DNA of 64,000 bases, from NCBI RefSeq assembly GCF_937910895.1, contig NZ_CALEMI010000040.1, forward strand, positions 1 to 64,000, given 5' to 3'. This document shows positions 1 to 64,000 of the stretch, piece after piece (the stretch's first letter is position 1; each line of letters begins with the position of its first letter). Position numbers and translations under genes: made by a program. This DNA comes from an uncultured Dokdonia sp. Lineage in GTDB: Bacteria; Bacteroidota; Bacteroidia; Flavobacteriales; Flavobacteriaceae. Under the pieces are notes generated by a model. That model worked only from the letters and a program-made list of their open reading frames with translations. It was not told the origin of the DNA and did no database searches.

Positions 1-684
1 GAAGAGAACATACCGTCATCCTTAAATACAGATTTTACTTTTTATGATGAACTGATAGAGAGTGATGCGTATAAAATACGTTTGCATGATCTGTCGCATT
101 CCTACTTTAGCACGTTGGGAGTCCTTTTTGAAGAGCGAGATCCAAAACAAGATAAAAGCGATCAAAAAATCATGGCTTCGTATCGACTAGCGGCGACATA
201 TAGTTTACATTTTATGAACGCTTATCTTAAAAATGACCCAACCTCTTTAGAGTTTATAAACAATACGCCACTGGAAAACAAAATTTCAGAGCAACTCATT
301 TCTATAGCTTCTAAAAAAGCGAGTAAAGTCCCACTTGATTTTTATCATTTTTTTAGCGAGGCAAAACAACAAGGATATAAAAATCTATTACCGCTTTATA
401 CAAACCTAAAAAGAGAACATCCTGCTTTAGTGATTCCAGAAGGAAATTTAAATACCCTTGGATTGCAACTCATTTTTAATCCTTCCATGTCTGAAGAAGG
501 AATTGCGGTTTTTGAGTTTGCAACGATCTTATATCCTAACGCTGCAAATCTCTATGATAGTTTGGCTGAAGGCTATCTATCTATGGGAGATTATAAAAAT
601 GCCATTCAGTATTTTGAAAAATCACTTTCATTAAATCCTGACAATCAAAATGCCATAAAACGATTGAAGGAGTTGCGGTCTTAA
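1..684 (+). CDS. C-terminal part of an alpha/beta-hydrolase-fold esterase-like protein with TPR repeats (5' truncated by window edge)
   Basis: Reading frame is open from base 1 through the listed ORF; C-terminus has a TPR-like motif (NLYDSLAEGYLSMGDYKNAIQYFEKSLSLNPDNQNA). Confidence 0.6.
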   Translation, partial: EENIPSSLNTDFTFYDELIESDAYKIRLHDLSHSYFSTLGVLFEERDPKQDKSDQKIMASYRLAATYSLHFMNAYLKNDPTSLEFINNTPLENKISEQLISIASKKASKVPLDFYHFFSEAKQQGYKNLLPLYTNLKREHPALVIPEGNLNTLGLQLIFNPSMSEEGIAVFEFATILYPNAANLYDSLAEGYLSMGDYKNAIQYFEKSLSLNPDNQNAIKRLKELRS

Positions 685-771
685 TAAAATAGAGATTGAT
701 CTCATAAAATATTATTTTTAATAAAACAGGTATCTTGTAAAAAAGTACGCATTCCTCATCACAAATAATAT

Positions 772-1110
772 ATGTCACCAGAACACATTGTCCAAAAACA
801 ACTAGATGCTTACAACAATAGAGATATAGATTCCTTTGTCGCTATGCACGCACCTGACGCCGAGTTATATATTTTCTCTGAAACAGTACCTTTTGTAAAA
901 GGACAAGCGCAACTAAGAGCGACTTACAGCGAAATATTTGAAAACTCTCCTACCCTATTTTCAAAGCTTATTCATCGAATTGTCTTAGGTAATAAAGTCA
1001 TCGATCACGAAGAAATTACAGGTCGTAAAGGAGTTGATGTGTTGGAGTTTATTGCGATTTATGAAGTCAATGAAGTGGTTATCACAAAAGCGCATTTTAT
1101 ACGTAAATAA
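772..1110 (+). CDS. Nuclear transport factor 2 / SnoaL-like family protein
   Basis: 112 aa; N-terminal 'VQKQLDAYNNRDIDSFVAMHAPDAELY' typical of NTF2-like proteins. Confidence 0.75.
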   Translation: MSPEHIVQKQLDAYNNRDIDSFVAMHAPDAELYIFSETVPFVKGQAQLRATYSEIFENSPTLFSKLIHRIVLGNKVIDHEEITGRKGVDVLEFIAIYEVNEVVITKAHFIRK

Positions 1111-1115
1111 TTTTA

Positions 1116-1982
1116 TTAATGATACTTCTCAAACACTTTTAAGGCTTCGTTATAGCTACTTTCAAAAGACATGGCATTGACATTATCATTTGCTTTTACA
1201 GAAGAAAAATAAGAGATTAATTTTTCTGTCGGCATATTTCCTGTGAGCTCATCTTTTGCCATCGGACAGCCACCAAAACCTTGAATAGCGCCATCAAAAC
1301 GACGACATCCTGCTTTGTAAGCGGCATCTACTTTTTCATGCCAGGTTGTTGGTGTGGTGTGTAAATGAGCACCAAATTCTATGGTTGGATATTTGGGAAT
1401 AAGATTCGAAAACAGATAGTTAATATTTTCAGGATTAGACGTTCCCACCGTATCAGATAAGGAAATAATCTTTACCCCCAAAGCACTTAACTTTTCGGTC
1501 CACTCCCCGACTATATCCACGTTCCACGGATCTCCGTACGGATTTCCAAATCCCATAGAAATATACACCACCACTTGTTTGTCATTGCTATGTGCCAGGT
1601 CTAAAATTTCTTTCAGTACCTCGACAGATTCTGCAATGGTTTTGTGGGTATTACGCATCTGGAAATTTTCAGATATCGAAAATGGATAGCCCAGATAATC
1701 GACCATCTTGTGGGTCACCGCATCGCTTGCGCCACGTACGTTGGCAACAATGGTCAGTAGTTTACTCTCCGTTTTTGAAAGGTCTAAGCTGTGCAATACT
1801 TCAGCGGAGTCTACCATTTGCGGGATCGCTTTTGGGGACACAAAACTCCCTACATCTATGGTATCAAAACCACAACGCAATAAGGACTGAATATACTGAA
1901 CTTTAGCTTCGGTCGGAATCCAATCTTTAATTCCTTGCATTGCGTCACGAGGACATTCTATGATTTTTACCTTTGTATTCAC
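1116..1982 (-). CDS. Hydroxymethylglutaryl-CoA lyase
   Basis: HMGL-like TIM barrel; 'IIECPRDAMQGIKDWIPTEAKVQYIQSLLRCGFDTIDVGSFVSPKAIPQM', 'GAIQGFGGCPMA'. Confidence 0.9.
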   Translation of the reverse strand: MNTKVKIIECPRDAMQGIKDWIPTEAKVQYIQSLLRCGFDTIDVGSFVSPKAIPQMVDSAEVLHSLDLSKTESKLLTIVANVRGASDAVTHKMVDYLGYPFSISENFQMRNTHKTIAESVEVLKEILDLAHSNDKQVVVYISMGFGNPYGDPWNVDIVGEWTEKLSALGVKIISLSDTVGTSNPENINYLFSNLIPKYPTIEFGAHLHTTPTTWHEKVDAAYKAGCRRFDGAIQGFGGCPMAKDELTGNMPTEKLISYFSSVKANDNVNAMSFESSYNEALKVFEKYH

Positions 1983-2063
1983 TATGTAAAAATAGGGCTA
2001 ATTACGCTTTTAAGGAACAACGTGACGAAGAAGTTTATGCTGAACAACGTTGAAGTACGAAAG

Positions 2064-2675
2064 CTAAATTAAAATGAAAACCGCGATCCCAATAAAAACA
2101 ATAATCTGTAACCATTTAAGAATATTACCAATTTGATTGCTTTTTTTAAGATATCCCGAGATACTTCCCGCCAAAACGGCGATTCCGCCGAAAATAATAA
2201 ACGATTCTATCATAAATAAAATCCCTAAAACATAAAACTGAAACACGGTATTGCCTTCTGGTTCCCATAAAAACCCGGGAAAGAACGCAAGAAAAAAGAT
2301 GGTGACTTTTGGATTAAGAATATTCATCAGGACACCTTGTTTGAATAAACTCCAATGACTCTTTTTTGGAGCACCGTCTGTGAGAGAAACCTTAGCGTCA
2401 CTCTTAAATACTTTATAGGCAAGAAACAAAAGGTAGGCAGCACCGAATACTTTGATAATAAAAAATATAGTAGGTGACGTGGCAATAATCGCCGAAACAC
2501 CAAAAGCAACCAGCGTGGTATGAACAATGCAACCTGAGATCAGCCCAGCCGTAGTCGACAACCCAGAAGCACAACCGTTTACCACACTTTGCGTCAGCAC
2601 ATAGATATTATCAGGTCCAGGAGAAAACGCTAGTATGGCTGTCGCTCCCAAAAAGGCAAGCATGGATTCTAGCAT
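2064..2675 (-). CDS. LysE/RhtB family amino-acid exporter
   Basis: 'FLGATAILAFSPGPDNIYVLTQSVVNG', multi-TM, 203 aa. Confidence 0.9.
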   Translation of the reverse strand: MLESMLAFLGATAILAFSPGPDNIYVLTQSVVNGCASGLSTTAGLISGCIVHTTLVAFGVSAIIATSPTIFFIIKVFGAAYLLFLAYKVFKSDAKVSLTDGAPKKSHWSLFKQGVLMNILNPKVTIFFLAFFPGFLWEPEGNTVFQFYVLGILFMIESFIIFGGIAVLAGSISGYLKKSNQIGNILKWLQIIVFIGIAVFILI

Positions 2676-2962
2676 GGGCTACAAAGTTTCATAAGGTATA
2701 TTTCAGTAAAAATAAGTAAATAATTGTCTAGATAATTTATGAGCTATTGAAAGGAATATAATTTTACAATTTACAAAGTAAGCTTCTAGTTTAGTAGAAC
2801 TTATGATTGCTTTAATTTTTAATCAATTAAAAATCCGTTAGATTTGTAGTGCATACATAGTATATAATAGCAATTGCTATTATATTGTTGTTAGCAACAA
2901 GCCAAAAAAACAATCTCAAATAAAATACAAATTGAAATCAGACTAAAATATAGTAATTCCTT

Positions 2963-3799
2963 ATGCAGTGGCTCAACTCACCATATCCATTATTACAAAA
3001 AGCTAAATACAAGTGGTTATTTGCCTTATTATCAGGTCTTTTTGTTTTTGTGTTTTTGATTGTTTTTCAACCTTTCGGCGCAGCACAGTCAATAGCTTAC
3101 AAATATGTATTCTTGGCGGGTTTTGGGGTTTCCGTTTTTCTTGGTGTGGCTGCTACTTATTTTATTCTTCCTAAACTATTTAGAGATTTTTTTCGCCCAG
3201 AAAAATGGACCATAGCAAAGGAAATTCTATTACAATTTTGTTGCATCTTGATCATAAGCGCTTTTAATTCCCTGCACAATTATAATTGGTGGCGCGATAT
3301 TGATTTATATCAAAACTTTATTATTTTTCTTAAAATCACTACTTCGATAGGAATTTTCCCTATCATAGGTTTAATCTTTTTTAAAGAGCGCACCCTTTCA
3401 AAACGCAATATCGAAAGAGCACAATTGCTTTCTAATCGATTACCGATCGCAGCGGTAGAGGAAACGATTACAGTACAAATACAAGAAGAAAATGTAAAAG
3501 CATCGCCTATTGTAATGCAATTATCAGATTTTGTATATGCACAATCAGAAGGGAATTATGTAACGATATTTTATTTGGAGGATAGTACGCTTTCGCGAAA
3601 GCTAATTAGACTTTCTTTAAAACAGCTCGAAATACAGTTAGAAAATCATTCTCAAATAAAACGATGTCATCGCTCTTACCTTATTAACACAAAACATATA
3701 ATGGCTATTGACGGCAATGCAAGGTCACTCACAATACAACTAGATAAGGTTGCTACACTTATTCCTGTTTCTAGATCATTTTCAAAGGCTGACTTTTAA
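2963..3799 (+). CDS. Membrane LytTR-type DNA-binding transcriptional regulator
   Basis: Four hydrophobic N-terminal segments then LytTR domain ('YAQSEGNYVTIFY...IKRCHRSYLINTKHI'). Confidence 0.85.
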   Translation: MQWLNSPYPLLQKAKYKWLFALLSGLFVFVFLIVFQPFGAAQSIAYKYVFLAGFGVSVFLGVAATYFILPKLFRDFFRPEKWTIAKEILLQFCCILIISAFNSLHNYNWWRDIDLYQNFIIFLKITTSIGIFPIIGLIFFKERTLSKRNIERAQLLSNRLPIAAVEETITVQIQEENVKASPIVMQLSDFVYAQSEGNYVTIFYLEDSTLSRKLIRLSLKQLEIQLENHSQIKRCHRSYLINTKHIMAIDGNARSLTIQLDKVATLIPVSRSFSKADF

Positions 3800-3903
3800 T
3801 AGCCTTCCCGTTCATCACAAAAGTGGCACACCCATCCCATTTTTTTATAACGTACTGATTTCAAGACTATTTTTGGGCTAAATAATTTTTAAAATATAGA
3901 CTT

Positions 3904-4452
3904 ATGAAAAATCGTATTCACAGCATCTTAATCTTAATGGCAGGAATCTTATTATTAAGCAGCGCTGCAAGTATGGAATCAGAAAAAAGAAATTCTAATC
4001 TCAAAGTAAAACTTAATGAGGTGGCATCCTATATTCCTGTACGGGATACAAAAAACCTTGAAGTTTCAGAAGCTGCTGTTGCGTGGCATATGGATCACAT
4101 TTATTTAATGGTAAATCAGTTATATAAAGCGCTCGAGTATTCTGATGAAAGTAACTATAAAGCGGAATCCAATAAGACACGTGATTATGTCTTTACTTCT
4201 AATACGCTACCTAGAGGAAAAGTTACTGCGCCAGAGTCCGTAAGACCAGCAGAAAACTTAACTATCAATACGTTACGAATGCATTATGATGAAGCGCTTG
4301 CTAAAGTCGAAAAGTTGCCTATGCTTGCAGAAAAGAAGCACTTTAATCATCCTATTCTTGGGACTATGAATAGAGACGAGACCATTATGTTTCTTACTAT
4401 TCATACTGAACATCACCTTAAGATTATACGAGATATATTGAAGGGCAAGTAG
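3904..4452 (+). CDS. DinB-like / DUF1569-type secreted protein
   Basis: N-terminal signal peptide-like stretch; 'AWHMDHIYLMVNQLYKAL...FNHPILGTMNRDETIMFLTIHTEHHLKII' with spaced His residues. Confidence 0.6.
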   Translation: MKNRIHSILILMAGILLLSSAASMESEKRNSNLKVKLNEVASYIPVRDTKNLEVSEAAVAWHMDHIYLMVNQLYKALEYSDESNYKAESNKTRDYVFTSNTLPRGKVTAPESVRPAENLTINTLRMHYDEALAKVEKLPMLAEKKHFNHPILGTMNRDETIMFLTIHTEHHLKIIRDILKGK

Positions 4453-4505
4453 TTTTCTAGATCATTACTCATTGAATTAGGTAAAAAACCAAAAACCATC
4501 TAAAA

Positions 4506-6011
4506 ATGAAAAAAATAATTATCCTTATAGTTTTAATTCAACTATCGTATTATGGATTTTCACAAACTTGTGACTGCTCTTCAAACCTAAAATGGCTCAC
4601 TGAAACATTTGAAAAAAATGATGCAGGATTTCAATATGTTATTGACATAAAAGGAGAAAATTCTTATGCAACACATAATACACTTTATACTAAAAAAGCC
4701 TCAAAAATATCGGACTTAAATGAGTGCCATACATTATTAAATGATTGGACGGAGTTTTTTAGAGAAGGTCATCTGAATGTTCAGTTAATAGCACAAAGTC
4801 AGAATGCAATTGAGCAAACTGGACCATCGGACAAAGAAATCATAGAGAAATATAAAAATTCTGAACAATTTGAAATAGAGAAACAAGAGTTTGACAACTA
4901 CGTAGATAAGCTTGGAAACAACTCAGGTTTTGAAGGTCTTTGGGCTTCGGGACCTTATAAAATTGGAATAATCAAGGACAACTTAAATCCTAACAGAGAA
5001 TACGTTGGATTCATAGTTGACTCTGAAAATCCTTATTGGTTGAAAAATCAAGTTAAACTAGAGATTTTCAAAGCAAAAGATGGGAAACTTTCTATAAGGT
5101 ATTACATGGGTGACCACTCACCAATTGATTTTGAAAGGTTTGAATTTTACGGAAAAAATTATGTGCTTGCTGGATCTGGTAATGACCTATATGCTAACCC
5201 AAGTAATATTTCTTTGAGAAGAATTTTACCAAAAATAATAACGAATGAAAAAGTTGAACGATACTTGAACTCAATATATTCCAACAAACCTTTTATTGAA
5301 AAAGTATCTGATAATACCGTGTTATTGAGAATTCCATCATTTAACTATTCAAATAAAAAATATATTGATAGTCTACTAAACAGCAATGATAATTTAATAA
5401 AGAGTACAGAGAATTTAATTATCGATGTAAGATATAATGGTGGTGGATCAGATTATAGTTATGAAGAAATAAAGCCTTATTTATACACAAACCCAATAAG
5501 AGGAATTGGTGTAGCATATTTATCAACAGAATTAAACAATAAACGAATGGTTGATTTTATGAATGATCCAGACTGGTCAGATGATGATAAAAAATGGGCA
5601 AAAGAAAGTTTAAATAAACTGAACAAGCATATTGGAGAATTTGTGAACTTAGATGAAAGTATTGTAAGTATTGATACGCTTAAAAATGTCTATCCAAATC
5701 CAAAGAAAGTAGCAATTTTGATAAATGGAAATTGTGGGAGTACTACAGAACAATTTCTATTAGAAGCAAAACAAAGTAAAAAAGTAAAACTTGTTGGAAC
5801 CACTACAGCAGGTGTATTAGATATTTCAAATATGTACTATGTTAGTTCACCATCAAAAGAATTTGAATTATGGTATGGTTTGTCAAAAAGTTACAGAATC
5901 CCTGAAATGATAATTGACGAAAAAGGAATACAACCTGATTATTATTTTGATAAAACTATTAAACCCTATGAATGGATTGATAAGACAATAGAAATACTGA
6001 ATTATAAATAG
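4506..6011 (+). CDS. S41 family peptidase
   Basis: 'LIIDVRYNGGGSDYSYEEIKPYLYT' and 'VAILINGNCGSTTEQFLLEAKQSKKVKLVGTTTAG' motifs. Confidence 0.85.
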   Translation: MKKIIILIVLIQLSYYGFSQTCDCSSNLKWLTETFEKNDAGFQYVIDIKGENSYATHNTLYTKKASKISDLNECHTLLNDWTEFFREGHLNVQLIAQSQNAIEQTGPSDKEIIEKYKNSEQFEIEKQEFDNYVDKLGNNSGFEGLWASGPYKIGIIKDNLNPNREYVGFIVDSENPYWLKNQVKLEIFKAKDGKLSIRYYMGDHSPIDFERFEFYGKNYVLAGSGNDLYANPSNISLRRILPKIITNEKVERYLNSIYSNKPFIEKVSDNTVLLRIPSFNYSNKKYIDSLLNSNDNLIKSTENLIIDVRYNGGGSDYSYEEIKPYLYTNPIRGIGVAYLSTELNNKRMVDFMNDPDWSDDDKKWAKESLNKLNKHIGEFVNLDESIVSIDTLKNVYPNPKKVAILINGNCGSTTEQFLLEAKQSKKVKLVGTTTAGVLDISNMYYVSSPSKEFELWYGLSKSYRIPEMIIDEKGIQPDYYFDKTIKPYEWIDKTIEILNYK

Positions 6012-6018
6012 CTAGTTG

Positions 6019-6222
6019 CCAACACCGGTAACCGTTGCACAACCCCATAATTCTGATAAAAACGACTCATGCAAAGCCTCTCTTTCGAGGCTTTTTTTAT
6101 GGCATCTCGTATGGATGTGTACTTTTAAAAACGTTTAGATACACGTATATGAGCTTATAAAAAGTGATTTTATGAAATCCTGACAAAAATCCCATTCTTA
6201 CCCCACTTTTTACCTTTAAATG
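6019..6222. mobile_element. IS1182-like 3'-end remnant (copy 1)
   Basis: Matches 37251-37450: 'caacaccggtaaccgttgcacaa..ccataattctgat..aaa...agcctctct..ag.ctttttttatg...aaatcct.acaaaaa..ccat.c.taccccactttttacc'. Confidence 0.7.
6078..6102 (+). terminator. Rho-independent terminator (gcctctctttcgaggcttttttt)
   Basis: GC stem followed by T run downstream of the S41 peptidase. Confidence 0.6.
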
Positions 6223-6373
6223 TCGCTATCGATCGCCACACATGAACCAAAACCTCTTGAAAAAGATCTTTGGCGTCTTCATGATCTTTTGAATAGATCG
6301 AGCAAATTCGGAATAGTTTTTCCTGATTTTCTTCTAAGGCAGTAAGAAATATAGTTTCACGTTCTTTTCTCAT
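6223..6373 (-). pseudogene. ECF sigma factor N-terminal fragment, truncated by IS remnant
   Basis: 'EENQEKLFRICSIYSKDHEDAKDLFQEVLVHVWRSIATFKG' resembles sigma-70 region 2; sequence after FKG is the IS remnant. Confidence 0.7.
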
Positions 6374-6578
6374 AATGAATTCTTGTCTCTACTATGTTAG
6401 TTACAGGAGGTGTATAAATATGACACTTTAGTATGGTTATTTTTAATGTGTGATGTATTAAAATTAATGGTACTTAGATTTTTTACTCCGATAGGACTAT
6501 ATGAATCGATATTGATAAAATAGCATTCAGTATCTATATTACAGAAATAGCATTAAATTTAAAGTCTAACTCATTAAT

Positions 6579-6956
6579 ATGAAATTTTACACTTCGATTC
6601 CAAAAGGATTAAAGCCCTATTACACATCAGAATTGGAAAAATACCGAATTGAATACTCGCATGGGAATTTAAGAAATGCGTGGAATCATTTAGAAAGAGC
6701 ACACATTATAGGTCAAAAGTATCCCTACGCTCACACCTATGTACATTGGAAAATGTTACAATTCGGATGTAAAACTAAAAACAGAAAAGAAATCATCGGA
6801 CAAATTCCACGACTGATTTTTGGGGGAGTAAAATCTTTTGTTGGAAAAATTCCTGTTGGAAATTCTGGAGGGGCAAATGTTCCGCCATTAAAACCATTTC
6901 CGATTAAAAAAGAATTACAAGATATTTTTACAAAAGCAGGAGTAAGCATAAGCTAA
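6579..6956 (+). CDS. DUF3703 family protein
   Basis: 'WNHLERAHIIGQKYPYAHTYVHWKMLQFG...QIPRLIFGGVKSFVGKIPVGNSGGANV'. Confidence 0.8.
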   Translation: MKFYTSIPKGLKPYYTSELEKYRIEYSHGNLRNAWNHLERAHIIGQKYPYAHTYVHWKMLQFGCKTKNRKEIIGQIPRLIFGGVKSFVGKIPVGNSGGANVPPLKPFPIKKELQDIFTKAGVSIS

Positions 6957-6994
6957 AAATATAAAACCAAACACTACAAAATCCACTTTATTCA

Positions 6995-7444
6995 ATGAAC
7001 TATAAATACATCCTTCTATTTGCAGTAACACTATTACTCACTTCTTGTGCTTTAAAGCCTATCACTTCTGAATTTACTTTTATAAAAACGGATTTAGAAA
7101 AAGTGGAACTTGAGAACTTAGGAAATGGGACCGTATTAATCTATAATGGAGCCGATATTTTGCATAAAATGGATAATACAGCCAGATTAAACATTTGGAT
7201 AGACAATAAACCATTAGGTCAGATTCGACCGAGTGAATATGTAATTATTAACCTTAATGATGGAAAATATTTATTTGACGTGTTACATCTAGATCTTGTC
7301 AATATGAGAAGTTCGCATGATGTGCTTATTGATGGGAACACTAAAGTCATCAAAATCAAACCGAATCTTACCTCAAACAAATTAACCGTAACCAACGAAT
7401 TACCAAAAAGATTTGAAAAATTTAGCTACGCAGAAAAAAGGTAA
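6995..7444 (+). CDS. Putative lipoprotein
   Basis: Lipobox-like N-terminus 'LLFAVTLLLTSCALK'; 149 aa. Confidence 0.6.
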   Translation: MNYKYILLFAVTLLLTSCALKPITSEFTFIKTDLEKVELENLGNGTVLIYNGADILHKMDNTARLNIWIDNKPLGQIRPSEYVIINLNDGKYLFDVLHLDLVNMRSSHDVLIDGNTKVIKIKPNLTSNKLTVTNELPKRFEKFSYAEKR

Positions 7445-7496
7445 CTCAAATACTAGAATTAAAAATATGGTTATTATAAAATACTAGGAACGCTAA

Positions 7497-7658
7497 TTAC
7501 CACTGACGCTCTTTCCACACCAAATAAAGCCCTAAGAGCAATAAGACACCCGCAATACCAACTTTTACAATTTGTGGGATAAAAGTAGCTAGGTCTGGTT
7601 TTAAAGAAAAAAGCAATACCATCACGGAAGCTAAAAGAACTTTATGAGAATTACGCAT
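7497..7658 (-). CDS. Small membrane protein (53 aa)
   Basis: Not in the supplied track; reads MRNSHKVLLASVMVLLFSLKPDLATFIPQIVKVGIAGVLLLLGLYLVWKERQW*, directly upstream-adjacent of pyrD 3' end, plausible TM protein. Confidence 0.55.
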   Translation of the reverse strand: MRNSHKVLLASVMVLLFSLKPDLATFIPQIVKVGIAGVLLLLGLYLVWKERQW

Positions 7659-7672
7659 AGTGATCTAGATGC

Positions 7673-8713
7673 TTAAGAAGAATGAACCTCACGTTTTAAA
7701 AGCGCTTTATTAATATCGGTAATCAAGCTTGGACCTTCATAAATAAACCCTGTATATAACTGAATAAGACTCGCACCTGCATCTAGTTTGTCCAATGCAT
7801 CTTGTACAGAGTGAATACCACCCACACCAATAATTGGGAAGGACTTGTTACTCTTTTCTGATAAATACCGAATCACACGTGTAGACTTGCCAGTGATCGG
7901 TTTGCCACTGAGGCCGCCGTTTCCTATTTCATCTAAGCGTTCTTTAGACGCTTTTAATCCGTCTCTAGACACAGACGTATTACTAGCAATCACACCATCT
8001 AAGTTGGTTTCTTTTACTAAATCTACAATCTCATCTAATTGCTGATCGTTTAAATCGGGTGCGATTTTTAACACGATTGGGCGTTGTACTTTGTATGTTT
8101 TGTTTGCTTTTTGTACCGCTTGGATCAACTCTATGAGATAATCCTTATCGTTCAGTTTTGCGTGACTCGACACATTTGGACAACTCACATTCAGTACAAA
8201 ATAATCTACATACGGATGCAGTGCGTGAAAACATGTTAGGTAATCCGCTGTATAATCTTCTGGTTTGGTGTCTGTGTTTTTACCAATATTCCCGCCTATC
8301 AATACATTTCTATTCGACTTAAGACGTTCTACTGCGGCATCAACACCACCATTATTAAAGCCCATTCGGTTAATAATTCCTTGATCGCTTTTTAATCGGA
8401 ACAATCTTTTTTTAGGATTTCCAACTTGTGCTTTGGGAGTCACAGTACCAATTTCTATAAAACCAAAACCTACATCATCCAGTTCTTTATACAACTTGGC
8501 GTCTTTATCAAAACCTGCCGCAAGTCCAACAGGATTCTTGAATTTCAACCCAAATATCTCACGTTCTAGTCTTTTATCTTTGACCTGCCACAAGCTTCGA
8601 AAGAGTCCGCCAAAGCCCAATTTGACCATATTCCGAATCAGAGAAAAGGTGAAATGGTGCACTTTTTCGGGGTCAAATAAAAAAAGAATAGGTCGGACAA
8701 GAAGTTTGTACAT
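7673..8713 (-). CDS. pyrD: Quinone-dependent dihydroorotate dehydrogenase
   Basis: '[48 protein letters not shown]', '[15 protein letters not shown]'; start moved to internal Met ([21 protein letters not shown]), ORF track start 8797 looks too long. Confidence 0.95.
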
Positions 8714-8790
8714 AATCGTTTGAGATCTTGAGTGCAAAAGTAATTGAAAATAGGTAATTTTATGCTTTCGCGAAAGCGGAAAAAAAATCA

Positions 8791-9645
8791 ATGACATTTA
8801 TGAAAAAAATATACGGTTTCTTATTCCTATTCCTCTCTCTATATACGTTCAGTATAGCACAACAAAACGAAACCATCGCCACCCTAAAAACAGTACCTTT
8901 TACGATAGGCGAAACCCGTACTTTTTATTCCAGCGAACTTGAAGAAAACAGAACCATAAACGTATACCTACCACTTTCTTATGATAAAAAAAAGGAAGCT
9001 TCCTATCCAGTGATCTATTTATTGGATGGTAGCAAAGACGAGGATTTTATACATATCGCGGGAATCGTACAATTTGGAAATTTCCCATGGATTGATATGC
9101 TTCCCGAGTCTATTGTAATAGGAATCAGCAACGTAGATCGAAAACGAGATTTTACCTACCCAACTACCAATACAAAAGACAAGGAAGATTTTCCTACCAC
9201 AGGAGGTTCGGCAGCCTTTATTTCGTTTTTGGAAAAAGAGTTACAATCCTACGTCGCAAATACGTATCGCGTGACAGAAGAACGTACTTTAATTGGACAA
9301 TCCTTAGGTGGATTACTCGCTACCGAAATTCTTTGGAAACAACCCACGCTTTTCTCTAATTATATTATCGTGAGCCCAAGTTTATGGTGGGATGACAACT
9401 CATTACTGCCTAAAGAACGCGCACCAATCACATCGCCTACAAAAGTATATGTGGCGGTGGGAAAAGAAGGTCCATACATGGAAAGTGCTGCATTTAGCTT
9501 GATAGGTGCTTTGAAAGAAGATCGGCAGATTACATCAAGTTTTACCTATTTTAATGGACAAGATCATTCCAATATTTTGCATAAAGCAGTATATGAGGCT
9601 TTTGTTAATTTTTATACGGTAGAGGAAGAAGATGGAAAAGAATGA
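8791..9645 (+). CDS. Secreted alpha/beta-hydrolase-fold esterase
   Basis: Signal peptide; 'YPVIYLLDG', '[18 protein letters not shown]', 'WDDNSLLP'. Confidence 0.85.
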
Positions 9646-9858
9646 GATCGCTTTCGCGAAAGCGTGGAAAAGAGAGAACATAGTTGGGAGTTGGATTTTT
9701 TTTTGAAAAGAGAGAAGAGATGAAGGAAAAGAGACTGGATGCTAGATGAGGGAAGTGGAAAGTTCTTTTTGTGATTTGAGATTTGGAACTTGTTTTAGAA
9801 AAATAATATAAATAAGAAAGCGGGATGAGATTTCCGCCTTCGCGGAAATGAAAATAGT

Positions 9859-11100
9859 ATGATTGATAAACAAGCATTGATAGATCGTTTTGTAAGTTAT
9901 GTAACGATAGATACGGAAAGTGATCCGAATAGTGATACCACGCCTAGTTCTGAAAAGCAATGGGATCTGGCGCGTAAGTTGGCGGGTGAATTAGAAGCTA
10001 TGGGGATGACAGATGTTACTATAGATGAGAATGCCTATATCATGGCTACACTTCCTTCTAATGTGGCTCACAAAGTGCCAACGATTGGTTTTGTATCACA
10101 CTTTGATACGACGCCTGATTTTACAGGAAAAGATGTAAAACCTCAAATTATAGAAAATTATGACGGTGGTAATATTGTTCTTAATAAGGAGCAAAATATC
10201 ATATTATCTCCAGATTATTTTGATGATCTTCTCCAATACAAAGGACAAACTATTATCACAACAGACGGAACTACTTTATTAGGCGCCGATGATAAAGCGG
10301 GGATTACAGAAATTATGGAAGCGATGCAATACCTATTGGCGCATCCAGAAATTAAACACGGAACTATACGCGTTGGCTTTACTCCTGATGAAGAGATTGG
10401 TCGTGGGGCGCATAAATTTGATGTAGAAAAATTTGGCGCTGACTGGGCATACACCATGGACGGAAGTCAGATAGGTGAGCTAGAATATGAGAACTTTAAT
10501 GCGGCAGGTGCCGTCGTGACCATAGAAGGTAAAATTGTACACCCAGGCTATGCTAAGGGAAAGATGGTCAATAGTATGTATATCGCAACAGATTATATCA
10601 ACTCATTACCCAGATTTGAAACCCCCGAACATACAGAAGGTCGTGAAGGGTTCTTTCATTTGTATAGTATCGAAGGTGGTGTAGATAGCACAAAACTAGA
10701 ATACATTATAAGAGATCACGATAAAAACCATTTTGAAGCACGTAAGGCAATGATGGTACAATTGGCTAACGAACTTAATGAACAACTAGAAAAGGAACTA
10801 GTCACTGTAACGATGAAAGATCAATATTTCAATATGCGAGAAAAAGTAGAACCTGTCATGCATATTGTAGATATTGCTGAAGAAGCCATGAAGGCGCTTG
10901 GTATCCGACCGCTTATAAAACCTATTCGCGGAGGTACTGATGGATCTCAACTTTCTTTTATGGGATTACCTTGTCCCAATATCTTTGCTGGCGGTCATAA
11001 TTTTCATGGACGCTATGAGTATGTGCCTGTAGAAAGTATGATGCGGGCTGTAGAAGTGATTGTAAAGATTGCTGAGATTACGGCTCAGAGAGAACAATAA
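9859..11100 (+). CDS. pepT: Peptidase T
   Basis: M20B family; '[13 protein letters not shown]', '[16 protein letters not shown]', '[35 protein letters not shown]'. Confidence 0.95.
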
Positions 11101-11114
11101 TATCCCTATTCTAT

Positions 11115-11158
11115 ATAATTTAACAAAGCAGTCTTAAAAGACTGCTTTGTTAAATTAT
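11115..11158. terminator. Long perfect inverted repeat, probable bidirectional terminator
   Basis: ataatttaacaaagcagtctt-aa-aagactgctttgttaaattat: 21-bp perfect arms. Confidence 0.6.
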
Positions 11159-11376
11159 ACTATTAAGTCAATATATTAGTTATAAAGGAATACTGTTTAA
11201 AACAGCGCTTACTTTATAAAATCATGTTAATCTTAGGTTAAGCTATAGCTATAAGAAGCAACCTTTTTACAATCTTTGACTCTATAGAATATATTAATTA
11301 AAACTACAATACTAAAAGATAGTAGATGTGTTTAAAAAAGTACATTTTTAGAATACTATCACTAACAACAATCCTT

Positions 11377-11949
11377 ATGAAAAACAAGATCACATTTTTA
11401 TTCTTAGCTATTACTACTATTGCTTTTGCACAAGAAGATGCAGATGATCAACCTGTAAATCTTAATGAGATCAATAACAAAAAACATGAGTTTCGTATAG
11501 ATGTTCTAGAAAGTCTTGCTTTACCCGCTTTAGATATTAGTTATGAATACGTTCTGAGTAAATATTCAGGAGTCGGAGCGAGTATCAATATTAATTTTCA
11601 GGATGAAGATTCTGATTTTAGACAAGAATTTGCATTTACACCTTACTACAGACAATATTTCTTTAATAAAAAAGACTATGGAGCTAGAGGCTTTTTTGCC
11701 GAAGGTCTATTACAATATGCAACTGGAGAAAATGGAGATTTTCTATTTGGAGAAGATGGACTTGATGAATCAGAAAGAGGCACTTGGAATAAGTTTGGAG
11801 TAGGAGTTGCTATAGGTCAGAAATGGGTGAGTCGAAATGGTTTTGTTATAGAATTATCTTTAGGAGGGGGTCGTTACCTAGGAGGTGATGATCGCTTCTC
11901 ACCCGAAGGATTCTTTAGAGGAGGCATTTCTTTTGGATATCGATTTTAA
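11377..11949 (+). CDS. Outer membrane beta-barrel-like hypothetical protein
   Basis: Signal peptide MKNKITFLFLAITTIAFAQ; terminal aromatic '...GGISFGYRF'. Confidence 0.65.
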   Translation: MKNKITFLFLAITTIAFAQEDADDQPVNLNEINNKKHEFRIDVLESLALPALDISYEYVLSKYSGVGASININFQDEDSDFRQEFAFTPYYRQYFFNKKDYGARGFFAEGLLQYATGENGDFLFGEDGLDESERGTWNKFGVGVAIGQKWVSRNGFVIELSLGGGRYLGGDDRFSPEGFFRGGISFGYRF

Positions 11950-11975
11950 TTAAAAATACATCTATTATATAACAT

Positions 11976-12009
11976 AGAGAGCTGCCTTTTTAAGGTAGCT
12001 CTTTTTTTT
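11976..12009 (+). terminator. Rho-independent terminator (gagagctgcctttttaaggtagctctttttttt)
   Basis: Stem-loop followed by T tract. Confidence 0.65.
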
Positions 12010-12082
12010 GATGCCAATAGTTCCAATACGCAATTTCAAAATTTATAAAAAAGAAGCAAATTTGCGCTCCTTGCCTACACAA

Positions 12083-12143
12083 TTGTGTAGTTCATCGATA
12101 AAAAAGATAATTAAAATTATCGACGAATCGATGAACTACACAA
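12083..12143. repeat. Nested inverted repeat upstream of the LRR gene
   Basis: ttgtgtagttcatcgat ... atcgatgaactacacaa (17-bp arms) enclosing gataatt-aa-aattatc. Confidence 0.7.
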
Positions 12144-12254
12144 AATTCTGTTGTAAATGTTAAAATATCGAGTATTTGATCGAAAAAATCAATCCCTTCA
12201 TCGTTGGCTTTAAGATTCTAATTAAATTAGTACCACCCAAATCAAGCAACCAAT

Positions 12255-13013
12255 ATGAAAATTTTTACTCCTCTAGCCTTAGCGCTATTTATTTCTTTCA
12301 GTTCTTTTGCTCAAATTTCTAACGCTGAAAAACAAGCTTTAGTTGACCTTTACTCACAAACAAATGGTGACTCTTGGACAAATTCTTGGGATTTACAACA
12401 ATCTCCAAAATCCTGGAAAGGTGTTGTTGTTGTTAATGATAAAGTCATTGCATTAACACTTACTGATAATAACTTAACAGGTACACTACCCGAAAGTATT
12501 GGAAACCTAACCAACCTTAAGGTTTTAAATCTTCATAAAAATAATATAGAAGGAACGATTCCTGAATCTATAACCGCTATTACAGGATTAAAAGTGTTAA
12601 ACATCTCTTTTAATAAATTAGAAGGTTCACTTCCTTCTAGGCTAACAAACCTTGCTAGTTTAGAGTATTTGGATTTATTCTTTAATAATTTAACGGGAAC
12701 GTTACCACAAGACTTAGGTAATTTAACAAATCTTAAAAGATTAAGTTTATATAGCAACAACTTTGGAGGTCAGCTTCCATCATCTATTGAGAATCTTGAA
12801 AAATTACTAGATATACAAATTAGTAGCAACCAATTTGAAGGAGAGTTACCTGTAGGTATTGCTTCTTTAAATTCGCTTAAAAGGCTAAGTATTTTTGACA
12901 ATAATTTTTCTGGAGAATTTCCAGAAGTAATTAATACGTTGGAACTTCAAGAACTTGCATACCAAAACAACAAATTCAATTCGGTAGCAGTAGTTGCTAT
13001 CAGCGATAAATAA
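12255..13013 (+). CDS. Secreted leucine-rich-repeat protein
   Basis: Signal peptide and repeated 'LTGTLPESIGNLTNLKVLNLHKNNIEG' plant-type LRRs. Confidence 0.85.
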   Translation: MKIFTPLALALFISFSSFAQISNAEKQALVDLYSQTNGDSWTNSWDLQQSPKSWKGVVVVNDKVIALTLTDNNLTGTLPESIGNLTNLKVLNLHKNNIEGTIPESITAITGLKVLNISFNKLEGSLPSRLTNLASLEYLDLFFNNLTGTLPQDLGNLTNLKRLSLYSNNFGGQLPSSIENLEKLLDIQISSNQFEGELPVGIASLNSLKRLSIFDNNFSGEFPEVINTLELQELAYQNNKFNSVAVVAISDK

Positions 13014-13074
13014 ATTACAGTCATATACTAGTCGTAAGCTAGTGTATTTACCCCAAATCTTTATTAGATTTAGT

Positions 13075-13102
13075 TAAGAGCCTCTTTTTAGAGGCTTTTT
13101 CT
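13075..13102. terminator. Terminator hairpin (agagcctctttttagaggcttttt)
   Basis: Stem-loop with T run. Confidence 0.6.
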
Positions 13103-13121
13103 ATGTTTAAAAATGAAGGAT

Positions 13122-13739
13122 TTATATTTCTAAACTCCCTTTTCCTTCTCGTATCAAGATAGGCTCTGCTCCTGTAAGATCAATCACTGTAGACGGTACA
13201 TTGTCACCATAACCACCATCTACAACCACATCCACAAGATGTCCCCATTTCTCATAAATAAGTTCAGGGTCGGTCATATATTCTATCACCTCATCTTCAT
13301 CATAAATAGAGGTAGATACAATCGGATTTCCTAAAACGTCAATAATGGTACTAGTAATTAAGTTATCAGGAACTCGGATGCCCACTTCTTTTTTCTTTTT
13401 AAAAACGGTAGGTAAATTGTTATTTCCGGGTAGTATAAATGTGTACGGGCCTGGCAACGCTCTTTTTAGAAGCTTAAACGTAGCGGTATCTATTTGTTTT
13501 ACATAATCAGAAAGATTGCTTAAATCTTTGCACACAAAAGAAAAGTTTGCCTTCGCAAGTTTGACGCCTTTAATTTTTGCCACGCGTTCTAAAGCTCGGT
13601 TATTTGTGATATCACACCCTAAAGCATACACCGTATCACTAGGATAGATAATTAAACCTCCATCTCGTACAATAGAAACAATACGCTCTATATCCTTCGG
13701 ATTAGGATTCTCTTCATATATTTTAATGAATTCTGCCAT
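13122..13739 (-). CDS. L-threonylcarbamoyladenylate synthase (YrdC/Sua5 family), copy 1
   Basis: 'IVRDGGLIIYPSDTVYALGCDITNNRALERVAKIKG', 'PGPYTFIL'. Confidence 0.9.
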   Translation of the reverse strand: MAEFIKIYEENPNPKDIERIVSIVRDGGLIIYPSDTVYALGCDITNNRALERVAKIKGVKLAKANFSFVCKDLSNLSDYVKQIDTATFKLLKRALPGPYTFILPGNNNLPTVFKKKKEVGIRVPDNLITSTIIDVLGNPIVSTSIYDEDEVIEYMTDPELIYEKWGHLVDVVVDGGYGDNVPSTVIDLTGAEPILIREGKGSLEI

Positions 13740-13809
13740 ATAGCTAGGTAACGTTATTTACTATAAGTCAGTTGCTTGGATAAGCAATGACTTACAGTAC
13801 TATTCTATT

Positions 13810-14319
13810 TTATTTTTTTAATTTGAAATATCTATGTTCGTCACAAATTTGATCATTCTTAAAAATTGCTTTTTTGAATACACCTTCTTTTTCATATCCA
13901 TTTTTCTCAAGTACTTTCATAGAAGCCACATTGAATTCAAATACACCCGAATAAATTCTAACGAGGTTAAGTTCTTCAAATCCATACGTAGTTATTAATG
14001 CTACCGCTTCTGTTGCAATTCCTTTTCCCCAATAAGGTTCTCCTAACCAATATCCAATTTCTGCTGATTTTTTATAAACATCTTCTTGTAGCACTAATCC
14101 AATGACTCCGCAAATTTCTCCTTGGTATTCAATTCCAAAACTTTGTTTAGGATTTTCGTTATTGGTTAGGGTTATAAAAAATTCTGCATCAGTTTTATCG
14201 TAAGGATTAGGTATATAATCTCTTAAATTATTCCACACTTTTCTATTATTAGCAAGTTTCGCTAATTGTGATGTATCGGATACTTTGAGTGATCTTATTT
14301 TAATTTTTGGATTGCTCAA
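13810..14319 (-). CDS. GNAT family (RimJ/RimL-type) N-acetyltransferase
   Basis: 'CGVIGLVLQEDVYKKSAEIGYWLGEPYWGKGIATEAVALITTYGFEELNLVRIYSGVFEFNVASMKVLEKNGYEKEG'. Confidence 0.9.
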   Translation of the reverse strand: MSNPKIKIRSLKVSDTSQLAKLANNRKVWNNLRDYIPNPYDKTDAEFFITLTNNENPKQSFGIEYQGEICGVIGLVLQEDVYKKSAEIGYWLGEPYWGKGIATEAVALITTYGFEELNLVRIYSGVFEFNVASMKVLEKNGYEKEGVFKKAIFKNDQICDEHRYFKLKK

Positions 14320-14665
14320 TTATGTTCGATTTTCAAATGACATATAACCATCAAGTAAAGTTATGAAAAAAGTGGTACGCTTTCGCGAAAGCGTATAAAG
14401 TATCATAAAAAATACATAATACGTGTTCTTCATTATGAAACAGATACTGTAGAAAATAGTTGAAATTTTCAATTTTCATCTCAAACCTAAAGGAAAACTG
14501 AAAAATTCACAGATAATTACTTTCGCGAAAGCGTATAAAACATCTTAAAAAATATATTTTATATTTTCTCACTAAAAAGAGGTACACTAATTGATGAAGG
14601 ATAGAAATCGTCTCTACGAAACATACGTAAAGCATCCATCCCAACGTTATACTAAAAAACTAGCT

Positions 14666-15574
14666 ATGAAATATTTGCAAATCCTTTTAATTACAATTAG
14701 TTTTTCTATACTCTTTTCTAGCTGTTCATCTTCAGATGATCAGATCCTAACAGATGATACTACCGTCATTATTGATGCTTCCTTAGAAGCAGCAGTCTTG
14801 ACAAATGTTTCTTATGGTGATAATTCGCAACAAGTGTATGATCTCTATTTGCCTGAAGGAAGAACAACTGAGACCACAAAAGTAATTGTACTGATACACG
14901 GCGGTGGCTGGACTTCTGGAGACAAAAGTGATATGGCAGCATCGGTTGCTTTTATACAAACGTTTCATCCAGATCACGCGATTGTGAATGTCAATTATGT
15001 ATTAGCATCATTCCCAAATACACCTGCGTTTCCAAATCAATATTTTGATATACGTTCCATCATTAATCAGGTTACAGCACAAAGCGAAGAATTACAAATA
15101 CTACCCGAATTTGGAATGATCGGCGTGAGTGCTGGAGCGCATCTGGCAATGATGTATGATTATGTATACGATATGAATGACCAAGTAAAATTTGTGATTA
15201 ATATTGTAGGTCCTAGTGATTTTACAGATCCTTTTTATGCAGATGATCCTGACTTTGCGCTAGCCTTAGACTTTTTTGTAGATGAAAATCAGTATCCATC
15301 AGGTACCGATTATGCATTTGTAAATAGTCCTGCATTGGTAGCAACTGATAACAGTAGTCCTACCCTACTCTTTTACGGGAATCAAGACCCGCTAGTACCC
15401 CTTACCAACGGAACACGATTAGACAGTCGATTAAATACAGTCAATGTACCTCACCTATTTACCGTATATCAAGGCGGACATGGAAATGACTGGAGTGAGG
15501 AAAGCAACTTAGATCTAGCACTAAAATCAAGTCAATATATCGAAACTTATCTCCCGATCCCTATTATTCAATAA
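14666..15574 (+). CDS. Alpha/beta hydrolase lipoprotein
   Basis: Lipobox 'ITISFSILFSSCSSS'; 'VIVLIHGGGWTSGDKSDM', 'MIGVSAGAHLAMM'; ORF start shifted to 14666. Confidence 0.85.
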   Translation: MKYLQILLITISFSILFSSCSSSDDQILTDDTTVIIDASLEAAVLTNVSYGDNSQQVYDLYLPEGRTTETTKVIVLIHGGGWTSGDKSDMAASVAFIQTFHPDHAIVNVNYVLASFPNTPAFPNQYFDIRSIINQVTAQSEELQILPEFGMIGVSAGAHLAMMYDYVYDMNDQVKFVINIVGPSDFTDPFYADDPDFALALDFFVDENQYPSGTDYAFVNSPALVATDNSSPTLLFYGNQDPLVPLTNGTRLDSRLNTVNVPHLFTVYQGGHGNDWSEESNLDLALKSSQYIETYLPIPIIQ

Positions 15575-17903
15575 TCTTAAGTTTGGCAAAACGTAATAGT
15601 AGTTTTTTTAAGCCACCGTTTTCAAAGTTGATTTCGGCTTTTTGATCCATTCCTTTTCCTTCTAGACCTTCTACAATACCACGTCCAAACCGAATGTGCT
15701 CTACAATAGCACCTTTTTCTAAAGCACCCACTACGCTAGATCCTGACACATCAGAAGCATCCGTAGGTTTGATCTTACGCAATTTACGCAACTGATCTCC
15801 TGTAGGCGTTCCTACGCTTGGCGGAGCGCCGCTGACAGGTTTTTTTAAACGTAATTTACTCTTATCTACATCGCCAAAAATATCGGTATCCATTAAAGGC
15901 TTATAGCGATACGTTTGCATAGGCGTTTGATAATCTAAATACGCATCATCAATCTCTTCTATAAACCGACTAGGCTCTGCTTCTACTAGTTTTCCCCATC
16001 GATACCGAGACTCTGCATAGGTAAGATAGGCTTGCTTTTCAGCTCGGGTCAATGCCACGTAAAAAAGACGCCGTTCTTCTTCGAGTTCGCTACGTGTATT
16101 CATACTCATCGCACTTGGAAACAAATCTTCCTCCATCCCGACGATATACACAAATGGAAATTCCAATCCTTTGGCTAAATGAATGGTCATTAACGCAACG
16201 CGATCTTCATCGCCTTTATCATTATCCATATCAGTAGCGAGCGCTACATCTTCCATAAACTCGGCTAATGATCCTGTGGTATCGGCAAGTTGTTTTTGCT
16301 CTTCCACAAAATCACGCATTCCATTCAAAAGCTCTTCTATATTTTCTATACGTGCCACTCCTTCTGGAGTTCCGTCTTTTTTGAGTTCTTGTAGTAAGCC
16401 TGTCTTTTTAGCAACCAATTCAGCTACCTCAAAAGCATCACTTCCTTCATTAAAGATTTGAAAGCTTTTGATCATGGTAACAAAATTTGCCAACTTGGTT
16501 TGCGTCCCACGGTTGATATTCATGGAGCCACCTAACTGTTCTATCTTTTCCATCACCTCAAAAATAGAACGCCCATAATGCTTGGCAGCGACGATGAGTT
16601 TATCGATGGTCGTACCGCCAATCCCACGTGCAGGATAATTGACCACACGCTTCAACGCTTCTTCATCCTTGGGATTAATTATCAAACGCAAATACGAAAG
16701 TACATCCTTAATCTCTTTACGTTGATAAAAAGATAGTCCGCCATAAATCCGATACGGGATATCGCGTTTACGCAACGCGTCTTCCATCGCACGCGATTGT
16801 GCGTTGGTACGATACAAAATTGCAAAATCACCATTCATTAATTGGTGATTCATTCTATTTTCAAAAATACTTGACGCTACATAACGCCCCTCTTCCCCAT
16901 CAGTAGGAGATCTGTGGACTACAATCTGGCCGCCATCATCATTAGACGTCCAAACCGTTTTATCCAGTCGGGTTTTATTTTTTTCGATCACAGAATTTGC
17001 CGCCTCTACAATATTCTTCGTAGACCGATAATTCTGCTCCAAACGATACATCGCTACATTGTCATAATCCTTTTGGAAGTTGAGAATATTATTAATATTT
17101 GCTCCTCTAAAAGCATAAATACTCTGAGAGTCATCTCCTACCACACAAATATTCTGAAACCGATCAGAAAGCGCTTTAACAATCAAATACTGACTGTGGT
17201 TGGTATCTTGGTACTCATCCACCAAGATATACTGAAAACGATTTTGATATTTTGCCAATACCTCTGGAAACCGATTTAAAAGTTCGTTAGTACGTAACAA
17301 CAGATCATCAAAATCCATCGCGCCTGCTTTAAAACAGCGGTCTACGTACTCTTTGTAAATCTCACCCATCCGCGGCCGTTTTGCCATCGCATCTGCTTCC
17401 ACCAAATCGGGATCATTAAAATAGGCACGAACCGTAATCAAACTATTCTTAAAAGAAGAAATTCGGTTTTGTACCTGTTTGTACTTATAAATATCTTTAT
17501 CAAGTTGCAATTCTTTAATAATTGAACTGATTAAGCGTTGCGAATCTTGCGTATCATAAATCGTGAAATTAGAGGGGAATCCAAGCTTATCAGCTTCAAA
17601 GCGGAGGATTTTAGCAAAAATGGAATGGAAGGTTCCCATCCACAAGTTTTTGGCTTCGCTACTTCCTACAATACTTGAAATTCGTTTTTTCATCTCACGC
17701 GCTGCCTTATTGGTAAACGTCAGAGACAAAATATTAAAGGCATCAACCCCTTGACTCATCAAATACGCAATCCGCATGGTAAGCACACGTGTCTTTCCAG
17801 ATCCCGCTCCCGCAATCACAATAAGTGCCCCATCTTTATGTAAAGTAGGCGCTCGTTGAGCTTCATTTAAGCCCTCAATATATACTTCTAGTTTAGAATC
17901 CAT
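15564..17903 (-). CDS. UvrD/PcrA-like ATP-dependent DNA helicase
   Basis: Walker A 'IVIAGAGSGKTRVLTMRIA', 'LVDEYQDTNHSQY', 'QNYRST', 'LMTIHLAKGLEFPFVYIVGMEE'. Confidence 0.95.
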   Translation of the reverse strand: MDSKLEVYIEGLNEAQRAPTLHKDGALIVIAGAGSGKTRVLTMRIAYLMSQGVDAFNILSLTFTNKAAREMKKRISSIVGSSEAKNLWMGTFHSIFAKILRFEADKLGFPSNFTIYDTQDSQRLISSIIKELQLDKDIYKYKQVQNRISSFKNSLITVRAYFNDPDLVEADAMAKRPRMGEIYKEYVDRCFKAGAMDFDDLLLRTNELLNRFPEVLAKYQNRFQYILVDEYQDTNHSQYLIVKALSDRFQNICVVGDDSQSIYAFRGANINNILNFQKDYDNVAMYRLEQNYRSTKNIVEAANSVIEKNKTRLDKTVWTSNDDGGQIVVHRSPTDGEEGRYVASSIFENRMNHQLMNGDFAILYRTNAQSRAMEDALRKRDIPYRIYGGLSFYQRKEIKDVLSYLRLIINPKDEEALKRVVNYPARGIGGTTIDKLIVAAKHYGRSIFEVMEKIEQLGGSMNINRGTQTKLANFVTMIKSFQIFNEGSDAFEVAELVAKKTGLLQELKKDGTPEGVARIENIEELLNGMRDFVEEQKQLADTTGSLAEFMEDVALATDMDNDKGDEDRVALMTIHLAKGLEFPFVYIVGMEEDLFPSAMSMNTRSELEEERRLFYVALTRAEKQAYLTYAESRYRWGKLVEAEPSRFIEEIDDAYLDYQTPMQTYRYKPLMDTDIFGDVDKSKLRLKKPVSGAPPSVGTPTGDQLRKLRKIKPTDASDVSGSSVVGALEKGAIVEHIRFGRGIVEGLEGKGMDQKAEINFENGGLKKLLLRFAKLKIIE

Positions 17904-18171
17904 AGCTATCCGCAAAGTACGATATGAAGCCCAATTTTAAAACCAATCCTTAGCGTTTTTATACTGATTTTTCAACAGGATTAAAAAAAGAATATGGAGC
18001 ATAGAATATAGACTAATTAAAAAGGAGAAATCTCAAATAACAAAAAACAAACCTCAAAAGTCTTGTTTGTTAACTTGATGTTTTCTGATTCACTCTAATG
18101 AAAAAAAGAAGACCATTCTATTTGTGAAATATATTATTATAGTTTCCGCTTTCGCGAAATCAAATTAATCA

Positions 18172-18277
18172 GTCATCTCGAGCGTAGTCGAGAGATCACA
18201 CAAGAAGCTCCATGCTACGTTTGCATACTGTTATGTGATTTCTCGTCACTCAAACCTCGCTCTGTCGAAAGGACGCA
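18172..18277. repeat. Dispersed intergenic repeat (tcatctcgagcgtagtcgagagatcaca...tgtgatttctcgtcactc...cgctctgtcgaaa)
   Basis: Similar text at 35964-36053 and 38353-38485; inverted gagatcaca/tgtgatttctc. Confidence 0.6.
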
Positions 18278-18488
18278 ACTCTTCAAACAAAACATCCAGC
18301 ATTCAGCAACTTCCAAATTCCAAAAAAACAAATCTCAAAAAAACTTCCCACACCCAGTCTCTTTTCTTTCATCTTTTTTCTCTTCTCTCAAAAATGCTTC
18401 CCACACCAGACAAAACATCCAGCATCCTACAAATTTCAATTTCGATTTCAACAAATTATAAAGTATCTTCACAGAGAAGAAAAAACGT

Positions 18489-19028
18489 ATGAAACCACTA
18501 GTATTTATTTTTTGTTTATTCGCTTTCGCGAAAGCGTACCCACAACAACCTGTAGCCCAATCTGGAAATGTAATTCCTGAGTTTGGAAAAACCTATAAAA
18601 CCCCCAATCCTGATTTTAAAACAGATACCGATTTGGTGTTTAAAGCCGTTTTTGATGTCTCCAAAGCACCCGAAGATCCCAGTGTGCGAAATCCGTATAT
18701 CGAAACCATTGCACGTTTTCTGAATATGCACGAAAGCGCTGGCGTTCCTGTAAAAAATCTGCACGTACGTATGGCAATGCACGGACAGGCATCCTATGGA
18801 TTACTGACCAATGAAGCGTATAAAGAAAAATTTGGCGTTGATAACCCGAACATTAAATTACTCGAAGCGATTGATAAAGCAGGTGTCGATATTATTTTAT
18901 GTGGTCAAACGGCGGGCGCTCGAAATATTACCGAAGATCGTCGTTTACCACTGACCCAAACCGCACTTTCGGCGATGACGATTTTGATTCAGTCGCAAGG
19001 GGAAGGGTTTCGACTGATTGCTTTTTAG
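18489..19028 (+). CDS. DsrE family secreted protein
   Basis: Signal peptide LVFIFCLFAFAKAYPQQ; 'HVRMAMHGQASYGLLTNEAYKEKFG...ILCGQTAGARNI'. Confidence 0.8.
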   Translation: MKPLVFIFCLFAFAKAYPQQPVAQSGNVIPEFGKTYKTPNPDFKTDTDLVFKAVFDVSKAPEDPSVRNPYIETIARFLNMHESAGVPVKNLHVRMAMHGQASYGLLTNEAYKEKFGVDNPNIKLLEAIDKAGVDIILCGQTAGARNITEDRRLPLTQTALSAMTILIQSQGEGFRLIAF

Positions 19029-19164
19029 TACTTTTAAAATACATGATAATACTCGATACTATTCTCGATAACATTTAATGAGACTCCCGCCAGAGTTTAT
19101 TCAGAGTGTCACACTGAGCTTGTCGAAGTGCGATAATTGAAGAGCGGGAATGAAAATTAGAATT

Positions 19165-20439
19165 ATGAAAAAACACATATTCCCACTACTCCTACTAATG
19201 GTAGGAACTACATTTGCACAAACCAGTTTTGACGCAGACATTGAAGCTGTCAAAGATAAAGTCATTGAATGGCGTCGTGATTTTCACGAAAATCCTGAAT
19301 TGGGAAATCGCGAATTCAAAACCGCAGAGAAAATTGCTAATCATCTTCGTTCTTTAGGCATCGAAGTCCAAACAGGGGTTGCCAAAACAGGGGTTGTCGG
19401 CATTCTAAAAGGAAACAAACCTGGAAAAGTCATCGCCCTTCGTGCCGATATTGATGCGCTTCCGGTGACGGAACGTAATGACTTATCTTTCAAATCAGAA
19501 GTAAAAACCACATTTCTAGGTGCAGAAACAGGTGTGATGCACGCTTGTGGGCATGATACACATACGGCTATTTTAATGGGCGTTGCAGAAGTTCTTGCCA
19601 AGAACAAAGATAAAATCAACGGAACGGTAAAATTCATTTTCCAACCCTCTGAAGAAGGTCCACCACCGGGAGAAGAAGGTGGTGCTAAGTTGATGGTGAA
19701 AGAAGGGGTACTGGAAAACCCTAAAGTAGATGCCATCTTCGGATTGCATATTAATAGTGGTACACCCGTCAATACGATCCGTTACAAACCTGGCGGAACG
19801 ATGGCAGCCACAGAGCGTTTTGTGGTGAATGTTAAAGGAAAACAAACCCATGGGAGTCAGCCGTGGTCTGGGGTGGATCCGATTTATATTTCGGCGAAAA
19901 TCATTGATGGGTTTCAGAGTATTATTTCGAGAGAAAGTAAATTAACCGACGAAGCTGCGGTAATTACCATTGGAAAAATCACATCTGGGCTACGTTTTAA
20001 CATCATTCCTGAAAGCGCAGAGCTGATTGGTACCGTGCGCACATTAGATCCTGATATGCGAACTAAAATCATCAGACGTATGAACGAAATGGCACGAGAC
20101 ATCGCCAAAGCGTACGGAGGCGAAGCCACCATCGAATGGCAAAATATGACAGTGGTAACTTTCAATGATCTTGATCTGACTGCACAAATGCTTCCAACCC
20201 TTCAAAAGGTAGGCGGTACTGAAAATATTCAATTACAGAAAGCCGTAACAGGCGGAGAAGATTTCTCCTTTTTTCAAGAAAAAGTGCCTGGTTTCTATTT
20301 CTTCTTAGGGGGAATGACACCAGGAAATACAGAAGTATTTCCGCATCACACCCCCGATTTCTTTATCGACGAATCTGGCTTCCAATTAGGTGTCAAAGCG
20401 TTAAGTCAGATGAGTATTGATTATTTGAATGGGAAATAA
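19165..20439 (+). CDS. M20 family metallopeptidase / amidohydrolase, paralog A
   Basis: 'WRRDFHENPELGNREFKTAEKIANHL', 'VMHACGHDTHTAILMGVAEVL', 'PSEEGPPPGEEGGA'. Confidence 0.93.
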   Translation: MKKHIFPLLLLMVGTTFAQTSFDADIEAVKDKVIEWRRDFHENPELGNREFKTAEKIANHLRSLGIEVQTGVAKTGVVGILKGNKPGKVIALRADIDALPVTERNDLSFKSEVKTTFLGAETGVMHACGHDTHTAILMGVAEVLAKNKDKINGTVKFIFQPSEEGPPPGEEGGAKLMVKEGVLENPKVDAIFGLHINSGTPVNTIRYKPGGTMAATERFVVNVKGKQTHGSQPWSGVDPIYISAKIIDGFQSIISRESKLTDEAAVITIGKITSGLRFNIIPESAELIGTVRTLDPDMRTKIIRRMNEMARDIAKAYGGEATIEWQNMTVVTFNDLDLTAQMLPTLQKVGGTENIQLQKAVTGGEDFSFFQEKVPGFYFFLGGMTPGNTEVFPHHTPDFFIDESGFQLGVKALSQMSIDYLNGK

Positions 20440-20456
20440 ATAGCTTCTTAATGGAG

Positions 20457-20516
20457 CGGGTGGTTGTTTTCTATTTTTTATAATTTGCGTAGCATAAAAA
20501 ATAGAAAACTTTCCGT
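20457..20516. repeat. GGGTGGTTG-stem-CTTTCCGT hairpin element, copy 1
   Basis: ttttctattttttat / ataaaaaatagaaaa 15-bp stem, loop aatttgcgtagc. Confidence 0.8.
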
Positions 20517-20580
20517 GCCACTCTTGTCGCCAAATGTCAATAGACTACTTGAATGGGAAGTAAGTTGTTCCTTTTGGAGC

Positions 20581-20623
20581 GGGTGGTTGTTTTATAAATT
20601 GCGTAATTTATAAAACTTTCCGT
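20581..20623. repeat. GGGTGGTTG-stem-CTTTCCGT hairpin element, copy 2
   Basis: ttttataaatt-gcgt-aatttataaaa 11-bp perfect stem. Confidence 0.8.
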
Positions 20624-20684
20624 ACCACTTCTGCTACCAGATGCGTATTGATTATTAGAATGAAAATACTATTTTAAAATATTT

Positions 20685-21266
20685 ATGTACCTTGAAATAG
20701 AAAACGAACTCCCTATGGACAAGATCGACAAAGCCCTACAAAGCATGATTGATAATATGCCTGAAAAGACAGGTAAATCATTAGCGCAATGGAAAGCGCT
20801 TCTCAAAACAACTTCGTTCAGTAAACACTCTGAAGCTGTCAACTTTCTAAAGAAAGAACATCGAGTCACGCATGGCTTTGCAAATACCATTGTCGCTTTA
20901 TCAAAAGAAGAAGACAACTCCCCTGCTGATCTTGTGGAAGCTCAATACAAAGGAAAAGAAAACCTACTTCCTATCTACAAACAATTACTTACGGTCGTTA
21001 AAGGTTTTGGAAATGATGTAATTATTACTCCTAAAAAAACCACGGTGAGTATCATTAGAAAAAAGCAATTTGCTTTAATCAAACCAGCAACCAAAACTCG
21101 TATTGATTTGGGCTTAAAATTAAAAGACACTCCAACCACAGAGCGTCTTGAAAATTCAGGACCTTTTGGTACGATGTGTACGCATCGTGTCAAGGTATCT
21201 CATAGTGATGAGATAGATGATCAACTTATCGGGTGGTTAAAAGAAGCCTATCAAATGGCTGATTAA
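20685..21266 (+). CDS. DUF4287/DUF5655 domain-containing protein
   Basis: 'MIDNMPEKTGKSLAQWKALLKTTSFSKHSEAVNFLKKEHRVTHGFANTIV' plus DUF5655-like C-terminus. Confidence 0.8.
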   Translation: MYLEIENELPMDKIDKALQSMIDNMPEKTGKSLAQWKALLKTTSFSKHSEAVNFLKKEHRVTHGFANTIVALSKEEDNSPADLVEAQYKGKENLLPIYKQLLTVVKGFGNDVIITPKKTTVSIIRKKQFALIKPATKTRIDLGLKLKDTPTTERLENSGPFGTMCTHRVKVSHSDEIDDQLIGWLKEAYQMAD

Positions 21267-21366
21267 CTGACTATATCAACAAAACAGTTCCTTACTTCCA
21301 TAAATTCCCTCAATTAATTCGTATTTTTCAGTCAAATCAATTTGTTATTTACTTCAAACCATACCT

Positions 21367-22641
21367 ATGAAATATACAAAAGCACTCCTTTTAAGTGGGA
21401 TGATTCTTGTGTCCGCTTTCGCGAAAGCGCAATCATTAGAAAAAGAAATTAAGGCAGTAGAATCTAAAGTCATTGAGTGGCGTAGGGATTTTCACCAAAA
21501 TCCAGAACTAGGAAATCGCGAATTCAAAACCGCCGAAAAAATCGCAGCGCACTTAAAATCCTTAGGGATTGAGGTGCAAACAGGTGTTGCCAAAACAGGC
21601 GTCGTAGGAATCTTAAAAGGAAAACGTGACGGAAAAGTAGTCGCTTTGCGTGCCGATATTGACGCATTACCTGTCGAAGAACGTGTGGACTTACCCTTTA
21701 AATCAACCGCTAAAGGAACGTATCGCGGGAATGAAGTGCCTGTGATGCATGCCTGCGGTCACGACACACATATTGCTATTTTAATGGGCGTTGCCGAAGT
21801 ACTCGCAAAAAACAACGACTTTGCAGGAACGGTCAAGTTTATCTTCCAACCTGCCGAAGAGGGAGCACCTCCGGGAGAAGAAGGTGGCGCCGAACTCATG
21901 GTGAAAGAAGGGGTGCTGAAAAACCCTGATGTCGACGCTATTTTTGGATTACACATCGGTGCAGGACAAGACATTGGTACAATTGCGTATAAAGCTGGCG
22001 GAATTATGGCGGCTTCTCAAAGTTTTGAAATCAACGTCAAAGGAAAACAAAGTCACGGTTCGACCCCGTGGACGAGTATCGATCCCATTATGGCATCTGT
22101 CAAAATCATAGACGGACTCCAAACAATTATTTCACGAGAATCCCCACTGACGCAAGAAGCAGCGGTACTTTCGATAGGAAAAATCAATGCGGGTGTGCGT
22201 AGTAATATCATTCCTGAAAGCGCACAAATTATAGGAACGCTCCGTACGCTAGATTATGATATGCAAGCCATGATCAACAAACGTATGCAAGAAATGGTCC
22301 CTGCGATTGCAGCGGCATATCGCGCCGAGGCGACCGTTGATATTTCAAAAGGCTATCCTATTACCTATAACCATTTGGATCTCACAGCACAAATGCTTCC
22401 GTCGATGGAAAAAGCCGCTGGAAAAGAGAATGTAAAACTCATCAAAGCCATTACGGGCGCTGAGGATTTCTCATTCTTTCAGAAAGAAGTGCCTGGAGTA
22501 TATTTCTTCTTAGGTGGTAAAACACCCGGAGATACCAACGCAGCACCGCACCATACTCCTGATTTCTACATTGACGAAAGCGGATTGTTATTAGGTGTGA
22601 AGACGTTTGTGCAAATGACGACGGATTATCTTGGAAGTTAA
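21367..22641 (+). CDS. M20 family metallopeptidase / amidohydrolase, paralog B
   Basis: Near-colinear with paralog A; 'VMHACGHDTHIAILMGVAEVLAKN', 'PAEEGAPPGEEGGAELMV'. Confidence 0.93.
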   Translation: MKYTKALLLSGMILVSAFAKAQSLEKEIKAVESKVIEWRRDFHQNPELGNREFKTAEKIAAHLKSLGIEVQTGVAKTGVVGILKGKRDGKVVALRADIDALPVEERVDLPFKSTAKGTYRGNEVPVMHACGHDTHIAILMGVAEVLAKNNDFAGTVKFIFQPAEEGAPPGEEGGAELMVKEGVLKNPDVDAIFGLHIGAGQDIGTIAYKAGGIMAASQSFEINVKGKQSHGSTPWTSIDPIMASVKIIDGLQTIISRESPLTQEAAVLSIGKINAGVRSNIIPESAQIIGTLRTLDYDMQAMINKRMQEMVPAIAAAYRAEATVDISKGYPITYNHLDLTAQMLPSMEKAAGKENVKLIKAITGAEDFSFFQKEVPGVYFFLGGKTPGDTNAAPHHTPDFYIDESGLLLGVKTFVQMTTDYLGS

Positions 22642-22652
22642 AAGTGGTGAAA

Positions 22653-22710
22653 GGGTGGTTGTTTAATAAATTGCGTAATTTTTCTTTACGTAATTTATTA
22701 AACTTTCCGT
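22653..22710. repeat. GGGTGGTTG-stem-CTTTCCGT hairpin element, copy 3
   Basis: tttaataaattgcgtaa / ttacgtaatttattaaa 17-bp stem with one G-T. Confidence 0.8.
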
Positions 22711-22768
22711 TTCTATTTAGTTTGTGCAAATGACGACGGATTATCTTGGAAGTTAGTATCTGGTGAAA

Positions 22769-22827
22769 GGGTGGTTGTTATTGCTTTTTTGTAAAATGCG
22801 GAGCATAAAAAAGGAATAACTTTCCGT
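22769..22827. repeat. GGGTGGTTG-stem-CTTTCCGT hairpin element, copy 4
   Basis: ttattgctttttt / aaaaaaggaataa stem with one mismatch; inner atgc-gga-gcat. Confidence 0.75.
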
Positions 22828-23284
22828 TTATATCCTTGTGAATGCAAATGACGACGGATTATCTAGGTAACTAAATGTGGTGAAAGGTTTTTAAAGAAGA
22901 AAAAACAGTTCTCGACTGCGCTCGAACGGACAATGATTATCAATTCATAGTGTTGGAAAATAAAATAATTAAAGTTTTCCATTTCTATTTCTTTGTATAA
23001 ATGATGACGTGATTTCGATACACTCGACTTGCTGCGAAGTTGGCAATCAACTATAATTTAAATACATCACAAAATCACACGTTATTATTTTGTGGTGTAT
23101 TTTTAACGGGAAATCTTTCGATGTATACATCATATTGTTCTTAAATAAACAACTACAATAATTTGAGTTATATTTAATCTTTGTATAGTAATCGATTAGT
23201 AAACTAAATGAATGAACTCATCTAAAAACGTGTCCCTTTTTGAAAACACAATTCAATCTATGAGCACTTCATTACACCTACACC

Positions 23285-25678
23285 ATGACAGAAAATCAGC
23301 ATAAGATCAATCAGCTTTTTAGTGCCGTAGAAAGGTTATTAAAGAAACAAGAGTCTATCGCTAACGATATTACCTTGTTACGCAATGAAATACAAAAAGT
23401 ACAAGATGCTGAACCAAAAGTCGATGCTGTAAAAGAAAACTCTTCAAAAGAAGAGGCGACAACACCGCCAATTTTTGAAACTGTAAAAGAAGCAGAAGTA
23501 GTTTCCCCTACTCCTGTAGCGAAAGACTCATTTGAAGAACAAAAAATAGAACATACCCCAAAACCAACTGCCACACCTCCTACTAGAAAAAAACCAAAAA
23601 CCAAGAATGAACTCGAAAAGTTTATAGGTGAAAACTTAATCAACAAAATAGGAATTGCCATTACCGTGATTGGTGTTGCCTTAGGTACAAAATACTCTAT
23701 CGAGAACGAATTAGTGAGTCCGCTCACAAGAATTATTTTAGGATACCTTGCTGGAATAGGTCTCTTAGGATTTGGCATCAAACTCAAGAAAAAATACGAA
23801 AACTATAGTGCGGTACTCGTAAGTGGTGCGATTGCTATTCTATATTTCATCACATTTTCGGCATATAACTTTTATGAACTCATTCCGCAGACCATGGCGT
23901 TTGCGCTTATGGTGGTGTTTACCATCTTTAGTGTCATCGCTGCCATCAACTATGACAAGCAAATTATTGCGCATATAGGTTTAGTCGGCGCGTATGCAAT
24001 TCCGTTTTTATTGAGTGATGGCTCTGGGAAGGTAGTGGTATTGTTGAGTTATATGGCGATTATCAATGTGGGAATTTTAATTATTTCTTTCAAAAAATAT
24101 TGGAAACCACTCTACTATTCATCTTTTGGATTAACGTGGATCATTTTCTTAGTTTGGTATGTTGCCGAATTCCAAACCGACTTACATTTTAGTCTAGCAT
24201 TTACGTTTCTTACGATCTTCTTTGTCATTTTTTATCTCACCTTTTTAGCCTACAAACTCATTAAAAATGAAAAGTTTGGGATTGAAAATATTGTGTTACT
24301 TCTTATCAATTCTTTTATATTCTACGGATTAGGATATGCAATTTTAAGTGAACACGAAACAGGCAAAGACCTCGTAGGACTTTTTACACTTTGCAATGCC
24401 ATTGTGCATTTTGTGGTAAGTGTTATCATTTACCGTAAAAAATTAGCCGATAAAAACCTATTCTACTTGGTAGCTGGTTTGGTACTCGTATTTATCACGA
24501 TAACCATTCCTGTACAACTAGATGGTAATTGGGTGACCTTATTATGGGCAGCAGAAGCCGTACTCCTCTTTTGGATTGGAAGAACAAAAAAGATTACGGT
24601 CTATGAAAAGCTATCCTATATAGTGATGATTATCGCATTTTTTAGCTTGTTACAGGATTGGACAGATGCCTATAACTTGTATTATTATGGTTATGACCAA
24701 GTGCAATTGACTACAGTATTCAACATTCATTTTCTAACATCTTTATTAGTGATCACTGCCTTTGGTGCGATACAGTTTATCAACAATACTAAAAAGTACA
24801 TCTCTGCATTTGGCGAACAAAGTGGGCTTACTAAAATCATCTCATTCTTAATTCCTGCGGCACTTATCTTTATTAGTTATTTTGCAATTCGTTTAGAAAT
24901 CTCAGCCTACTGGGATCAGCTGTATAATAATTCTAGTATTTCTAAAAATGCAGATGTTTCTACCTATATAAATAGCGATTATAACTATAGCCTACAAAAT
25001 TTTAAAGCAGTCTGGTTGGTCAATTATTCCTTGTTATTTTTCTCACTACTGGCTTTTATGAATCTTAAAAAGATTAAAAATAACTACTTGACCTACGTCA
25101 GCCTTGTGTTACTAACACTGATGATTTTTGGCTTTTTAGTCCGTGGACTCTATGAATTAAGTGAACTCCGCGAAACGTATTTAGATCAATCATTATCAGA
25201 ATATTATAATAGAGGTTTCTTTTACATCGGCATACGCTATATTTCATTTGTATTTGCAGCACTCGCTATTTTCTTGTGTTATCAACTTACACGACAAGAG
25301 TTTATAAATAAAAAACTTCATATCCTATTTGAAATACTGCTTCATATTACCATACTTTGGACACTAAGTAGCGAACTCATTCATTGGATGGATATGGGCG
25401 CATCAGAGCAATCCTATAAATTAGGACTTAGCATTCTTTGGGGGGTGTATGCACTTTTACTCATCGGGTTAGGCATTTGGAAAAAGAAACAATACCTACG
25501 TATAGGTGCCATTGTATTATTTGGGATTACACTCATCAAACTGTTTGTGTATGATATCTCACACCTCAACACCATTTCAAAAACCATCGTCTTTGTTTCC
25601 TTAGGCGTTTTATTACTTATCATTTCATTTTTATATAACAAATATAAAAGCAGTATCGCTAATGAAACTACAGACTAA
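23285..25678 (+). CDS. DUF2339 domain-containing polytopic membrane protein
   Basis: N-terminal coiled region, then 'FIGENLINKIGIAITVIGVALGTKYSIENELVSPLTRIILGYLAG' and many TM segments. Confidence 0.85.
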   Translation: MTENQHKINQLFSAVERLLKKQESIANDITLLRNEIQKVQDAEPKVDAVKENSSKEEATTPPIFETVKEAEVVSPTPVAKDSFEEQKIEHTPKPTATPPTRKKPKTKNELEKFIGENLINKIGIAITVIGVALGTKYSIENELVSPLTRIILGYLAGIGLLGFGIKLKKKYENYSAVLVSGAIAILYFITFSAYNFYELIPQTMAFALMVVFTIFSVIAAINYDKQIIAHIGLVGAYAIPFLLSDGSGKVVVLLSYMAIINVGILIISFKKYWKPLYYSSFGLTWIIFLVWYVAEFQTDLHFSLAFTFLTIFFVIFYLTFLAYKLIKNEKFGIENIVLLLINSFIFYGLGYAILSEHETGKDLVGLFTLCNAIVHFVVSVIIYRKKLADKNLFYLVAGLVLVFITITIPVQLDGNWVTLLWAAEAVLLFWIGRTKKITVYEKLSYIVMIIAFFSLLQDWTDAYNLYYYGYDQVQLTTVFNIHFLTSLLVITAFGAIQFINNTKKYISAFGEQSGLTKIISFLIPAALIFISYFAIRLEISAYWDQLYNNSSISKNADVSTYINSDYNYSLQNFKAVWLVNYSLLFFSLLAFMNLKKIKNNYLTYVSLVLLTLMIFGFLVRGLYELSELRETYLDQSLSEYYNRGFFYIGIRYISFVFAALAIFLCYQLTRQEFINKKLHILFEILLHITILWTLSSELIHWMDMGASEQSYKLGLSILWGVYALLLIGLGIWKKKQYLRIGAIVLFGITLIKLFVYDISHLNTISKTIVFVSLGVLLLIISFLYNKYKSSIANETTD

Positions 25679-26894
25679 CTTAAGTATAGGAATAGGATTA
25701 CTAGCTTCTTTCTATTCTTATGGGCAGATGCAAGACTATACCTATGCACGTGAGTTAAAAGGAATCAGCGACTCGTGGCACAAAGTCGTTATACCGGAAA
25801 CGATGTTTGGTACGCTTTCGCGAAAGCTAACCGACATTAGACTCTACGGCATTACAAAAGAGAATGATACCATTGAAGCGCCTTATATTCTTCAAAAAAC
25901 CAAAGATCAGGTAACTACTAAAGAAATTACATTCAATACCTTAAATACTTCTCGTAATAACGAAGGCTATTTTTACACCTTTGAAATTCCGTCAACGGCT
26001 CCTATCAATCAAATAGATTTGGATTTTGGACAACAAAACTTTGATTGGAAAGTCAGACTAGAAGGAAGCCAAGACCAACAAGAATGGTTTACCATCACAG
26101 ATGATTACCGAATCGTCTCTATAAAAAATACTTCAACTAATTTTCAATTCAGTACACTCACTTTTCCTGATGCAAAATACCGCTATTTCAAACTGCGCAT
26201 CAACGCCGAATCGGAGCCTGAACTAAAAAAAGTGAGTATCTCACAGCAACATATCATAGAAGGTAACTTCAACGACTACAAGATAAAATCAATTCAAACA
26301 GAAGAAAACAAGCAAGCCCGGCAAACCGAAATCAGCATCGACTTACAATACGCCGTTCCTGTGAGTCACCTAAAAATGAATCCAAAAGCTTCCTATGATT
26401 ACTATAGGCCTGTCACTATCAAATACCTTACAGATAGTATAAAAACAGAAAAAGGATGGATTTATAACTACCGTACCCTCACGTCTGGCGTACTGAATTC
26501 TTTAGGTAAAAACGAATTCAAAGCAAGGAGTAGAGTCATCAAAAAACTCAAAATAGTCATCCATAATCAAGACAATCAACCGCTGGAATATGATGATATT
26601 CAAATCAAAGGATATGCGCACGAACTCATTGCACGTTTTACAGAACCTGCGACCTATTTTTTAACCTACGGAAATGCAGAAGCACGGCTTCCTACCTATG
26701 ATATTCAGAAATTCAAAGAAAATATTCCCACAACACTGACCACCTTAGAACTAGGTGACGAAACGATGATCCAAAAAACCAAAGCAAAGACTACATCCCC
26801 ATTATTTGAAAATAAAATCTGGCTTTGGGCAATCATGGGACTGCTGATCATCATCCTTGGAGGGTTTTCGTTAAAAATGATCAAACAGAAATAA
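25662..26894 (+). CDS. DUF3999-like protein
   Basis: Overlaps the DUF2339 gene; 'YTYARELKGISDSWHKVVIPETMFGTLSRKLTDIRLYGI', C-terminal TM. Confidence 0.75.
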   Translation: MKLQTNLSIGIGLLASFYSYGQMQDYTYARELKGISDSWHKVVIPETMFGTLSRKLTDIRLYGITKENDTIEAPYILQKTKDQVTTKEITFNTLNTSRNNEGYFYTFEIPSTAPINQIDLDFGQQNFDWKVRLEGSQDQQEWFTITDDYRIVSIKNTSTNFQFSTLTFPDAKYRYFKLRINAESEPELKKVSISQQHIIEGNFNDYKIKSIQTEENKQARQTEISIDLQYAVPVSHLKMNPKASYDYYRPVTIKYLTDSIKTEKGWIYNYRTLTSGVLNSLGKNEFKARSRVIKKLKIVIHNQDNQPLEYDDIQIKGYAHELIARFTEPATYFLTYGNAEARLPTYDIQKFKENIPTTLTTLELGDETMIQKTKAKTTSPLFENKIWLWAIMGLLIIILGGFSLKMIKQK

Positions 26895-26985
26895 TGGTAG
26901 CGTCAAAAATACCTTTAAAAGGAATCTCACCTATTTTTGACCATTCGGCTAAGACCATTGTACTTAAAAAAAATAACACATATCT

Positions 26986-28581
26986 ATGGATACTATTTTA
27001 AACGTTCTAGGAAATATCCCTTGGTGGGGTTGGATCCTCATTGTCATCGCTATTATTGCCTTGCGAGATATTTTACAACGTAGACACACCATCAGTCATA
27101 ACTACCCTATCGTCGGACACTTACGCTATCTGTTAGAAAGTATTGGTCCAGAAATGCGTCAGTATTTTGTGGCAAATAACCGAGAAGAGTTGCCTTTCAA
27201 TCGTATTGAACGTGGATGGATTTACGCTTCCGCGAAAAAAGAAAACAACTACGAAGGCTTCGGAACCGATCGAGATATCTATGCCCATCAGCATATATTT
27301 ATCAATAATGCGATGATGCCTTATAAAATCGAGGATAACCATCCCAACGCAAAAGACAAAACCTTTTTACCTTGCGCTAAAGTCATTGGCGTCTATCACA
27401 ACCGTAAAAAACCATTCCGTCCCGCATCTGTTATTAATATCAGCGCCATGAGTTTTGGTTCGTTGAGTGCCAAAGCTGTCGAATCCCTCAACAAAGGAGT
27501 GAAAATTGCAGGCGCCTATCACAATACAGGAGAAGGTGGTCTTTCTCCGTACCACAGTCATGGAGGTGATGTTGTTTTTCATTTTGGAACAGGCTACTTT
27601 GGCGTACGTGCCGAAGATGGTGGTTTCTCTATGGAAAAAATGATTAAACTTGTAGAAGACAATCCTTTTATCCGCGCTATTGAGGTAAAGCTATCACAAG
27701 GTGCAAAGCCAGGAAAAGGAGGCGTATTACCAGGTGCAAAAATCACACCCGAAATTGCAAAAATACGTGGCGTCGAAGTAGGTAAAGACGTCCTTTCACC
27801 ACCGAATCATAAAGCCTTTTCTAACGTTCCAGAAATGGTTGATTTTATAGAAGAAATCGCAGCAGCTACAGGATTACCTGTCGGCATCAAAGCGGCTATC
27901 GGGAAACTAGGACAATGGGAAGAACTCGCTGATATTATGGTAAAAACAGGAAAAGGCCCTGATTTTATTACCGTAGATGGTGGTGAAGGTGGTACAGGCG
28001 CAGCGCCTCCGAGTTTTGCAGATCATGTCTCCTTGCCTTGGGTATATGGATTTAGCGATCTCTATCGCCTATTTAAAGAAAAAGGACTCTCAGAACATTT
28101 GGTCTTTATAGGAAGCGGAAAATTAGGATTTCCCGCCAAAGCTGCGATGGCATTCGCGATGGGTGTTGATTGTATAAATGTGGCTCGTGAAGCAATGATG
28201 AGTATTGGTTGTATCCAAGCGAAAGTCTGCCACACCAACCGTTGTCCTTCTGGAATAGCGACACAAAGCAAATGGCTTCAAAACGGAATTGATGTACCAC
28301 TTAAATCAGATCGACTGGCACAATACTTTAGAACTTTTAGAAAAGAGTTTATCGAGATTACTCACGCGGCTGGCTATGAACATCCATGCGAGTTTCAAAT
28401 GAGTGATATCGAAATCAACTTAGGCGATCATCATATTTCTACGGAGTTAGATAATACTTTTGCTTACAAAAAAACACCCGTTCCCTTCAATGGAATGCAA
28501 GAACTCTATGATTGCCAGTATTTAGGAGGTCAAAACAAAATGGAGATGGAAAAAGCAAATATTAGATATACTAAATATTAA
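26986..28581 (+). CDS. FMN-binding glutamate synthase family protein
   Basis: 'SVINISAMSFGSLSAKAVESLNKG', 'GEGGLSPYH', 'FITVDGGEGGTGAAPPSFADHVSLPW', 'CHTNRCPSGIATQ'. Confidence 0.93.
   Translation: MDTILNVLGNIPWWGWILIVIAIIALRDILQRRHTISHNYPIVGHLRYLLESIGPEMRQYFVANNREELPFNRIERGWIYASAKKENNYEGFGTDRDIYAHQHIFINNAMMPYKIEDNHPNAKDKTFLPCAKVIGVYHNRKKPFRPASVINISAMSFGSLSAKAVESLNKGVKIAGAYHNTGEGGLSPYHSHGGDVVFHFGTGYFGVRAEDGGFSMEKMIKLVEDNPFIRAIEVKLSQGAKPGKGGVLPGAKITPEIAKIRGVEVGKDVLSPPNHKAFSNVPEMVDFIEEIAAATGLPVGIKAAIGKLGQWEELADIMVKTGKGPDFITVDGGEGGTGAAPPSFADHVSLPWVYGFSDLYRLFKEKGLSEHLVFIGSGKLGFPAKAAMAFAMGVDCINVAREAMMSIGCIQAKVCHTNRCPSGIATQSKWLQNGIDVPLKSDRLAQYFRTFRKEFIEITHAAGYEHPCEFQMSDIEINLGDHHISTELDNTFAYKKTPVPFNGMQELYDCQYLGGQNKMEMEKANIRYTKY
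28513..28556 (+). repeat. 44-bp direct repeat, left copy
   Basis: tgccagtatttaggaggtcaaaacaaaatggagatggaaaaagc, identical to 30556-30599. Confidence 0.95.
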
Positions 28582-30457
28582 TATCAAAATTATTTTTATA
28601 TAGTTTTTTTGGTATGAAAAGATTTTCGCAAAGTAAAATATATTCTTCTTCCTCTTCTGTTAAGGAGTATTTGTATATTTCATCAGATACTATCAACTTA
28701 TATAAATTATCATTCCTGTATGCCCATTCTATTGTAAAAAACTTTTTGAAAATTTCAAAAGAGTCAAATACTTGATGATTATTTTTAAATTTTCTTATTA
28801 AATTCGAAAAATTTTGTTCAAATTCAATTAATTTTTGATTGTCAAAAACTTTATCATTATTGTTTATCAAGGAATTGTACAACACAATAAAACTTAATGG
28901 AATAAAGATAGATTTTTTAAAAATTGGTTTTTCAAACTCTAACCTATCTAAAAATTCAACAATAAACTTTATACTAAAATAGTTCTTACTTAAGTATTCA
29001 AAAACTAACTTATTAAATGCTATTGAATTATCAGCTGATAAACAAATTGCAATAGCAAACTCATTTGAAATACTAACACCATCATTTCCAATATATTTGT
29101 AAGGCAATTCATGCATTTTTATCATGAAATCAGCAGCTAAATATTCCTGCATAGATTTATGAGAAAATTGATACTTATCAAAACCTGTGTTAATTACAAT
29201 TCCATTTTGAGCTTGTATTTCTTTAATTACTTTTTTGAGTTGATTTTTAGGTAAATCATGATTGTCATGAATTCTACTATAAGAATTAAAAAAATCATCT
29301 TCACTGTAGGCTCTTGATTTAACATTTACACATAAATCATAAGCAAATTGACTTAAAAAGTCATACTTGTCATCATTGTCAAATTTTGAATATTTAGACC
29401 CTTTGTCTAAAACACCTTTTCTATTAAGTATACCTCTTTGCAAATCCCATTCTTCATTTAAGAGTTGTATTAACTTCTTATAAATGAGTTTAGGTCTATC
29501 ATACAATTTACCTGTAGATTCATAAATAGCACATAAATGTGCTAATGTTAATGGGCGTAATGATAAATCATAAAACTTTGAGTTATTTAGAGAATCCATA
29601 AAAGACAGAGATAAATTTTCATCATTAAACCATTTCTTAACGAACTCAGCAACTTGATTGTCTTTTAAGTCACATAGTTCATATTTCTTAGCATAATCAA
29701 AATTATAATCTAATGATGCTGATCTAGAAGTAAGAATAACTAATGAATTATCTAGACTTCTCATCAAATCTTCAATTTCCCTGTAAAAAAAAGATAAACG
29801 CTTTGGTTCTACTTCATCTAAACCATCTAAAATTATTACTGCATTGATCTCATTTAAAAATGCATTAATAATTTTTTCTCTAATTGTTATATTCGAAACA
29901 ATAGATGTCTCGTTAGTTTTATTGTCTTTTACATGAAATAATATCCCTAAGTTGCCTGTTATTCTTGAATAAATTGTTTCATCCTCTAAAAGGTCTTTTA
30001 AATTTATTAAGATAGGTATACTGTAAATACTACTTGTATCTCCTTCAATTAGTTTTTTACAGAGATTTCTGACTGTTGTTGTCTTTCCAGCACCAGGACC
30101 TCCTAATAAAATAATATGTGAATTTACATCGTTAGATCTATTTTGTATTAAATCTTCTATTGTAGAATTACCATTGTATATTGTACTGTCATAACCCTCG
30201 ATTCGAATGTTTATTCCAATATATATATCTTTTAAAAGTTTATTTCCTTTTCTATATGATGCAAAATTTATTGTATTTAAAATATAATTGATATGCCTGT
30301 TAATTGATTCTTCTGTATATTTTTTTGTTATCACTAATTCATAATCACTTTGCTTTGAAATTCTTTTTATTGCTTTAAAAGCTTCTGTTAACAATTGCCC
30401 TACTGCAAAATCAATTAAAAATTTATTCATAAAATACACTAATATATTGTTTTCCAC
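28571..30457 (-). CDS. NACHT (STAND) NTPase domain protein, bacterial NLR-like, putative antiphage
   Basis: Walker A 'HIILLGGPGAGKTTTVRNLCKKLIEG', Walker B 'AVIILDGLDEVEPKRLS', 'LVILTSRSA', 'LRPLTLAHLCAIYESTGKLYDRPKLIYKKLIQLLNEEWD', 'QFSHKSMQEYLAADF'. Confidence 0.9.
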   Translation of the reverse strand: MENNILVYFMNKFLIDFAVGQLLTEAFKAIKRISKQSDYELVITKKYTEESINRHINYILNTINFASYRKGNKLLKDIYIGINIRIEGYDSTIYNGNSTIEDLIQNRSNDVNSHIILLGGPGAGKTTTVRNLCKKLIEGDTSSIYSIPILINLKDLLEDETIYSRITGNLGILFHVKDNKTNETSIVSNITIREKIINAFLNEINAVIILDGLDEVEPKRLSFFYREIEDLMRSLDNSLVILTSRSASLDYNFDYAKKYELCDLKDNQVAEFVKKWFNDENLSLSFMDSLNNSKFYDLSLRPLTLAHLCAIYESTGKLYDRPKLIYKKLIQLLNEEWDLQRGILNRKGVLDKGSKYSKFDNDDKYDFLSQFAYDLCVNVKSRAYSEDDFFNSYSRIHDNHDLPKNQLKKVIKEIQAQNGIVINTGFDKYQFSHKSMQEYLAADFMIKMHELPYKYIGNDGVSISNEFAIAICLSADNSIAFNKLVFEYLSKNYFSIKFIVEFLDRLEFEKPIFKKSIFIPLSFIVLYNSLINNNDKVFDNQKLIEFEQNFSNLIRKFKNNHQVFDSFEIFKKFFTIEWAYRNDNLYKLIVSDEIYKYSLTEEEEEYILLCENLFIPKKLYKNNFDINI

Positions 30458-30555
30458 TAAATTAATAAAAATACTATAGATACAAAAGTTGCTTTTTGTC
30501 TAGTTAGAAAACACAAGTGTTTATAAAATTTGAAGGTAAACAAGATTTATATTAC

Positions 30556-30599
30556 TGCCAGTATTTAGGAGGTCAAAACAAAATGGAGATGGAAAAAGC
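30556..30599 (+). repeat. 44-bp direct repeat, right copy (residual 3' end of the glutamate-synthase-like gene)
   Basis: Identical to 28513-28556; in frame reads KFEGKQDLYYCQYLGGQNKMEMEKAHG*. Confidence 0.95.
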
Positions 30600-30663
30600 G
30601 CATGGATAATAGATAGTTTCTATGTTTGCTCCTACCAGCAGGCAGGCAGGCTCGCGAAAGCAA

Positions 30664-30693
30664 AAAAACCCACTCAAAACGAGCGGGTTTTCT
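30664..30693 (-). terminator. Terminator hairpin (aaaaacccactcaaaacgagcgggtttt)
   Basis: Stem acccgctcg/...; A run on + strand suits the minus-strand gene downstream. Confidence 0.6.
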
Positions 30694-30715
30694 ATTAATA
30701 ATAAGGTGAAAAATA

Positions 30716-32521
30716 TTAATCTCTAAGTACGTGTAATGACCCACTTACAGGTTGCACTGCCGCTGAGTTATCTGTATACGTACCTGTAAAGGTAATATCG
30801 ATATAATCACCTACGGCACCAAAAGCATTGAGTTGAAAAGTAATATTGATAGGTGCATTATAATCTACATCTGATTGCGATAATAGTTCAAACATTTCCA
30901 TTTCAAAAGAACCTGGAGGTGCTTGAATACCATTACCCCATACATACGTTCCTACCGTATTATCTGAACTACTCATATAGAAAAAGTCGTTTCCATTACT
31001 AGCATTAATACTGAACGCATCTCCGTTATCAAATGTATTTATTGGAGAGGTTAAGAAATGCTGTACACCTTCTATCTCCCACTCTATATATTCTGTCACT
31101 GCATTACAAGAAGTAATGGTTCCTAAGTCTGTCGTTGGAGGTGTAAATGTATAATTAATAACGCCACTAGACTGTTGATTTATAATATCGATTGCCTCAA
31201 GTGTAAAGACATTACTCGCTGGACAGCTAATCAAATTGATATCAAAAGTTCCTGCTGTTACTGGCTCATAAAATGTATTTCCTGCATACTCTAAGACAAC
31301 ATACCCATCTGTAATGGCAACATTAGAACAATCATCAAAGTTACCTACTACTTGCTGTGACGTTGATGAACCAGGGATTACTGAAATAGGTCCGTAAGTG
31401 ACTGCTGCTGCAAAGGGTCCAATCACATCTGAAAAAACAGCGTTTCCACATAAATCAACAACCTCTATGGTCATGGTCAATCCAGAGGGTACTTTTCCAC
31501 ATACCTGTCCGTTCTGATCTGTAATTCCAGACCTTGGATACGGAGTGTTAGGACTCGTAATGTGTACCGTCGTATTTGCTAAAGGATTTCCGTTGTCATC
31601 TAATACCGTTGTACAAAAATCGACGACTGGAAATGGTGCATCACAATTCCAAAAAGAGAAGTGAGAAACCTGTCCTACATATTCGTTACCTTGTAAAGTC
31701 GCCTCTCCGTCTTCTATCCAATAGCCTAAGGTATCATCAAAACTCCATAACGGAATCGTCGCTGGTGCAATACCCTGTAAAGCTGGATCTAGTGGAAAAC
31801 GTAATTCGGCGGGACTGTTAGGATCTATATTGAGTTCATTTCCGCTGGCATCGCGCAACTCTACAGAGATCATCCCAAACGTTTCAAGATATACCTCATC
31901 TCCCGCAACATCTTCTGCATACAACATCCCTGGCATGACAGCATCTAAGTCTTGGGATGCTGGATCGAGAAAGTCCAAAATAACATCTACAGTTCCTGCA
32001 TAAGGATTTCCATTTCCATCAATATAATCTCCTGGTAAAGCAACGCTCGCTCCATTTCCTAATTGCACGGTTTCTGGTACACCACTAGTTACGGTGGCAG
32101 TCACATCTGCGCTCAATAACATCAATTTAATACGATTTGTACTGTCTGTAGGTCGTAAGGCTCTACCACTTGTGACATACCCAGATGCTGTAACTCGTAG
32201 GTACGCAAACTGCTCATTTACCGAAGCATCTTGCACAGAAAAAATTCCGTTACTGTCTGTAAATACCGTTTGTGCTCCTACGGCGACAAGCGCTCCGGAG
32301 ATTCCATTATTGTTTTCATCGACGACTTGACCAAAAAAACTTCTTGTGGCGGCTGCTCCAAAAAACTGATCTAGATTCCCTGTATCATTCGGATCATCTA
32401 CAATAACCGTATCATCAGGAATATCTGGATTGTCTTGTGTAAAATCATCATCTCGCTCACAAGAAGTAAGCGTTAGCATACATGCTATAAGTACGGTGGT
32501 TAAAATTCTAAGTGTTTTCAT
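30716..32521 (-). CDS. Lipoprotein with carboxypeptidase-regulatory-like domain
   Basis: Lipobox 'VLIACMLTLTSCERDDD'; 'RSFFGQVVDENNNGISGALVAVGAQTVFTDSNGIFSVQDASV'. Confidence 0.75.
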   Translation of the reverse strand: MKTLRILTTVLIACMLTLTSCERDDDFTQDNPDIPDDTVIVDDPNDTGNLDQFFGAAATRSFFGQVVDENNNGISGALVAVGAQTVFTDSNGIFSVQDASVNEQFAYLRVTASGYVTSGRALRPTDSTNRIKLMLLSADVTATVTSGVPETVQLGNGASVALPGDYIDGNGNPYAGTVDVILDFLDPASQDLDAVMPGMLYAEDVAGDEVYLETFGMISVELRDASGNELNIDPNSPAELRFPLDPALQGIAPATIPLWSFDDTLGYWIEDGEATLQGNEYVGQVSHFSFWNCDAPFPVVDFCTTVLDDNGNPLANTTVHITSPNTPYPRSGITDQNGQVCGKVPSGLTMTIEVVDLCGNAVFSDVIGPFAAAVTYGPISVIPGSSTSQQVVGNFDDCSNVAITDGYVVLEYAGNTFYEPVTAGTFDINLISCPASNVFTLEAIDIINQQSSGVINYTFTPPTTDLGTITSCNAVTEYIEWEIEGVQHFLTSPINTFDNGDAFSINASNGNDFFYMSSSDNTVGTYVWGNGIQAPPGSFEMEMFELLSQSDVDYNAPINITFQLNAFGAVGDYIDITFTGTYTDNSAAVQPVSGSLHVLRD

Positions 32522-32711
32522 GAGTATATGTTTTGTTGTTACACCCCTATATCCAAAAGGATATAATTTTGTTACCCCTTAAATTCATTTTTTTTAAAAC
32601 ACGCTAATAAATTAAAGCAGACACGATAGTGTACATACAACATTCCTATAGCTTACACGTTGTAAAACTGTTCAAAAACAAGTACATTAGTCATCCCAAA
32701 TTTGTAGATCT

Positions 32712-33230
32712 ATGGAAATAAATTTAGTCAACCTCGCCTTTAACCTATTACCAGCACTTATCGTAGCGGGTATTTCCTATTTTTTCTTTAGCCAATACAC
32801 CAAGAGTGAAGAAGGTAGAAGACGTTTCTTATTACATAAAGCCAATCAAGCCGCTGCCCTACCACAAAAATTACAAGCCTATGAACGATTAACACTGTTC
32901 TTAGAGCGTATATCACCTGGCAACCTGCTGATACGTGTAAAACCATATAGTGATGACAAAAACGAATATGAATCACTACTGTTACGGAGCATAGAACAAG
33001 AGTTTGAGCATAACTTAGCTCAACAAATTTATGTGACAGAAGAATGTTGGAATGTCGTTAGGACGGCAAAAAATGCCACGATTTCTATCATTCGTAAAAC
33101 CAATATGAGTGGTAAAATAGATAATAGTGACAAACTTCGTAAGACCATTTTACAAGATCTGATGGATCAGCAAGCCCCTAGCGAAACAGGAATTACGTAT
33201 ATAAAGAGAGAAGTTGCGGAGATTATTTGA
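32712..33230 (+). CDS. DUF7935-like membrane-anchored protein
   Basis: One N-terminal TM then conserved 'LPQKLQAYERLTLFLERISPGNLLIRV'. Confidence 0.65.
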   Translation: MEINLVNLAFNLLPALIVAGISYFFFSQYTKSEEGRRRFLLHKANQAAALPQKLQAYERLTLFLERISPGNLLIRVKPYSDDKNEYESLLLRSIEQEFEHNLAQQIYVTEECWNVVRTAKNATISIIRKTNMSGKIDNSDKLRKTILQDLMDQQAPSETGITYIKREVAEII

Positions 33231-33997
33231 GATCGTCTAGAAATAGAGGTGAGAGAATATAGATCGCTTTGCTTTTGGTTGTTTACTAAATCACAAATTC
33301 CAAAAAATCAAATCTCAAATTCGATTATAATTTTAACTTCGATTTTAAAATCGGGATTTCGATACAATTTTTTGATAGCCTATTGGCGAAAAAAAATACT
33401 CAATCGTCTAGCTTTTTGATTCAAATCTCAAACTACAAAAACTTCCCGCTTCCACCTTCCTACCTCCAGCATCCTGCAAAAATAAAACTTCTAAATAATC
33501 GTAAATTTTCAATTTAGATTTGAACTTTAGTTTTACTGATTACACCAGTCTCATTTCACTTTTCTCATTTAGTCTTCTTCCCGCTTTCGCGAAAGCGTAC
33601 ATAATTTAAAACAATTAGGATTCAAGACAAAAAAGGGGGCTACGAGCCTATGAGTCGTGAGTTTTGAGTTATCTTGACCGCAAAAGAGATCACGTATCTG
33701 GCTTACTCTCATACAATTTCTTTCACTCGTACCTCGTCGTTCGTACCTCGTATTTCTTATCTCGTACCTCACTAACATGACTAAAAACAACGTCGTGAGT
33801 CGTGAGTCATCAACCCCAGCGATCCTGAGTCTTTTATTCCTAATATAAACTTCTATACTCATTTTAACCTATATCCTTTAACTTTTAACCGTTATCCTCC
33901 TAATCTTTTATTTTCTTTGCACCCTTACTAAATAATTAATAAGTTTGAAATATTAGAAGAACTATCTTACTTTTAAACATAAAAACATAGGGTACGT

Positions 33998-35656
33998 ATG
34001 GCATCAAAACTATTAGATTTCAGTAATTTAAAAGGTGATTTAACAGGTGGTCTGGTTGCCGGAATCGTCGCTTTACCTTTGGCACTTGCCTTTGGGGTAC
34101 AATCAGGAATGGGTGCTACAGCAGGGCTTTATGGAGCTATTATGGTTGGGATATTTGCTGCTATTTTTGGCGGAACACCCACACAAGCCAGTGGACCTAC
34201 AGGGCCGATGACGGTGGTTTCTGCTGCCTTAGTTGCCGCAGCCATACAACTAACAGGAAGCCTAGAGACTGCTATGGGCATCATTCTTTTAAGTTTTTTA
34301 TTAGGAGGTGTGTTACAAATTGTTTTTGGACTCATCAATATTGCAGGATATGTTAAGTATTTTCCGTATCCAGTGGTCTCTGGATTTATGAGCGGTGTTG
34401 GATTGATTATTATCATTCTCCAAGTATTCCCCTTTGCAGGACTCAAATCTGGAAAATCCACCTTTGCTATATTACAAGATTTACCAAGATTTTTTACCGA
34501 ATTTAATATCTATGCACTCGCATTAGGTGCTTTAACTGTTTTGATCTACTATCTATTTCCGCTGATTACCAAAGCAATTCCAAGTGCTTTGGTAGCCTTA
34601 GTCGTCGCTGCGCTTGCAGGCTATTTTCTAGGATGGGATGTGCCTATTATTGGAGATATCCCATCAGGAATCCCAAGTATACAAGTCGGCACCATGTTTA
34701 GTAATATCCCACCAGAAGCGTATATGTTAATCGTAGAATATGCCGTCGTGCTTGCTGTATTGGGTAGTATTGATTCTTTATTAACATCGGTTATTGCAGA
34801 TAATATGACAAAAACACGTCATAATAGTAATCGAGAATTGATCGGACAAGGAGTTGGTAATATGCTCGCTGCTATTTTTGGCGGAATTCCTGGTGCAGGA
34901 GCCACAAAAGGAACCGTTGTCAATATTAATGCGGGTGGTAAAACCCGTATTTCTGGAGCCGTTCATGGACTGTTTTTGCTAGCCGTTCTTTTAGGGTTAG
35001 GATCACTCGCAGCTTATATTCCTTTATCCGTTTTGGCAGGATTACTGATCCCTATTGGTTTTAAAATCATTGACACCAAAGGATTAAAACACCTACTTCG
35101 CGTACCAAAAGCAGATGCCGTTGTTTTAATTTTAGTTCTACTGATTACCACTTTTGGCAGCTTGATTCAAGCTGTTGGAATAGGCGTCGCATTGGCGTGT
35201 ATCTTATTTATGAAAAAGGCAAGCGACCTTGGCGAAAAAGGGATTACGATGGAGTTGGTAGAAAATTTAGAAGACGAAAAACCTTGGCAAGATGAATTAC
35301 CCTTTTACGATCTATACAAAGATAAGATTCTAATAAAGCACTTAAAAGGTCCACTATTTTTTGGATTTACTGCCCATCTTAAAAACCAGATAGCAGCCAT
35401 AGATAAAAACATTAAAGCATTAATTATCCGAATGGATGAAGTCCCGCTCATCGATCAATCAGGATTGTACGCGTTGGAAGATATTGTCTTTGATTTGGAA
35501 CAGCGAGGCGTACAGGTATTACTGGTAAACCTACAAGAGCAACCTTTAGATATATTACGATCTATTGATATTATTCCTGATCTCGTTAGCGAAGATCATA
35601 TTTTCACTACGGTAGAAGGTGCTTTCGCGTATCTAAAAGAGACTATTGGAAAGTAA
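33998..35656 (+). CDS. SulP family inorganic anion transporter with STAS domain
   Basis: 'NLKGDLTGGLVAGIVALPLALAFGVQSG', 'GTPTQASGPTGPMTVV', C-terminal STAS 'IIRMDEVPLIDQSGLYALEDIV'. Confidence 0.95.
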   Translation: MASKLLDFSNLKGDLTGGLVAGIVALPLALAFGVQSGMGATAGLYGAIMVGIFAAIFGGTPTQASGPTGPMTVVSAALVAAAIQLTGSLETAMGIILLSFLLGGVLQIVFGLINIAGYVKYFPYPVVSGFMSGVGLIIIILQVFPFAGLKSGKSTFAILQDLPRFFTEFNIYALALGALTVLIYYLFPLITKAIPSALVALVVAALAGYFLGWDVPIIGDIPSGIPSIQVGTMFSNIPPEAYMLIVEYAVVLAVLGSIDSLLTSVIADNMTKTRHNSNRELIGQGVGNMLAAIFGGIPGAGATKGTVVNINAGGKTRISGAVHGLFLLAVLLGLGSLAAYIPLSVLAGLLIPIGFKIIDTKGLKHLLRVPKADAVVLILVLLITTFGSLIQAVGIGVALACILFMKKASDLGEKGITMELVENLEDEKPWQDELPFYDLYKDKILIKHLKGPLFFGFTAHLKNQIAAIDKNIKALIIRMDEVPLIDQSGLYALEDIVFDLEQRGVQVLLVNLQEQPLDILRSIDIIPDLVSEDHIFTTVEGAFAYLKETIGK

Positions 35657-35740
35657 TGAAAGGCTCTACTAGAGTTGTGTCTTCGCTCCTATCTCCCGAC
35701 AGGCAGGTGCGCGAAAATGAACCAAGAATCAAAGGATTCA

Positions 35741-35817
35741 GTAGTCGGTAGTCGGTAGTCGGTAGTCGGTAGTCGGTAGTCGGTAGTCGGTAGTCGGTAG
35801 TCGGTAGTCGGTAGTCG
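35741..35817. repeat. 11 perfect tandem copies of the heptamer gtagtcg
   Basis: Counted directly: 77 bp. Confidence 0.97.
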
Positions 35818-35963
35818 AAAAAACTATAAAAAATCTTTGAAATAAGCAATTCTGAGTTTTTTTCTCGCTTTCGCGAAAAGGAAACAGGACGCAAAAGAAT
35901 CATGAGTCAAGATGAAAACTCAAAATAGTCATGAGTTGTGAGTCCTGAGTCTTGGAGTATAGC

Positions 35964-36053
35964 GATCCTGAGTCATCTCGACGGCAGGAGAGATCACATA
36001 TCTAACTCACTGTGATGCGATTTCTCGTTGCCCGTATCTTCGCTCGTTTAAAA
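35964..36053. repeat. Dispersed intergenic repeat (gtcatctcgacggcaggagagatcaca...gatgcgatttctcgttgcc)
   Basis: Similar to 18172-18277 and 38353-38485. Confidence 0.6.
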
Positions 36054-36441
36054 TGATTATAACAAAAATAGTACTACGTCCTATGTCGTATTCTCTAATT
36101 TCAAAATTACCATCCCTACTCTCATCACTCCCTTCTCTATATTCTATACTCTCTTTTCTATATTCTTTTTTTACTCCAATTGTGGGAAACCGTAAATAAA
36201 TATCGCGTATGTTATATATATTCACAACTCAAGATAGCTGTTTATAACGGTTATAAACGTTTATATTTCCTAGTATTACCACGAAAACTACTCACAAACA
36301 AATAATTACAAAACCTTATTTTAAAATTTAGTGTAGATTTGTGAGTAACTATATAATAGGAATATCGTACATGTGCGATATAAACTAGTTGCCCACAATT
36401 TGAAAAAACATCATCGAAACATATTAACCTTTATTTTATTT

Positions 36442-37242
36442 ATGGGATTTTTAAGTAAAATCTTCGGACAATCTGAACCGAAAAATGAATATCAACCTGA
36501 TTGGACATTTTACTTTTCGAACGTAAATGACAAATTAAGTTCAATTGCAACCGATTTGAATTTAATAAATGTTGCACCTATAAAAGGACAAGAAAATGTA
36601 GTTTATGTCTCAATCAAAATGCCTAATCCGAAAGACAATGGATTGTCGAGTAACGAAGATGCGGATGAATTATGGAAAATTGAAGACGTAATAATAAGCG
36701 GATTTGACAAAAACAATCTGAATTACACTTTTGCTGGTCGTTTGACTTCTAACGGATTTCGAGATTTGTACTTTTTTGCAGAAAACACCATTTTAATGGA
36801 AAAAGAAGTCTCATCTGCAATGACAGCATTTCCGAATTTTAAATTTGATTTTGGACATAAAGCAGATAAAGAATGGAGCGGATATTTTGACTTTTTATAT
36901 CCTTTGCCAAGACAAATGCAAATTATCCAAAACAGACGAGTACTTGAACAATTAGAAAAAGGTGGAGACAAACTAACGAAAGAAAGAGAAGTTTTTCATT
37001 GGATATATTTCAAAACTCAAAATGAACTTGACCAATTTGAGAAATTTACAAATGAATTAGATTTTAAGACAAAAAATAAAGGAAAAACAGAACAACCAAA
37101 TGAATATAAATTTGTTATTCAAATATCACGAATTGACAAAGTTGGTTATGACGAAATAGATGAATATACATTGGAATTGTGGCAAAAAGCATCTGATTTG
37201 AATGGAGAGTATGATGGCTGGGAAACATCAATTGAGGAATAA
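36442..37242 (+). CDS. DUF695 plus RraB-like (ribonuclease E inhibitor) domain protein
   Basis: 'MGFLSKIFGQSEPKNEYQPDWTFYFSNVNDKLSSIATDL'; C-terminal 'REVFHWIYFKTQNELDQFEKF...DLNGEYDGWETSIEE'; start chosen at internal Met. Confidence 0.75.
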   Translation: MGFLSKIFGQSEPKNEYQPDWTFYFSNVNDKLSSIATDLNLINVAPIKGQENVVYVSIKMPNPKDNGLSSNEDADELWKIEDVIISGFDKNNLNYTFAGRLTSNGFRDLYFFAENTILMEKEVSSAMTAFPNFKFDFGHKADKEWSGYFDFLYPLPRQMQIIQNRRVLEQLEKGGDKLTKEREVFHWIYFKTQNELDQFEKFTNELDFKTKNKGKTEQPNEYKFVIQISRIDKVGYDEIDEYTLELWQKASDLNGEYDGWETSIEE

Positions 37243-37250
37243 AAACTGTG

Positions 37251-37450
37251 GGCAACACCGGTAACCGTTGCACAAGTCCATAATTCTGATGAAAATGGCG
37301 CATTATAAGCCTCTCTCTAGAGACTTTTTTTATGACACCTACTATTGAGATGGAATTTTAGAGACGTTTATATCGAAGAAAAAAAGCGATGGGAGGATGA
37401 TTTACAAAATCCTAACAAAAACTCCATCCCTACCCCACTTTTTACCCGTT
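37251..37450. mobile_element. IS1182-like 3'-end remnant (copy 2)
   Basis: Matches 6019-6222; contiguous with transposase fragment. Confidence 0.7.
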
Positions 37451-37825
37451 TTTGAGTGAATTTGAGGTATTTCTTAAGATTATACGCTATGGCAGATAAG
37501 TGCATCACCTTATTTGCCTGCACAATCCCTATCGTATTGATCTTCCTCAGCCCCATAAATTGAGTTAATGTACCAAATACGGGTTCTACCGTACTCTGCC
37601 GTTTTGATTTCATATAACGCCCCTCTGGACTGTTTACTCTAGCTATGTTGCGTTCATACTCCTCTCGGTAATACGTGACCGTAAATTTCTTCTCCTGTGC
37701 CCTCTTGCCTAAACAACTACTCCTAATAGGACAATCTATGCATAACCGTTTTGAACAACCCCTCGCTGCTAAGCAATTGTATCGCGTTCCAAAAGAAAAG
37801 GGATAGCGAAGCGACTTCGAGTCTT
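37368..37825 (-). pseudogene. IS1182-family transposase, C-terminal fragment
   Basis: Frame open upstream of the ATG in the track: 'YNCLAARGCSKRLCIDCPIRSSCLGKRAQEKKFTVTYYREEYERNIARVNSPEGRYMKSKRQSTVEPVFGTLTQFMGLRKINTIGIVQANKVMHLSAIAYNLKKYLKF'. Confidence 0.8.
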
Positions 37826-37904
37826 TTTAAAAAAGAAACTCACATCACTAGAAATACCCCTACCTTTGCCAAAACTAGCCATCTACAAAACGGCTAACAT
37901 CACT

Positions 37905-38306
37905 ATGGAAAAAACTGAATTTTTAGAAAAGCATATTTTTACAGATCTTCAAAACCTAAATACCAACGTTGAGGCAGATGATATCTATTCATTTTCAGAA
38001 TTAGATTTTGGGACTATTCTTGAGCGCATTGAGCATTTTGGAATAGGTATCTATACGATTGAAGGTTTTTTGAACGGAAAATCGTATGATGTTAAAACCA
38101 ATGAAGATTCTAGAAAGAAAGCCACAGATCCAAAATGGTATAAAGGAGCTTATTCAGGTCTTAAAAAACGCCAAGCCGATCTACAGTACACTGCTACCTT
38201 TAAAATTTCAGATAAGTTGCTAGCCAAAGAAAACATACAAGGTCCAAGCGCTCTTCCTAAAGCTGCTTCTGAGACGAGTGTTGATGAAGATTCAAAAGAA
38301 TCATAA
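37905..38306 (+). CDS. Hypothetical protein
   Basis: ORF with plausible start MEKTEFLEKHIF; no family recognised. Confidence 0.5.
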   Translation: MEKTEFLEKHIFTDLQNLNTNVEADDIYSFSELDFGTILERIEHFGIGIYTIEGFLNGKSYDVKTNEDSRKKATDPKWYKGAYSGLKKRQADLQYTATFKISDKLLAKENIQGPSALPKAASETSVDEDSKES

Positions 38307-38352
38307 ACACCTAGAATTCTGTAGGAAAATCTCAAATCAGAAAATATTGGAT

Positions 38353-38485
38353 CCCTGAGTCATCTCGACCGCAGGAGGGATCACACAAATAGCGAAGACC
38401 CCACAACTAAATACCAAATATGATGCGATTTCCTACCTACGGCAGGCAGGCTCGTCACTCGTGCCTCGTTCTGTCGAAATGACTA
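38353..38485. repeat. Dispersed intergenic repeat (gtcatctcgaccgcaggagggatcacac...gatgcgatttcctacctacggcaggcaggctcgtcactcgtgcctcgttctgtcgaaatga)
   Basis: Similar to 18172-18277 and 35964-36053, with internal 'cctacctacggcaggcaggctcg' insertion. Confidence 0.6.
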
Positions 38486-38681
38486 CAACAAAAAAGTCTT
38501 ACGTCTTAAAGCGAAGCAGTCTTAGGTGTTCTTTTTAAAAAATATAGTTTCTAGAAGTGTAGCGGTCTAATATCTTTTTTAAGAATCTCAAAAAAATCTC
38601 ACATCCTAGATCTTTCAGCGTAGCGATCTTTCGTCTTTCAAATACCCTTCCTTTTTCCTAAATTCGTTTAAAAATAAGCAC

Positions 38682-40370
38682 ATGAATCAAACGTGGTGGA
38701 AAGAAGGCATTGTCTATCAAATATATCCAAGGAGTTTTAAGGATACGACTGGAAATGGTATAGGCGATTTACAAGGCATCATTGAAAAACTTGATTATAT
38801 CGCAAGTCTGGGTGTTGATATTATCTGGCTCAATCCTGTGTATGACTCTCCCAATGATGATAATGGCTATGATATCCGGGATTATCGTACCATCATGGCC
38901 GAGTTTGGCACCATGGCTGATTTTGACCAACTACTTTCAGGTATGAAAGCTCGCAACTTACGCCTGGTCATGGATCTGGTCGTCAACCATTGTAGTGATG
39001 AACACGAATGGTTTCAACAATCCCGATCCTCGCGTGAGAATCCGTATCGGGATTATTTCCATTGGTGGCCTGCTGAAAAAGGAACACCTCCCAAACGCTG
39101 GAGCTACTTTGATGTTAACGAAAATGCGTGGCAATACGATGCCCAAACGGATGCGTATTATTTACATTATTTCGCTGTAAAGCAACCCGACCTCAAGTGG
39201 GAGAATCCGCAGGTGCGTCAGGAGATTTATGAGATGATGCACTTCTGGTTTCAAAAAGGCGTGGATGGTTTCCGTATGGATGTGATTCCGTTTATAAGCA
39301 AGGACACGACCTATCCTGAGATAGCCGCAACGGCGCCGCATGAGTTTATTGCCTATTATGCTAACGGTCCCAAAGTACACGAATACCTTAACGAACTTAA
39401 TCGCGAAGTGATCTCTAAATACGATGCGTTTACCGTTGGCGAAGGTCCTGGCATTCACATCGATCAGGCGCTGGATTTTGTGCATGAAGACCGTAAAGAA
39501 ATGGATATGTTTTTCCATTTTGACTTGATGTCACTGGATCGTAAACCGGGCGAGGTGTTTACCATGAGAGAAGACAAATGGAAGTTATCGGAGTTTAAAA
39601 AAGTATTTAGTGATTGGGATTCCGCTTTCGCGAAAGCGGGATGGGGCAGCTTATTTTTAGCTAACCACGATTTTCCGAGATCCGTGAGTCGCTGGGGAAA
39701 TGACAGCCCAAAACATTGGAAAAACAGCGCTACCCTACTCCATACCTTTTTATTGACCATGCGTGGTACACCGTATTTTTATCAAGGCGACGAAATCGGC
39801 ATGACCAATGTTCGCTTTACAGAAATCGAAGATTATCGGGATATCAATACCATTAATCGGTATGAAAATATAAAAAATAACGGAGGTGATCTGGAAGCTT
39901 TTATGCAAAGTGAGCAGCACGCCGCCCGCGAAAATGCACGTACACCAATGCATTGGGATGCGACACCTAATGCGGGTTTTACAAAAGCTACACCGTGGAT
40001 TCGATTGAATCCAAATTATAGTGATGGTATTTCCGTTGCTCATCAAGAGGAAGAGGATCATTCAGTACTTTCCTATTTTAGAAAGATGACGGCTGTCCGT
40101 AAATCAAATGTTGCTTTAGTGTATGGAGTGTATAAATGTTTAGATCCTGATCACGAGCAAATCTACGCCTACACGCGAACGTTAGGCGAAAATCGGTTTT
40201 TAATTCTGCTTAATTTTTCTGAAGATACGGTGACCTATACCCTACCTCATCATATTACTTACAATCGAAAAGAAAAAGTCATTTCTAATACACTCATCTT
40301 GGATGATAAAACCTACAGAGAGTTTATGCTCAGTGGTTGGCAAGCGGTGGTGTATCGATTGGAGGATTGA
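38682..40370 (+). CDS. GH13 alpha-glucosidase (oligo-1,6-glucosidase-like)
   Basis: 'WWKEGIVYQIYPRSFKDTTGNGIGDLQGI', 'DLVVNHCSDEHEWF', 'GFRMDVIPFI', 'LFLANHDFPR'. Confidence 0.95.
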   Translation: MNQTWWKEGIVYQIYPRSFKDTTGNGIGDLQGIIEKLDYIASLGVDIIWLNPVYDSPNDDNGYDIRDYRTIMAEFGTMADFDQLLSGMKARNLRLVMDLVVNHCSDEHEWFQQSRSSRENPYRDYFHWWPAEKGTPPKRWSYFDVNENAWQYDAQTDAYYLHYFAVKQPDLKWENPQVRQEIYEMMHFWFQKGVDGFRMDVIPFISKDTTYPEIAATAPHEFIAYYANGPKVHEYLNELNREVISKYDAFTVGEGPGIHIDQALDFVHEDRKEMDMFFHFDLMSLDRKPGEVFTMREDKWKLSEFKKVFSDWDSAFAKAGWGSLFLANHDFPRSVSRWGNDSPKHWKNSATLLHTFLLTMRGTPYFYQGDEIGMTNVRFTEIEDYRDINTINRYENIKNNGGDLEAFMQSEQHAARENARTPMHWDATPNAGFTKATPWIRLNPNYSDGISVAHQEEEDHSVLSYFRKMTAVRKSNVALVYGVYKCLDPDHEQIYAYTRTLGENRFLILLNFSEDTVTYTLPHHITYNRKEKVISNTLILDDKTYREFMLSGWQAVVYRLED

Positions 40371-40418
40371 CGATTGTTAAAACAATATATTACACATCAA
40401 AACAAATTATAACTACGC

Positions 40419-41630
40419 ATGCATTCAAATTCTTGGAACACTTTTTTAAACGATACGCAGCAATTGACCAAACCTGCACGAGCAACCCAATTAATTTCAA
40501 AGACAGATATCGTCGAAATAAAGCTATTGATTATTGACGTTTTAAAAGGTTTTTTGAATAAAGAAGACCTTCATGTAGGGTTAAAAGTATATATCGATCA
40601 TACCCTTCGTAACGATATGATTGATGAGATGGCGATGAATCCGCCTACAGTAGATGGGGATCTGGAGGAATGGTCACAACACATTTTTGGGAATCAAAAA
40701 TTTGGTATAGTTCTCGTAGGTTTGGAACAATACAGTAATGCCTTTTCCGAAAAAGCGGCTACCATTGTTCAGCCTTTGCTAGAGAGGGCAGGATTACCCC
40801 TTCATGGATTGTCTTTCCTCTTTTTTATGGGGAATTATGGGTTTACGCCTTTTGGTATTCACAAGGAATCTACTGGAGAAGATGGCATTCTGTTTCATTT
40901 AGGTCCTGGAGATAAACAATTCTATACCTGGGACGATCCCAAATACAACGCTATAGAACATAATTCTGAAGTCTTTCATAACATTTCAGAAATGCTTGAA
41001 GATGGACAATCGTATAGATTATCATCAGGAGATGCCATGTTTATTCCACATTATGTCTACCATGTTGCCAATACACCTGAGTTTTCTTTAAGTTTTGTAT
41101 TGGATTATATCAATCCGCCTAAAGATCGATTTGAAAATGAACTACTACAAGAGACGGCAGAAGAAGCACTATCAACTCAAACTGAATACGAGAAACCCAT
41201 ATCATTAGACACACCTTTAAATCAACTGAATACTACAATCGATTTTCAGTCAATTCAGAAGAAAATAGAAATTTCATTTGCTAGAAAAATACTACGTTTG
41301 AAGAGCAATGGAGGGATCAGAAGAAAATCAAATAACGCAAGAGTCGCCATCCCACCGATAGAAAATTTTTCGATCAAAGGCAAAAAAGCATTTCCTATCT
41401 ATCTGGATGAAGAAGATTCAAAAAAGACCTTTATTTTTGCAAGAGGTCATCGCATCATGAAAGCAAAACATCCTATGCTCTCACAACTTATTAAGCAATT
41501 AAATCAAGGAGACGTGATCACTATGGCGTCTATAAGAGATCAAATGGAACCTTTATGGGATCTCATAGAAGTGCTAGGTTTTGTGCAAGAACTTTTGAAT
41601 ACAGAGGCTGTTACTGTAGAAAATATTTAA
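40419..41630 (+). CDS. JmjC/cupin-like oxygenase-fold protein
   Basis: 'FGIHKESTGEDGILFHLGPGDKQFYTWDDP' and 'SSGDAMFIPHYVYHVANT' resemble an HxE...H metal site. Confidence 0.55.
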   Translation: MHSNSWNTFLNDTQQLTKPARATQLISKTDIVEIKLLIIDVLKGFLNKEDLHVGLKVYIDHTLRNDMIDEMAMNPPTVDGDLEEWSQHIFGNQKFGIVLVGLEQYSNAFSEKAATIVQPLLERAGLPLHGLSFLFFMGNYGFTPFGIHKESTGEDGILFHLGPGDKQFYTWDDPKYNAIEHNSEVFHNISEMLEDGQSYRLSSGDAMFIPHYVYHVANTPEFSLSFVLDYINPPKDRFENELLQETAEEALSTQTEYEKPISLDTPLNQLNTTIDFQSIQKKIEISFARKILRLKSNGGIRRKSNNARVAIPPIENFSIKGKKAFPIYLDEEDSKKTFIFARGHRIMKAKHPMLSQLIKQLNQGDVITMASIRDQMEPLWDLIEVLGFVQELLNTEAVTVENI

Positions 41631-41697
41631 AACAAAATGTTGACGACACAGTCGTACATCTTTGTACGATTTCGTATCTTTAGATCAAACATTTTTA

Positions 41698-42975
41698 ATG
41701 AATATTCCCACTATCGACTTACCCAGAGTTGTTGTTATCGGAGCAGGATTTGCAGGGCTTCAAGTTGCTAAAAAGATCGATACAAGAAAGTATCAATTGG
41801 TCATCATTGACAAAAACAATTACCACACCTTTCAACCTTTATTATACCAAGTATCTTCTGCGGGATTAGAGCCAGACTCCATCGCCTATCCTATTCGGAA
41901 AATCTTACAAAAAAAACAGAATGCATTCTACAGACTTACCAACGTAGAATGTATAGATACCCAAAACTCAAGTATCAAAACTGACATTGGAGATCTTACA
42001 TACAACAAGCTGGTGATTGCGACAGGTGCGACAAATAATTTCTTCGGAAATGATGCGATTGCTAAGGATTCACTGCCTATGAAGTCGCTGACAGATGCAT
42101 TGAACTTACGCTCTAAAATCTTAGGTAATTTTGAAAAAGCCTTAAACACCACCGATTTAGAAAAACGTAAAGAACTCATGAATTTTGTGATCGTAGGTGC
42201 GGGACCAACAGGTGTCGAACTCGCAGGTGCGCTTGCTGAACTTAAAAACAAAATTCTACCTAAGGATTTTCCGGACTTGGACTTGAGTCTTATGAAAATA
42301 CATTTGATAGAAGGTGCAGACCGAGTGCTCGCAGCTATGCATAAAGAATCTTCAGAAAGAGCATTTGCAGATCTAAAAAAATTAGGTGTTCATCTTTGGA
42401 TGAACACCTCCGTTACCAATTATAAAGATAATCTCGTCACGACCAACGGCGATCAATCGTTTAGAACCGATACCCTCATCTGGGCGGCGGGTGTTAAAGG
42501 AGATTTCCCAGAAGGGATTACCACAGATATCGGAAAAGGACATCGTATCATCACTGATGATTTTTGTAAAGTAAAAGGTGTAGAAAACATATACATTCTC
42601 GGTGATGCGGGACTTATAAAATCTGAACAGTATCCGGAAGGCTTACCTATGCTAGCCGCTGTAGCAATGCAACAAGGCATCTATCTTGCAAAAATATTTA
42701 ACCGCTTGGCGCGAAATAAAGAAGCAACACCTTTTGTATATATCGACAAAGGATCGATGGCAACCATAGGACGTAATAAAGCCGTTGTCGAAGTCAAAAG
42801 CTTTAGATTTCAAGGAATTTTTGCATGGTTGGTCTGGATGTTTGTACATCTTATGCTACTCGTTGGCTTTAGAAATCGACTCATTGTTTTTATCAACTGG
42901 ATGTGGAATTATTTTAGATATAATAATGGCTTACGTCTTATTGTAAGACCTTATAAAAATTCTTCCAAAACATAA
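41698..42975 (+). CDS. NAD(P)/FAD-dependent oxidoreductase (type II NADH dehydrogenase-like)
   Basis: 'VVVIGAGFAGLQVAKKID', 'FVIVGAGPTGVELAGALAEL', 'IYILGDAG'; start at internal Met. Confidence 0.93.
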   Translation: MNIPTIDLPRVVVIGAGFAGLQVAKKIDTRKYQLVIIDKNNYHTFQPLLYQVSSAGLEPDSIAYPIRKILQKKQNAFYRLTNVECIDTQNSSIKTDIGDLTYNKLVIATGATNNFFGNDAIAKDSLPMKSLTDALNLRSKILGNFEKALNTTDLEKRKELMNFVIVGAGPTGVELAGALAELKNKILPKDFPDLDLSLMKIHLIEGADRVLAAMHKESSERAFADLKKLGVHLWMNTSVTNYKDNLVTTNGDQSFRTDTLIWAAGVKGDFPEGITTDIGKGHRIITDDFCKVKGVENIYILGDAGLIKSEQYPEGLPMLAAVAMQQGIYLAKIFNRLARNKEATPFVYIDKGSMATIGRNKAVVEVKSFRFQGIFAWLVWMFVHLMLLVGFRNRLIVFINWMWNYFRYNNGLRLIVRPYKNSSKT

Positions 42976-43478
42976 GAATCCTATTTTTTCAATAGATTTA
43001 AAAATCAGTATATAAAGCTACCTCATTTTCAGTAGTTGTACATACTGATTTTTGCGTTTAGGATATTTGAAAAATAGCTACACGATCTTCCCGTTATTTC
43101 AAATACAATTTCTAAAAATGCTTTATACGCTTTCGCGAAAGCGTGTAAAAAATCAATTCCACATATCTCAAAATAACAAGCACTCTTTTCCTTTGAATAA
43201 TCAGGAATGCATCTTTGTATTTCAAGCAACATGTCTTTTTAAGGAAAGGGATTTATAAGCAAGAACACAAAACTGTAATAGCTTCACTACAAGTGCTGTA
43301 GGTTTTTATATTTAAATTTCACAAACGACTGAAACTACTGATCCAATCCTGAAAAAGTAGTATAATTTATCCCTTTCCAAAGTACTTTTATCCTGTGATT
43401 ATGATGAAAGACATCATAATTATGAGTGTGAATACTAGTAAAGCACGAGTAACGATTAATTAATTTAAATCAAAAAAA

Positions 43479-45449
43479 ATGAACAATTACAGAAGAAAAG
43501 AAGCGTTGGCAAAACGAAAAGAAGCCGCGCAACTTGCATTCGATCGCGAGCACTTACCACATATAAGTAATGGCGACGAACAAAGTTTTAGACACAAGCA
43601 AGAGACTGCTGAAAGACACGGTATTGCAAAAGGAGAGTCTTCTTACTTAATGACATTTACCAAAGGAATGCCGCACAATGAGAAAACGGGGTTAGTAAAT
43701 ACTCCAGACAATGTGCAAAAATTTATTAGAGCTATAGATAGTGGTGATGTACGAGATTTTAGAGATACACCATTAGGTAGTGAAGAAAATGTAGGGGATA
43801 ACTGTGTGGTACCTGATTGGTTATCAGTAAAAGCAAAAACTGGAAATAATGGAGGACCTGTTGGCTTACGCGCTTGGGAAAGCCAGAGTGCAGGACTTGC
43901 ATTTGATCTTGAAGGGCCTGATGCACAAGCAGTAACTATGCCACCTGCACCAAACCTTGCAAGTGAAGAACTAGAAGGTGAAATGGCGGAGGTATACACA
44001 CAGGCTTTGTTAAGAGACACTCCTTTCCATGCATTTAGTAATGGCGTTATGGGATTAGGCGCTGGTCAAGATCCTAAAAAGGATATTTCGCCTAGTGGAT
44101 TTTTGAAGGCTTTTAACACCAACACTAGTAATGTCAATTTTGTAAATCAATTCACTAAGAATTTACAAAAATTAGATTGGTTTAATGAAGAAGTATCATT
44201 AAAATTAAATGATCAAGAAGAAATTCGTAGATGTGATCGTTTTTGTCCGACTCCTGCAACTGGATACAGAGGAATCACCCCTGGTGATGACATAGGTCCT
44301 TATATTTCTCAATTTCTTTTAGTAGGAAATACAGGAATTAATGGAAATGATGCAGAGCGTTTATCCAGCGATGGATTGATCACTTACGGAGGTATTTCTG
44401 TAAATCAACGTGTGCGTACTGCAACGCCAGGACAGGATTATATGCAAACTTGGGAAGAGTGGTTAGATGTTCAAAACGGAGCTGCTGTAGGCGCTTTGGA
44501 AACATACCTTCCTGGAAATACTGCAGCAGGTCGTCGTTTTATCTATACACCGCGTGATCTTGCTACATACGTGCATTATGATGCTTTATATGAAGCGTAT
44601 TTAAATGCTTGTTTAATTCTTCTTGGTAACGGTACACCATTTGATCCAGGAATTCCTTTCCAAGCAAATGATAAAGTAGATCACCAACAAGGATTTGCTC
44701 ATTTTGGAGGACCACACATCTTGTCATTAGTAACAGAGGTAGCAACACGTGCGTTAAAAGCCGTACGTTTCCAAAAGTATAATGTACATAGACGTTTACG
44801 ACCAGAAGCATTGGCTGCAAGATTGTTTCAAATTGATCAATTACAACACATGGCTCCAGATTTAAGAGAAATGTTTGACAATTTAGATGCATGTGACATT
44901 CTAAAAGCTGTTGAAGATAGAAATGGACAAGCAGGTAATTATTTATTACCAATGCCTTTCTGTGAAGGATCACCAATGCACCCTGCGTATGGAGCGGGTC
45001 ACGCAACAGTCGCTGGTGCTTGTGTTACTATACTTAAAGCATTCTTTGATCATAGTCATAAACTGGAAGTAGTGCCTAAAAGTGAACTTCAAGATGATAT
45101 TTTTGAGGTGTTCAAAACTATAGATCCAAACATTACAGAAGATAAGATTCATTCATCAAATCTTGCGTATGTATCTATAGAAAAAGGGCAAAAATTAGAT
45201 CCTATACCTGTATTAGATAGTAATAACAAGATTGCAAATCTTACCATAGAAGGAGAGCTTAACAAATTATGTTCTAACATTTCTATAGGACGTGATTGGG
45301 CTGGTGTACATTACTTTACAGATTACTATGAGTCTATATTAATGGGTGAAGAAATTGCCCTTGGTATTCTTGAAGAGCAAAAATTAACGTTTGGAGAGAA
45401 CTTCTCAATGACCGTTCCATTGTTTAACGGAGAGTCAAGAAGAATATAA
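43479..45449 (+). CDS. Vanadium-dependent haloperoxidase (algal bromoperoxidase-type), copy 1
   Basis: 'KYNVHRRLRPEALAARL', 'EGSPMHPAYGAGHATVAGACVTILKAFF', 'NISIGRDWAGVHYFTDYYES'. Confidence 0.92.
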   Translation: MNNYRRKEALAKRKEAAQLAFDREHLPHISNGDEQSFRHKQETAERHGIAKGESSYLMTFTKGMPHNEKTGLVNTPDNVQKFIRAIDSGDVRDFRDTPLGSEENVGDNCVVPDWLSVKAKTGNNGGPVGLRAWESQSAGLAFDLEGPDAQAVTMPPAPNLASEELEGEMAEVYTQALLRDTPFHAFSNGVMGLGAGQDPKKDISPSGFLKAFNTNTSNVNFVNQFTKNLQKLDWFNEEVSLKLNDQEEIRRCDRFCPTPATGYRGITPGDDIGPYISQFLLVGNTGINGNDAERLSSDGLITYGGISVNQRVRTATPGQDYMQTWEEWLDVQNGAAVGALETYLPGNTAAGRRFIYTPRDLATYVHYDALYEAYLNACLILLGNGTPFDPGIPFQANDKVDHQQGFAHFGGPHILSLVTEVATRALKAVRFQKYNVHRRLRPEALAARLFQIDQLQHMAPDLREMFDNLDACDILKAVEDRNGQAGNYLLPMPFCEGSPMHPAYGAGHATVAGACVTILKAFFDHSHKLEVVPKSELQDDIFEVFKTIDPNITEDKIHSSNLAYVSIEKGQKLDPIPVLDSNNKIANLTIEGELNKLCSNISIGRDWAGVHYFTDYYESILMGEEIALGILEEQKLTFGENFSMTVPLFNGESRRI

Positions 45450-45469
45450 GTATTCGTATTGTCTTAATT

Positions 45470-45508
45470 GATAAAGCGTCACTCATCTTTGAGTGGCGCT
45501 TTTTTTAT
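45470..45508 (+). terminator. Terminator (aaagcgtcactcatctttgagtggcgcttttttt)
   Basis: Stem-loop plus T tract after haloperoxidase 1. Confidence 0.75.
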
Positions 45509-45754
45509 ATAGCTTTTTTAATTTTCTTCTGGACATACTTTATCACGACTGTCAAATACGCTTACACTACTATTCTGTTAACTAAAATATACATTCTCAC
45601 TCACCCTTCTTGCTTTGTTTACCTATGGATATAATTAGTTGAACGACTTTCCGTTAAAGGGGCAAACACCCCTATCTAATTAATAAACAACACTATAAAT
45701 TTGTAAAGTTGTTAAAACAACATGAGGGAATCACTAATTTTAACTTGAAAAAAA

Positions 45755-47725
45755 ATGAATAATTACAGAAGAGAAGAAGCTTTAGAAAGAAGACGAAAAG
45801 CAGCACAGCTCGCCTATGACAGGCCACATCTACCACACATAAGTAATGGTGATGAGCAAAGTTTTAGACACGACCAAAATACTGCCGATAGCCACGGTAT
45901 TTCAAAGGGAGAGTCTTCTTACTTAATGACTTTTACCAAAGGAATGCCGCACAATGAGAAAACAGGATTGGTAAACACACCGCTTAATGTGCAAAAATTT
46001 ATTAACGCGATAGATAGTGGTAATGAAAGAGATTTTAGAGACACACCATTAGGTCGTGAAGAAAATGTAGGATATGTATGTAAGCTTCCTGATTGGTTAT
46101 CAGAGAAAGCCAAAACAGGTAATAACGGAGGACCTGTTGGTTTAAGAGCTTGGGAAAGCCAAAGTGCAGGGCTTGCCTTTGATCTTGAAGGACCCGATGC
46201 GCAAGCAGTAACAATGCCACCTGCTCCTAATCTTGGAAGTGAAGAATTAGAAGGAGAAATGGCAGAAGTGTATACGCAAGCCTTATTGAGAGACGTCCCT
46301 TTTAACGCATTTTCTAATGGAGTGATGGGATGTGGACCTGGATTAAACCCTAAAAAAGACATCTCCCCTAATACTGTTTTGAATGCTTTTAACACAGCGC
46401 TTGCCGATGTAAAGAAAGTGAATGAATTAACAAGTAGATTACAAAAACTTGATTGGTTTAATGAGAAAAAAGAATTAAAATTAAACGAACAAGAAGAAAT
46501 CCGTAGATGTGATCGTTTTTGTCCTACACCTGCAACTGGGTATAGAGGTATCACGCCTGGAGATGATATAGGTCCTTATATTTCTCAATTTCTCTTGGTA
46601 GGAAACACAGGAATTAATGGAAACGATGCAGAACGTAAAACCAGAGATGGATTGATCACGTACGGAGGTATTTCTGTAAATCAGCGTGTGCGTACCGCAA
46701 CGCCTGGACAGGATTATATGCAAACTTGGGAGGAATGGTTAGATGTGCAAAATGCAGCCGCTGTTGGAGCTCTTGAGGAATATCTTCCAGGAAATACACC
46801 TGCAGGGCGTCGATTTATCTATACCCCTCGTGATCTTGCTACATACGTGCATTATGATGCTTTATATGAAGCGTATTTAAATGCTTGTTTAATTCTTCTT
46901 GGTAACGGTATACCATTTGATCCAGGAATCCCTTTCCAAGGAAATGATAAAATTGATCACCAACAAGGATTTGCTCATTTTGGAGGACCACATATCTTAT
47001 CATTGGTCACTGAGGTAGCTACACGTGCATTAAAAGCTGTACGTTTCCAAAAGTATAATGTACACAGACGTTTACGCCCAGAAGCATTAGCTGCTAGATT
47101 GTTTAAAATTGATACCTTACAACACATGGCTCCAGATTTAAGAGAGCTATTTGATAACTTAAAAGATTGTAAAATTTTAGATGCTGTAGCAGACAGAAAT
47201 GGACAAGCAGGAAATTACTTATTACCTATGCCTTTTTGTGAAGGATCTCCGATGCATCCTGCCTATGGAGCGGGTCACGCAACAGTCGCTGGCGCTTGTG
47301 TAACCATCCTTAAAGCATTCTTTGATCATAGTCGTCTTCTTGAAGTAGTGCCTAAAGATGAATTATCAAGAGAAGATTTTGAAGTCCTTAAAAAAGTAAA
47401 ACCAGGAATTACTAGAGCTAAGGTTCACTCATCAAATCTTGCCTATGTATCTGTAGATAATGGTCAATCATTAAGTGTAGTACCTGTACTAGATAGTAAT
47501 AATGAAATTGCAAAGCTTACGGTAGAAGGAGAACTTAACAAGTTATGTTCTAACATTTCTATAGGACGTGATTGGGCTGGTGTCCATTACTTTACAGATT
47601 ATTATGAGTCTATATTAATGGGTGAGGAAATTGCACTTGGTATTCTTGAAGAACAAAAACTAACGTTTGGAGAGAATTTCTCAATGACTGTTCCATTATT
47701 TAATGGAGAGTCAAGAAGAATATAA
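45755..47725 (+). CDS. Vanadium-dependent haloperoxidase (algal bromoperoxidase-type), copy 2
   Basis: 656 aa like copy 1, colinear, same catalytic motifs. Confidence 0.92.
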   Translation: MNNYRREEALERRRKAAQLAYDRPHLPHISNGDEQSFRHDQNTADSHGISKGESSYLMTFTKGMPHNEKTGLVNTPLNVQKFINAIDSGNERDFRDTPLGREENVGYVCKLPDWLSEKAKTGNNGGPVGLRAWESQSAGLAFDLEGPDAQAVTMPPAPNLGSEELEGEMAEVYTQALLRDVPFNAFSNGVMGCGPGLNPKKDISPNTVLNAFNTALADVKKVNELTSRLQKLDWFNEKKELKLNEQEEIRRCDRFCPTPATGYRGITPGDDIGPYISQFLLVGNTGINGNDAERKTRDGLITYGGISVNQRVRTATPGQDYMQTWEEWLDVQNAAAVGALEEYLPGNTPAGRRFIYTPRDLATYVHYDALYEAYLNACLILLGNGIPFDPGIPFQGNDKIDHQQGFAHFGGPHILSLVTEVATRALKAVRFQKYNVHRRLRPEALAARLFKIDTLQHMAPDLRELFDNLKDCKILDAVADRNGQAGNYLLPMPFCEGSPMHPAYGAGHATVAGACVTILKAFFDHSRLLEVVPKDELSREDFEVLKKVKPGITRAKVHSSNLAYVSVDNGQSLSVVPVLDSNNEIAKLTVEGELNKLCSNISIGRDWAGVHYFTDYYESILMGEEIALGILEEQKLTFGENFSMTVPLFNGESRRI

Positions 47726-47745
47726 ACACTTTATAGTCTTAATTG

Positions 47746-47782
47746 ACAAAGCGCCACTCAGTATTGGGTGGCGCTTTTTTTA
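47746..47782 (+). terminator. Terminator (aaagcgccactcagtattgggtggcgcttttttt)
   Basis: Stem-loop plus T tract after haloperoxidase 2, homologous to the one at 45470. Confidence 0.75.
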
Positions 47783-47829
47783 AATTCTTATTTATAGAAA
47801 TAGCTTACAAATAATGTACGCGTTTATTT

Positions 47830-49113
47830 CTAAGACTTTCTTCGGTGGCGACTTTGATTATTTTTAGAGCGACTACTACTAGCACCTTTTGATGCACCTT
47901 GCCCTTGTCGAGAACTACGAGGTTGCCTTCTATGATTTGCTTTATTTTCGGCAGCTTGTGCTTTTAACTCTTCGATGGTATCGGTAGGTTCAAAACCAGG
48001 TACTACGCTACTTGGTAAACGCTCTCCTAGTAATTTCTCAATTCCGCGTACATATTCCATTTCATCTACACCTACTAGTGAGATAGCTTCTCCGCTTGCT
48101 CCTGCTCTCCCAGTACGACCAATACGATGTACATAGTCTTCTGGCACGTTAGGAAGTTCGTAATTAATCACATGAGGTAATAACGGAATATCAAGACCAC
48201 GTGCCGCAATATCTGTTGCCACGAGTACTCTGATGGAACCTTTTTTAAAACCTGCTAATGCTTTTGTACGTGCGTTTTGTGTCTTATTTCCATGAATCGC
48301 TGCCGATGTAATCCCAGCCTTATCTAGCTTCTGACTTAGTCTATTAGCTCCATGTTTAGTTCTTGTAAAAACAAGCACCTGATTCCAATTCCCTTCTTCG
48401 ATAAACTTGGTAATCAATTCTGTTTTCTTTGATTTATCAACACGATAGGTCGTTTGATCTACTTTTTCAGCAGTCGTGTTTTCTGGAGTAGCTTCCACCA
48501 ATATAGGGTTATTCAACATACTACTAGCTAGCGCCTTAATATCTTTAGAAAAGGTGGCGCTAAATAATAAGGTTTGTCGTTTTTTAGGTACTAAAGAAAT
48601 TACTTTCTTAATATCTCTCACAAATCCCATGTCTAGCATACGATCTGCTTCGTCTAGAACCAGAAACTCCACTTTAGAAAGTGATAACTCTCCTTGGTTG
48701 AGTAAGTCTAATAATCTCCCAGGAGTCGCAATAAGAATATCTACCCCTTGCCGTAACGTACGTACTTGCGGATTCTGATTGACACCTCCAAAAATCACGG
48801 TAGATTTCATATCTAAAAACACGCTGTATTCTTTTACATTATCAAACACCTGAGCTGCGAGTTCGCGGGTAGGTGTAAGTACTAATGCTCGGATAGGGCG
48901 TCTGCGTTGTGGTGGTGTTTTTGCTAATAATTGCAACATCGGCAAGGTAAACCCTGCTGTTTTTCCTGTTCCCGTTTGTGCAGAAGCAAGCACATCTTTT
49001 CCCTCTAATATAGGAGGAATGGCTTTTTCTTGAATAGGAGAAGGAGTTGTATATCCTTTTTTACTCACTGCTTTGAGTAGGGCATCAGATAAGCCCAATG
49101 ATTGAAATGACAT
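47830..49113 (-). CDS. DEAD-box RNA helicase (RhlE-like)
   Basis: '[18 protein letters not shown]', 'PTRELAAQV', '[13 protein letters not shown]', '[10 protein letters not shown]', basic C-terminus. Confidence 0.95.
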
Positions 49114-49272
49114 AAATAAGTCTTAAGAAATGACTTTTAGTTAGTGGTGTCATTTCGTGTAAGGTGCAAAGGTACGTATATTTTAAGGGATACTATATTT
49201 TACTGTTTCTGTATACGCTTTCGCGAAAGCACATAATACATACTTAGAAATCAATTAGTTACAAATACATTG

Positions 49273-50031
49273 CTATGAACGCTTCCAGAATTTGAGTTTT
49301 TTCTTAAGTCTCTTTTTTTTGTGAAATCCTTTTTGGAAATCTTGGATGCCTTGCCACATTGCTCTAAAAACCGTTGTAGGATCTTCGCCGCTGGCACTAG
49401 CATAAGCATCTGCCATGACTTGTACCTGCGATTCAATAGATGAGAGACGTCTAAAATTTGACATCCGAGTGTTAAAGTCCATAGGTCCAAATTCCATTCG
49501 ATTGAGATCCACCAAGTAAAAATCGTACCCATTATCTTTGATCGTAATCAGGGTATTTCCGGGAGAGTGGTCTAGAAAATGAATATTTTTTTTGTGTAGA
49601 CTATGAGTAAATTTCGCGAAAGCGGACAACATATCCACATCCCCTACATATTCTGAGTCACGTATGAGTTCGCGATACGTCAAGTCATACGACTGATGCT
49701 TACTCACGTAATAACTCCTCCCAAAAAACAATCCCCGTTCTTCAAAATAACCGATAGGCTGCGGAGTGAGCACCTTATTTTCTAATAAACGATGGGCATA
49801 CTCAAAAGAGCGTCTTGCCTTTGAGGTTCTGAAATATCGATACGCAATCTTATTGATAAGGTTAGGAACTTTAAAGGATTTTACATTGATCGTCTCGCCG
49901 TTAAGGTCAAATAACTTAAGGGAATTGCGGTTACGCTCATCAAAGTTTTTACCTCGCGACTCAAAATGAGTCACGATATCCAAAATATGATCTGCCTGAT
50001 CTTGATATGCAGGTGCTATATGATACTTCAC
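49273..50031 (-). CDS. LPS/Kdo kinase-family protein
   Basis: 'FEYAHRLLENKVLTPQPIGYFEERGLFFGRSYYVSKH', 'HKKNIHFLDHSPGNTLI', 'FYLVDLNRM'. Confidence 0.8.
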   Translation of the reverse strand: MKYHIAPAYQDQADHILDIVTHFESRGKNFDERNRNSLKLFDLNGETINVKSFKVPNLINKIAYRYFRTSKARRSFEYAHRLLENKVLTPQPIGYFEERGLFFGRSYYVSKHQSYDLTYRELIRDSEYVGDVDMLSAFAKFTHSLHKKNIHFLDHSPGNTLITIKDNGYDFYLVDLNRMEFGPMDFNTRMSNFRRLSSIESQVQVMADAYASASGEDPTTVFRAMWQGIQDFQKGFHKKKRLKKKLKFWKRS

Positions 50032-50066
50032 GGTGCAAAACTACAGAAACTACCGTTTATAAAACA

Positions 50067-51182
50067 ATGAACAATCAGGAGTTTTCATTTATCTTTGTCG
50101 GCATGTCCAGAATTCCTAGTATTTTTTTAGAAAGTCATAATATCAAAAACCCATTTTCGGGTTTTGGACAGTTTAATTATCATCTTATTAAAGGGATCTA
50201 TGAAGCTAAAATTTCTGACCTGCGTTGTACCTTATACGCAAAGAACCCTACACCATTGCAAGAAGAATTTGGCAATTACTTTGACTATAAAAAATACTAC
50301 ACCCTCCACAGGCGAGCTCCTTTTAGAATCCGTAAAAAGTATGATGTGTGGCATTCACTCAATCAAAATCTAAAAGTAGAACCACATCACGATATCCCAT
50401 ACATACTGACCGTACACGATGTAAATTTTATAGATGAAGTCTCTACAGATATGCACCATGAGAGCAATCAACGGTTTCAAGCGAAGTTAGACCGAAGCCA
50501 TGCGATTACCTATATTTCTAAATATTCACAAGCGTCTACGCACAAGTACTTTAATGTACCCAATGTACCTGAGTATATCATTTATAATGGGAACACCTTA
50601 GAGACCATTACCCTACCCGAAGATCATATATCAAAGATTCCTATTGAAGGTCCATTTTTGTTTAGTATTGGGGAATTTAGCGAACGCAAAAACTTTCATT
50701 CGCTTGTTGAAATGCTCGCACTCGTACCTGAATACAAGCTTGTACTCTCTGGAAATAGTAACACTACCTACGCAAAAATAGCCTTACAAGAAGCCATTGA
50801 TAAACACCAACTTCAAGACAGAATCATTATCACTGGGAAAATCTCTGAATTTGACAAACAGTATTACCTAAAACATTGCACCGCTTTTGTGTTTCCATCC
50901 TTACGAGAAGGATTTGGAATCCCGCCTATAGAAGCGATGCGATTTGGCAAACCTGTATTTATATCCAACAATACATCCTTACCAGAAGTAGGTGGCACAC
51001 ATGCTTTTTATTGGGATCACTATGATCCTGAATATATGGCAACCGTATTAAAAGAAGGACTAGCCGAGTATTTTAAAAATGAAAATACGCTCTCAAAAAC
51101 ATATATAACGCACGCACAACAATTTAGTTGGGCGAAGGCAGCACAACAATATATAGACGTCTATAGAAGTCTTACATCTTGA
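50067..51182 (+). CDS. Glycosyltransferase family 1/4
   Basis: 'FLFSIGEFSERKNFHSLVEMLAL', 'CTAFVFPSLREGFGIPPIEAMRFGKPVFISNNTSLPEVGG'; start at internal Met avoids overlap with 49273 gene. Confidence 0.92.
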   Translation: MNNQEFSFIFVGMSRIPSIFLESHNIKNPFSGFGQFNYHLIKGIYEAKISDLRCTLYAKNPTPLQEEFGNYFDYKKYYTLHRRAPFRIRKKYDVWHSLNQNLKVEPHHDIPYILTVHDVNFIDEVSTDMHHESNQRFQAKLDRSHAITYISKYSQASTHKYFNVPNVPEYIIYNGNTLETITLPEDHISKIPIEGPFLFSIGEFSERKNFHSLVEMLALVPEYKLVLSGNSNTTYAKIALQEAIDKHQLQDRIIITGKISEFDKQYYLKHCTAFVFPSLREGFGIPPIEAMRFGKPVFISNNTSLPEVGGTHAFYWDHYDPEYMATVLKEGLAEYFKNENTLSKTYITHAQQFSWAKAAQQYIDVYRSLTS

Positions 51183-51192
51183 TATTATACTT

Positions 51193-51753
51193 ATGAAAGA
51201 AGAACACGACAACGCCATTGCAACGCTTAAAAGAGGCGGACTCATCTTATACCCTACCGATACGGTTTGGGGTATAGGATGTGATGCGACAAATGCTGAT
51301 GCCATAGAAAAAGTGTATCAACTTAAAAAACGTGCCGAAAGCAAAGCATTAATTTGTCTTGTCAGTGACTTTAAAATGTTGCAACAATATGTCGAGGAGA
51401 TTCCTGAAGTGGCGTATGATATTTTAAAATATGCTGTAAAACCTACGACAATTATTTATGACGATCCCATCCGTATTTCTGAAAATCTAATCGCACCAGA
51501 CAACACCTTAGGATTTCGCGTATGTCGGAATAAATTTTGTAATTTCTTACTGAAGAAATTTAGAAAACCGATTGTGTCCACGAGTGCCAATATAAGTGGT
51601 GCGCCAACCCCTCGTAAATTTAGCGAGATTGACCCCATTATTTTGGAAGGCGTAGACTATATTGTAAATTTGGATCGAAATAAAAAAAGCCTTGCTCCAT
51701 CTGCCATTATCAAACTCACTAAAGATGGAAAAGTCACGATCATTAGAGAATAA
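51193..51753 (+). CDS. L-threonylcarbamoyladenylate synthase (YrdC/Sua5 family), copy 2
   Basis: 'LKRGGLILYPTDTVWGIGCDATNADAIEKVYQLKKR', 'PIVSTSANISGAPTP'. Confidence 0.92.
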   Translation: MKEEHDNAIATLKRGGLILYPTDTVWGIGCDATNADAIEKVYQLKKRAESKALICLVSDFKMLQQYVEEIPEVAYDILKYAVKPTTIIYDDPIRISENLIAPDNTLGFRVCRNKFCNFLLKKFRKPIVSTSANISGAPTPRKFSEIDPIILEGVDYIVNLDRNKKSLAPSAIIKLTKDGKVTIIRE

Positions 51754-51777
51754 CAGACAGGATTAAATACAGTACGA

Positions 51778-53196
51778 ATGCCTAATTACCAAAATGCTTT
51801 ATCACAACCTATTTTTAAAACCATCTCTCAAGCAGCCGATGCTCTAGGCGTAGAAACGTATGTGATAGGTGGCTTTGTACGCGATTATATTTTAAAACGA
51901 GATACCTCAAAAGATATAGATGTTGTCGCTGTGGGAAGCGGTATTACGCTTGCGCGAAAAGTATCACAGCTACTTCCAAATACACCTAAAGTTCAAGTTT
52001 TCAAAACCTACGGAACCGCCATGTTAAAAAGTGGTCAAACCGAAGTAGAGTTTGTAGGCGCACGGAAAGAATCCTATACTAAAGACAGCCGTAATCCCAT
52101 TGTAGAAGACGGTAGTTTGCAGGACGATCAAAATCGGCGTGATTTTACGATTAATGCCCTTGCCATCCGACTGAATGATGCTCAATATGGTGACCTTATA
52201 GATCCGTTTGGTGGAATTGAAGATTTAGAAAAAGGAATCATAAGAACGCCACTTGATCCAGATATCACCTACAGTGACGACCCGTTGCGTATGATGCGTG
52301 GAATTCGATTTGCCACACAACTGAATTTTACGATTGAAAAAGAATCACTTGCTTCGATCAAACGCAATGCAGATCGCATCAAGATCATAACCAAAGAACG
52401 TATCGTTGTCGAACTTCATAAAATCTTACTCAGCCCTATTCCTTCTAAAGGATTTTTATTATTAGAAAAAACAGGATTGTTACCATATATTCTTCCTGAG
52501 TTAGTTGCTCTTAAAGGAATTGATGAAGTCGAAGGGCAAAAACATAAAGACAATTTTTATCACACGTTAGAAGTTGTCGATAATATTTCTCAATATACAA
52601 ACGACGTATGGTTACGATGGGCAGCACTCCTTCACGATATAGGAAAAGCCCCCACCAAGAAGTTTAGCAAAAAAGTGGGATGGACCTTTCACGGACATGA
52701 ATTTGTGGGTTCAAAAATGGTGTATAAACTGTTCAAACGTCTCAAAATGCCCTTAAATGACAAAATGAAGTTTGTTCAAAAAATGGTGTTAATGAGTTCG
52801 CGACCTATTGTCATTTCTGAAGATCACGTAACGGACAGTGCTGTACGAAGATTGGTATTTGACGCAGGAGACAACATCGAAGATCTCATGACCTTATGTG
52901 AAGCTGATATCACCACCAAAAATCCTAGACGTTTTAAGAAGTATCACAATAACTTCAAAGTCGTACGCAGTAAAATCAAAGAGGTAGAAGAGCGGGATCA
53001 CATCCGTAATTTCCAACCACCTGTTTCTGGAGAAGAAATCATGAAAACTTTTGGACTTCAACCAGGAAGAGAGATCGGTATTATTAAAGAAGCGATTAAA
53101 GAAGCGATTCTTGAAGGCGTCATTCCTAATGAATATGACGCTGCTCATGCTTTTATGATAGAGAAGGGAAAAGAGATTGGGCTTCAGTTAAAATAA
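51778..53196 (+). CDS. CCA tRNA nucleotidyltransferase / poly(A) polymerase family, HD domain
   Basis: 'YVIGGFVRDYILKRDTSKDIDVVAVGSG', 'RRDFTINALAIRL', 'RWAALLHDIGKAPTK'. Confidence 0.95.
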   Translation: MPNYQNALSQPIFKTISQAADALGVETYVIGGFVRDYILKRDTSKDIDVVAVGSGITLARKVSQLLPNTPKVQVFKTYGTAMLKSGQTEVEFVGARKESYTKDSRNPIVEDGSLQDDQNRRDFTINALAIRLNDAQYGDLIDPFGGIEDLEKGIIRTPLDPDITYSDDPLRMMRGIRFATQLNFTIEKESLASIKRNADRIKIITKERIVVELHKILLSPIPSKGFLLLEKTGLLPYILPELVALKGIDEVEGQKHKDNFYHTLEVVDNISQYTNDVWLRWAALLHDIGKAPTKKFSKKVGWTFHGHEFVGSKMVYKLFKRLKMPLNDKMKFVQKMVLMSSRPIVISEDHVTDSAVRRLVFDAGDNIEDLMTLCEADITTKNPRRFKKYHNNFKVVRSKIKEVEERDHIRNFQPPVSGEEIMKTFGLQPGREIGIIKEAIKEAILEGVIPNEYDAAHAFMIEKGKEIGLQLK

Positions 53197-53275
53197 AATC
53201 TCAAAAAAGGAAATCTCAAATCACAAAAGAATCCATAAACGTATTATATGATTTGAGATAAAAAGATTAAAAATA

Positions 53276-53318
53276 AAAAATGCTGATTGTATAATTACAA
53301 TCAGCATTTTTTATATAA
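53276..53318. terminator. Bidirectional terminator (aaaaaatgctgattgtataattacaatcagcatttttt)
   Basis: Perfect stem tgctgattgta/tacaatcagca between convergent genes, A and T tracts on both sides. Confidence 0.8.
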
Positions 53319-53332
53319 CGTATTTTGCTTTT

Positions 53333-53572
53333 TTATTTATGTGATCCATCGCAATACGGTGGATTCTTAGTTAATTTACAGGTACATAAATAGACTGTAG
53401 TTGTTTCTGTAGCTTCAAAACGTAAGCTAGGAGTGCTTTCGGCCGCTTTATGAGATCCGTCACAAAAAGGCTGATTTTCACTATGCCCACAGGTACACCA
53501 AGAATATTTTTTCCCTTCAGCTACTTCACATGCAATAGGAGCGTCTCCTCCTCTTTTTTTATTGTCTTCCAT
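53333..53572 (-). CDS. Dual CDGSH iron-sulfur domain protein
   Basis: 'YSWCTCGHSENQPFCDGSHK' and 'YLCTCKLTKNPPYCDGSHK'. Confidence 0.93.
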   Translation of the reverse strand: MEDNKKRGGDAPIACEVAEGKKYSWCTCGHSENQPFCDGSHKAAESTPSLRFEATETTTVYLCTCKLTKNPPYCDGSHK

Positions 53573-53655
53573 ATCAATTATATTTCCGTGTAAACAGAAA
53601 TCGCATTTTTTAAGTTAGTATTATACATCTAAGATATACATAAAGACTTTTGGAA

Positions 53656-54432
53656 TTATTCTAAATTACTTCCAAGAGTATCGTTGGTGGTAAATAACTC
53701 AATGGTGTAATCGAGTAATGATATATCCCCTTTGCCTCCGTGTCCAGGAATGATAGTTTGTACTTCTGGATAGGCTTCTTTTACTTTCTTTACCGTTTTT
53801 GACCACACCTGAGTATCTGCATCTTTAATATTTCCTTGACTTGCATGTAAAGATTTTATCATACAGCCCCCGTATAAAATATGTTCCTCTTGGATATAAG
53901 ACACAATGTTATCTTGTGTGTGTGCTGGGCCAAAATAAGTGTTTTCGACAGTGGTATTTCCAACTTTAATTTCTTGCTTGGTTTCAAAAGGATATGTAAT
54001 TACTTTGGAATCTTTGGCTAGAATTTGAGCTGTTTTGCTAGATGCATAAGAAGGAATGTTCGCTTTCGCGAAAGCTTTCAATCCGCCGGCTGCATCGGTA
54101 TGGGAATGATTTACCACAACACCTACAATCTTAACATTCAACTCTTTTTGTAGAAACTTAATAAGTTGAGAGGCACTCACTTCATCTACTGGAGAATCAA
54201 AAATTATGGCTTCTCCATTAGAAATGTAAACATATCCATTACACGGATAAAAATCAGATTGTTTTAGCTTTAAATAAGAAATATGTTGGTATTTATTTTC
54301 CGATAGCTTAACGATCTCTAAAGGTCTTACGTAGATGTCTGGATCAAATTTATTATCTCCTCCCATACAGGAAGATAAAAACAACGTGAAAAGACAAAAG
54401 ATAGCAAGCCTAAAGAGAAATTTTTCTATCAT
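53656..54432 (-). CDS. Subclass B1-like metallo-beta-lactamase fold lipoprotein
   Basis: Lipobox 'FTLFLSSCMGGD'; 'VVNHSHTDAAGG', 'YFGPAHTQDNIV', 'ILYGGCMIKS', 'IIPGHGG'. Confidence 0.85.
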   Translation of the reverse strand: MIEKFLFRLAIFCLFTLFLSSCMGGDNKFDPDIYVRPLEIVKLSENKYQHISYLKLKQSDFYPCNGYVYISNGEAIIFDSPVDEVSASQLIKFLQKELNVKIVGVVVNHSHTDAAGGLKAFAKANIPSYASSKTAQILAKDSKVITYPFETKQEIKVGNTTVENTYFGPAHTQDNIVSYIQEEHILYGGCMIKSLHASQGNIKDADTQVWSKTVKKVKEAYPEVQTIIPGHGGKGDISLLDYTIELFTTNDTLGSNLE

Positions 54433-55811
54433 TTACGTTTATTTCTTTTATTATAGTTCTTATCACCTCTCGTTTTAGGCTTTTTATATTTTTCTTTTAT
54501 AGTCCGACTATAAGATCCACCTAAATTAACTTTTCGGTTTTTTTCTTTTTTCTCATGAAATGCAGGTCCAGGTGCGTCTTCATCTTCCTTATTTTTTCTA
54601 TGAATAGGATTATAAATTTCTTTGGCTTCTGGTCGCTCTTCTGGAGCGAGTTCTTCTGAGATTTCAATAGTCTCTGGCAGCGCTGTCTGAGGAACTTTAA
54701 ATTGCATTAACTCCTCTATATCTTCTAAAAACTTCTCTTCCTTTGGGGTCGTAAACACAATGGCTGTTCCTTGTTTTTGCGCACGCCCTGTTCTACCTAT
54801 TCGGTGCAAGTAATTTTCGGGATAACTAGGAGTATCTACATTAATGACATGAGAGATATCATCTATATCTAATCCTCTTGCCATTACATCGGTTGCTACG
54901 AGGATGCGGACGACGCCTTCTTCAAAATCCTTAATACTATTAAGACGATAGTTTTGCGTTTTATTAGAATGTATGACTTCACATTGTGAGGGAAAAGCCT
55001 CGTCTAGCTTCTTAAAAAGACGATCAGCCATCCGTTTATCTCTTGTAAAGAGTAATGCTTTTGGGTACGCTTTCGCGGAAGCGAGTTCTTTTAAAAGAAA
55101 GTTTACTTTGGTATAAAAGTTAGGTATTTTATAACCTATTTGCGTAATATTCTCTAAAGGAGTACCACTACGAGCGACAGAAATACGTTCAGGATTCTGG
55201 AAAAAATCAGTGATTAAGGCATCCACATCATCTGTCATCGTTGCAGAAAACATAATGTTTTGTCTACGTGGAGGTAAGATATCAAAGATGTTCATCAACT
55301 GAGGTCTAAATCCTAAATCCAGCATCACATCTACCTCATCAATCACTAATTTCTGAATGGATTTGAGTTGTAATACCCTACTCACAGCAAGGTCATACAA
55401 TCGTCCAGGTGTGGCAACAATAATATCCTGACCATCTGCAATTAGCTTTTTTTGTGTGTTGATATTTGCGCCTCCATAAACTCCTGCAATACGTATATTA
55501 AGGTAGGCAGATAGCTTTTCTATTTCGTCAACTACCTGAACAACGAGTTCTCGCGTAGGGACTAATATTAAAACTCTAGGCGTCTCTTGACGAGAATGTG
55601 TAAGAATTCGTAAGATTGGAAGCATGTATGCGTACGTTTTTCCCGTACCTGTTTGGGCAATACCCACCACATCTCTACCAGACATTACAGGGGAAAAAGC
55701 GAGTTCTTGTATGGAGGTAGGCTCAGAAAAACCTAGGTCTTCCAAGGCGTTCCACAAAGAATTATTAAGATTAAGTTCTCTAAAAGTCATAAGATTAGAA
55801 GGATCGAGCAA
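54429..55811 (-). CDS. DEAD-box RNA helicase
   Basis: '[19 protein letters not shown]', 'VIDEVDVMLDLGF', '[10 protein letters not shown]'. Confidence 0.95.
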   Translation of the reverse strand: MLDPSNLMTFRELNLNNSLWNALEDLGFSEPTSIQELAFSPVMSGRDVVGIAQTGTGKTYAYMLPILRILTHSRQETPRVLILVPTRELVVQVVDEIEKLSAYLNIRIAGVYGGANINTQKKLIADGQDIIVATPGRLYDLAVSRVLQLKSIQKLVIDEVDVMLDLGFRPQLMNIFDILPPRRQNIMFSATMTDDVDALITDFFQNPERISVARSGTPLENITQIGYKIPNFYTKVNFLLKELASAKAYPKALLFTRDKRMADRLFKKLDEAFPSQCEVIHSNKTQNYRLNSIKDFEEGVVRILVATDVMARGLDIDDISHVINVDTPSYPENYLHRIGRTGRAQKQGTAIVFTTPKEEKFLEDIEELMQFKVPQTALPETIEISEELAPEERPEAKEIYNPIHRKNKEDEDAPGPAFHEKKEKNRKVNLGGSYSRTIKEKYKKPKTRGDKNYNKRNKRK

Positions 55812-55958
55812 AGCTAGTGAATTTTAACAAATTTTTGTAAGAAATTCGCATGAACGATTTACGTATTAAAATTTATTGTAAAACTACACCTCTTTTTAAC
55901 TCATATCTAATTATAAAAGGTATTAAACAAGAAACCCACTGAAAAAGCGGGATTTGTA

Positions 55959-58925
55959 TTAACGATTCAAGTAGACCCAACCCGTCATATCATCAAAACC
56001 GTCATCACTTAATTTCAATACCCAAAAGTACACACCCGTTGGGGCTTCACTACCTCCAATACCTTCATTTGGAATTCCATCCCAAAATGGAATGGAATTA
56101 TCTCCTTTGTAAATAAGATTGCCCAATCTGGAATAAATGGTAAGTTCGTAATCAAATATATCTCTAAGACCACTGATTTCAAAAGTATCATTGATAGTAT
56201 CTCCGTTAGGAGAAAATCCTTCTGGCACAAAAGGAGGACAATTTTCTATATTTAAACGTAGGAGTGCCAGGTTGTAGCAGGTATCACTATCAGCACTATC
56301 GGTACGAATAAAAATGGTTTGGGGATTGATGGTATTAGTATATGCAAATGGATCTGTAATCTGATTTTCTTCATTAAAGGCATCGATTACGGTTACATAA
56401 TAGCCTGTTATGGTTTCAGTATTCAATAAAACAATAGTTTCTGCAGCTGTGACTAAATCAAAAACAGCCATCTCTAGTCCTTCATTACAAGATATAATAT
56501 CTGGTAGTATTTGTGGAGAAGCTATGGTTTGTACTTCTAAAGAAAAAATCCCTAAATCAAAGCAGTCAGGATTTGCTGGATTTTCTAATCGTACGTAGAT
56601 GGTTTCAGGATTGGTTACATTTTGATAGCTCTCTGGATTCTGTATCGTCCCTATGTTATTTTCTGCATCTTCTATGGTCGTGTGATAGCTTATTATAAAG
56701 TCTTCTTGGTCAACGAGTATGGTAGCTTCTTGTTGGGTTAAGTCAAATATTAAAATACCATCATTGCTACTATCATCACAAGAAGACAGATCATCCAGAG
56801 AAGGGAGGATGGGTTGCTCAAACACTTCTATAAAAAAAGAGTCTATGGTAACACAAAGCGTATCGTCATCTTGTACAATGCGTATATAGATGGTTTGTGG
56901 AGATACCGTATTATCAAAAGTATCTGGATTAGGAATAGGGTTTGTTCCCTCGTTTGCATCTTCTTCTGTAAGGTGGAAGGTCACCGTGACATCTGTTTGA
57001 TTTCCTATGGCAAGTGTTTCATTGATGGTGAAGTCAAACGTAAATACTCCGTCATTTCCTTGATCATCGCATACCAAAAAGTCTTCTAATGGATTTGCAA
57101 TGACAGGAACGTCCTCTACGATGAGTTGAAAGGAAGCAATATCAAAACAAGCTGTTGCAAGTGTATTGGTAAGCCTTACAAAAATGGTTTGTGCATTTGA
57201 GGTATTTTGAAAAGCTGTGGGTGTTGTGATAGGATTGGTTGCTTGCTGTGCATCAGTAAGACTAGTATAAAACTGAAGAGCTACATTGGTTTGTGTTCCT
57301 ATGATAAGTGCATTCTGAAAAGTGAGATCGAATGTCGCCACTCCGTCATTACTCACATCATCACAAACTTTACTATCGTCTAAAGTAGGAATGACAGGTT
57401 GTGCTTCTACTATGATCATAAAAGATTCAATAACGACACATAATGGATCTGCCTCCAAACTAAATCGTATGAAAATTTCTTGTGGGTTTGTGGTATTGGA
57501 ATATGTATCTGGATTGGAAATGGGATTGTCTCCAGTTAAGGCATCTGCTTCACTTTCGTGATAGGTGACCATAATTCCTGTTTGTCCATCTAATGCCAAA
57601 TTACCATTAACGGTAAGGTCAAAAATGACAAACCCATCATTACTCTCATCATCACACATAGTTAGGTCTGGCAAAGGAGTTACAATATCAATTACATTGA
57701 GATTTACAGTCACGCCTACTGATTCATTATTTACCTCGTTGGTTTCAGTGACGATACCATTTCCTGTGCCTTCATCATCTACTACGGTGATTAAGTTAAA
57801 AACGTCCGGAATCCCGTTAGGAATCGTGATTGTACTAGTTGCTAATAGCGATTCATTAGGAAGTATCGCTATTGTGGTTGTGGTTGTCCCCAGCAGTATT
57901 CCATCAGCATAAAACGCTATAGGGGTTCCTACAGGTAACGGATCTGTTCCAAGATTTGATACAGTGTAGCTAAGTTCTATATCTCTACTACCACAAGTCA
58001 CATCTACCGTATTTATAGCAATCACGCCATCGGGAAGCTGACTATTTAATACAGTAATAATATTATTAATCATCACAAAATCTTGCCCTGATGTAAGCAT
58101 AATCGTGGCAGATGTATCTCCTACATTGATGTTGTTTTCAATATTATAAAAATCAATATCCATATTATACAGATCATCTTGACCTGTGAAACTATTGGTT
58201 CCATTAAACTGATTGTCGGCTGGATTTAATGGTAGATTACTCAGGATATTTCCGTTAATCGATAAGGTTTCATTAACAGCAATGCCTGCATCGCCTTCCC
58301 AAGCGACGAACCCGATTCGTGCATTTTCATTATCTAAAACGTTGAGGTTTTCTAATTCTATAGTGAGTTCGTTATTAAACTGAGATACATTTTCTAGTCC
58401 ATCAAATACATTGACCAGATTGAGGGGTAGATCTGGGTCTTCAAAAATCACTGTGATTGCCCACCCAGCAAAGTTGGTACCTGTAGGACAGAAAGGTGGA
58501 ATCACATCGGTTAAGTCCAAATCACCAAAGGTATATTCGCCAGAACCTGTTTCTTGAACAATGGTGGTCACATCTATAAATCCAGCAAAAAATACACGAT
58601 CTGCATCTATTTGATCTGCAAACGTACGCTCTGCGGTAAGGGGGATATCATTCAGGGTAATATCAAAATCTCCAGTGCCTGAACCTGCCCAGTATAGGTA
58701 AGCAGCTTCTACAGTCTGATCTGTTGCAAGCGTTAAGGTGGCGGTACTTTCGGTGAGAATTTCACAAGGCGCGTTTACACCATTTTCTCCTGTATTCAGG
58801 GTGTTTCCTATCGCTGTATAATCAAAACGTCCAGCAAAAACGGTAAACTGCGTGATCTCTTGTGCCTTTATAAAAGGACTTATAAAAAGAAATAAGAATA
58901 GGAGTGTTTCGTAGTTTTTTTGCAT
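55959..58925 (-). CDS. Large secreted protein with gliding motility-associated C-terminal (T9SS type B sorting) domain
   Basis: C-terminal 'FVPEGFSPNGDTINDTFEISGLRDIFDYELTIYSRLGNLIYKGDN...PTGVYFWVLKL...MTGWVYLNR'; internal repeated 'CDD.SNDG...FDLT' modules; CARDB-like segment. Confidence 0.9.
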   Translation of the reverse strand: MQKNYETLLFLFLFISPFIKAQEITQFTVFAGRFDYTAIGNTLNTGENGVNAPCEILTESTATLTLATDQTVEAAYLYWAGSGTGDFDITLNDIPLTAERTFADQIDADRVFFAGFIDVTTIVQETGSGEYTFGDLDLTDVIPPFCPTGTNFAGWAITVIFEDPDLPLNLVNVFDGLENVSQFNNELTIELENLNVLDNENARIGFVAWEGDAGIAVNETLSINGNILSNLPLNPADNQFNGTNSFTGQDDLYNMDIDFYNIENNINVGDTSATIMLTSGQDFVMINNIITVLNSQLPDGVIAINTVDVTCGSRDIELSYTVSNLGTDPLPVGTPIAFYADGILLGTTTTTIAILPNESLLATSTITIPNGIPDVFNLITVVDDEGTGNGIVTETNEVNNESVGVTVNLNVIDIVTPLPDLTMCDDESNDGFVIFDLTVNGNLALDGQTGIMVTYHESEADALTGDNPISNPDTYSNTTNPQEIFIRFSLEADPLCVVIESFMIIVEAQPVIPTLDDSKVCDDVSNDGVATFDLTFQNALIIGTQTNVALQFYTSLTDAQQATNPITTPTAFQNTSNAQTIFVRLTNTLATACFDIASFQLIVEDVPVIANPLEDFLVCDDQGNDGVFTFDFTINETLAIGNQTDVTVTFHLTEEDANEGTNPIPNPDTFDNTVSPQTIYIRIVQDDDTLCVTIDSFFIEVFEQPILPSLDDLSSCDDSSNDGILIFDLTQQEATILVDQEDFIISYHTTIEDAENNIGTIQNPESYQNVTNPETIYVRLENPANPDCFDLGIFSLEVQTIASPQILPDIISCNEGLEMAVFDLVTAAETIVLLNTETITGYYVTVIDAFNEENQITDPFAYTNTINPQTIFIRTDSADSDTCYNLALLRLNIENCPPFVPEGFSPNGDTINDTFEISGLRDIFDYELTIYSRLGNLIYKGDNSIPFWDGIPNEGIGGSEAPTGVYFWVLKLSDDGFDDMTGWVYLNR

Positions 58926-59222
58926 AACTGCCTCGTATCCTATAAATGTACCATTTCTTTTTTTTATGCGCTATATCAGAATCTTTTCAAGATGTATCAG
59001 TCTTTTTACGCTTTCGCGAAAAAGAGTCAGGAATCAAGATCGCTTTGCTACAGGGATCAGGACTATTTTGTGTACTCCCATCTTTAAAAACGGTATTTAT
59101 TTACATCTTGCTTTATCAATTTTCGCGAAAGCATATAAAAAAAGCCAAGACTACAATATGAAGTCTTGACTCTTGATTCTTTTATGCTTTGATTCTTTTT
59201 TTGCTTTCGCGTAAGCAAAAAA

Positions 59223-60065
59223 CTATAAATCCCGCCTTTTAAGTAATGCGAAAGATCCATAAATGAATAGGAAAATCCACGCAGACACAATGGCAATTTC
59301 ATACCAGTATACAGCATAATCAAAACCGATATCGGTTTGTAATTGGTTGGCTGCAGACTGGATCACATTTAGTCTCGTAAAGGGTTGCTCTATAAGGTTA
59401 CTCATAGATTCTAATGGTAAAAATTGTACCACAGAAGAGCGTAGTCCTTCCACGTCATATTTATTTTCAAAGAAGAGCATGATTAACTGTATAATTCCTT
59501 CTATAAAATACCAGAAGAGCAAAAAGCCTATCGCAAAAGCTGATCGCTTGATTAAAATTCCTAGGAATAAACAGAAAGAGAAAAAGCCCACTAATTTTAG
59601 AAAAAATGCAAATAAGTATTCTAAATCCTGTGTGATAATACTCAACTCATTAAAGTCTGAAAATACTAATCCTAATATCAAACTCACCACAAAAATAAAA
59701 AGTGTAGAAATTGCTGAAAAAACAATCACAGTAATAAATTTGGAAAGAATGAATTCCTTTTTACTTAATCCATCTATCAGGTTTTGTTTTAAAGTTCTGT
59801 TGCTATATTCATTGGCTGTCATTGATACGATCACAACCGCTAAGAAAAATTTGAGAATCGCAGCGATATAGGTATTAAAATGCCATATATATGGGAAGTT
59901 AAAAATCCCTTGATCTGCTAGTCGGAACTCAGCACCAAAAAGATTGAACTTTATGGAAGCCAAAAGTGCAATGGCTGAGAGTAATATAAAGTACCCTAAG
60001 ATTAATACCCTTGAGGTCTTATTATGTTTAAGTTTATAATATTCTATCGTTAAAAGTCGTAGCAT
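59223..60065 (-). CDS. ABC transporter permease (ABC-2 type)
   Basis: Six hydrophobic segments, 'MTANEYSNRTLKQNLIDGLSKKEFILSKFI'. Confidence 0.88.
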   Translation of the reverse strand: MLRLLTIEYYKLKHNKTSRVLILGYFILLSAIALLASIKFNLFGAEFRLADQGIFNFPYIWHFNTYIAAILKFFLAVVIVSMTANEYSNRTLKQNLIDGLSKKEFILSKFITVIVFSAISTLFIFVVSLILGLVFSDFNELSIITQDLEYLFAFFLKLVGFFSFCLFLGILIKRSAFAIGFLLFWYFIEGIIQLIMLFFENKYDVEGLRSSVVQFLPLESMSNLIEQPFTRLNVIQSAANQLQTDIGFDYAVYWYEIAIVSAWIFLFIYGSFALLKRRDL

Positions 60066-60071
60066 GGCGGT

Positions 60072-60971
60072 TTAGTTTAAGTTGTTAGTCAATTGTAAGA
60101 ACTGCTCTTCTAAGCTTTCTTTACGTTGTACAAGATGGCTAAGAACAATGCCTTGCGCATGAAGTTGGTTATTTAATTCTTTCGCGCTAAGCGGCGTATT
60201 TAAAAAACCAGTCACCAAATCGCCTTCTGTTTTGACTTCTCCAAACATCGGATTGCTTTTTAGATATGTTATGAGTTTTTTAGTATCATCACATTTCAAC
60301 TCAAAGAAACCGTGACTTGCATTCATTGCATCTACACGTCCAGAATATAGCTTGATCCCTTTGCGTAAAATCACCACGTGTGAACATACTTTTTCTACCT
60401 CATCTAGCAAGTGAGAGGCTAATAAAATAGTTGTTCCTGCAGCGGCAATTTTTTTTATGATCTCTCGTATTTGGTGTATTCCTTGAGGATCCAAACCATT
60501 GGTAGGCTCATCTAGTATTAAGATTTCAGGATCGTTTAATAAGGCGGATGCAATGGCTAGACGTTGTTTCATCCCTAATGAATAGGTGCTAAATTTACTA
60601 TCCTTACGATCTAATAAACCTACTATTTCTAGCTTTTGGTCTATTTTATCATTAGAAACGCCTTTTATCTTACAGACCAATCCAAGATTCTGGCTTGCTG
60701 TCATATAGGGATAAAAGTTAGGACGCTCAATAATGGCTCCTACTTTTTTAAGTGCATTGTGTGTAGAGTCAGATCCATCAAACCAATGATAGTCTCCTCG
60801 TGTAGCATTTACGACATTGAGCACCATCCCTAAAGTGGTTGATTTTCCACTTCCGTTAGGTCCTAAAATTCCGTATACATTGCCTTTTTCTATAGTAAAT
60901 GAAAGATCATTTACTGCGCGTACTGCACCATAGTGCTTGGTAAGCTTGTTTAAAGTGAGTATTGTTTCCAA
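60072..60971 (-). CDS. ABC transporter ATP-binding protein
   Basis: 'YGILGPNGSGKSTTLGMVLNV', 'YSLGMKQRLAIASALLNDPEILILDEPTNGLDP'. Confidence 0.95.
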   Translation of the reverse strand: METILTLNKLTKHYGAVRAVNDLSFTIEKGNVYGILGPNGSGKSTTLGMVLNVVNATRGDYHWFDGSDSTHNALKKVGAIIERPNFYPYMTASQNLGLVCKIKGVSNDKIDQKLEIVGLLDRKDSKFSTYSLGMKQRLAIASALLNDPEILILDEPTNGLDPQGIHQIREIIKKIAAAGTTILLASHLLDEVEKVCSHVVILRKGIKLYSGRVDAMNASHGFFELKCDDTKKLITYLKSNPMFGEVKTEGDLVTGFLNTPLSAKELNNQLHAQGIVLSHLVQRKESLEEQFLQLTNNLN

Positions 60972-61066
60972 AAAGATGTTGTTTTTTTGATTGTGTTATG
61001 TAAACAAGACGTTAAAGCCTAGCAATTGTTACATCACTTTCTTATATTGGGTTTTAAACCTACGCT

Positions 61067-62140
61067 ATGGAAGAAAAGTTAATGTCAAAAAAAAAGCCAG
61101 CTTATCCCGTAAGCCAAAAGCTTCAAGATTATCTAAGTAGATACAACAGAGATATTAAAATTTCTGTCTCTTATGATGATCTTTTACGCTTTGCCGATGG
61201 GGTTAATCTTTATGACCAACAAGATAAAGATACCTTATGGATTAGTGTGTATTATGAGGAGCATGAAAGAGAAGAAATCATGGATAGCCTTAAACGTGTG
61301 TATGCTGTACTTCATTCTGATGGGAATGAGCAAATTCTCCCGTTTCTAGAAGTTGCCTCTATAGATTATTGCACATTTGGAAATTCAAAACCCTTCCGGA
61401 TAAAGATCAAAAATATCTATAATGACAACTATACATATTTCTATGTAAAAAGAGCTGATGCTAGTAGAATTTACGGCTTAGAACTAGAACATATATTATC
61501 TCCTAATAGGATTAATTTCTTAGTATATTCCGACACACTTATAGAAGAGCATATTGCAGGAATTCCAGGTGATGAGTTTATAGAAAACTATCTTGAAAAA
61601 TGTGATGATGTAGGAAAAGCACAAATTGCTAAAGAGTTTGTGAAGTTTAATGAGCGATGCACCATATTATTACTTGGAGATATGCGCTCTTATAACTATG
61701 TAGTGATCCCTACGCATGATTTTGATCATATCAAATATAAAATACGTGCGATAGACTTTGATCAACAATGTTATGAAGGCAAGCTCAAGGTGTACAAACC
61801 ACATATTTTTAAAGAAAATTTCAAAATGGTAGATTTGGTTTCTAATATGTTAAGTACAGGTGTTATAGAATTGTACCAAAAAGAAGAACGCGCAGTACTT
61901 GCAAAACGTATCATTACCTCTCGTACACGACTTAAACAGCTCATGACGTGCATGACAACTGATAAAATATCTACACAAGAAAACTTACAACAGTTACGAA
62001 CTGAGTTATACGAATACACCAAAGACATCAAGTTTAAACGCTCTCGATCTATGGGTCAAATTGTAAAAAATGCGTTAGAATTTGTAAGCCGAAATTACGA
62101 AGATGTAAGTCTTAAAAGATTAATGCAACAATCGTTTTAA
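61067..62140 (+). CDS. Conserved hypothetical protein
   Basis: 357-aa ORF with coding-like composition; no family recognised. Confidence 0.65.
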   Translation: MEEKLMSKKKPAYPVSQKLQDYLSRYNRDIKISVSYDDLLRFADGVNLYDQQDKDTLWISVYYEEHEREEIMDSLKRVYAVLHSDGNEQILPFLEVASIDYCTFGNSKPFRIKIKNIYNDNYTYFYVKRADASRIYGLELEHILSPNRINFLVYSDTLIEEHIAGIPGDEFIENYLEKCDDVGKAQIAKEFVKFNERCTILLLGDMRSYNYVVIPTHDFDHIKYKIRAIDFDQQCYEGKLKVYKPHIFKENFKMVDLVSNMLSTGVIELYQKEERAVLAKRIITSRTRLKQLMTCMTTDKISTQENLQQLRTELYEYTKDIKFKRSRSMGQIVKNALEFVSRNYEDVSLKRLMQQSF

Positions 62141-63189
62141 TTTTCTTTATTAAAATATACGAGATAATAATACATTTGCTTCTCTTCATCCCAACCTTTT
62201 TCGACATATTTTTCTGCACTCTCAGGATTTATAAAATCAAGTTTGATTTGAATGTTTGTATCTAACTGTATTAAGTTTTTAATCTTTTTACGTTGTGTAC
62301 TTACTGCTTTATTACTAATATGAAAATCGGTTAAGTCTTCTATTTTATATTTTGGTGCTTGTTCTGTTTTGTAATGCTTAAACTCAGGAATCAATTCTGG
62401 ATTTTCCATCACCTCATTCATAAAAGCAGTTTCATTAAAAGAATCGTTTTTTGCAAAGTGATTCACTGCTCGGTTCATAAAGAGCACTTCTTCCTTCTTA
62501 TCCTCGGCGGGAAGAACAACATCTTTTGCAAAATCCTGACAAAACTTTAAGTACTTTTTGGTATAGAAATTATCATCCTCAAAAATCTCAACACCCAAAA
62601 AATTTTCAATCCAGTATTTAGTGTCATATCGATTAGAATCTACCGAAAGGATTTTATATCCTTCTTCTGCTTTGTGATTTATAATCAAGCAACCTTTATC
62701 TAATTTATTAAGATTGATCCCTTGTTCTAAAAACATTTCTAGGTTAGACCCGCTTTCGCGAAATTGTAAAAAGTCTTGCTTTAATTCGCTTTTGAAGATA
62801 CCGATAGCATCTGTCTTAATATTATCAATCATCACATTTTCTAAATGTGCGATGTATAATTCCCCAGCTTTGATATGTGGGTGTTCACTTTGATCATACA
62901 GATGTTTTGCAATTTCTTCAGACAGGAGATGCGTGGCACTTGGATTTTCAAAAACCTTTTGTGCGATTCCAAATAAGGTGTGAAATTCCAAATCAGTTTC
63001 ATGATCAAAACGATAATAATTTTCTTCCTTTTCTCTAAAAGATTTAAAAAAGAACTCCTTTACCAAAGGTGTGATTTCATCACTTAGAGGATATGGATCA
63101 TTAGATACAAAGAGACCTTCTGCTTTACTTTTATTCCCTACTCTATGAATAGAAAGTGACTCTATTTGCGCATTGTATAAATTAATCAT
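62137..63189 (-). CDS. Nucleoid-associated protein (NdpA/YejK-like, NA37 family)
   Basis: Length and layout; 'FGIAQKVFENPSATHLLSEEIAKHLYDQSEHPHIKAGELYIAHLENVMID'. Confidence 0.7.
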   Translation of the reverse strand: MINLYNAQIESLSIHRVGNKSKAEGLFVSNDPYPLSDEITPLVKEFFFKSFREKEENYYRFDHETDLEFHTLFGIAQKVFENPSATHLLSEEIAKHLYDQSEHPHIKAGELYIAHLENVMIDNIKTDAIGIFKSELKQDFLQFRESGSNLEMFLEQGINLNKLDKGCLIINHKAEEGYKILSVDSNRYDTKYWIENFLGVEIFEDDNFYTKKYLKFCQDFAKDVVLPAEDKKEEVLFMNRAVNHFAKNDSFNETAFMNEVMENPELIPEFKHYKTEQAPKYKIEDLTDFHISNKAVSTQRKKIKNLIQLDTNIQIKLDFINPESAEKYVEKGWDEEKQMYYYLVYFNKEN

Positions 63190-63301
63190 GTGTGGTTTGT
63201 TGTTGATTGTTTCAGGTAGGTGATTTTAATAGAATTTTCTATAAAATCAGTTAATCACCTCAAGAGAAATAAAATACTGTCTTGTTACATAGTAAATTCG
63301 A

Positions 63302-63811
63302 CTAATTCCAGTTTTGATCAAAGTTAAGATCATCCAGATCGTCTATATCCAGACCATCTTCAAATTCAATGTCATCATCACTCTCCTCAGCTTCAAAAGT
63401 AATCTCTGGTGCTTGATCTGGAATTTGTCCGTGTACATACATAAGATTAGGATAGGTAATCCCATCTTCACGTTCTGCAATCTCTCCAAGCTCTAGCATA
63501 AAGCGCCACATACTTAAAAAGTCATATACATATAGCAAACGAGTTTCTGCCTCACTGATCACATCTTCCACCAAAGTCTCACTCATGAGGCGCACATCTG
63601 TATCACCTTCACTCATATCAAAAAGGGAAATTTCCTGTCCTTGATTCCACTGGTCATCACTCTTATAAAAAGAAGCCATCTCGCCACCATCAAATCCAAA
63701 AGATTGATTAACAGCATTATGCAAATCTTCAAGAGTCGCTTGTTGATCAATCTCTAAGTCTCTAAACACATCTTCTTCCGTATCTAGAATGACTCTAAAA
63801 CGATATATCAT
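63302..63811 (-). CDS. pRiA4b ORF-3-like / IS1096 passenger TnpR-like domain protein
   Basis: 'YRFRVILDTEEDVFRDLEIDQQATLEDLHNAVNQSFGFDGGEMASFYKSDDQWNQGQEISLFDM', acidic C-terminus. Confidence 0.75.
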   Translation of the reverse strand: MIYRFRVILDTEEDVFRDLEIDQQATLEDLHNAVNQSFGFDGGEMASFYKSDDQWNQGQEISLFDMSEGDTDVRLMSETLVEDVISEAETRLLYVYDFLSMWRFMLELGEIAEREDGITYPNLMYVHGQIPDQAPEITFEAEESDDDIEFEDGLDIDDLDDLNFDQNWN

Positions 63812-64000
63812 ATCCTACAAATTTTTGGTCTGTAAAGATACTAATACCATTAGGAGTATACGCATGGTATGGATAAGAAGTTATTAAAAGGTATTTTTCT
63901 TTTGAATTAATTGATGCTGTTACTGAATAGTATTGATAAACATATTGAAAAAAAAGAAGTACACAAAACCGCAACAAACACTAATAAAGAGATCAAAAGA

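Follow-up and report, generated by a model that had tools for sequence, protein, structure and literature searches.

The four hairpins found in the window, by which we mean the whole stretch of 64,000 nucleotides analyzed here (contig C40 of its genome in the genome-wide counts), belong to a dispersed family of elements, mainly of one flavobacterial genus, with a site-specific link to the 3′ ends of genes; the family is real and apparently new. An element spans about 85 bp and consists of a guide segment A′ of about 6–12 nt, a spacer of about 4 nt, a palindrome enclosed by the boxes GGTGGTTG and CTTTCCGT, and a linker L of about 13 nt. The best explanation, to which we give an even chance, is that the hairpin forms the center of a tiny, non-autonomous mobile element of DNA that is addressed by the guide and replaces the end of the gene concerned. 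The arguments for mobility are the repetition of gene ends around the hairpins, the shared start of the downstream repeat, a G-run in the gene, the complementarity of this site to the guide, and compensatory changes in the two; with all of these weighed, we consider the reading as a whole as probable as its opposite.

The hairpins were located at 20459–20516 (element 1), 20582–20623 (element 2, with a short stem), 22654–22710 (element 3), and 22770–22827 (element 4), all on the forward strand, where the original prediction had placed them, and they score 75.7, 51.3, 76.1, and 69.6 bits, respectively, with a covariance model of the family. The pattern GGTGGTTG-N20–50-CTTTCC is present four times in the window, as compared to 0.01 occurrences expected from shuffled sequences, and the exact pattern GGTGGTTG-N20–50-CTTTCCGT has 15 matches across the window's genome (4.81 Mb), with none for the reversed control pattern. 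The RNA-folding z-scores of elements 1–4 are −4.1, −3.4, −6.2, and −1.9, and mismatches are present in the stem of element 4.

The covariation of the stem can be read directly from two alignments. Among the 15 copies of the window's genome, aligned with MAFFT and not fitted to the structure, 92.7% of the cells are paired, changes on both sides occur in 13 of the 20 pairs, and covariation scores 0.368, versus 0.104 for shuffled and at most 0.118 for slid alignments. The corresponding values for 141 distinct copies, in an alignment that was fitted to the structure, are 94.9%, 17 of 20, and 0.537 (0.137 shuffled, at most 0.176 slid), and the picture given by both sets is the same, bearing out the proposal that pairing is kept while the sequence varies. 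Pairing and covariation extend to the outer boxes, where GGTGCTTG goes together with CTTTGCGT, and GGTAGTTG with CTTTCTGT. Of 138 unique copies, about 100 have boxes that read GGTGGTTG and CTTTCCGT. The base preceding GGTGGTTG is G in 70% of cases, and linker L, which follows CTTTCCGT, is G-poor with a weak TAC start.

In the stem of a functional RNA, G.U pairs are expected to be favored. The imperfect positions of the hairpin are divided evenly between A.C and G.T (33 each), and, since the stem has no preference for G.U, its palindromy is probably needed at the level of DNA. This absence, together with the lack of a T-tract and the position of one hairpin past the own terminator of a tRNA-Leu gene, speaks against the earlier suggestion that the hairpins mark RNA 3′ ends. 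The intrinsic terminator was likewise rejected as a candidate, with the stem AT-rich and the linker devoid of a T-run; such a role is excluded at tRNA-Leu and unlikely elsewhere. The MoxR-type gene also argues against RNA 3′ ends, since a hairpin that resembles a terminator, with a T-run, is located past the repeat there.

A feature that the original prediction did not include is that each hairpin of the window follows a stop codon, and that the 3′ end of the preceding gene recurs after the hairpin; site A, the guide A′, the equal 13-nt spacings, and the pairing of the outer boxes were likewise not part of it. Host gene 1 (19150–20439, forward strand, as are all features of both arrays), taken from the list of open reading frames, encodes an M20-type peptidase/amidohydrolase, as judged from its sequence. 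Its functional 3′ end with the stop codon (X0, 20407–20446) is followed by the candidate guide A′, CTTAATGGA (20447–20455), which lies 3 nt before element 1 and is complementary at seven of nine positions to the candidate site A, TCCAATTAGGT (20381–20391), within the gene. After element 1 and its linker (20517–20530), the alignment of the repeats reveals the first copy (X′) of the 3′ end of the gene, with its UTR, at 20531–20581, which leads to element 2, the linker of that element (20624–20637), and the terminal, partial copy at 20638–20669 (90% identity over 31 nt). Host gene 2 (21367–22641), also from the list of open reading frames, is an M20-type paralog of gene 1 and has its functional 3′ end with the stop codon and UTR (X0) at 22605–22653, with no convincing A′. 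There, element 3 and its linker (22711–22719) are followed by the first X′ copy, defined by repeat alignment (22720–22769), then by element 4, its linker (22828–22841), and the terminal copy at 22842–22887 (89% identity over 45 nt).

Two other features of the window may be mentioned. A second palindrome, (TAC)GCTTTCGCGAAAGC(GTA), with a HIP1-like look, is found at about 21415–21432; it recurs genus-wide in coding and intergenic DNA whether the hairpin element is present or absent (examples are loci L010, L146, L304, L306, and L313–L315). On the reverse strand, positions 28571–30457 encode a protein of 628 amino acids whose sequence, by reading, contains ATPase motifs of the NACHT-like type (GGPGAGKTTTVRNL and ILDGLDE); it may be the product of an NLR-type defense gene.

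Dozens of genes, belonging to eight species and to a few further genera, show the arrangement seen in the window. The end of the gene is directly seen on both sides of the hairpin (X before it, X′ after it) in 67 of 86 arrays, with no clear repeat in the remaining 19. The order is gene, X, stop codon, UTR, hairpin, a linker of about 13 nt (mostly 12–16 nt), X′, and then either the next hairpin or the old downstream flank; the last copy is often without a hairpin and runs on into that flank. The repeated part comprises the last 30–180 nt of the gene, usually including the stop codon, and the tandem units of about 130–250 bp have no coding capacity. Of 79 arrays, 71 lie in the sense direction within 120 nt after the end of an open reading frame, with 17 in the equivalent antisense position. 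The targets, named by sequence reading, include EamA-, SufT-, TrmH-, response-regulator, RodA-, FabH-, and MoxR-type genes, as well as one tRNA-Leu, where the T-arm, the 3′ end, and the terminator are duplicated. Past a tRNA-Gln gene and its terminator, two diverged hairpins, each after CACTTGTGTG, are found at 1251–1562 of locus L215 (genome G236).

The response-regulator locus indicates which DNA is new. In species without the hairpin, the flank leading from this gene to the next one is what elsewhere follows the last X′, and the new DNA is therefore the part between X and X′. In the window's genome this locus has decayed remnants only. The decayed array 3′ of the response-regulator gene at L305 (contig C31 of G000) is apparently split by an insertion, with the 5′ half of the hairpin followed by a gap of about 200 nt, a CTTTCCGT-like 3′ half, the linker, and part of the end of the gene.

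The start of X′ is constant for a given gene across several species, and for the response regulator it is the same in another genus as well (L217/L297). When loci are aligned on the end of CTTTCCGT, the intact gene carries GGG at offsets −2, −1, and 0 in 9, 9, and 6 of 41 cases, with 0.32 expected for each (24 in total versus about 1). This G-run is part of site A, and A′ is the complementary segment of the UTR, its end separated from the hairpin element by about 4 nt. The complementarity is a direct observation: the longest match between A and A′ averages 6.17, whereas pairing A with the A′ of other loci gives 4.53 ± 0.17 and at most 5.17 in 300 shuffles (z 9.9). The comparison had three negative controls, and neither other gene segments nor the linker gave a signal. 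With wobble pairs and mismatches allowed, 29 of 40 loci, which are non-redundant by context and include some orthologs of different species, pass, versus 10.5 (maximum 17) after shuffling. By median, X starts 13 nt after A, X′ starts 13 nt after the hairpin, and 4 nt separate A′ from the hairpin; only the medians of the two 13-nt distances are usable, because the starts of X come from local alignments and the errors of both are correlated. About a quarter of the loci, gene 2 of the window among them, have a weak A′ or none.

Site and guide also change together, between species as well as between genera. For the response regulator, the pair TTATGGG/CCCATAA of this genus corresponds to TTGTGGGGT/ACCCCACAA in G198; for the FAH-type gene, CGGTTTT/AAAACCG corresponds to AGGTTTT/AAAACCT; and for the Gly-rich TPM-type protein, GGCGGCTT/AAGCCGCC in G029 corresponds to GGAGGTTTT/AAAACCTCC in G115. 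The imperfect pairs between A and A′ are G.T in 20 cases and A.C in nine, a mild excess that would suit a regulatory RNA, in which A and A′ pair within the mRNA and form, with the hairpin, a 3′ UTR structure serving stability or processing, the repeats being by-products. The arrays lie in sense directly 3′ of genes, as such a structure would, but the hairpin itself has no G.U preference, the one at tRNA-Leu lies past the terminator, and the gene-end repeats and their breakpoints are left unexplained. We consider this reading very unlikely.

The history of X′ is recorded in its differences from X. Over 1972 nt, these fall at codon positions 1, 2, and 3 in 20, 18, and 112 cases, and 106 of them are synonymous and 44 are not. 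Polarized with orthologs, the X′ side has 41 synonymous and 30 nonsynonymous changes, and the X side has 32 and 12. The synonymous share on the X′ side (41 of 71, versus about 0.27 assumed for neutral change, p 5e-8) directly implies that X′ was a coding sequence during much of its past, as would be expected if X′ were the resident gene end displaced by an incoming copy. A translation-linked alternative, involving bypass or the reading of X′ from the hairpin, was rejected: upstream, the other frames are not clearly less open than that of X′. The codon phase of the breakpoints is near uniform (15/13/9), and X′ is unlikely to be read from the hairpin. Hairpin scores along the arrays, viewed as an age gradient, gave 23 versus 12 (p 0.09, not significant).

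X′ partly tracks X of its own species, which means that ordinary recombination acts as well. The whole arrangement might be explained by passive repeat dynamics, in which a 3′ UTR hairpin stalls replication, template switching or slippage duplicates the gene end and hairpin in tandem, A′ arises as a fold-back copy of A by the same switching, and the arrays persist and spread through homologous recombination with other strains. The copy number of the tandem arrays varies, X and X′ partly co-evolve within species, the searches for Y1, Y2, and reverse transcriptase enzymes in the genomes richest in elements (G011 and G015) were negative, and slippage at palindromes is plausible, all of which would fit. 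Such dynamics, however, do not readily account for the invariant boxes, the G-poor linker, the fixed 13-nt spacings, and the reuse of the same breakpoints, for the co-change of A and A′ over long times, or for the terminal copy that is often hairpin-less and continues into the old flank of the gene. We regard this explanation as unlikely, though deserving serious attention.

From these features we infer that the element moves, and the following scheme, in which a guide-addressed cassette replaces the gene end, would describe its movement. The top strand would fold so that A pairs with A′ beside the hairpin (H), and this pairing would bring two boundaries, A-N13|X and H-L13|X′, to the same distance. 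A strand-transfer enzyme, recognizing the hairpin and addressed by the A′:A pairing, would exchange strands at N13|X and L13|X′, excising a circle [X-A′-H-L] and restoring the gene; the reverse reaction would be insertion. When the cassette enters an empty allele, its own X would rebuild the gene and the resident end would be displaced as X′, and, with A kept, further rounds and unequal recombination could stack units in tandem. A short DNA guide would thus program the choice of target, and the carried gene end would spare the gene from damage. Several observations count against the scheme: no insertion polymorphism or circle was seen among the genomes, one per species; no transposase, recombinase, or reverse transcriptase was identified, the Y1, Y2, and reverse transcriptase families being undetected in G011 and G015; and there are the loci with a weak or missing A′, the 19 arrays with no clear repeat, and the partial tracking of X by X′ within species. 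The possibility that linker L is a diverged copy of the displaced N13 was rejected (identity 0.245 versus 0.256 shuffled), and a complement-like resemblance of L and N13, seen by eye at one locus, proved inconsistent (best of 13 offsets z 3.3).

The covariance model, built from the 15 copies of the window's genome, finds 23 copies in that genome, 55 in G015, 34 in G011, 12 in G001, and 11 in G007, and fewer in G012 (7), G017 (5), and G014 (4); ten further members of the genus lack it. Beyond the genus it is rare: in a sample of 201 genomes of the family, seven other genera have one or two copies each, and in the order-wide sample a single match lies outside the genus. Among the matches listed in a wider scan of contigs, the only real member is an array of two hairpins in Thermobacterium salinum (L035), the others listed being mostly chance. 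The scan, proposed with the original prediction, thus yielded further copies in the genome and its relatives with supported covariation; the prediction was to be given up if either was lacking, and both were found. Several draft contigs end in or beside hairpin arrays (C7, C16, C24, C26, C27, and C31 of G015, C8 of G000, and C2 of G014), and the arrays are therefore probably longer and more numerous than assembled.

Regarding enzymes, Y1 transposase (PF01797) was not detected in G011 (34 copies), G015 (55 copies), G014, G017, or G001, and one Y1 gene is present in G000. Y2 transposase (PF04986) was not detected in G011 or G015; its sole match in the genus, of IS91 type, lies in G000 (contig C31, 3041–3549; L334 and L335) as two pieces in overlapping frames, of which one contains an internal TAA. 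Reverse transcriptase (PF00078) was not detected in G011, G015, G017, or G001. Copying driven by a reverse transcriptase (DGR, retron, or group II intron) was rejected on the results for G011 and G015, a past enzyme of this kind being still conceivable, and an origin from RAYT or another HUH enzyme was rejected on the failure to detect Y1 and Y2 in the same two genomes. Of the initial guesses, a REP/MITE-like element comes nearest to the family as found, but the suggested search for a REP-type (Y1) transposase detected none in these two, the richest in elements. The moving enzyme, if there is one, belongs to another family, is supplied in trans, or has been lost.

A further rival is a relic MITE of an ordinary HUH (Y1) transposase, of the IS200/IS605 or RAYT type, since lost from most genomes. 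A guide located 5′ of the foot of the hairpin and complementary to an upstream target is the layout of the left end of IS608 (PMC5934647), and this layout and the single Y1 gene of G000 speak for such a relic. On the other hand, Y1 was not detected in the five genomes named above, IS608 inserts directly 3′ of its target whereas here a direct repeat of 30–180 bp flanks the insert, the GTAG tag is absent, and the compensatory changes in A and A′ suggest continued function. In our opinion, such an origin is highly improbable.

As for named families, Rfam 15 gave no match above the gathering threshold, in agreement with the initial impression that none fits, and at E values up to 5 it gave only two chance matches to miRNAs. 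No description of the element was found in the literature, within limited, mostly open-access coverage. The family is apparently new on the basis of Rfam, a few profile searches, and this limited search of open-access literature.

Comparison with known systems reveals partial likeness to several of them. The core-site boxes of integron attC sites are RYYYAAC and GTTRRRY, and the boxes found here, GGTGGTTG and CTTTCCGT, are different. The attC sites resemble the present elements in having conserved boxes that flank a variable palindrome, folding at the DNA level, and tandem units (PMC2727003), but the units here consist of the end of the neighboring gene only, and no shuffling between loci was seen. 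REP sequences and their TnpA-REP (RAYT) systems share the short extragenic palindromes, a conserved 5′ tag, and many copies; here, however, the box is GGTGGTTG with no GTAG-type tetranucleotide, no Y1/RAYT was found in the rich genomes, and a gene-end repeat with a gene-specific guide is not among the REP features described in the parts of PMC8266576 consulted. A reverse transcriptase, as expected of a DGR, retron, or group II intron, was not found in the four genomes named above, and the Y2 transposase of IS91/ISCR elements is represented only by the copy in G000, which is in two pieces and has a stop.

In the mobile ORFs of fungal mitochondria (Allomyces, Glomus), the insert brings a copy of the 3′ end of the gene, and the native end stays downstream (PMC3630166). 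The largely synonymous divergence is common to both, as the replaced C terminus would be (PMC3630166), and the direct repeat of the gene end described here has the same character as in elements that integrate at gene 3′ ends. Yet the fungal inserts carry an endonuclease gene of about 0.4–1 kb and no guide-hairpin, whereas the units here, of 130–250 bp, are non-coding and too small for an integrase or endonuclease gene.

In geometry the elements are like IS200/IS605 elements, and in particular IS608, which picks its target via a 4-nt guide located 5′ of its hairpin and inserts directly 3′ of the target (PMC5934647). Common to both are the hairpin, the guide 5′ of its foot that pairs with the target or cleavage site, the palindrome acting at the DNA level, and the very small ends (PMC5934647); the pairing of guide and target is found here at 29 of 40 loci, versus 10.5 shuffled. 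In contrast to the 4-nt guide of IS608, the guide here has about 6–12 nt; the breakpoint lies 13 nt from the paired site, with no insertion directly 3′ of the target free of duplication; and there is a gene-end repeat of 30–180 bp with one hairpin per unit, no tnpA or tnpB, and no Y1 transposase (PF01797) detected in the richest genomes, G011 and G015. It is possible, although we put it forward with some reserve, that these elements form a new class of mobile elements, in which a hairpin unit of about 85 bp carries a DNA guide of about 6–12 nt to a chosen gene, integrates at a fixed distance, rebuilds the end of the protein or tRNA gene harmlessly with a carried copy, and is moved by an enzyme. 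Even if the repeats were passive, they would represent a recurrent site-specific rearrangement of gene 3′ ends matching no family searched here. If the elements do move, a strand-transfer enzyme awaits discovery, and bacteria would possess a natural form of insertion that spares the gene and carries its own address. While the known natural DNA-guided choice of target relies on the four-base guides of IS608, the sequences described here suggest guides of about 6–12 bases, each selecting a single gene and co-varying with it.
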